Notes under the pieces: generated by a model | Seen by the model: only the letters and a program-made list of their open reading frames with translations | Database searches by the model: none | What the model was told of the DNA's origin: nothing | In this document: positions 1-28,249 of the stretch, piece after piece | Position numbering within the stretch: the first letter of the stretch is position 1 | Layout of the letters: each line of letters opens with the position of its first letter | Position numbers and translations under genes: made by a program | DNA from: a virus | IMG/VR virus record: IMGVR_UViG_3300046782_000609 | Span: 1 to 28,249 of that record | Direction: 5' to 3' (one strand) | Length of the DNA stretch: 28,249 nt

Positions 1-2
1 GG

Positions 3-401
3 CGCGACTACGAAGAGACCTGCACCTACCGGCAGTTCATCAGTGGCCGAGTGCGCGGCCAGGCGTTCTTTCCCGATGCAGCCAACGGCATCTTCTCCGG
101 CCTAGCTACCGATGCGATCAAAGCAGCACTGTTCGATTTAGCTCTGCGCTGCGATACAGACCGGCCCGGAGACGACCTCTTTGACTGTTACCCTGTGCTA
201 TATGTCCATGATGAGATCATCGCTGAGCTACCGATAAGGCGCGCTCACGAAGCGGCCTACGCGATGACTGACGTGATGCTGACTGCTTTCAATCGTTACA
301 CGCCCGACGTGCCTGTGCGCGCCGAGCCCGCACTGATGACAGCGTGGTTCAAGAAAGCTGAGCCCAAGTTCGAGGAGGGAAGACTAGTACCGTGGATGTG
401 A
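3..401 (+). CDS. DNA polymerase, family A (C-terminal fragment)
   Basis: This is the last ~132 codons of a replicative family A (Pol I type) DNA polymerase. The frame is open to the left edge, so the gene begins outside the window. The visible part has the conserved stretch GRVRGQAFFPDAANGIFSGL, where family members typically read N..FQGLAADA, followed by TDAIKAAL. Motif C then appears as YVHDEIIAEL, in which the Asp of HDE is a metal-binding catalytic residue. The polymerase would extend primers at the phage replication fork. Motif A, the O helix and any 3'-5' exonuclease domain lie upstream and cannot be judged. A GTG at 51 is in frame but sits inside the conserved region, so it is not the true start. 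The gene ends by overlapping the VRR-NUC gene by 10 nt. The family call is firm; the subfamily (T7-like, Pol I-like or DpoZ-like) is open. Confidence 0.88.
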   Translation, partial: RDYEETCTYRQFISGRVRGQAFFPDAANGIFSGLATDAIKAALFDLALRCDTDRPGDDLFDCYPVLYVHDEIIAELPIRRAHEAAYAMTDVMLTAFNRYTPDVPVRAEPALMTAWFKKAEPKFEEGRLVPWM

Positions 402-727
402 GCGAGTACCACGAGTCCGTGATCTTGGCCAGCTGGCTACGCGCACGGGGCCTTGTTTTCTCGCACATTCCTAACAGCACGTACACGCCGAGTCACGCTG
501 CCAAGGCGAAGAACAAAGCCATGGGCGTGTCGAAGGGTGTCCCCGATTATCTGATTCTCTTGCCGGGACGCGTTGTGTTCGTCGAGCTGAAGCGCCGCCA
601 TGGTGGTCGCGTTTCACCCGAACAGCTCGAGTGGGGTGAGGCTTTGGTCAAGTCCGGCGCGTCCTTTTCTGTTTGTTACGGCGCTATGGAGGCAATCGCC
701 TTCATTCAAGAATTATCTTCGTTATGA
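392..727 (+). CDS. VRR-NUC domain nuclease
   Basis: The product is 111 aa, the usual size of stand-alone phage VRR-NUC proteins, a branch of the PD-(D/E)XK nuclease superfamily. The N-terminal YHESVILASWLRARG supplies the conserved Glu. It is followed by SHIPNST, the core GVSKGVPDYLIL with the catalytic Asp, and FVELKRRHGG with the Glu-x-Lys pair and the Gly. SPEQLEWGEAL and the C-terminal YGAMEAI also match the family. Members of this family cut branched or structured DNA. The position directly behind the polymerase suggests a role in phage replication or recombination, but that is inference. The start is taken as GTG at 392, with AGGAGG at 373-378 upstream and a 10-nt overlap with the polymerase. 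GTG at 398 is an alternative. Confidence 0.85.
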   Translation: MDVSEYHESVILASWLRARGLVFSHIPNSTYTPSHAAKAKNKAMGVSKGVPDYLILLPGRVVFVELKRRHGGRVSPEQLEWGEALVKSGASFSVCYGAMEAIAFIQELSSL

Positions 728-903
728 CAGAACTATTAGCCTTCTGCGGCGCGCTTTATTACGGCTGCGCCATGGTCATCATGGCCTATCAGCTGAAGCG
801 CATGTTGTCTGAGCAGTACCCGTTCTTCGTCGCCGTGCCGGCCGCGTTCGTCGCAGGCATCTTCTGGCCCGGCGCTATCGCCCTAATGTTTACCGAGAAA
901 TAG
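724..903 (+). CDS. small two-helix membrane protein
   Basis: The product is 59 aa and begins MTELLAFCGALYYG. Its ATG overlaps the stop of the nuclease gene (ATGA). Two hydrophobic stretches are visible, roughly residues 4-22 and 30-54, separated by the polar, positively charged loop QLKRMLSEQ, and the protein ends FTEK. This predicts two transmembrane helices with a short loop. I do not recognise a family. A small two-helix protein could be a holin or an accessory membrane protein, but it sits in the replication cluster rather than beside a lysis gene, so I make no functional call. A longer reading from 673 is possible, but it would overlap the nuclease gene by about 50 nt and lacks the neat coupling. 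Confidence 0.6.
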   Translation: MTELLAFCGALYYGCAMVIMAYQLKRMLSEQYPFFVAVPAAFVAGIFWPGAIALMFTEK

Positions 904-905
904 CC

Positions 906-1094
906 ATGCTACGCGAACGTGCCCGTACCTACCTGAATAACACATCCCTCGAAGAAGTCGCCGCGGTCGATGACCTGCCCGAATATGAAGAGGCAGTCAA
1001 AACGGTCTTAGATTGGCTCGAAGATCTCGAGCTGCAGCTACAAGAGGCGCAAGACGAGATCCTCGAGCTCGAGACCAGCCGCTATGACGGATGA
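906..1094 (+). CDS. hypothetical acidic coiled-coil protein
   Basis: The product is 62 aa and very acidic. The C-terminal half, from about residue 26, is a run of Leu/Glu/Asp-rich heptad-like sequence (VLDWLEDLELQLQEAQDEIL) that should form a coiled coil or long helix. The N-terminus is RERARTYLNN. It starts two bases after the stop of the membrane-protein gene and overlaps the next gene by 11 nt, so it belongs to the same transcript. No family is recognised. An acidic helical protein of this size could be an adaptor or inhibitor of a host or phage enzyme, but nothing in the sequence shows which. Confidence 0.6.
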   Translation: MLRERARTYLNNTSLEEVAAVDDLPEYEEAVKTVLDWLEDLELQLQEAQDEILELETSRYDG

Positions 1095-1683
1095 TCAGCT
1101 TCGCTACAACGCTGACAAGCCGAAGCTGAGCGACGTCTTCGCCTCGGCACGTGCTCTCGAAGAGCTCGATGCTCTCGACGGCACCGACCTCGAGCACATC
1201 GGCGAGCAGCACTTCCTGACCTGCGCGACGCTCGAGATTGCGCGCTACCTCGACCGCGGCCCGACCGCATCGCTAGCCTATGCTTTCGTGGCAGTCATCG
1301 CCGAGCTCGAGCGCGAGCTGTCGCCGGTCTTCGATTACGACGCCAACGTACCGTCGAATCTCGTCGAGCTGTTAGGTCGCTTTCCGCAAGCCTTCCGCGA
1401 GCTATGTAAGGTCTATGAGTACGGCTCGAAGAAGTATGCGCGCGGGAATTATCGCAAGGGTGCGCCCCTAACAACTTATCTCGACAGCGCGCTCAGACAC
1501 ATTCTCGCTTACGGATCAGGGGAGACGAAAGATGTTGAAAGCGGTTGTCACCACCTCGGGCATGCGCTGTGGAATCTGTGGATTGCCATGGATCAGCCCC
1601 CAGTGCGTGATGACCGCCTGCCTGCCATTCGCGACTGGTACGACCCATCGACATCTGTGCGGGGGTTCGCCGATGACGAGTGA
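1084..1683 (+). CDS. MazZ-like dATP/dGTP diphosphohydrolase (DUF5664 family)
   Basis: The product is 199 aa. The N-terminus LRYNADKPKLSDVF matches the 'K.D..KP.L' opening of the family. The core lies at residues 104-166: FRELCKVYEYGSKKY, ARGNYRKG, then YLDSALRHILAYGSGE, TKDVESGCHHLGHALWN. The family fold is all-alpha and related to MazG, and its Glu/Asp residues bind metal. From memory, the characterised member is MazZ of 2-aminoadenine (Z-DNA) phages, which hydrolyses dGTP and dATP to the monophosphates and pyrophosphate. Compared with the minimal domain there is an insert of roughly 80 residues between the N-terminal motif and the core. Beside a family A polymerase and with a deoxyribonucleotidase nearby, the likely job is reshaping the dNTP pool. 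I see no PurZ or DatZ in the window, so Z-DNA synthesis is not shown. Confidence 0.75.
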   Translation: MTDDQLRYNADKPKLSDVFASARALEELDALDGTDLEHIGEQHFLTCATLEIARYLDRGPTASLAYAFVAVIAELERELSPVFDYDANVPSNLVELLGRFPQAFRELCKVYEYGSKKYARGNYRKGAPLTTYLDSALRHILAYGSGETKDVESGCHHLGHALWNLWIAMDQPPVRDDRLPAIRDWYDPSTSVRGFADDE

Positions 1684-2194
1684 CGCCCTGACCGGCTTTG
1701 CTACAGGTCTGCGCCAAGACAGACCGCAAGACATTGGCACGCCGCTTTCCATTCTGAGCGCGGTGTCCGAAGCGATGGGTTGCATCGCGCTCGACCCATG
1801 CGGCTCGCGCATCTATCCGACTGGCGCCGATAAGACCTACTACCCCGAAGACGATGGCCTGAAGCAGGACTGGGTCAACGGCACATTCGTCAACCCGCCG
1901 TTCGAGGACCTGAAGCTGTGGCTAGCCAAGTCCGCGGCTGAGTACCAAGCCGGCGTGCGCGAGCAGTGTTTGCTCGTGCCGGTTCGCCCGCGCAGTCGCT
2001 GGTGGGCGGACTACATGCACGACATCCCGAGCTGCATTGCTTGGCTGAAACGCGTGAAGTTTGTCGGTTTCGCGACCAGCTATCCCGAGTCGCTGGTGCT
2101 CGTTTACACGGGCGTGTGCGTGCCGGCGTTCAAAGGCCATGTCACGCGCGCGGGTCTCGCCAACCTGATGACGGGGCGGCTCAATGAGCATTAG
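1673..2194 (+). CDS. phage DNA N6-adenine methyltransferase (Dam type)
   Basis: The product is 173 aa from ATG 1673, overlapping the previous gene by 11 nt. The layout matches the phage Dam family (PF05869). It shows a DIGTPLSIL opening, the acidic motif IALDPCGS at residues 38-45, YYPEDDGLKQDW, then the catalytic VNPPFEDL with the NPPF tetrapeptide at 74-77, and EQCLLVPVRPRSRWW in the second half. The protein would transfer methyl from S-adenosylmethionine to adenine N6 in phage DNA. The usual benefit is escape from host restriction. The target site cannot be read from the sequence. The frame is open further upstream to 1532, but that part lies wholly inside the diphosphohydrolase gene and is not family-like, so the shorter start was chosen. 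Confidence 0.82.
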   Translation: MTSDALTGFATGLRQDRPQDIGTPLSILSAVSEAMGCIALDPCGSRIYPTGADKTYYPEDDGLKQDWVNGTFVNPPFEDLKLWLAKSAAEYQAGVREQCLLVPVRPRSRWWADYMHDIPSCIAWLKRVKFVGFATSYPESLVLVYTGVCVPAFKGHVTRAGLANLMTGRLNEH

Positions 2195-3233
2195 CGCGTC
2201 GCACCTGGGGCTCTGGAAGCTCTGCAAACGGCGCGAGGCATTCACTTACCGCCAAGGGCGGCGCGGGGCCGCTGGCGACTCGGCAGAGGCCGGCAAGCGG
2301 GTTCATGCGGCAATCGAGGGGTACTACCGCGGCGAGGGGCTAGCTGCTGAAGCCACTTGGCAGAATTACCCGATCGGCCAACTAGCCAAGTCAATGCTGT
2401 TGCTGCTACCAGCGGCGAACGACAACGGCATTCTCGGCGTCGAGAAAGACTTCGTCGCAGCCATCGACGGCGTCGAGTTCCACGGCGTCAAAGACCTCGT
2501 CACGACGACCACGGTTTACGATCACAAGACGACGTCGAAGCCGGCCTACGCAAAGACAGCGAAGCAGCTAACAACAGATGTACAGCGACTCATATATACA
2601 GAGTCCGAACCGTCAGCCGAATTCTTCCAATGGACAACCGGAATATGGGCGAATTCCAGCGCCCGCGCTGTCCATGCGCGCATCGACCGCGCCGCCGACC
2701 GTGAGCGCTTCAAGCTGCACGTGCTTTCCTCTGCTGAAGAAATGCTCTCTGTTCCAGCAGACATCGAGCCGCTGTCGCTAGAGCCGACGCTTAGCGCCTG
2801 CAAGATGTTTCCGCCAAAAGGCTGCCCTTTCCAAGCCGAATGTTTCCCCGAGGAGGCCGGTATGCTCACAGCTATATCCGAGTCACTACGAACTGTAAGA
2901 CCGCTACCCGCACCTACACCTACACAACCCACCCACCTAATAGATATGTTGTTTATCGACTGCATGCCGCTGAAGGATCTCGACGCGCCAATGACGAGCT
3001 CGTGGGACCTGCTCGCGCAGGCCAACCGGACGGTCGCCGATGATCGCGGCGTGCATCATTCGCTGCTGGTTGATTACGGCAAAGGCCCTGCGATGGTCGC
3101 CTGCGAGGTGAAAGCTCTGCTCGAGGAACACCCGGTGAAATACCTCGCTTGGGAGTCGCGCAGCACCGAAGGCCGCGCCTGCCTGACGACGTTGGTGCCG
3201 CTAGCACGCGTCGTGATAAAAGGTATTTACTAA
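2184..3233 (+). CDS. PD-(D/E)XK nuclease, Cas4/RecB-like, with probable Fe-S cysteines
   Basis: The product is 349 aa. Residues 1-220 carry the RecB/Cas4-type nuclease signature. SASHLGLWKLCKRR has Cys14, GKRVHAAIEGYY has His41, GVKDLVTTT has Asp104, VYDHKTTSK has Asp113 and Lys115, and TDVQRLIYT resembles the Gln-containing last motif. Three more cysteines at 206, 214 and 220 (C-x7-C-x5-C) together with Cys14 match the split arrangement that holds a 4Fe-4S cluster in Cas4 and AddB nucleases. Residues ~230-349 form a further domain I do not recognise. It follows a Pro/Thr-rich linker (PAPTPTQPT) and contains WDLLAQANRTVADDRG. Such enzymes degrade or trim DNA ends during recombination. The start overlaps the methyltransferase gene by 11 nt. 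Confidence 0.78.
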   Translation: MSISASHLGLWKLCKRREAFTYRQGRRGAAGDSAEAGKRVHAAIEGYYRGEGLAAEATWQNYPIGQLAKSMLLLLPAANDNGILGVEKDFVAAIDGVEFHGVKDLVTTTTVYDHKTTSKPAYAKTAKQLTTDVQRLIYTESEPSAEFFQWTTGIWANSSARAVHARIDRAADRERFKLHVLSSAEEMLSVPADIEPLSLEPTLSACKMFPPKGCPFQAECFPEEAGMLTAISESLRTVRPLPAPTPTQPTHLIDMLFIDCMPLKDLDAPMTSSWDLLAQANRTVADDRGVHHSLLVDYGKGPAMVACEVKALLEEHPVKYLAWESRSTEGRACLTTLVPLARVVIKGIY

Positions 3234-3264
3234 CGGCACGACCTGACACATATTCAGTGACCCA

Positions 3265-3591
3265 ATGACAAAGGCCGAACTGCTCGAAAGCATCGACGCC
3301 GGGCTGCTCATCGAAGCACGCAGCGGGCTCTTGCGCTTGCGCTTCACCGAGCTCGAGGCGTTCGTCTCGGCCGCGCATTCGAACGTGCGCATCAAGCTCG
3401 CCGACATGCACGCGATCAAGCACAACCCATACAGCCATGGCACGTTCGACTGGGCCGGCTTCGAATACACAGCCGGCAAGACGGTCGAGTTGCCTGATGG
3501 CCGGTACTGGCTGCCGATACCCACGATTCCGTGGGCCGAGTGCAAGTTCTCGGGCGGCGACTTCACCTCGAATGACTGGTCAACTCGATGA
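3265..3591 (+). CDS. hypothetical protein
   Basis: The product is 108 aa. It follows a 31-bp gap after the nuclease gene and ends in an ATGA overlap with the nucleotidase gene. The N-terminal half (MTKAELLESIDAGLL...) looks helical and Leu/Ala/Glu-rich. The C-terminal half is richer in aromatic residues and Gly (GTFDWAGFEY, DGRYWLPIPTIPW) and probably forms beta structure. I do not recognise a family. The operon position suggests expression with the replication and nucleotide genes. No strong ribosome binding site is visible before the ATG, so the start is somewhat uncertain. Confidence 0.6.
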   Translation: MTKAELLESIDAGLLIEARSGLLRLRFTELEAFVSAAHSNVRIKLADMHAIKHNPYSHGTFDWAGFEYTAGKTVELPDGRYWLPIPTIPWAECKFSGGDFTSNDWSTR

Positions 3592-4235
3592 TCGTGACGG
3601 CCCTGATCGACGTCGACGGCGTGCTCGTGGACCTAGCCACACCGGTGTGGCTAGCCGCACAAGAGATCCTCGACAAGCAGCTGCCACCCCCGCGTGAGTG
3701 GGCGGCCTACGACTTCGCCAAAGCTATGGGGTTGACGCAGTCGCAGGCCACACGTCTCTATAACATGTTGCGCAAGCGCGACAACCTGGCAGCGCAGATA
3801 CGCTGGTACCCTGGCGCCATCGAGTTCGTGCACAGCCTGTTAGACTGTGGGATCGATGTATGTTTTGTCACAAAGCCATGGGATGGCATCTCGACGTGGG
3901 TTCGTGATCGACGACACCAGCTAAAGGAGCACTTTCCCGAGCAAGACGTCGAGTTCACATCGAACAAGCATCGGATCGCAGGACACTTCCTGCTCGATGA
4001 TTGTGTCGACAACCTCAGACGTAACGTCATGCGAGGTTTACTGTTCGACCAGCCGTGGAACCGAGGCCCTGAATCCAAGGGCTACCGCCGCGTGCGCGGC
4101 TTCGAGCACGCATTCAAACGCATAGTTTTCGGAGAAATCGATGAAGAAACAGAAGTCACAGAGCTGGGATGCAGCGCGCTCAGCGTCACGCCGCCCGTTG
4201 CCACGCCCGCGCCAAGAGTTGCAGCCAGTCGGTGA
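3588..4235 (+). CDS. 5'(3')-deoxyribonucleotidase-like HAD phosphatase
   Basis: The product is 215 aa. HAD motif I is ALIDVDGVLVD, with nucleophile Asp8 and acid/base Asp10. Motif II is VCFVTKPW with Thr95. The motif III lysine is probably Lys127 in TSNKHRI. Motif IV is HFLLDDCVDNL with Asp137 and Asp138. The DVDGV and TKPW features are typical of the NT5C group, which removes phosphate from deoxyribonucleoside monophosphates in the cytoplasm. Together with the diphosphohydrolase upstream, this gives a two-step route from selected dNTPs to deoxynucleosides, which is inference. The gene is coupled to the previous one by ATGA. The last ~35 residues (Pro/Thr/Ala-rich) are outside the HAD core and overlap the next gene by 95 nt. 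Confidence 0.82.
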   Translation: MIVTALIDVDGVLVDLATPVWLAAQEILDKQLPPPREWAAYDFAKAMGLTQSQATRLYNMLRKRDNLAAQIRWYPGAIEFVHSLLDCGIDVCFVTKPWDGISTWVRDRRHQLKEHFPEQDVEFTSNKHRIAGHFLLDDCVDNLRRNVMRGLLFDQPWNRGPESKGYRRVRGFEHAFKRIVFGEIDEETEVTELGCSALSVTPPVATPAPRVAASR

Positions 4236-4749
4236 ACGACTGGAGATCGGCGTGCGTATCGCGATCACGCGGCGGCATGGCTGGTATGACAGCACGTGCG
4301 AAGCATGCGGCTTTCACGTCTGTAACTGCGCCGCGGCTGCTAAGCTAAAGGCATCCCAAGAGCCCGCATTCATAGGCCCAAAGCCCCCGGTCAACAGCGA
4401 CTACATCTCCCTGCGCGACCTCGAAGCGGCGGAGCGGCGGATGATGGAGATCAAGGAAGCCGAGCAAACGATGAAGCTCTGGAAGAGCAAGCTCGAAGTC
4501 GCGCTCGAGGCCGAGAAGATGCGCACGGTCAACGCGGACCAGTTCTTCCGCCAGCTCGATCAAATGCAAGGGGTGGCAGGGCAGCAAGGACAGCAGATGC
4601 TGTCACCCTCGCCCGCCATGTCAAACAGTTGGCAGATAATGTCACTGCCGCCGGAGCGCAATGCACTCGGTGCAAGCGGCGACCTGAGCTCGGCCGTAGG
4701 GTTTGCGATGTATGCCGCGAATCGGCCGCCCTTGCGTGCAGACGGCTGA
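4141..4749 (+). CDS. hypothetical protein with a Cys cluster and a coiled coil
   Basis: The product is 202 aa. The N-terminus is basic and low-complexity (MKKQKSQSWDAARSASRR). A compact cysteine group follows (CEACGFHVCNC, C-x2-C-x4-C-x-C) that could bind zinc. A charged coiled-coil segment runs over roughly residues 85-135 (DLEAAERRMMEIKEAEQ...), and the tail is Gln/Met-rich. I do not recognise a family. The start is ambiguous. ATG 4141 has GGAG at 4131-4134 but lies 95 nt inside the nucleotidase gene. GTG 4252 has GGAG at 4242-4245 and lies just after that gene's stop, giving 166 aa that still include the Cys cluster. The 3' end overlaps the HNH-ligase gene by 121 nt. Confidence 0.55.
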   Translation: MKKQKSQSWDAARSASRRPLPRPRQELQPVGERLEIGVRIAITRRHGWYDSTCEACGFHVCNCAAAAKLKASQEPAFIGPKPPVNSDYISLRDLEAAERRMMEIKEAEQTMKLWKSKLEVALEAEKMRTVNADQFFRQLDQMQGVAGQQGQQMLSPSPAMSNSWQIMSLPPERNALGASGDLSSAVGFAMYAANRPPLRADG

Positions 4750-5933
4750 AGCTCCAGGCCATCACGGCCTACGGCGAAGTCTGCCAATGCTGCGGTGAAG
4801 AGTTTCTCGACTTCTTGCAGCTCGATCATATTCACAACGATGGTGCCGCGGAGCGGGCTGGTCGCGGTCCCCGCGGCACCAACTTTTATCGCGCGCTGCG
4901 CAAAGCAGGCTGGCCGCAAGGTCGTCTCGCTGTGCTCTGCGCAAACTGCAACGTGGCGAAGCACATAAACAAGGGGTTTTGCCCATGCAGACGCGCCAAG
5001 ACTATGTCCATCCATTCCTATCCCAAGATCCATCACGAGGGCCACCGCGAGCTCAAGAAACTGTTCAACGGCCCAGTCGTTGTCGAAGAGAAAGTCGACG
5101 GGAGCCAGATCTCGTTCGGCGTGATCGACGGCGAGCTTTATGCGCGCTCGAAGGGCGCCGCGCTCGATCTCGACTCACCCGACAAGCTCTTCGCCTCGGC
5201 AGTCAGCACGATCAAAGAGCTTCGGCCAAAACTCGTGCCAGGTGCTGTTTACCGCGGCGAGTACCTGTCTCGACCGAAGCACAACACTTTGCCCTATGAC
5301 CGTATCCCGGCACAGCACATCATGCTCTATGACATCGAGGTAGAGCATAACAACTATGTAGATAGACTCTATCTTGCTAACACGGCAGCCTACCTCGGTC
5401 TCGAAACGGTGCCCTGTTATTTCTGGGGCAAGCTCGCGAACTTCGGCGAATTAGCCCAATTCATGGGCCAGAAGTCCGCACTCGGCGGAGTCGAAATCGA
5501 AGGCATCGTCGTCAAGAACCACGGCCAGTTTGGCGCCGATGACAAACCTCTGATGGCCAAGTTGGTGCGCGATGGCTTCAAAGAGCTCAATTCTGGCGAG
5601 TGGCGTTCAGCGAATCCGACGCCGACTGACATCCGCGAGGCGATCGGTCGTCTGGTCAGCACGCCGGCTCGCTGGGAGAAAGCGGTTCAACATCTGCGAG
5701 ACGCCGGCAAGCTCACCGAAAGCGTCAAAGACATTGGCCCCGCGATCAAAGAGCTCCAGGGCGACATCGACGAGGAGTGCAAAGAGCTCATCATTGAGCG
5801 ACTTCTCGCGTGGGCTTTGCCGACGATACGCAGGCGCGCAGTCGCAGGGTTCCCCGATTGGTACAAAGCCCGCCTGGGTGCCGCTAACGATAACGATGCC
5901 GCTGAACTACCACTGGCGAGCTCTGGCACATGA
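4629..5933 (+). CDS. HNH endonuclease – RNA ligase fusion protein
   Basis: The product is 434 aa read from TTG 4629. Residues 1-125 are a phage HNH nuclease. A zinc ribbon (C12/C15, C26/C29) leads to a second Cys pair C52/C55 and the catalytic LDHIHNDG (D66-H67). The last pair is LCANCNVAK (C104/C107, N108). Residues 126-434 are an ATP-dependent RNA ligase of the Rnl2/DraRnl sort. EEKVDGS carries the nucleotidyl-accepting Lys155, followed by VYRGEYL (208-213), MLYDIE (232-237), EGIVVKN (291-297), MAKLV (Lys311) and a helical C-terminal region ending WYKARLG. No stop separates the parts. Met126 (ATG 5004) falls exactly at the ligase beginning, but no clear ribosome binding site precedes it. 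RNA ligases of phages seal cleaved tRNA or other RNA ends. TTG is the only start that keeps the zinc ribbon. Confidence 0.8.
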   Translation: MADNVTAAGAQCTRCKRRPELGRRVCDVCRESAALACRRLKLQAITAYGEVCQCCGEEFLDFLQLDHIHNDGAAERAGRGPRGTNFYRALRKAGWPQGRLAVLCANCNVAKHINKGFCPCRRAKTMSIHSYPKIHHEGHRELKKLFNGPVVVEEKVDGSQISFGVIDGELYARSKGAALDLDSPDKLFASAVSTIKELRPKLVPGAVYRGEYLSRPKHNTLPYDRIPAQHIMLYDIEVEHNNYVDRLYLANTAAYLGLETVPCYFWGKLANFGELAQFMGQKSALGGVEIEGIVVKNHGQFGADDKPLMAKLVRDGFKELNSGEWRSANPTPTDIREAIGRLVSTPARWEKAVQHLRDAGKLTESVKDIGPAIKELQGDIDEECKELIIERLLAWALPTIRRRAVAGFPDWYKARLGAANDNDAAELPLASSGT

Positions 5934-6219
5934 GCTAGGGCAGGTGGAGCTGTTCGAGTCGGGCATGCGCCGGCTAGAGATGCTCGATGTCGAGTGGTAC
6001 GAAGACACGAAGGCATCAATTCTGTTCGGCGAGAAATACGGTCTGTCACTGAAGCTCCAAGTGCACGATCCGTTCTACGAACGTATCGCTTTGGTGCATA
6101 TCGACTATGTCGACTTCGAAGACGACATCGACGCTTTCGTTTTGAGCGTTCGCTGTGGCTATATCGGGCTAATTGAATCGCTTAGATCTGCTGCCATGGG
6201 CTGCAGCAAAGCGGACTGA
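5896..6219 (+). CDS. hypothetical protein
   Basis: The product is 107-108 aa from ATG 5896, overlapping the end of the ligase gene by 38 nt. It begins MPLNYHWRALAHELGQVELF and is rich in Tyr, Asp and Glu (VEWYEDTKASILFGEKYG, YVDFEDDIDAF). It is likely a small alpha/beta protein. I do not recognise a family. Its last 61 nt run opposite the end of the minus-strand amidase-like gene, so two transcripts collide here. The reading frame is open further upstream to 5572, but that part is in the shadow of the ligase and shows no family features. The start at 5896 is therefore preferred. Confidence 0.5.
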   Translation: MPLNYHWRALAHELGQVELFESGMRRLEMLDVEWYEDTKASILFGEKYGLSLKLQVHDPFYERIALVHIDYVDFEDDIDAFVLSVRCGYIGLIESLRSAAMGCSKAD

Positions 6220-6755
6220 ATCCGCGCGAGGGGCAGGGCGGGGCCGCAATCGAGCACCCCGCGGAAGCCCGCCACCATTGACAGGTCGACGACCTCGACA
6301 AGTGTGGGTATCTGTACTCTGAGCTGCCGAATCAGGCGCTCCAGAGCGTACAGCTGCTCGTCTGGGTAGCGTTGCCAAAAGCCGATGGAACAGTTCGGCA
6401 ATCGGTGCTTCGCGGCTACGATGTCGCGTTCCGGCAGCCTTTCGCCGGTAGAGACAGCGGTACCATCAGCCATGACGGGGCCGACATTGACTAGGGCGAT
6501 GGCTACGGAGAAGGAGTTCACGCCGGTTCGTCCGCCGAACTCACTCCGGCCAGACGTCCATGCCACTTTCTCGGTCGGAAGAACTGTCAGGATCTGACCA
6601 TCGCGACCTACGAGGTAATGCACCGACTGGCTCGATTTGCGGTCGAGATACCAGGCCTTCGCGGTCGCAAATGACTGCGAGCGCGTGTTACATAAGACCA
6701 CGAGCGACGGTGCCACGAGGGCTCCGCCGCGATTCGGCGAATACGAATCTGACAT
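6159..6755 (-). CDS. amidase_2-fold protein, probably catalytically inactive
   Basis: The product is 198 aa from the ATG at 6755. The scaffold matches the AmpD/T7-lysozyme type N-acetylmuramoyl-L-alanine amidase (PF01510): SPNRGGALVAPSLVVL, then SVHYLVGRDGQILTVLP, KVAWTSGRSEFGGR, NSFSVAIALVNVG, WQRYPDEQLYALERLI and LDCGPALPLARI. The active-site positions are changed. The first zinc His is Cys22 (VLCNT for VLHYT). The catalytic Glu is Ala87 (VAIALVN for IGIELVN). The second zinc His is Phe164 (AGFRG for GHSD). About five residues are missing before the retained Asp169. Active members cut the MurNAc-L-Ala bond of peptidoglycan; this one probably only binds cell wall or a partner. It is the only minus-strand gene among the + strand early genes, and no ribosome binding site is visible. 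Confidence 0.75.
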   Translation of the reverse strand: MSDSYSPNRGGALVAPSLVVLCNTRSQSFATAKAWYLDRKSSQSVHYLVGRDGQILTVLPTEKVAWTSGRSEFGGRTGVNSFSVAIALVNVGPVMADGTAVSTGERLPERDIVAAKHRLPNCSIGFWQRYPDEQLYALERLIRQLRVQIPTLVEVVDLSMVAGFRGVLDCGPALPLARIQSALLQPMAADLSDSISPI

Positions 6756-6761
6756 CGGAGG

Positions 6762-6767
6762 ATTATA
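6762..6767 (-). promoter_or_regulatory. possible −10 element for the amidase-like gene
   Basis: On the minus strand a perfect TATAAT lies six bases upstream of the ATG at 6755, so a transcript from it would start at or next to the start codon (leaderless). No convincing −35 hexamer is seen at 16-18 bp; a TTGCTG lies too far, at 23 bp. The same bases also form the spacer between the GGAGG (6757-6761) and the ATG of the divergent + strand gene at 6772. The box could be chance. Confidence 0.25.
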
Positions 6768-6771
6768 CAAC

Positions 6772-7071
6772 ATGGCTAGTTCATCAGCAGCAGCAACTGT
6801 CATTCGGCGCCCCATGCCAATCATCGAGCGCATGCGCATCCCCGCCGCGGTCTCGAAGCGCGAGCGCTTCATGGCCACGCCAGTCGGCGACAAGGAGCTC
6901 GAGATGCTCTGCGAGCTGATCCGCTATGACGGGTTGCAAGACATAGCTAAAGCAATCGGCATCTCAGAGCTGACGCTCTTGCGCGTGTGCTCGGGGTTCA
7001 TCGACCGCTGCCGGCCCAAGTCGCAGCATGCCGTTCGGAAGTTCTTTGCGCTGAGCGCTAACGAAAAGTGA
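6772..7071 (+). CDS. helix-turn-helix DNA-binding protein
   Basis: The product is 99 aa from ATG 6772, which has a good ribosome binding site (GGAGG at 6757-6761). After a basic N-terminus (IRRPMPIIERMRIP, SKRERF) a helix-turn-helix is visible at about residues 45-75: ELIRYDGLQDIAKAIGISEL followed by TLLRVCSGFI. The last part, RPKSQHAVRKFFA, looks like a further basic helix. It probably binds DNA. Because it is the first gene after the minus-strand amidase-like gene and is coupled to another DNA-binding protein, a regulatory or packaging role is possible. The frame is open upstream to 6637, but that part is antisense to the amidase-like gene and has no ribosome binding site. Confidence 0.6.
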   Translation: MASSSAAATVIRRPMPIIERMRIPAAVSKRERFMATPVGDKELEMLCELIRYDGLQDIAKAIGISELTLLRVCSGFIDRCRPKSQHAVRKFFALSANEK

Positions 7072-7670
7072 ACCCAGAGGGAGCAAACCCGGTCGGCGTG
7101 TTCAAGTATTCGGAAGAAGTGCGCGCCAAGGCCGTCGAGATGTTTCAAGCCGGCAAGAAGCCGGACGAGATAGGCGTAGAGCTTGGTTGCAGCGGTGCTT
7201 CGGTCTATGTCTGGGCAACCGCAGCAGGTGTCCGCTCGCAGCGAACAGGCCCGAGCAAACCGGGGCCTAAGCCTGGCCAAAAGGTCAACCAGACTATGTC
7301 TGCGGAGGAGCGCGACACACTCATTCTAACGATGTTCAAGCAGGGCTTGGTCCCCGCCGTCATTCGCAAGCAGCTGGGGATCAAAGGCGCTGGGACGGTA
7401 GGAAACGTGATTAGGAAGCACGGCCTGAACCCCTACGAAAACACGCCGTCCAGACACATCCCATCAACTGGCGCAGACGCAATGAAGCCCGAACAAACGA
7501 ACCTTGCTCTGCCGTTGTCTCCCGCAGAACAGATGCTCGCAGTCCGGGCCGCAAGGGCTCAGCCAGCGCCGGCCAATGAAGACGTACATGCGTTGCGTCG
7601 CACTATCGCAGCGCTGCGAACCGAGCGCGATGCGTTGCGCGCAGCGCTCGACGCCATCATTGGTCAGTGA
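7068..7670 (+). CDS. double helix-turn-helix, coiled-coil DNA-binding protein (regulator or small-terminase candidate)
   Basis: The product is 200 aa from GTG 7068, coupled to the previous stop (GTGA). Two helix-turn-helix units are visible. Residues ~14-52 read YSEEVRAKAVEMFQAGK, then DEIGVELGCSGASVYVW. Residues ~78-118 read SAEERDTLILTMFKQGL, then VIRKQLGIKGAGTVGNVI. A Gly/Pro/Lys linker joins them (PSKPGPKPGQK). The C-terminus (~165-198) is a heptad-like coiled coil (LRRTIAALRTERDALRAAL). The first unit resembles transposase-type or resolvase-type HTH domains. DNA-binding HTH plus an oligomerising coiled coil is also the usual plan of small terminase subunits, and no other small terminase is recognisable here. 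It is the last gene of the + strand arm and is followed directly by a terminator. Confidence 0.6.
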   Translation: MNPEGANPVGVFKYSEEVRAKAVEMFQAGKKPDEIGVELGCSGASVYVWATAAGVRSQRTGPSKPGPKPGQKVNQTMSAEERDTLILTMFKQGLVPAVIRKQLGIKGAGTVGNVIRKHGLNPYENTPSRHIPSTGADAMKPEQTNLALPLSPAEQMLAVRAARAQPAPANEDVHALRRTIAALRTERDALRAALDAIIGQ

Positions 7671-7872
7671 GAGGAGCGGCGGCCTCAGCCTCGGCTAAGA
7701 CCGCCGCTCTTTTGAATTCGTAACTCGCCCGTGCGACGCCAAGTTTTACCGTCAGCATACGTCTGTACTTCATACGTATCTCGTCGCTGAGATCCTCGCG
7801 CGGCTGTGCGATGAGCCGCTCGAGATGCTCAGCGGTTGCTAGGTCGAAGCTGCCATCGTCGAGAAGGCTCAT
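7657..7872 (-). CDS. hypothetical small protein, last gene of the virion module
   Basis: The product is 71 aa from the ATG at 7872, which overlaps the stop of the upstream gene (ATGA). The sequence MSLLDDGSFDLATAEHLERL is followed by a charged helical stretch with an Ala-rich end (AAVLAEAEAAAP). I do not recognise a family. Its 3' end overlaps the final + strand gene by 14 nt tail to tail and contains the + strand terminator hairpin as coding sequence. The Ala/Glu-rich C-terminus may thus be shaped by the need to keep that hairpin. A longer frame up to 8010 exists but is a shadow of the neighbour. Confidence 0.55.
   Translation of the reverse strand: MSLLDDGSFDLATAEHLERLIAQPREDLSDEIRMKYRRMLTVKLGVARASYEFKRAAVLAEAEAAAPLTDQ
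7674..7713 (+). terminator. rho-independent terminator of the early (+) transcript
   Basis: A perfect 9-bp stem (GAGCGGCGG at 7674-7682 with CCGCCGCTC at 7701-7709) encloses an 18-nt loop that contains a smaller AGCC/GGCT stem. It is followed on the + strand by TTTT. It starts four bases after the stop of the last + strand gene. The minus-strand reading has no T-run on its other side, so it should act in one direction only. It lies within the 3' coding end of the minus-strand gene 7657-7872. Confidence 0.85.
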
Positions 7873-8495
7873 ACCGATAGGATCAGATTGGGCGCCACGG
7901 CAGTCGTCAGGGTGACTGATACCGAAGCTGGCGTCGGGATAACCTGCCCGAGCACGAGCGGCGTACCCACCGAGGCGAACGTAAACACCGAGAATTGCCC
8001 GATGTCGCATGCCAGGCCGTTAGCGATTCCAGGCTGGGTCGTCGCGGGCTGGAAGCGCGCAAACACCCAGATATGGCTACCCACCGGAGGCGTATGCGCG
8101 AGGTTGCCACCGTTCGAATAGCGACCCACGGAGCCCGTGTAGTCGGTCGCAGTCGTGTCGATGGCGCGGATGGTCAGCGGCTGAATCGTGCCGTCTGGAG
8201 CGTTCGGCGTGGTCGCAATGCCGAACTCCTGCGTGAGCGCACCAGCGCCCACAGCAGACGTTACGAAATAGACCTTGTTCAGCTTGATCGTGCGTGCGAC
8301 CTGGCCGATGTACAGAAAATAGGCCGTACCGGCAATGGTCGGAAACGATGTTGCGAGCTGAAGCATGCTCGAGCATCGCAGTTGGGTGTTCTCGCCAAGC
8401 GGCGTGATCGCCGACTGGTCATATGCACGCAGCGCTGCGCCGGAAGCTAACCCGCCGCGATGCGCTGCATATCTCTCGTCATTTGATAGGGACAT
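7869..8495 (-). CDS. putative virion surface or decoration protein
   Basis: The product is 208 aa. The ATG at 8495 has GAGGA six bases upstream, inside the end of the giant virion gene (17-nt overlap). The first ~45 residues are polar. The rest is Val/Thr/Gly/Ala-rich and looks all-beta (GTAYFLYIGQVARTIKLNKV; AGALTQEFGIATTP; SHIWVFARFQP). FLYIGQVARTIKLNKVYF resembles the short beta segments seen in head- or tail-fibre-like proteins. Position at the distal end of the structural operon fits a minor virion protein such as a fibre, decoration or receptor-contact protein, but this is inference. No specific family is recognised. Confidence 0.55.
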   Translation of the reverse strand: MSLSNDERYAAHRGGLASGAALRAYDQSAITPLGENTQLRCSSMLQLATSFPTIAGTAYFLYIGQVARTIKLNKVYFVTSAVGAGALTQEFGIATTPNAPDGTIQPLTIRAIDTTATDYTGSVGRYSNGGNLAHTPPVGSHIWVFARFQPATTQPGIANGLACDIGQFSVFTFASVGTPLVLGQVIPTPASVSVTLTTAVAPNLILSV

Positions 8496-11400
8496 TCAAT
8501 TCCTCGTCGATTTCTTTCTTTAGTTTCTCGTTGGCATCGCGGTAATCCGCGCTCTTATATCCTGACATACCGGCACTTAGACCTCGGCTCATATTAGGAC
8601 TCTTGATCACATCGCCGACCGACTGGGCAATGCTGCCGTAGGTATGCAGTGAGCGCTGTTCGCCGAGCAGCTTATGAATTAGGTCCTGCGAACCACTACC
8701 CTTTTGCTCTTGCGCGGCGCCCTGAGCGACCTTGTCTTCGACACCCTTGATGAGCTCATGCTTGGCATTTGCCTTATCCAGCTGTGTTAGTAGGCTAGGG
8801 CCACCGATCGAATCGGCAGGCAAGTTGCTCGGGAGTTGGCCCGCAGCTTCGGCCTCTTTGAGCTTCTTTTTCTTCGCTGCCTTGAGCCCGTAAGCAATCG
8901 GCCGCATGGCCTCATCTTCGCCGGGTCGCATCGGTTTGTTGTTCTGCCGCTCGTGCTTACGCAGCTCTGACATCAGGTCACGCTGCACGGCGTCGGCCTG
9001 ACGCAGCGTGAAGTGACTTGGCCCATAGTCTGGCGACATTGGCTCTGCCAGCTTGAGGCCTGGCGATGCACGCATCGGCTTGTTCTCGGGCAAGAGGTTC
9101 AATGGCTCGACGAGCTGGTTGCGCTTTGGCTGATACATCTGCGAAACGCCGCCATGCAGCCACTGCGATGCATCAGGAGGAGCCGGGCTTGTCGGCTGCG
9201 GGTTGAGCCCCGCTGGCGGCTGCGGGTGCAACGATGCACCGAGCGTGGGCTCCTCGAGCTGCGGAAAATGACCGAGGCTCGGCTGCGGGTGTGGGCCGGT
9301 GCCAGCGATAGGCACGTTCGGTCCACTCATAGCAGGGAAGGGGAACGGCTTCGGCTGGTAGCGCCCTGGCTCGTCAACGCGCTGCTCCGTGGGCAAGAGA
9401 TTGATCTTCGGCGCCGTGTTAGGCGGCCTGACATAAGAGCCTGGCGGCGGTCTATGCGGCGGCAGAATAGGGTCGGGCGCGCGGAGGCGACTAGACACCT
9501 GGAACGGCGTGCGTGTCGACTGCGGCTGCGGCTGAAGCAACGCTTGTGCATGCGTTGGCTGCGCGATGCCGGTCATCGGTCGCGGCCGAACGTTCACGCG
9601 GCTTGGATCAGCGCCCTGTTGCTCGGGCAACGCCAAGTTGATGCTCGGTGCGTGCGGTGCGCCGGCTTGAAACGAAGGCCCACCGAGGTCGAGTTGAGGT
9701 CGATGCAGCTGCATCTGATTGGGCTCGACTTGCTGAGGGAAAGGCGGCGGGTTCGCGGGACCTAGCAGCTTGGGCTGTTCGAGGTCGTAGTCGTTGTGCG
9801 GACGAGAAGGGAAAGCGCCCGCGGGTGTCGCAGGCAGACGGCCGAGGTTGAGGCGCGCAAGCGGACCTTCCTGCTCGAACTGCTTGAAATCAGGCTCGAG
9901 GTTCGGCGAGCCAAGACCCAGCGGCGCGCGGTGGAACGACTCACCCACGCGAGGTTGCATGAGGTTCAGGCGAGTCGGCGCCTCTGCTGGCTTCGGGCCA
10001 TTGACGACGACGGGCTTGGGCTTCTTGTTCTGTGTGCCATAGCTGCGCAGCGGATGCTTGGGCTGCTTGGGTTTGAACGCTTCGGGGATCTCGGGGCGAT
10101 GCGGCTTGGCAGCTGATGGCTGCGGCTCCATGCTCGGGCGCGGCTTCGCAAAGTTAGGCAGCGAGGCCTTAGCTGGCTGCGGATAGTAGCCAGCAGGCGT
10201 CTCTGGTCGCGCGCCAAGCTTCGGCGCCGGTTTGGGCTGCGCCTTGGCAGGAGTCGGCTGCGGGTAGTGTCCAGCGCTCGGAGCCGGCCCCATGGGCGCG
10301 TCTGGGCGTGCGCCGAGGTTGGCCGGTGGTTCTACCGGCGGGTTCGCTGGCCTCGCTCCTGAGGGCGCTGGTAGCCTCGCAGGCGGTCCATGCTGCGGTC
10401 GTACGGGCGGTCTAGCGGTCGGCCGCTCATGAGGCTCGAGTGGCGGCTCTTGCCCTTGAAACTTGCCGACACCCTTGAGCTCGGGCTGCGGGAAATGACC
10501 TGCAGTCGGCTGCGGATTGCGGCCAAGGTTTAGGCGGCCTAGAGCCTGCTCTTCGAGCCATCGGTCGGGTGAGTCACCCATCGAAAGATTCGGCACCTCG
10601 AGCGACGGTCTAAAGCCGTGCGGCTGGCTTGGTCGAAGCTTGATCGAATCGGGATGCGTGCCGAGGTTCAGGCGATAGGGCGGACGCGAAGGCAGCTCGG
10701 GCGGCGGAGACGGAAAAGCACCCGCGGGCGTTTGCGGGTGCGAGCCCAAGTGATGCTGCAAAAGGTTCTGTTCCTCGTCCCAGTCAGTCAGGTGGTCGGG
10801 CGCATGCGGCGACGGCTGCGGATAGTGCCCGAGGGGCGCTGCAGGCTGCGTGGCAGGAGGCCCGGGGTCTCTGGGTGCAGGGGGTAGGCTCGGCGTTGGC
10901 GCGGCTGTAGGGGGCGCTGGCTGCGGGTAATGACCCGCTGAAACAGGCTGCGGAAAGTAGCCGGCGGGCGGCACTTCGGGCGGCGTCTCATAGGGTGGCC
11001 GAGGTCTCGGCTGGACCGGGTTGCGCACTTGGGGTGCACCCACCGCGCCCGAGCTCGGGAGCGTGACGTTGAGCGTCGTCGGGTCTGCCGGTGGTACGAC
11101 CTTAGGCTCTGGAACGCTGCCGGAACGCTTCGCCTCAGCCCTCGGGTTTGATCGCGAGTCAGCATCGGTGAGCTTAGGGCCTTGTGGCAGCGGCGCGCGT
11201 TTGACGGGCGGCTCGGGCTCGTAAGGTTGCGGCTGGAGCTTGCTCAGATGCGACCGAACGACTTCTGCCTTTTCGGGCGCGTTCGCAAACTCGTGTGTCT
11301 TAGCCGCGGCCTCAAGGTCCGCGGCAATGTGTTCAGTCGGCACAGCGAGATCACCGACCGTTTCATTCACGACCGCGCCGTCTGGCAGCGTGCGTGTGCC

Positions 11401-12666
11401 GCCCGTGCTGGCGTTCATGACAGCATCGTGCGTGCGGCCAACTTCCTTGCCGGCAGCTGCCTTCCGGTCAGCGACGTTCGCAGCGAGACGGTCTAGTGAA
11501 ATATCTTTGAGTGGGTTGTCGCCGGCTACATTGCTCGTATCCGGCAGTCCCATCTCTCGAGCTAGCGCACCGTCACGTGCAAACGCTGCGTGGTTGCCGT
11601 GTTTCGTGTTCTTCAACGCGCGAGCAGGTGAGGCGACAGCGCGACCCAGCTTCTCATTCGCTTTGGTCTTCAAACGCTGACCCAAAGCACTGAGCTCGGA
11701 GCCTACAGCCTCGCCGCCGATCACGGGCGCTGCAGCGATGAGCGCCGTGCTCATCGGATGCTCTGCGAATTCATGTCCGATCTGCTCGACGCGGTTGTCT
11801 TTGATCTGAGCGCCACGTGCAGCTGCTGCCGCGCCGAGGCCCTGCGCGCCGCGACCTACAAGCTTCGCTGCATGCGTAGCGTTGGGCAAAGCCTCTTCAG
11901 CGTCGCGCCCAAAACGCGCGACGTCAGCGCCCACCTTCTTCGCGGCATTGACGACTGCGCCCCCCGCGCCACGCAGCCTCGCAGCATATGCACCAGCTCT
12001 AGGGACGGCCTTGATGTAGTCGCTCGCGAGGCCGGCAAGAGGCTTCACGATGCCGCGCACTACCGGCGCAGCCTCGGTCGCGATCTTGCCCACTGTCGCG
12101 AGGCCGCGCCCGGCACCCGCACCGAGAGCCATGAACGCTGCGCCTTCACCCTCAGCTGTGCCCTCTGGGTGTCGTTCACGGGCTTGTTCGACAGGCTTCT
12201 CACGTACTGTTTGCGAGGGAGTCGCGCCGGCATAGCGCGCAGGTTTGCCGTCGACCGTGTGATCAGCGCTCGGTGCTCCGATAGCTCGAGCGCCACGGTT
12301 GAGCTTGTCGACTGCGCTGTCAAAGAGCTTGTTGACATAGGTACCGCCTGTGAGCGAGTGGTATGCACCCTCGGCCCAGTCACGGTATGCCCCTTCGCTC
12401 GGCTTATCCGGGTCTGTGCCCGAGAATGCAATCGGCTTATCCTTCGCAGCGATGTGTAGGCTCGTATCCTCGGCGTCGGGAGTCGACAAAGGCTCGCGCT
12501 CAGGCTTGGTGCCAGCGTCGGCCGCATGCTTCTCATACTCGGCCATGCCCGCGTCGACTTCGTCGTCGGGCACGCCTGCATCGCGAAAATGCTTGGCGAC
12601 TGCCTCGGCGAAGGGATTATCGCTGGCCTGCGCTGCGGCTACTGGTGTTTTATTCTTGTCGCCCAT
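8479..12666 (-). CDS. giant proline-rich virion protein (putative internal/ejected protein)
   Basis: The product is 1395 aa, by far the largest here. Residues 1-150 are acidic and polar. Residues ~165-345 are Ala/Gly-rich and amphipathic (AAFMALGAGAGRGLATVGKI, KKVGADVARFG), a type seen in phage proteins that are ejected into the host envelope. Residues ~345-470 are helical. Residues ~475-1165 are a proline-rich region of degenerate repeats (separate entry). The C-terminal ~230 residues are charged and helical (LRQADAVQRDLMSELRKHER; AAKKKKLKEAEAAGQ). No lysozyme or transglycosylase motif is seen. The place after the nozzle-like gene and two other large proteins is that of the internal virion proteins of T7-like phages. 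The start ATG forms TAATG with the previous stop and has GAGG seven bases before it. Function is inferred from position and composition. Confidence 0.7.
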   Translation of the reverse strand: MGDKNKTPVAAAQASDNPFAEAVAKHFRDAGVPDDEVDAGMAEYEKHAADAGTKPEREPLSTPDAEDTSLHIAAKDKPIAFSGTDPDKPSEGAYRDWAEGAYHSLTGGTYVNKLFDSAVDKLNRGARAIGAPSADHTVDGKPARYAGATPSQTVREKPVEQARERHPEGTAEGEGAAFMALGAGAGRGLATVGKIATEAAPVVRGIVKPLAGLASDYIKAVPRAGAYAARLRGAGGAVVNAAKKVGADVARFGRDAEEALPNATHAAKLVGRGAQGLGAAAAARGAQIKDNRVEQIGHEFAEHPMSTALIAAAPVIGGEAVGSELSALGQRLKTKANEKLGRAVASPARALKNTKHGNHAAFARDGALAREMGLPDTSNVAGDNPLKDISLDRLAANVADRKAAAGKEVGRTHDAVMNASTGGTRTLPDGAVVNETVGDLAVPTEHIAADLEAAAKTHEFANAPEKAEVVRSHLSKLQPQPYEPEPPVKRAPLPQGPKLTDADSRSNPRAEAKRSGSVPEPKVVPPADPTTLNVTLPSSGAVGAPQVRNPVQPRPRPPYETPPEVPPAGYFPQPVSAGHYPQPAPPTAAPTPSLPPAPRDPGPPATQPAAPLGHYPQPSPHAPDHLTDWDEEQNLLQHHLGSHPQTPAGAFPSPPPELPSRPPYRLNLGTHPDSIKLRPSQPHGFRPSLEVPNLSMGDSPDRWLEEQALGRLNLGRNPQPTAGHFPQPELKGVGKFQGQEPPLEPHERPTARPPVRPQHGPPARLPAPSGARPANPPVEPPANLGARPDAPMGPAPSAGHYPQPTPAKAQPKPAPKLGARPETPAGYYPQPAKASLPNFAKPRPSMEPQPSAAKPHRPEIPEAFKPKQPKHPLRSYGTQNKKPKPVVVNGPKPAEAPTRLNLMQPRVGESFHRAPLGLGSPNLEPDFKQFEQEGPLARLNLGRLPATPAGAFPSRPHNDYDLEQPKLLGPANPPPFPQQVEPNQMQLHRPQLDLGGPSFQAGAPHAPSINLALPEQQGADPSRVNVRPRPMTGIAQPTHAQALLQPQPQSTRTPFQVSSRLRAPDPILPPHRPPPGSYVRPPNTAPKINLLPTEQRVDEPGRYQPKPFPFPAMSGPNVPIAGTGPHPQPSLGHFPQLEEPTLGASLHPQPPAGLNPQPTSPAPPDASQWLHGGVSQMYQPKRNQLVEPLNLLPENKPMRASPGLKLAEPMSPDYGPSHFTLRQADAVQRDLMSELRKHERQNNKPMRPGEDEAMRPIAYGLKAAKKKKLKEAEAAGQLPSNLPADSIGGPSLLTQLDKANAKHELIKGVEDKVAQGAAQEQKGSGSQDLIHKLLGEQRSLHTYGSIAQSVGDVIKSPNMSRGLSAGMSGYKSADYRDANEKLKKEIDEELNVPIK
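9170..11240 (-). repeat. proline-rich degenerate repeat region inside the giant virion gene
   Basis: Ten copies of a heptad-like core, (A/L)-G-x-(Y/F)-P-(Q/S)-P, can be read: AGYFPQP, AGHYPQP, LGHYPQP, AGAFPSP, AGHFPQP, AGHYPQP, AGYYPQP, AGAFPSR, LGHFPQL and AGLNPQP. Several are preceded by L-G-(R/S/A)-x-P, giving a composite unit of about 20 residues. Related (R)LNLG, INLLP and LNLLP elements lie between them. Spacing is irregular, so this is an old, drifted repeat rather than a recent expansion. Such a region is likely extended (polyproline-II-like). Confidence 0.75.
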
Positions 12667-15068
12667 TAGTATGCCTCAAGCTTGTAGTCTCCGCGCTCGT
12701 TCTCGTTGACACCTTTGAGGCCATCATTGAACACCGCGTTTGCCTTCTCTTTACTTGCGCCGGCTGGTATCTCTTGAATGGTTCGACCGTTTCTAGTTAC
12801 ACGCCATCTAGTTGGTTGCTTGTTGTCTCCCGCAGCCCTGCGTCCAGGCCCGGATACTTCGACGGGCTTGTCGCCGAACGGGCGCGAATGAGCTGGCTCG
12901 GCAGGCGTCGTCACCGAGACGTTCCCGCCCTTATCTTGTTCGAACGAGAAAGGCTCATCGCTCTCGAACATGCGCTGCTGCACATCGAACGGAAGCTTCG
13001 TGAAGGCCTGCAGCATGCGGTCGCCAGTCATTTGTGCCGTGTGTGCCCAAGACTTCGCCGCCGCTTCGCTCCACTTCTTGCCCTGCGAGCGTAGGTTATT
13101 CACGAAGGCCGCGAACTCCTTGAAGCCGGGGGTCATCGCAGCCGTGTCGCCTTCGACTTTGGCCGCGGGTTTGTCACCCGGGATCGCAGGCACGTTACCG
13201 TTGCTCGTGAGCGGATCGTTCGGCTCTTTGGCTGTTTGTTCCTTGAGCTCGACATCGCTCTTTTGCACGTCGGCCGGTGCGAGCACTTGATGCCCATACT
13301 CGTCGATCTGATGCAGGTTTTCGATGCCCGTCTGATGGATGCGCTCCCAAGTCGGATCGATCTTGCCGTCTTTCGTATGCACGACGGGCTCGGTCAAGAT
13401 CGGAGGGGCTTGGCCGGTCCATGTGATATCGCGACCGTTCTTGTCCTTTGGCCGCGCGTCTTCGCCCTCGAAGCGCACGCCCTGATCACGCAGCCATTGC
13501 TTGCCGTTTTGTTTCAGCACTTCGTAGAGCGCGTCGTAGCCCTTGGTGCCTTGCAGCCAAGCCATGAAGTCGCCTGGCTCAAGAATGCGCGAACGCATCA
13601 ACTCCTGCTCCCACTCTTGAGGCACGCCGAAGTGATTCTTTTCGCGCACGATGTCGCGGAGCTCGTCGGCCCACTGCTTGCCGCGCAGCATGAGCGCCTG
13701 CGCCTCTTCGTAGCCGAGATACTTACCGAGAGTCTTGATGACTATCCCGCCGCCACCGACGAGCGGATTCATCTCTTGCAGCTTCTGTTGGATCTTCTTC
13801 AGCTCACCAATACCGCGCAGCAACGTGTTAGTCTGACTAATATGTGTCTTGACAGCTTCATAGTTCTCGGACTTAGACGGCGGCACGCCGTTTTCCCAAA
13901 ACATGTTTGACGGCAGGTAGTAGTCGCGACGGCGATCAGCCATCTTCTTCTGATCGTCTACCCACTTTTCATATTCCTTTGTGCTAGTCGCATGGGTATC
14001 GTGAAATGCCTTCCACTCGTTGTCGTAGCGCGCCTGATCTCGCTGTGCTTTGATCCTGACCATCTCGCCGAGCTGCGGTCGCATCATCTTTAGGTCGGCA
14101 TACGATGCATGCGGCACTTCGTTTTCCGTGAGCCAGCCTGCCGACTCGGTGATGATGTCGCGCCGCAGCTTCTCGGCCTTCGGGCTCTCGGGGTCGGCGT
14201 CGATTCGCGCCTGTTCGTTAGCAACAGCATCTTTGTGCTCGAGGCGGTCACTTGTAATCTTGCCTTGGTCGACCTCGAGTGCACCTCTGAGCGCTGCCAT
14301 GCGCGAGGCTTCACTACCGCTGCCCTTGCCGCCCTTAGTCGCCGTGGCGCGGTTCTTTTCGATCTCCGACTCAGTCTTAGCTGTCTTGAGCAGGTCTTCA
14401 TAGCGGTCGCGCTTGCGGCCGAAAAGTGTGTCAGCGAGCATGCCCGCGCCTTCACCGAGCGCTACGCGGTTCGCATCTTTCATGCGCAATGCCAGCGGCC
14501 GAGACTTCTCGTTCATGGCGACTCGCGAGCCGGCAGTCGACATGTTCGCGATCATGCCGGCAATGCCCTTGCCAAGCTTGTTCTCGCTCGGCGGTTCCCA
14601 CGTCTTTTCGTCGAGCAAATAGTGCGAGTTCTTCGAGCCAGGCACCTTGGCGCCGCGGAGTTTGGCAGCTTGGTACCAAGCCGGCAGCCCAGTGCGCGAG
14701 GTACCCGTGAGCGGGTCAACCGCGTCGGTTTTGACGTCGTTGCCCATGCCGAAGTCATAGAGTTCGTTCGCGCCCTTTTTCCGCTGGTCTTCGCTCAGCA
14801 AGTCGTGCGTGAAATCGTGCGTGAAATCTTTCGCTGCCTCGGCGCCGGTAAGAGGCGCCTGGGCCATGCCCGTGTTCGGGTTCACAGCCTCGTCGTTGAT
14901 GACCGTCTCGCCTGTTGCCTCTTCCTTCTTGGTCGCGGGAGTCGAACCGGCGGGCAACGCACCAGCAACAGCTTCAGGGATCACCGCGCGGATGTCCTGG
15001 CCGTTAGGCACGACTGCGCCGCCGCCTTGTGCGGCCTCTGGGTCTTCTAGGTCGTAGTAAAGACTCAT
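12666..15068 (-). CDS. putative internal virion protein (800 aa)
   Basis: The product is 800 aa, hydrophilic and largely helical. The first ~90 residues are low-complexity (PEAAQGGGAVVPNGQD...). A four-residue tandem duplication FTHDFTHD is at about residue 82. Charged helical segments follow (RYEDLLKTAKTESEIEKNRA; LRRDIITESAGWL; GIGELKKIQQKLQEMNPL), with one short hydrophobic Gly-rich stretch (VGGGGIVIKTLG). The C-terminal third has Pro/Lys-rich linkers and ends TRWRVTRNGRTIQEIPAG. No enzyme motif is recognised. Length, composition and place between the 364-aa and 1395-aa proteins suggest an internal or ejected virion protein. The ATG overlaps the previous stop (ATGA). Family not recognised; role inferred from context. 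Confidence 0.62.
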   Translation of the reverse strand: MSLYYDLEDPEAAQGGGAVVPNGQDIRAVIPEAVAGALPAGSTPATKKEEATGETVINDEAVNPNTGMAQAPLTGAEAAKDFTHDFTHDLLSEDQRKKGANELYDFGMGNDVKTDAVDPLTGTSRTGLPAWYQAAKLRGAKVPGSKNSHYLLDEKTWEPPSENKLGKGIAGMIANMSTAGSRVAMNEKSRPLALRMKDANRVALGEGAGMLADTLFGRKRDRYEDLLKTAKTESEIEKNRATATKGGKGSGSEASRMAALRGALEVDQGKITSDRLEHKDAVANEQARIDADPESPKAEKLRRDIITESAGWLTENEVPHASYADLKMMRPQLGEMVRIKAQRDQARYDNEWKAFHDTHATSTKEYEKWVDDQKKMADRRRDYYLPSNMFWENGVPPSKSENYEAVKTHISQTNTLLRGIGELKKIQQKLQEMNPLVGGGGIVIKTLGKYLGYEEAQALMLRGKQWADELRDIVREKNHFGVPQEWEQELMRSRILEPGDFMAWLQGTKGYDALYEVLKQNGKQWLRDQGVRFEGEDARPKDKNGRDITWTGQAPPILTEPVVHTKDGKIDPTWERIHQTGIENLHQIDEYGHQVLAPADVQKSDVELKEQTAKEPNDPLTSNGNVPAIPGDKPAAKVEGDTAAMTPGFKEFAAFVNNLRSQGKKWSEAAAKSWAHTAQMTGDRMLQAFTKLPFDVQQRMFESDEPFSFEQDKGGNVSVTTPAEPAHSRPFGDKPVEVSGPGRRAAGDNKQPTRWRVTRNGRTIQEIPAGASKEKANAVFNDGLKGVNENERGDYKLEAY
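14803..14826 (-). repeat. 12-bp tandem duplication in the 800-aa virion gene
   Basis: TCGTGCGTGAAA occurs twice in direct tandem on the + strand (14803-14814 and 14815-14826) with no mismatch. It encodes FTHD twice on the minus strand. The exact DNA identity suggests a recent slippage event. Confidence 0.85.
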
Positions 15069-16159
15069 CCGAGGAACCCTGTGTCCTTTGCCTTCGACTC
15101 GAGGGTCGAGGCCTCTGTTCCGAGCTCTTTGCTCAGGTCGGTCGCCGCGCCGCTCTGCAGCGTCTGGCCGGCGGTGTTCGTGCCCATCGTACCAGTAGCC
15201 AAGCCGGACTTGATGTCGTTGGCCGAGGTGAAGTCGCCGCGCTCGCGGCCCGTCTCGCCCAGCTGCGCGTTAGCCACACCAGTCGCCCTGGTGCGCTGCT
15301 CGGTGTTGCCAGCGTTCACGGCGCCGATCTGCTGCTGGCCCTTGAAGTTATTATATTGCTGATGCAACTGGTTGTTGAACTGGTCCATCGCGTTGGCCAG
15401 CGAGCCCTCTTGCAGGTCTTGTGCGCCCATCGCTTGCCCAGCCGCTGTGTACTGACCCAATGCCTGCATCGCCCGCGCTTGCGCGCCTGCGTTCGCCTGC
15501 ATGTTCTCGAGCGAGCGCTGCTGGCCCGTGCCCTGCTGACTCATTGCGTTGCCGAGGAGCTCTGCGCCTGAGCCGTACGCGCCTCGAGCCTTGAGGCCCT
15601 GGTTCAGCGCTTCGCGGTTGCCGCGCTCGTTCTGTTCCTGCTGCCTACGCGCCATCTCGCGCATGAGACGCTCTTGCGCCGTCTCCTTCGTGTCGGTGAG
15701 CGCGCCGAGCTGCCCGAGCGCCGAGCTCTGCGCGTTCTTTGCCTCGCCCGAGCGAAACGCGTGGTTCTGCGCATCGCCGACGTAAGACATGAAATTCGGG
15801 TCTTTGAACAGGTCGGCAGGGTTCTGCCAATTGCCCATCGCGTCGACGTACTGGTTAGTCGTCGCTTGGTCTCGGCCTTCGACGCCCGAGTAAAACGGGT
15901 CGATCTTGCCCTTGACGCCGTTGACGTAGTCGGCCCAAACATCCTTGTTCTCGCCGGCTACATCGTTCGCGTTCTGGTAGTTTTCCCACGCGAGATCCGA
16001 CTGCGTGCCTTGCAGCTGCCGAACGGCGTTGTCGATCTGCTTGTTGTAGGCCTTCGCGCCGGGGTTGAAAATGAGGTTGCCGCCCCAGTCGATACTCTTA
16101 TAGATATCTGAGGCTTGGTCCTCCTTCGGCTGAACGATTTGCTGTCGCTGAACTGTCAT
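15065..16159 (-). CDS. putative internal virion protein (364 aa, Gln/Ala-rich)
   Basis: The product is 364 aa, rich in Gln, Ala, Asn and Gly and predicted mostly helical. From about residue 160 there is a long amphipathic helical stretch (ERLMREMARRQQEQNERGNR), followed by GLKARGAYGSGAELLGNAMS. That 'RG..GSG.EL' motif recurs in internal virion proteins of short-tailed phages found in metagenomes; this is recalled, not searched. The remainder (LHQQYNNFKGQQQIGAVNAG, NTEQRTRATGVANA) is Gln/Asn-rich. No enzyme motif is seen. It lies directly after the tail genes and is coupled by ATGA at both ends. A role in ejection or as an inner-core component is likely by position. Confidence 0.65.
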   Translation of the reverse strand: MTVQRQQIVQPKEDQASDIYKSIDWGGNLIFNPGAKAYNKQIDNAVRQLQGTQSDLAWENYQNANDVAGENKDVWADYVNGVKGKIDPFYSGVEGRDQATTNQYVDAMGNWQNPADLFKDPNFMSYVGDAQNHAFRSGEAKNAQSSALGQLGALTDTKETAQERLMREMARRQQEQNERGNREALNQGLKARGAYGSGAELLGNAMSQQGTGQQRSLENMQANAGAQARAMQALGQYTAAGQAMGAQDLQEGSLANAMDQFNNQLHQQYNNFKGQQQIGAVNAGNTEQRTRATGVANAQLGETGRERGDFTSANDIKSGLATGTMGTNTAGQTLQSGAATDLSKELGTEASTLESKAKDTGFLG

Positions 16160-16509
16160 CCTATGACCTTATAAACCAGTGAGTATCTTACGCCTTCGAC
16201 GAGGCCTGCTTGGTCAATTACAATGACCTGATTGTTCGACTGCCACTTCCACGTCGTCGCGCCGAAGTGTACCGGCGTTTCCGGTTCATTGATGACTACC
16301 GCCCGCCCTAGCTCGATGATCTTGGGCTGCTCGATGCGCAGCTTCGCATTGCGCAGCGGCACGAAGAACTTGTATGGCGGCTTCCATACAACCGTGTCCT
16401 CATAGATGATCAAGTCTACCACACTTAGGAGACACGACTGCACGCCCGTGAGAAATCTGTTGAGAGCCGGGTCCGCAATGCCAACGGGGATGTTGGGAGT
16501 GTTCCTCAT
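16156..16509 (-). CDS. small tail-associated protein, hypothetical
   Basis: The product is 117 aa from the ATG at 16509, which overlaps the stop of the nozzle-like gene (ATGA). It ends in an ATGA overlap with the next gene. The sequence is mostly beta-like and hydrophobic with aromatic residues (MRNTPNIPVGIADPALNRFL, CLLSVVDLIIYEDTVVWKPP, WKWQSNNQVIVIDQAGLVEG). I do not recognise a family. The tight coupling between the tail and internal-protein genes suggests a virion component or assembly factor. The frame is open upstream to 16764, but that part is a shadow of the nozzle-like gene. Confidence 0.6.
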   Translation of the reverse strand: MRNTPNIPVGIADPALNRFLTGVQSCLLSVVDLIIYEDTVVWKPPYKFFVPLRNAKLRIEQPKIIELGRAVVINEPETPVHFGATTWKWQSNNQVIVIDQAGLVEGVRYSLVYKVIG

Positions 16510-19262
16510 GCGCGTTTCAACGTGTCCGAAGCGATGCGATATCGGGCCGTGAAGCCGTAGAGCTGGAACTGCGTGTATGTGCTCGTTGTGAAGCCCATAT
16601 TCTCGAGAGACGGCTTGAGCGAGTATTGCCGCGGCACCCAGAAGTGCGTCGCCGGGAAGAGCAGCATGTAGTTTGTCTCTGGATAATAGACAAACCGAAA
16701 CTCGCCGTTCCAGAGCGTGAAGATGCCGCCATTCAGCGTCATGAAGAACGATATGTCCATCCATTGTTTCAAGTCGCCCATGTCCTCGGAGACGAGCGGG
16801 TTGAACTTGATGGTGCTTTGCATCGTGACTGGGTTGTTGTTGTAGTTCGCGTCAGCTTCTGTGTAGAAGTCATTCTTGACGTTGATCGTCCAGGTCGTCG
16901 TACCCTTCACATAGGCGAGGCGATGATTACGTTCGTAATACGCGATGCCTTTGTACAGATTCGTCTGCCGAGTGAAAGACTTCGTGTCTTCGTTGAAGAG
17001 GTACGAGTCGATCAGGCTCACTGTGCCGAAGCCCGCATTCGTGAGCGACCACCACACCTCGTTGAAGTGCTGGTCGGCGGTCATCGTCGGCCCGAAGACG
17101 TAAGGCAGCTGGTTGCGCACGCCAGAACCGGTCTGAATGGCGCGCATCTGCGAGATCTGGTCGCGCAGCACCGTGCTCAGGGCGTCTTCGCTGATGAGCT
17201 GCGCGCCCGTGTCGGTGATGATGGCGAGGCCGTCTTGAAGCATCGCGTAGATCTTGTTGTTGAGCGAGCACACAAGGTCTGGGTGGATGAGCTGCGCAGT
17301 CGGCTCAATCTGGTCGATGGTCCATGTCGTGCCGTCACCCGTGAGCCGCCAGAGCCCATCGGTGCAAAAGAAGAAAATGGCCGAGACGGTCGACCACATC
17401 TTCAGGATCACGCCTGCGCCGATGACTTGGAAGTTGCCGAGCGGCACGTGTTCGGGCTCAGACGTCTTCGAGAGATAGACGAGGTTGCGCCGGAGCTCGT
17501 AGGTGCCTTCGACCCAGTCACTACCGCCGATCGGCAAACCCTGCGGCGCGTAGTTCTGGTGGTTCGTCATCTGCAGCTGCAGCCGCGTCACACGCTTGTG
17601 CGCAGGAGTCGTGTAAACGATCTCGAATGCGTAGCCCTCTTGAGCTGGGTACGAATTGATTACATGCCCAAAGAGCGTGCGGAAGCGAAGACCGGCGGGC
17701 CACTTCGAGAGCGGAAATCCACCGCCAACGGGGTTCCATGCCGTTGCCGACCCAACGGGGTCGGTCGGGTCTAGGTGCGTGAGCAGAGACGTTGTGCCGT
17801 CGGCATAATACAGCTGTATGTCGATGCAGTCGGCGACAATCATGTCGTGAGCAGACGAAGCACCGGTCGGATTCACGCTGACCGTGAAAGTCTGCGCGCC
17901 CGTGTTGATGCTCGTGATGCGTACGAGTGAGCCGACTGGCCAGATAGGGTCTGCACACGTGATGACCTGGCCGACTGCCAGCCCGACCATGTCGCTCGGG
18001 TCGAACGTGATCGAAATCGTGTTCGTGCCGGCGTTCACGAGAGCGTTGGTCAGCACGCGATGGCCGATGCCATAACGCACCTCGCGGTCGGTCAGCAGGT
18101 CACCGAACGCTCCGAGCATGGCAAAGCTCTTGCCCGGCAGATGCGCGCGATTTGCATAAAAGACCGTGTCTTTGAACACGCAAATGTCGGCCGAAGTCGG
18201 CGGACAGAAGTTTGCGTTTTGCTCGCCCTGCTGGCCCGAATTTGTGTAGCAGGGATCGCCGCCGTTGCGACCGTCTTCGGTGATGGCGTCGGTCCAAGGG
18301 AACGAAAACGGAAACGATGAGGCGGTCGGCTTCGGGATAGCCAGCTTGGCTACCAGCCGATAGTCGTCGGTCAGATAGGTTGGGTCGCGCACCTCGTCTT
18401 GCGGGCAGCGGTAGACCTCGAAGAAATACTTGTACGCGCCCCCAGAAGCTAGCGGTAGCGCATCGAGATTACTCAGCGCTGGCGAGACGATTACGCAGGC
18501 GTTGTCGCCATAGGTCTCCTGCTTGATCGAGAAGACCTGCGACGGTGGCCCTATGACATTGTAAGCCTTGGGCGAGGGCGAGAAGAGCCCTGACGGGTCG
18601 TCTCCCAGCGTGGGAGCCTCCATCACAAGCACGGCGCGGTAGCTGACCGTGTTGCCTGGAACAAACCAGTTGTTCTGCTCGAGCGTACCCGCTGTGCTCG
18701 CAGGCACCTGCGTCAGCGAGAGCTGCAGCATCGGCGGGTAGAGCCCCGCATAGCGCTCGAAGTTTGCGATGACTCCCCACTTCTCGGTCACTAGCGTGCG
18801 AAAAGTGTTATAGGCGTCGTGCGTCATGCCAGGGATGAACCCGGGATCTCGGTAGATTGCGCCAAGCGACCCGCCCGTTACATAGTCCCAAGCGACCTCG
18901 AGCTGCGTCGTGGCAGTCGATGCTGTCGGCGTCGAGTTCTTGTTGTCGAACACGAACGTGTTGATCATGCCCAGCTGCGTCTCTGGGTCAGTCGACACCC
19001 AGATAGGCGCTTGTGCCGCTTGCGCTTGAACTACAGCAAACCGGCCTCCAAAGAGCTGATCATTGAACGCCTTGATTGGCTTATATGTGCTGAGCGTGTC
19101 GAAAGATAGAAGCTGTCTATCTTCCGTCATGCTCTCGAGCATGCCAGGCCGTCTCGCCAGCACATTCTTCGCCTCGGCACACGAGCCAGCCGGCAGCGCA
19201 TATGGGTCGGGGTTAGTTGCGAGCCCCGAGACCTTGACCTGCGTGGTCTTGAGCTTGGCCAC
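16506..19262 (-). CDS. tail nozzle / stabilisation protein (P22 gp10 / T7 gp12-like)
   Basis: The product is 918 aa. The N-terminus (GLATNPDPYALPAGSCAEAK then NVLARRPGMLESM) fits the 'pGa...A.Nv...pG..e.R' opening shared by the nozzle proteins of short-tailed phages. Beta-strand-rich sequence with many Thr, Val and aromatic residues follows, as expected for the beta-propeller and beta-barrel build of that family. Late segments include WRLTGDGTTWTIDQIEPTAQ and YLFNEDTKSFTRQ, which look like propeller blades. T7 gp12 is about 794 aa and P22 gp10 about 472, so this is a long version. It would form the tube below the adaptor. The start is GTG, 3 bp after the adaptor gene. The assignment rests on the N-terminal motif, composition and gene order. 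Confidence 0.7.
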   Translation of the reverse strand: MAKLKTTQVKVSGLATNPDPYALPAGSCAEAKNVLARRPGMLESMTEDRQLLSFDTLSTYKPIKAFNDQLFGGRFAVVQAQAAQAPIWVSTDPETQLGMINTFVFDNKNSTPTASTATTQLEVAWDYVTGGSLGAIYRDPGFIPGMTHDAYNTFRTLVTEKWGVIANFERYAGLYPPMLQLSLTQVPASTAGTLEQNNWFVPGNTVSYRAVLVMEAPTLGDDPSGLFSPSPKAYNVIGPPSQVFSIKQETYGDNACVIVSPALSNLDALPLASGGAYKYFFEVYRCPQDEVRDPTYLTDDYRLVAKLAIPKPTASSFPFSFPWTDAITEDGRNGGDPCYTNSGQQGEQNANFCPPTSADICVFKDTVFYANRAHLPGKSFAMLGAFGDLLTDREVRYGIGHRVLTNALVNAGTNTISITFDPSDMVGLAVGQVITCADPIWPVGSLVRITSINTGAQTFTVSVNPTGASSAHDMIVADCIDIQLYYADGTTSLLTHLDPTDPVGSATAWNPVGGGFPLSKWPAGLRFRTLFGHVINSYPAQEGYAFEIVYTTPAHKRVTRLQLQMTNHQNYAPQGLPIGGSDWVEGTYELRRNLVYLSKTSEPEHVPLGNFQVIGAGVILKMWSTVSAIFFFCTDGLWRLTGDGTTWTIDQIEPTAQLIHPDLVCSLNNKIYAMLQDGLAIITDTGAQLISEDALSTVLRDQISQMRAIQTGSGVRNQLPYVFGPTMTADQHFNEVWWSLTNAGFGTVSLIDSYLFNEDTKSFTRQTNLYKGIAYYERNHRLAYVKGTTTWTINVKNDFYTEADANYNNNPVTMQSTIKFNPLVSEDMGDLKQWMDISFFMTLNGGIFTLWNGEFRFVYYPETNYMLLFPATHFWVPRQYSLKPSLENMGFTTSTYTQFQLYGFTARYRIASDTLKRA

Positions 19263-19265
19263 GGC

Positions 19266-20291
19266 TTACCACCGCCCCCAGCCCCACGCCTGTCGCCTGC
19301 GCAAGTAGCTGTTGCGAGTTTTGAATGTGTACGGCTGCGCCTTGATGCGCGGCGTCATGACGTCGATGGCGCGGCTGATCGCGGCTTCAGCCTTCTTCGC
19401 GCAGCCAGCAGCCTTCTCTAGGTCGCCGCGCTCGGTGAGGATCACGGCGGAGACCCATGCGACAAGCGCCGAGTGCAGCTCCTGCGGCAGCGGGATCGTA
19501 ACGGCCGTGTCGGCCAAGATGACGTAGGCAGCGCGCACGCTGTCCTCATCTTGCGTCGTCATGACCGTGCCCGCGGCGTCGTATTGGCCGGGGAAGTCGA
19601 CGCGGAAGAACAAAGTGTCAGGAGCGAAGAAAGTGTAACAGAAAATGTTAGGTATCGAGACTTCGGCGCAGCCCGTCGACTGCACAATGTCGAAGGCATG
19701 GCCAACGGCATTGGTGAAGTCGAAGTCGAGGTTGTTCATCACGACTTGGAACAGCTGGCCGCCCATGCCGTCATCAGTCAGCTCACAATGCTTGATGATG
19801 CCTACGTTCGTAGTAGTTCCCGACTCATCGCTGGTCTCTTGCGGCAGCACCAGGTCGCTGGGCCGCAAGTAGCCGCGTATGCGCAGCCAGCGGTCAGCCT
19901 GGGGAGTCGGGAACAGAACGATGGTATCGCCGCGGATCTCGAAGTGATTCGGCTCGTAGAGGCTCGGAGTCGAATACATCGTCGTCTGCGAAGTGGTAGC
20001 AATCTGGAGCTGCCGCCAAAGGCCGGAGCCGTCTGCCTTCTCGATCTCCACGAGCTCGAGCCCTTGCACGCTCGAGCGGTAAGGAATGCGATATTGCGCG
20101 CGCCCCGCCGTCGTATAGATCTTGTACTCTTTGAGCCAGTAGCCTTGGCGAATGTTCGCGATGACCTGAGTGAAACGCTCACGAAGCGCAAGCGTTCCCT
20201 CAGCGAGGATCTCATCATCGCTCCAGTCCTGATCGTTGTCGGGCAGCTGACACATCTGCCTAACGCGATGGATGAAATCCTCTGTGAACAT
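19266..20291 (-). CDS. head-to-tail adaptor (P22 gp4 / T7 gp11-like)
   Basis: The product is 341 aa. The first ~100 residues have the adaptor pattern: a helical start (FTEDFIHRVRQMCQLPDNDQ), a second helix with ALRERFTQVIANIRQ, then YWLKEYKIYTTAGRAQYRIP, and YLRPSDLVLP later. The C-terminus returns to helices (LHSALVAWVSAVILTERGDL, AAISRAIDVM) and ends with the aromatic, basic SYLRRRQAWGWGRW. The protein would form a dodecamer between portal and nozzle. P22 gp4 and T7 gp11 are 166 and 196 aa, so about 150 extra residues are present. Most of them are a beta-rich insert around 150-260 (MNNLDFDFTNAVGHAFD, FFAPDTLFFRVDFPG). Gene order, just before the nozzle-like gene, agrees. Confidence 0.72.
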   Translation of the reverse strand: MFTEDFIHRVRQMCQLPDNDQDWSDDEILAEGTLALRERFTQVIANIRQGYWLKEYKIYTTAGRAQYRIPYRSSVQGLELVEIEKADGSGLWRQLQIATTSQTTMYSTPSLYEPNHFEIRGDTIVLFPTPQADRWLRIRGYLRPSDLVLPQETSDESGTTTNVGIIKHCELTDDGMGGQLFQVVMNNLDFDFTNAVGHAFDIVQSTGCAEVSIPNIFCYTFFAPDTLFFRVDFPGQYDAAGTVMTTQDEDSVRAAYVILADTAVTIPLPQELHSALVAWVSAVILTERGDLEKAAGCAKKAEAAISRAIDVMTPRIKAQPYTFKTRNSYLRRRQAWGWGRW

Positions 20292-20297
20292 AGACTA

Positions 20298-20696
20298 TTA
20301 CTGACCGTAATTGAGCAAATCGTCGTCCATAGCGTTAGCGCCACCAGGCCCCATCTGAGGCATTGGTGATGCGCCTGCACCCATCGGGCTCGGTCCGCCT
20401 GGCATGGGCTCGGGGTAAGCATCGTTGGCGCCATACATCGGCATATTCGGGCCGGGTACTGGCGGCCCGCCAGGCGCAGGTTTCGCTGCAGGTTTCGCTG
20501 CAGGCTGGTTCTTCATGGCGTCTTGAATGCCACCAAGGCCTTTGCTCAACGCGCCCATGGGGCCTTCGCCGGGTTCGGCGTTAGGCGCCTCGCCCAAAGC
20601 AGCTCGCGCCGCGTTCGTGCGCTGAGCCTCTTGCTGTTTCTTCTTCGCACCAAGCACGCCTGCGGCTGCTTGGACTGCTGCCATGATCGGGAACAT
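20298..20696 (-). CDS. small Pro/Gly-rich hypothetical protein
   Basis: The product is 132 aa. The N-terminal 60 residues are Ala-rich and helical with a short hydrophobic start (MAAVQAAAGVLGAKKKQQEA). The rest is Pro/Gly/Met-rich and disordered-looking, with a PAAK duplication. It ends with the acidic MDDDLLNYGQ. The ATG at 20696 has GAGGAG about 12 bases upstream. The next ATG gives a protein four residues shorter. It lies just after the capsid-gene terminator and before the adaptor gene, so it probably starts a new transcript segment or depends on readthrough. The family is not recognised; it may be a minor virion or assembly protein. Confidence 0.6.
   Translation of the reverse strand: MFPIMAAVQAAAGVLGAKKKQQEAQRTNAARAALGEAPNAEPGEGPMGALSKGLGGIQDAMKNQPAAKPAAKPAPGGPPVPGPNMPMYGANDAYPEPMPGGPSPMGAGASPMPQMGPGGANAMDDDLLNYGQ
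20476..20499 (-). repeat. 12-bp tandem duplication in the Pro/Gly-rich small gene
   Basis: GCAGGTTTCGCT is repeated exactly at 20476-20487 and 20488-20499 (+ strand), followed by GCAGG as a partial third copy. It encodes the repeated PAAK of the minus-strand protein. Confidence 0.85.
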
Positions 20697-20713
20697 AGTT
20701 AGATCTTTCTCCT

Positions 20714-20764
20714 CATAAACAACAGCCTCAGGCCCCTCGTTTCAAGCGAGATAGACCTGAGGCT
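20714..20764 (-). terminator. rho-independent terminator after the major capsid gene
   Basis: A perfect 9-bp stem (AGCCTCAGG at 20724-20732 with CCTGAGGCT at 20756-20764) holds an inner CTCG/CGAG stem (20736-20739 with 20747-20750). Read on the minus strand, it is followed by the T-rich GTTGTTTATG. It lies 22 bp after the capsid stop in the 89-bp gap before the next minus-strand gene. It should end most capsid transcripts while allowing some readthrough into the tail genes. Confidence 0.82.
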
Positions 20765-20785
20765 AAGGGGGTTCTTATTGACCCG

Positions 20786-22093
20786 TTAGGTCAGCGACGG
20801 GATGCTGTCGTTCGGGTTGTCGATGGCCGAGAAGATCACGCTGTGGAACGGCATTTCGCTCACAATCGCCTGATCCATGTACATGCGCAGCTGAGCACCA
20901 GCGGCGTTGTCGAGCTGCTGATAGAAGAACTCGTCTGGGTTGCCGGGCAGGGTCGCGGTTACGTCACTCGAACCCACGCGCTTCCACTCGTCAGTCGGGA
21001 TGGCGAACGCCAACGACTGCTTCATGTAGCGATACGGCTTGATCTTGATTACGCCGCAATTCGTGATGAATTCGATCTCGCGGAAACCGGGCTTTGCCTT
21101 CCCGCCCATGTCCGAGCCGAGGTAGCGACGCATCGCCACTTCGTCGGTCAGGAGAGTCGACCAAGAGCGGTTATTCACGTAGCAAGTGCACCCGCCGTCG
21201 AGCCCGCTGTCTGCCGCGAGGGTGATGCCCTCGATCAGCTTGTCGAAGCTCAGCGGTCCGTTGACAGGGTAGGTCTGGGCCTTCCACTGGGGATACTGCG
21301 AGCCGTTGATGCCGAACATGATGCCGGTGTTCTCACAGATCGGCTCAGCGCCAATCATGCTGTTACCCACAGACGAATACACGTGAACGGTGGCACCAGT
21401 GGCCATCGCAGCGTTGTTTACTTCGGCCTGGAGGCCTTGCACCGTGATCCTGCACTTCGAGATATCGACTGCAATCACTTTGCAGGGAGTCGTCACGGTG
21501 AACGGGACGAACCCGCCGACTGCTACGAACTCGAGCAAGATGTTCTGCGCATCCTGCCAGAAACCGGGGATAAAGCTGGCGCGAGTGATCGTGAAGACGC
21601 GGATACCGTCTGCCGCAGCAGCAGAACCGACAGCCTGCACGACGCCGATATTAGAGAGCGGGGCCGCGGCGCTATTCGCACCGGGACCATACCAAAGAGC
21701 CATCTCGCGATGGAGCTCCATACCTTGCGTCAGATTCAGAATCTTGATCGCAACGCCTTGGTCGTACGCTTTCGCGCTCTCGCCCTTGGCCGCGCTGAGA
21801 CGGCTCATTTCGCCGTAAGAGAGCGATGCCTTCATCGCGATCTCTGCGCCCTGCAGCTGGGCGTCTTCGTAGATGCCGTCTACCGGTGTAGACAGAGTGA
21901 ACGCATCATGAGAGACTGAATACTTAGCGCCCTGCTCGAGACCGAGGCGGACGGGGAAGTAGTAATCTCGACCAGTTCGTTCCTTAGGTGGAACAAACTC
22001 AATATCTTTTGCAAAGGAGCCCTCAGGAGCAACGGGATTCGACATCCCGCCGTAAACTTCCTTTAGAAGGGCACCCGTCGAAGCGGATGGCAT
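20786..22093 (-). CDS. major capsid protein
   Basis: The product is 435 aa. It follows the scaffold gene in the canonical portal–scaffold–capsid order and is the only gene flanked by its own promoter-like element and a strong terminator, as expected for the most abundant virion protein. The N-terminal region (GALLKEVYGGMSNPVAPEGS, FVPPKERTGRDYYFPVRLGL) and the segment with AQLQGAEIAMKASLSYGEMS look like the N-arm and E-loop region of an HK97-fold shell protein. The later beta-rich part (FTVTTPCKVIAVDIS; ATGATVHVYSSVG) could be an inserted or A-domain segment. These domain assignments are inference. The ATG at 22093 has GAGG 11 bases upstream, a weak ribosome binding site. I cannot tell which capsid subfamily it belongs to. 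Confidence 0.85.
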   Translation of the reverse strand: MPSASTGALLKEVYGGMSNPVAPEGSFAKDIEFVPPKERTGRDYYFPVRLGLEQGAKYSVSHDAFTLSTPVDGIYEDAQLQGAEIAMKASLSYGEMSRLSAAKGESAKAYDQGVAIKILNLTQGMELHREMALWYGPGANSAAAPLSNIGVVQAVGSAAAADGIRVFTITRASFIPGFWQDAQNILLEFVAVGGFVPFTVTTPCKVIAVDISKCRITVQGLQAEVNNAAMATGATVHVYSSVGNSMIGAEPICENTGIMFGINGSQYPQWKAQTYPVNGPLSFDKLIEGITLAADSGLDGGCTCYVNNRSWSTLLTDEVAMRRYLGSDMGGKAKPGFREIEFITNCGVIKIKPYRYMKQSLAFAIPTDEWKRVGSSDVTATLPGNPDEFFYQQLDNAAGAQLRMYMDQAIVSEMPFHSVIFSAIDNPNDSIPSLT

Positions 22094-22247
22094 ATGTTAG
22101 AAAACCTCAAACTATGAGTGACTGTGGAAACAATGGTTTCGCACTTCACCGAGTCTGAGGTTGTCCACTTATGTGTTAGAGCCTTGTCCTCTCGGGGGCT
22201 CAGGTAGCAGCGGGCCTCTTGCGAACTGGTTAGTTAGTGCTTACTGA

Positions 22248-22256
22248 ATTATAACA
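22248..22256 (-). promoter_or_regulatory. extended −10 promoter candidate for the capsid gene
   Basis: On the minus strand TGTTATAAT is a perfect extended −10 element (TG-n-TATAAT). It lies 5 bp after the scaffold stop, within the 167-bp gap before the capsid gene (22094-22260). This is the longest non-coding gap in the window. A transcript would start near 22241 and carry a leader of about 150 nt. No −35 hexamer is obvious, which extended −10 promoters do not require. Apart from this and a weak 5-bp hairpin (22179-22201) I see nothing in the gap. Confidence 0.55.
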
Positions 22257-22260
22257 TGCG

Positions 22261-23382
22261 TCAAACTTTACCAGACCGAATCTGGCGCTCGAACTCACGG
22301 CTCGAGAGCTGCCGCGAGCCTGGCCGACTCGGAGCGGACGGATTCGTCGCGCGAGGAGCCCCGCCGTCGAGCCGCGGGCCGCCGAGCGTGGGTCGCTCGA
22401 CCTGCACGTTGTACTTCTTGATATAGTCTTCGATCTGACCCTTAGTGTCGACAACTGCGCGGCGAACGTCAGCACGCGACAGTTTCCCGGTCTCTTCGTA
22501 GATTGCGGCGCAGTGCTCGCGGAACAGGTTCCAGGCAGTCGGCTTGTGATCGAGCCCCGCGAGCTCGAATTCTTTCACCGCGATAGACCGCAAGTTGTTA
22601 GAGATAGCTTCTTGCTTCTGCGCCTGAATGGCTTGCTGCCGCTGCGCTTCCGCCTGCTGATGCTGACGCAGCAAGTCGGCGTGCTCGGCCTTCATGACTT
22701 GCGCTTGAATCCACTCGTCTCCCGAGCCGGGCACGGCCTCGTTCAGCTTGTCGGCGGTCATGGCTTCTTGCAGAAGCATCTGCGCGACCTCTTGAATGGG
22801 CATGCCGAGTCGACGCATGCCATAGAGCAGCTGCTGTGGGTCCTGCTTCCAGTTAGACAGGTAATTGACTAGTTCGCTTTGATCAGCCTCGAAGGCGCGG
22901 CGCTGCTCGGCGAGCTCCTGGCTCTTCTGCGTGAACGTGCGGCGCATCATGGCGCCGCTCCGCAGCTCGTCGAGGGAGCCTTCGAACCCGTCGTCTCCAA
23001 TGGCGAGGCGGAGCTTCGACATCAGGGCGTCGGGGATCTGTCCCTTTTCTATGGCCTCTAGGAGGTCCTTAGCGGGCACGCCGTGCACACCCTGTGCATA
23101 CCGTTCGTGCCATGGTGCGTCGTCACTGAGAGGCGCTGGGGTGGCTTCCCCGAGCTCTTTCGTCTGCCCGAGCTGAGGCTCGGCGTCGTTAGCTGGTTTC
23201 TGGCTAGTTAGAAACTCACCAGTTGGTTTGCTTCGAAGTTGACGGGCGAATTCTCGCGAGGAAAGCGAACCCGAGCTGGGTACCGATCCATGCGATGGGG
23301 TTGGTGATGGGGTTGAGCCCGTCGAGGGTGCCGAGGTAGGGGCGGCACCAGTCGATGCGGGCGCGGCAGATGGTTCTGACAC
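22261..23382 (-). CDS. capsid scaffolding protein
   Basis: The product is 373 aa between the portal and capsid genes, the usual place for the scaffold. The first 40 residues are Ser/Pro/Thr-rich and disordered. A long helical, Gln/Glu/Ala/Arg-rich central region (QKSQELAEQRRAFEADQSEL, LRQHQQAEAQRQQAIQ) fits the coiled-coil nature of scaffolds. The C-terminus is basic (FERQIRSGKV), like the coat-binding tail of P22 scaffold. A nearly identical motif SSREF(A/E)RQ(L/I)RS occurs at residues 41-51 and 360-370. The start is GTG at 23382 with AGGA five bases upstream. It would direct procapsid assembly and then leave. The call rests on position and composition. Confidence 0.8.
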   Translation of the reverse strand: MSEPSAAPASTGAAPTSAPSTGSTPSPTPSHGSVPSSGSLSSREFARQLRSKPTGEFLTSQKPANDAEPQLGQTKELGEATPAPLSDDAPWHERYAQGVHGVPAKDLLEAIEKGQIPDALMSKLRLAIGDDGFEGSLDELRSGAMMRRTFTQKSQELAEQRRAFEADQSELVNYLSNWKQDPQQLLYGMRRLGMPIQEVAQMLLQEAMTADKLNEAVPGSGDEWIQAQVMKAEHADLLRQHQQAEAQRQQAIQAQKQEAISNNLRSIAVKEFELAGLDHKPTAWNLFREHCAAIYEETGKLSRADVRRAVVDTKGQIEDYIKKYNVQVERPTLGGPRLDGGAPRATNPSAPSRPGSRQLSSREFERQIRSGKV

Positions 23383-23406
23383 GTTGTCCTGTTTCGATTG
23401 TTGGTG

Positions 23407-25635
23407 TTATGCGGCTGCTGCCGCGTTAGGAGGTGGCTGTGCCGGCTTCGCCGGCTGCGGAAGAGAGCCACCCATTGAATCGTCTGTGTTGTCTGCGCCG
23501 GGTCCCATGACCTTCTGCGCCTGGCCCTGCGTCTTGTCTGAGGGCTGTGAGCCGTTCGAGCCGTTCTTGCCGCCTGGGGGCGGCGGTGCTCCAGCTCCCC
23601 CCGGTTGCTGCGGCGGCGGGTTGCCGAGGATGCCTGCGAGATATGGGTCGCCGTTGCGCGCGATGTCGACGTGCTCGAGCATGTGCGCGAGCGTGGCCTC
23701 CATGATCCTGGGGTCCTTCTCGGCGGCGGGAGACGTCAGCACTTCGAGGTGCCCGAACATGTGACTCGTGACGTTGTCGCTCATGAGCACCTTGACGCTC
23801 GGCACCGTCTGCTTGGGCGGCGCTGGCGTGCCGTCTGGGCCGGGTTTGCCCGGCGCCATCACGATAGGCGGCGCCTTGAGCAGCTTCTCGTTCTCGCGGC
23901 GGATGCGCAGCTCAGCGCTGCGAGTCGGCTGGTAGCTAGGCTTGAACTGGCCGCTGACCACGAGCTCGATGATCTGCTGCGGGTCTTTGATCGGCATGCC
24001 TGGCCACTGGCGCAGGAGCTCTGCGAGCTGCATCTTGCCGGCAGAGGTTTTGAGTGCGGCGTTCGCAGTCTTGATGCGTACGCGCTGGATGCCGGTCCAA
24101 TCCTGCTCGGTGAATTCCTCGAGGTATGCGCGCTCGTCGATACCGACGATGGCCACGAGCTGCGGGTGCTTCGCGTGGTATTTCAGAAAGCTGATGGCGC
24201 CGTTGGCCACAGCTTCGCGGTGCAGGTCGAGATTCAGCGCCTCGTCCGACTGGGCCTCGACAGCGATCTGACTGTAGAGAGCCGCGTGCGCGCCCGAGGT
24301 GATATTCGTCGAGGTGTCGCCGCGCGCGATAGCGTTCAGGCCGCTGATCGACTGCATCGACGACTTGAGCAGATCGAGCACTTTGAAGGTATATTCGGGC
24401 AAATGCGGGAACTGAATAGGCTTCGGCGGCTCGGTGTTGGGCGGAATGAAGATGACCTTCTGTCCGTTGGCCAAAGAGTCGAGGTCCATGTCGGAGCCTT
24501 CGACGAGAGCCAGGGGAGGGCGACCGAAAGCCTCGATGTTCGTGGCCATGTCGGAAAGCACCTGGTTGCTCATCTGCTGTGCAGGTAGCAGGTTCCACAG
24601 AGCCGAGATCCCGAAGCTCGTGCCATGCAGCTCGCTCGTGCAAAGCGGGTAGACAGGGATTGTGTCGATGGGCAGCGGGCCATCATCGACCATGACGTCA
24701 TTCACGAAGATTGCGCGTCTGCCCTCGGGCATCGCCGCTGTGATCGCGTGATAAAAGATGCGGTAGCCGCACGTACCCTCGGGTTCCTTCGCCAAGGGGT
24801 CGGCGCCGGGGAACTGGTACTCGTAAACGTTGGCGACGTAGTCAGATTCGTCGATTTGCGTCGCGAAAAGCGGGTAGCGCGCGATCATCTCGACCTTGGT
24901 GCGCTTCGCGCCGATGACCATGCGCCACATCGGGTCGTCGAGCTCGGATCGGTACGGCTCGCAGACGACCTCCCACGGGAAACACCGCGCAAGCTTCAAA
25001 ACGCCGCGTTTGCCGCGCCTTTTGACCGGAATTGGGCCGCGATCCGAGGGAATTTCCTCTTCGAACTGGATCGTCTGGCCGCCGTCAGCGTCCCACTCGA
25101 GATGCGTGTACGCTTTGCCGTAGAGACCTTCTATCTTGACGACTTCTTTCTCTTTGCGCTCGCCGTATACCTCTTCGAGGTAGTATTTCACCATTGTGTC
25201 GCATGACTGCACCTGAGCCAGCGACTTGTAGTCAGTATTGAGAGCCTGCGCCTCGAATGCAGGCCGGTTCTTGGTCTGCATGTTGAAGATCTGGTCGGCA
25301 AACGACCGATAGTCATTCAACGAGAAGTCTATGAGCTCGCTGTCCTCGCCGCAGAACGAAATCGACTGCGTTGCCCAGCGGCTCGAGGCGCCCGAGGCCC
25401 CGTGCAGGCCGAAATAGTGGCTGAACGAGAAGCGGTACATGTTGAACATGTTCCGCCGCTCGAGCGCCGAGTAGAACTCGACCTCTTTATCGCTAAGCGT
25501 TGACCAGAGCTCGTCAGGGTCGCGTTCGTTTGCCCAATACTCATCGATGAGCTTGAGCGCATCCTCTTTTGTCGAGGTTTCGCGCTCTTCGACGTCGTTC
25601 TGGTTCGCTGGGTGCTTCTGCTCTACGTCAAACAT
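23407..25635 (-). CDS. portal protein (P22-like)
   Basis: The product is 742 aa, close to P22 portal (725 aa). Typical features are the N-terminal helical region with LKLIDEYWANERDPDELW, the RYGLHGASG-like linker area, FPWEVVCEPYRSELDDPMW, and IPVYPLCTSELHGTSFGISA then LLPAQQMSNQVLSDM. The helix/tunnel-loop part contains LDLLKSSMQSISGLNAIARG and SGAHAALYSQIAVEAQSDE. The last ~110 residues are Pro/Gly/Gln-rich and disordered, ending NAAAAA. That stretch lacks the long C-terminal barrel helix of P22 and may act as a flexible tail. It forms the dodecameric ring at one capsid vertex and binds terminase and the adaptor. The ATG has GGAG five bases upstream and overlaps the terminase gene by 8 nt. 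Confidence 0.9.
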   Translation of the reverse strand: MFDVEQKHPANQNDVEERETSTKEDALKLIDEYWANERDPDELWSTLSDKEVEFYSALERRNMFNMYRFSFSHYFGLHGASGASSRWATQSISFCGEDSELIDFSLNDYRSFADQIFNMQTKNRPAFEAQALNTDYKSLAQVQSCDTMVKYYLEEVYGERKEKEVVKIEGLYGKAYTHLEWDADGGQTIQFEEEIPSDRGPIPVKRRGKRGVLKLARCFPWEVVCEPYRSELDDPMWRMVIGAKRTKVEMIARYPLFATQIDESDYVANVYEYQFPGADPLAKEPEGTCGYRIFYHAITAAMPEGRRAIFVNDVMVDDGPLPIDTIPVYPLCTSELHGTSFGISALWNLLPAQQMSNQVLSDMATNIEAFGRPPLALVEGSDMDLDSLANGQKVIFIPPNTEPPKPIQFPHLPEYTFKVLDLLKSSMQSISGLNAIARGDTSTNITSGAHAALYSQIAVEAQSDEALNLDLHREAVANGAISFLKYHAKHPQLVAIVGIDERAYLEEFTEQDWTGIQRVRIKTANAALKTSAGKMQLAELLRQWPGMPIKDPQQIIELVVSGQFKPSYQPTRSAELRIRRENEKLLKAPPIVMAPGKPGPDGTPAPPKQTVPSVKVLMSDNVTSHMFGHLEVLTSPAAEKDPRIMEATLAHMLEHVDIARNGDPYLAGILGNPPPQQPGGAGAPPPPGGKNGSNGSQPSDKTQGQAQKVMGPGADNTDDSMGGSLPQPAKPAQPPPNAAAAA

Positions 25636-27157
25636 AAGATCTCCGCCCGCGCGTCTGCACGCCCTTGGGCATAATGTCGTTGGCGGCCTTGGTTATGCGG
25701 TTCGGCGCACGCAGATCGCCCTTGTGAAGAAAGATATCCTCGAGCGGGACCTCGCGAGACAGCGTGATTCCGTGCGGCGGCATCGGTGACTGCTGCCGAT
25801 TGATGTGCCGCCACGCGTATTTCAAGCAGTCGACCAAGTCACCGTGCCCGAGAGCCTCACTACGCTCGTAAGACGTTCGTGATTTGTTCCAGATGAGCTG
25901 CTCACACTGCTGGATCGTCTGCCGGCAGCGTGGGTTTATCTCGATGCGCTGGTTTTGGAACGCGTTGCGCAGCTGGTTCAGAGCTGCTTCTGCGCCGTCT
26001 TTGTCCGCTGCGCCGATACGGATGTCATGCTGAACCTTTAGGTCCAAGATCATGCGCGCGTCGTTGTCGGAGAAGCGGTAGATCGGGTTCTTCTTGAACA
26101 TCTTGTCTGACCAGAAGGTCAGATCTTTGAAGGCTTCGGCCTCGGTTTGGCGGATCGCCCGCGCCACGAGGTTCGTGGGGGCGCCGCGCTGAGCCCAGTC
26201 GTGCGTAACGACCATCTTGGCGCGCGCAAAGTCGTAATACGCACAGATTACAGCGCACAAGTCGCGCGTACCTGGGTCGACGATCGTGTAGCCGAGCGCA
26301 TAGGGCGGCGGAGTCTGCTCGATGACGTGCAGGCCGATGTTGAACTCGGGCAAAACAGTCAGTGACTCGCTGCGTACATCTTCGCAGAGACACTCGCGCC
26401 GGCACTCCTCAGACTCGATGCCGCCGAGAGCTCGGATCTGCTCGTCTCGCTCGGCTTTGGTGATGCGCGGGTTGTCGAAGATCGTGTACTTCGAATAGGC
26501 GTCTCGCTTGATGGCGTCGGGAACGAACTCTGTCTTATAGGGGTGCCCCGGGTCTTTGGCCGGGGTCGAGTTCATCATCAACGTCGCGCTCAAATGCCCC
26601 TGAAACTGAGGCATGATGATGCTCTGCACGACGTACTTGAGCTTATCGACGTAGCAGGCCTCACTGATCGTGACGCCGTTGCTCCAGCGACCACGCAGAC
26701 CGTCCGGGTTCGAGTCGAGACCGATGAGGCGCAGCACAGAGCCGTTGGCGAAGTAGAAGCCCGACTCGACGCCTTGGAACGACTGGCGGTAATACGGCTG
26801 TATCGACGGGGGGCAGTCTTCGCAGATCTGCTCCATGAGCGGCATGACAATCGACGCAATGTCCTTTTGCAGCGCCGTCGCATATGTTAGGATCTGCTTC
26901 GGAGTGCGCAGAGCGTCTTCGATGCGGATCAGCAGGCCAAGAAAGTCTTTACCAAAGCGTCTCGCGCAATTGGCGACGTATACACGCGGCCATAGACAGT
27001 CGCTATGCACGACGTCGCCGCGCACGCGAGCCTCATACGTCGCTTGCTCCCATGCACGGTATTTCTCGTATAGTTCGAGCTGACCGGGGTGGAGCTTGTA
27101 ACGAAGTCTGCCTGCGCGCCAGAGTAGAGAAGAGTCACTCAGGCCGGTCTGTGTCAT
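25628..27157 (-). CDS. terminase large subunit
   Basis: The product is 509 aa, the usual length. The ATPase domain has the Walker A-like CARRFGKD (64-71). The Walker B region is GVTISEA (161-167), with the catalytic Glu166 but Ser in place of the usual Asp. The coupling motif is MNSTP (195-199). The C-terminal nuclease domain (RNase H-like) begins GYTIVDPGTRDL with Asp294, and the later GHGDLVDCLKYAW provides another metal-binding Asp. It would drive DNA into the procapsid and cut the genome. The start ATG at 27157 has GAGG directly against it and overlaps the previous gene by 23 nt, so translational coupling is likely. No recognisable small-terminase gene is adjacent within the window. Confidence 0.92.
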   Translation of the reverse strand: MTQTGLSDSSLLWRAGRLRYKLHPGQLELYEKYRAWEQATYEARVRGDVVHSDCLWPRVYVANCARRFGKDFLGLLIRIEDALRTPKQILTYATALQKDIASIVMPLMEQICEDCPPSIQPYYRQSFQGVESGFYFANGSVLRLIGLDSNPDGLRGRWSNGVTISEACYVDKLKYVVQSIIMPQFQGHLSATLMMNSTPAKDPGHPYKTEFVPDAIKRDAYSKYTIFDNPRITKAERDEQIRALGGIESEECRRECLCEDVRSESLTVLPEFNIGLHVIEQTPPPYALGYTIVDPGTRDLCAVICAYYDFARAKMVVTHDWAQRGAPTNLVARAIRQTEAEAFKDLTFWSDKMFKKNPIYRFSDNDARMILDLKVQHDIRIGAADKDGAEAALNQLRNAFQNQRIEINPRCRQTIQQCEQLIWNKSRTSYERSEALGHGDLVDCLKYAWRHINRQQSPMPPHGITLSREVPLEDIFLHKGDLRAPNRITKAANDIMPKGVQTRGRRSYV

Positions 27158-27608
27158 CCTCGTCGACGGGCGTCTTGCCTAGCAGCGCCCTCACATCCTC
27201 GCGTTGTCTTTCGTGCTTAGCGTTCATCAGGTTTTCTTGATCCAGATGGATCTTCTCGCCTGCGCGGTCAGACGTCTCATCATCGGGGTAGATCCCCATG
27301 TGCTGATTGGTCTTCTTGTAGTTCTCAACAGCCTCGTCATCCGACCATAGAGCTCCCTCAGGGCTGATAGTCGGGATGAGCGCGTGCTTGCCGTCAGCGT
27401 CGATGCCCATAGAACGGACGGTGGCTATCTCGCCATCAGGCATGCGATGCTCTGGTCGGTGTTCTAGATCGATGGTTGGAGCCTCGGTCGCACCATACTT
27501 TAGCACCTCGGGCTTACCGACCTTGACGTCTCCCTCGGGTTTGACGAAATAGCCTTTGAGCTTCTTGATGATATCTAGATAGTTGATGTCTGAATAGGGC
27601 GAGGCCAT
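27135..27608 (-). CDS. DGxIATVRS-domain phage protein
   Basis: The product is 157 aa. Residues ~55-115 carry a domain often seen in phage virion proteins. HRMPDGEIATVRSMGI is followed by DADGKHALIPTIS, then WSDDEAVENYKKTNQHMGIY. In related proteins this reads DGS.ATVRS...LIPTV, then EAi..Y..tG.HLG.F, usually as part of a very large internal protein. Here it is a small separate gene. The N-terminus (MASPYSDINYLDIIKKLKGY) and the acidic C-terminus (VDEDDTDRPE) flank it. Its function is not known to me. It is transcribed with the terminase gene, overlapping it by 23 nt, and follows another virion-like gene by 5 bp. Confidence 0.65.
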   Translation of the reverse strand: MASPYSDINYLDIIKKLKGYFVKPEGDVKVGKPEVLKYGATEAPTIDLEHRPEHRMPDGEIATVRSMGIDADGKHALIPTISPEGALWSDDEAVENYKKTNQHMGIYPDDETSDRAGEKIHLDQENLMNAKHERQREDVRALLGKTPVDEDDTDRPE

Positions 27609-27613
27609 GGTTG

Positions 27614-28249
27614 CTATTTCATCAAGTCATCTTCGTCGTTGTCGCCAACGGCGCGTTTGGGCGCTGCGCGCGGATCGGAGTTGTTGTTCGCTGCTATGGT
27701 CCGGTTGCCGTTGGCCGCGGGCTCGCTCGAGAGCGGCTCGCCGACAGGGATGAGATCGGGGCGCCGCTTCTTCATGATCTTTGCGACGAGCGCCGCCTTC
27801 GCCTCGGGCGTCTCTTGCACGCCGTGCGTGCGTTCATAGTCGGCGATGTCTTGCATGATGGCGTCCATCTCGCCGACATCGAGGTCGCCGCCGCCTGGCC
27901 CCCGAGGCGTAGCTTCACCGCTAGGCGCCCTGCCCAAGAGCTTGCCGATGCCGGCCTTCGCGCCCTTGAGCACAGTGGGTAGAGCTTCGGGCAAGAGCGT
28001 ATTGACTGCCTGCTGCATCGGATGCTCGCCCATCCATTTGGCCGTACCCTTCAGCTTGTCTCCGAGCCCGCCCTGCTCGTCGCTGATCGCGTGCTCGGCG
28101 GCTGGTACGGCGAAGTTGCGCATCAGCCTTGCGGGCAACGACATGCCGCTCGAAGCGACAAACGCTGGCACCTGGGCCGCGCCGCTGCCCAGCATATCGC
28201 CGATGCCAGTCGCTACGGGCGAGCGTTTCTTCGCCTCTTCGTAGGGATC
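27614..28249 (-). CDS. putative virion protein, 5' truncated by the window edge
   Basis: The frame is open to the right edge, so the gene starts outside the window; 211 codons are visible. An in-frame ATG at 28195 exists, but 18 sensible codons precede it (DPYEEAKKRSPVATGIGD), so it is probably internal. The N-terminal part visible is Ala/Gly-rich and amphipathic (LGSGAAQVPAFVASSGMSLP, WMGEHPMQQAVNTLLPEALP). The middle is helical (MDAIMQDIADYERTHGVQE), and the C-terminus is polar and acidic (GDNDEDDLMK). The Ala/Gly-rich part resembles in kind the region at 165-345 of the 1395-aa virion protein, and both share an EHPM motif. No enzyme motif is seen. A virion or ejection role is a guess from this likeness. 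Confidence 0.55.
   Translation of the reverse strand, partial: DPYEEAKKRSPVATGIGDMLGSGAAQVPAFVASSGMSLPARLMRNFAVPAAEHAISDEQGGLGDKLKGTAKWMGEHPMQQAVNTLLPEALPTVLKGAKAGIGKLLGRAPSGEATPRGPGGGDLDVGEMDAIMQDIADYERTHGVQETPEAKAALVAKIMKKRRPDLIPVGEPLSSEPAANGNRTIAANNNSDPRAAPKRAVGDNDEDDLMK

Follow-up and report, generated by a model that had tools for sequence, protein, structure and literature searches.

The window (G000, the whole stretch of DNA analysed, a virus record of 28,249 bases) encodes on its minus strand a protein of the Amidase_2 family that is very likely a retained but catalytically dead amidase, and probably an endolysin-derived pseudoenzyme which acts by binding, not by cutting. Two more phage species carry relatives of this pseudo-amidase (approximately 80–81% and 65% amino acid identity) with the same erasure at the same place.

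Identification and Fold

The gene lies next to the late genes of the phage and has the following limits:

6159..6755, minus strand: pseudo-amidase, 198 aa; start ATG at 6755, with a possible alternative in-frame ATG 18 bases upstream, at 6773

The translation is unbroken over its 198 residues, as an earlier note made from the sequence had read it, and the assignment to the Amidase_2 scaffold in that note holds as well. The Amidase_2 profile (PF01510) matches with an E-value of 4.5e-15 and a score of 56.6 bits, above the curated cut-off of 26, which places the protein in the superfamily, and the motifs SVHYLVGRDG and NSFSVAIALVN are present. Structure prediction and fold comparison, both proposed in the earlier note, gave a confident AlphaFold model (pLDDT 92, from a 51-row alignment) with the fold of AmpD, T7 lysozyme and PGRPs. 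Using this model, Foldseek returned AmpD structures as the top solved matches (1,6-anhydro-MurNAc-L-Ala amidase; 2y28 and 2y2c, E 9.8e-10, 20–22% identity), and AmiD, PGRP and T7 lysozyme were also matched. Unlike AmpD, the protein has lost the catalytic and zinc residues, and it scores 41 bits against the NCBIfam AmpD cut-off of 143. Neither a transmembrane segment nor a tail or fibre domain was seen in it.

The phage homologues are annotated amidases of about 260–320 aa. Among them, the Amidase_2 endolysins of alphaproteobacterial phages (Thiobacimonas phage vB_ThpS-P1, Sphingobium phage Lacusarx and Roseobacter phage DSS3P8) share the same domain over its full length, at no more than 35% identity and without large gaps. 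These endolysins keep His/His/Glu/His/Lys/Asp and an extra C-terminal (SH3-like) region, whereas the pseudo-amidase retains only the Asp and ends after the amidase domain.

Phage Group

Parts of two longer IMG/VR contigs, G001 (59,765 bases) and G002 (36,627 bases), are 99.96–100% identical to the window, and the two further species with the gene are represented by G004 (61,268 bases) and G003 (61,194 bases). Since the ends of G004 carry a 127-base direct repeat, this genome is probably complete. The group is podovirus-like, with a P22-type portal, an SU10-type adaptor and a terminase, and it also encodes a family A DNA polymerase, a VapE-type helicase/primase, a serine recombinase and a ParA protein. 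The terminase matches a single phage record, at 27% identity, and the group (approximately 61 kb, uncultured) has almost no relatives among cultured phages and none that is close. Because its ParA is 62–63% identical to plasmid ParA, a phage–plasmid lifestyle is suggested for the group.

The accessory region of G001 (L010:6196-7521) contains a row of plus-strand genes of near-equal size (95–98 aa), possibly tandem paralogues, and this contig additionally encodes ParE-toxin-like, Uma2 and PadR-like genes. In the window, an RNA ligase is encoded at 4629-5933 (plus strand); within this frame, an HNH/endonuclease VII-like cysteine-rich stretch (about residues 10–116) comes before the ligase, and it is conserved in G003.

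Metal and Catalytic Positions

The comparison set consisted of 69 active phage homologues, aligned with MAFFT and checked by hhalign profile–profile comparison. All 69 have the same residue at each of six columns that serve metal binding or catalysis (zinc His, WHAG His, catalytic Glu, second zinc His, Lys and Asp). The homologue search patterns had partly chosen the Glu and Lys columns, but not the His columns. At these columns, the three species read as follows:

6690..6692, minus strand: Cys22 for the first zinc His (AmpD His34 position); Cys in G004, Ser in G003
6555..6557, minus strand: Thr67 for the invariant His of WHAG; Cys in G004, His in G003
6495..6497, minus strand: Ala87 for the catalytic Glu (AmpD Glu116); Ala in 3/3 species
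6282..6284, minus strand: Leu158 for the second zinc His (AmpD His154); Leu in 3/3 species
6255..6257, minus strand: Val167 for the catalytic Lys (AmpD Lys162); Met in G004, Ala in G003
6249..6251, minus strand: Asp169, kept metal-ligand position (AmpD Asp164); Asp also in G004 and G003, with the clade-specific Cys170 next to it

Asp169 is thus the sole catalytic or metal residue kept throughout the three-species clade. Where a catalytic amidase has His/His/(Asp or Cys) as zinc ligands, the protein has Cys22, Leu158 and Asp169, and the pair of Glu (or Tyr) and Lys is replaced by Ala87 and Val167, or by Ala87 with Met167 or Ala167 in the relatives.

The alignments agree with the earlier note on Cys22, Ala87 and the retained Asp169, but not on the rest of the site. 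The note had placed the second zinc His at Phe164 and a five-residue deletion before Asp169; both MAFFT and hhalign give Leu158 for that His. In addition, VVDLSMVAGFRGVLDCGP aligns gap-free with TTHEIIDTRGWKTDPGP by these two independent methods (99.7% in the hhalign profile comparison) and, therefore, the supposed five-residue gap does not exist. Compared with AmpD-type 'H...GRKxD' proteins, the pseudo-amidase carries one additional residue. On these alignments, the Phe164 assignment and the deletion are alignment errors, and two losses that had escaped notice are added, those of the catalytic Lys (Val167) and of the WHAG His (Thr67).

From this pattern, we infer that the protein no longer catalyses amide hydrolysis. 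A lysis enzyme that still works through migrated residues (e.g., Cys22/Asp157/Asp169/Cys170) is improbable. A migrated site is conceivable because Asp169 is conserved and so are Asp157 and Cys170, which adjoin the old site; some pseudoenzymes regain catalysis via migrated residues, according to a review (PMC10211241). This is also the sole lysin-like gene recognised in the genome, at the end of the late block. However, Cys22 is Ser in G003, and the Glu, the Lys and the second zinc His are absent in 3/3 species with no obvious replacement. Moreover, most of the old catalytic positions drift among the three species (C/S, T/C/H, V/M/A) while the scaffold is constrained, a pattern typical of a pseudoenzyme.

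Selection and Origin of the Loss

Following the proposal of the earlier note, more homologues with the same substitutions were sought in viral and genome scans, which gave three species in all and no bacterial copies; portal-anchored contigs were too short to extend to the pseudo-amidase gene. Pairwise dN/dS values of the pseudo-amidase, calculated by the Nei–Gojobori method, were 0.144, 0.19 and 0.202, which are approximate since synonymous sites are near saturation (dS 1.0–1.6). They are no higher than those of the adjoining genes (0.245 for the RNA ligase and 0.215 for a 208-aa gene) and indicate purifying selection. Independently of the Nei–Gojobori correction, change at third codon positions was 0.46–0.58 vs. 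0.08–0.27 at positions 1 and 2. The constraint spares the catalytic site: of 21 further columns that at least 90% of the active homologues share, 16–17 are kept, compared with 1–2 of the 6 catalytic ones (Fisher p 0.008–0.044).

A decaying pseudogene of the ancestral endolysin could account for the loss of every metal or catalytic position but one, for the absent C-terminal domain and for a long stem branch in the tree. Nevertheless, the gene is not decaying, because its frames are intact in three species and dN/dS is 0.14–0.20, with neither broken frames nor relaxed selection; synteny is also conserved, at 80% and 65% amino acid identity. Neutral simulations did not reproduce this pattern. 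Without selection, the frame stayed open in at most 3% of the runs and 80% identity was never attained; at d 1.05, neutral drift gave a mean amino acid identity of 17.5%, against the observed 80%, with a probability of 0.0025 that no stop arose. The pseudogene reading is refuted for practical purposes. The retained non-enzymatic role advanced in the earlier note is well supported by the losses shared among three species, by these dN/dS values and by the simulations.

In the tree, the three pseudo-amidases group together as a single clade (100/100). Its stem measures 3.34 substitutions per site and its inner branches 0.14–0.38; nearer active relatives, if any, lie outside the tree sample, which makes this stem length a maximum for the burst of change. 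As judged from the tree, there was one ancient loss, with fast change as catalysis went and renewed constraint afterwards. The gene would descend from an AmpD-like Amidase_2 endolysin of a phage. The common ancestor of the group would have lost both zinc histidines, the catalytic Glu and the Lys from this enzyme and kept its fold; a C-terminal SH3-type domain, present in most homologues, would have gone too if the original enzyme carried one. The present protein, which is under purifying selection, would be a pseudoenzyme.

Gene Order and Lysis Genes

The neighbours of the pseudo-amidase gene are the following:

6772..7071, plus strand: divergent neighbour, 99-aa HTH-like protein, 16 bases away; same divergent position in all three species
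7068..7670, plus strand: 200-aa HTH_23/transposase-type HTH protein; overlaps the end of the preceding 99-aa gene
5572..6219, plus strand: convergent neighbour; its 3' end shares 61 bases with the pseudo-amidase gene, and its true start is probably well inside the ORF

The gene order is identical in the three species, with the convergent plus-strand gene on one side and the divergent HTH-like gene on the other. The late block runs leftward from 28195 to 7869, and the pseudo-amidase is the next minus-strand gene beyond it, with the two plus-strand HTH genes between. The earlier note had described a lone minus-strand gene in a plus-strand block; its position among plus-strand genes is real, but it is more readily explained if the gene continues the leftward late block, from which the two HTH genes separate it. 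In phage gene order, an endolysin often sits at such a spot beside the late block, and the pseudo-amidase would occupy the endolysin position in this phage.

A minus-strand TATAAT just before the ATG was considered as a promoter, but the relatives do not share it in this form, and a search for a complete sigma-70 site gave none for the pseudo-amidase. PADLOC gave no match.

Amidase_2 occurs once per genome, G001 and G004 being near-complete. No second lysin was recognised in Pfam and PHROG scans of the G001 ORFs, the large G003 and G004 proteins and the G004-specific ORFs, or with crude lysozyme/peptidase motifs; this is absence of recognition and not proof, as ORFs below about 70 aa and uncharacterised late proteins may hold one. 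A PDB sequence search with the 1395-aa and 918-aa late proteins gave no match. The ORF at 1084-1683 of the window (plus strand) was considered as a lysin through PHROG 2252 ('endolysin; inhibits RNA polymerase') and rejected, with partial profile coverage and a better match to the dATP/dGTP pyrophosphohydrolase family; the PHROG label seems to be an artefact of fused domains. Small transmembrane proteins at 6170-6421 and 11581-11811 of G001 are candidate holin-like genes.

Function and Ligand

The pseudo-amidase would most likely bind a ligand without hydrolysing it, either in the former substrate cleft or on the former scaffold. Since no transmembrane segment was seen, it would act in the cytosol if there is no holin, and its ligands would then be muropeptides or proteins, not the sacculus. 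The earlier note had named cell-wall binding, host recognition and sensing as candidate roles. Of these, host recognition is unlikely: the protein showed neither a transmembrane segment nor a domain typical of tails or fibres, and its gene is not part of the block of virion genes.

Animal immune receptors include well-known pseudoenzymes with this fold. PGRPs that have neither catalytic activity nor zinc still bind peptidoglycan (PMC8124813), and PGRP-SA and PGRP-LE likewise have the same fold, have lost the zinc site and are retained. The combination seen here, a zinc site that is gone, a fold that is kept and a protein under constraint, is that of a non-catalytic PGRP-like protein. Unlike these receptors (13–16% identity), it is a phage protein and its loss includes both zinc His. 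By analogy with them, peptidoglycan or a cytosolic muropeptide would be the likeliest ligand, held tentatively, as confidence lies below one half for any single ligand.

A phage or host protein partner comes second by analogy with T7 lysozyme and is rather unlikely: the dead fold would bind and modulate a polymerase or another protein. T7 lysozyme, with the same fold, does not need zinc to inhibit its RNA polymerase (PMC5445346), the T7 RNAP–lysozyme complex (1aro) is among the fold matches and the gene is divergent from HTH genes. However, T7 lysozyme is still an active amidase, the pseudo-amidase is nearer to AmpD in Foldseek and neither Pfam nor PHROG scans of G001 recognised a phage (T7-type) single-subunit RNA polymerase. 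The share of confidence left by muropeptide binding, partner binding and migrated catalysis goes to roles outside those considered, or to decay.

Partial coverage of the open-access literature gave no example of a phage pseudo-amidase and nothing directly relevant. A still more speculative and unlikely proposal is that this phage lineage turned its only endolysin into a non-catalytic regulator that binds muropeptides or a partner (e.g., one that monitors cell-wall turnover and thereby times lysis or lysogeny), the host being lysed by another protein not yet recognised. Pipeline names such as 'N-acetylmuramoyl-L-alanine amidase' or 'endolysin' would misstate the activity of this gene. A phage that retains a dead amidase where its endolysin would be expected, and in which no further lysin could be recognised, raises the questions of what a dead lysin binds and how the phage opens its host.
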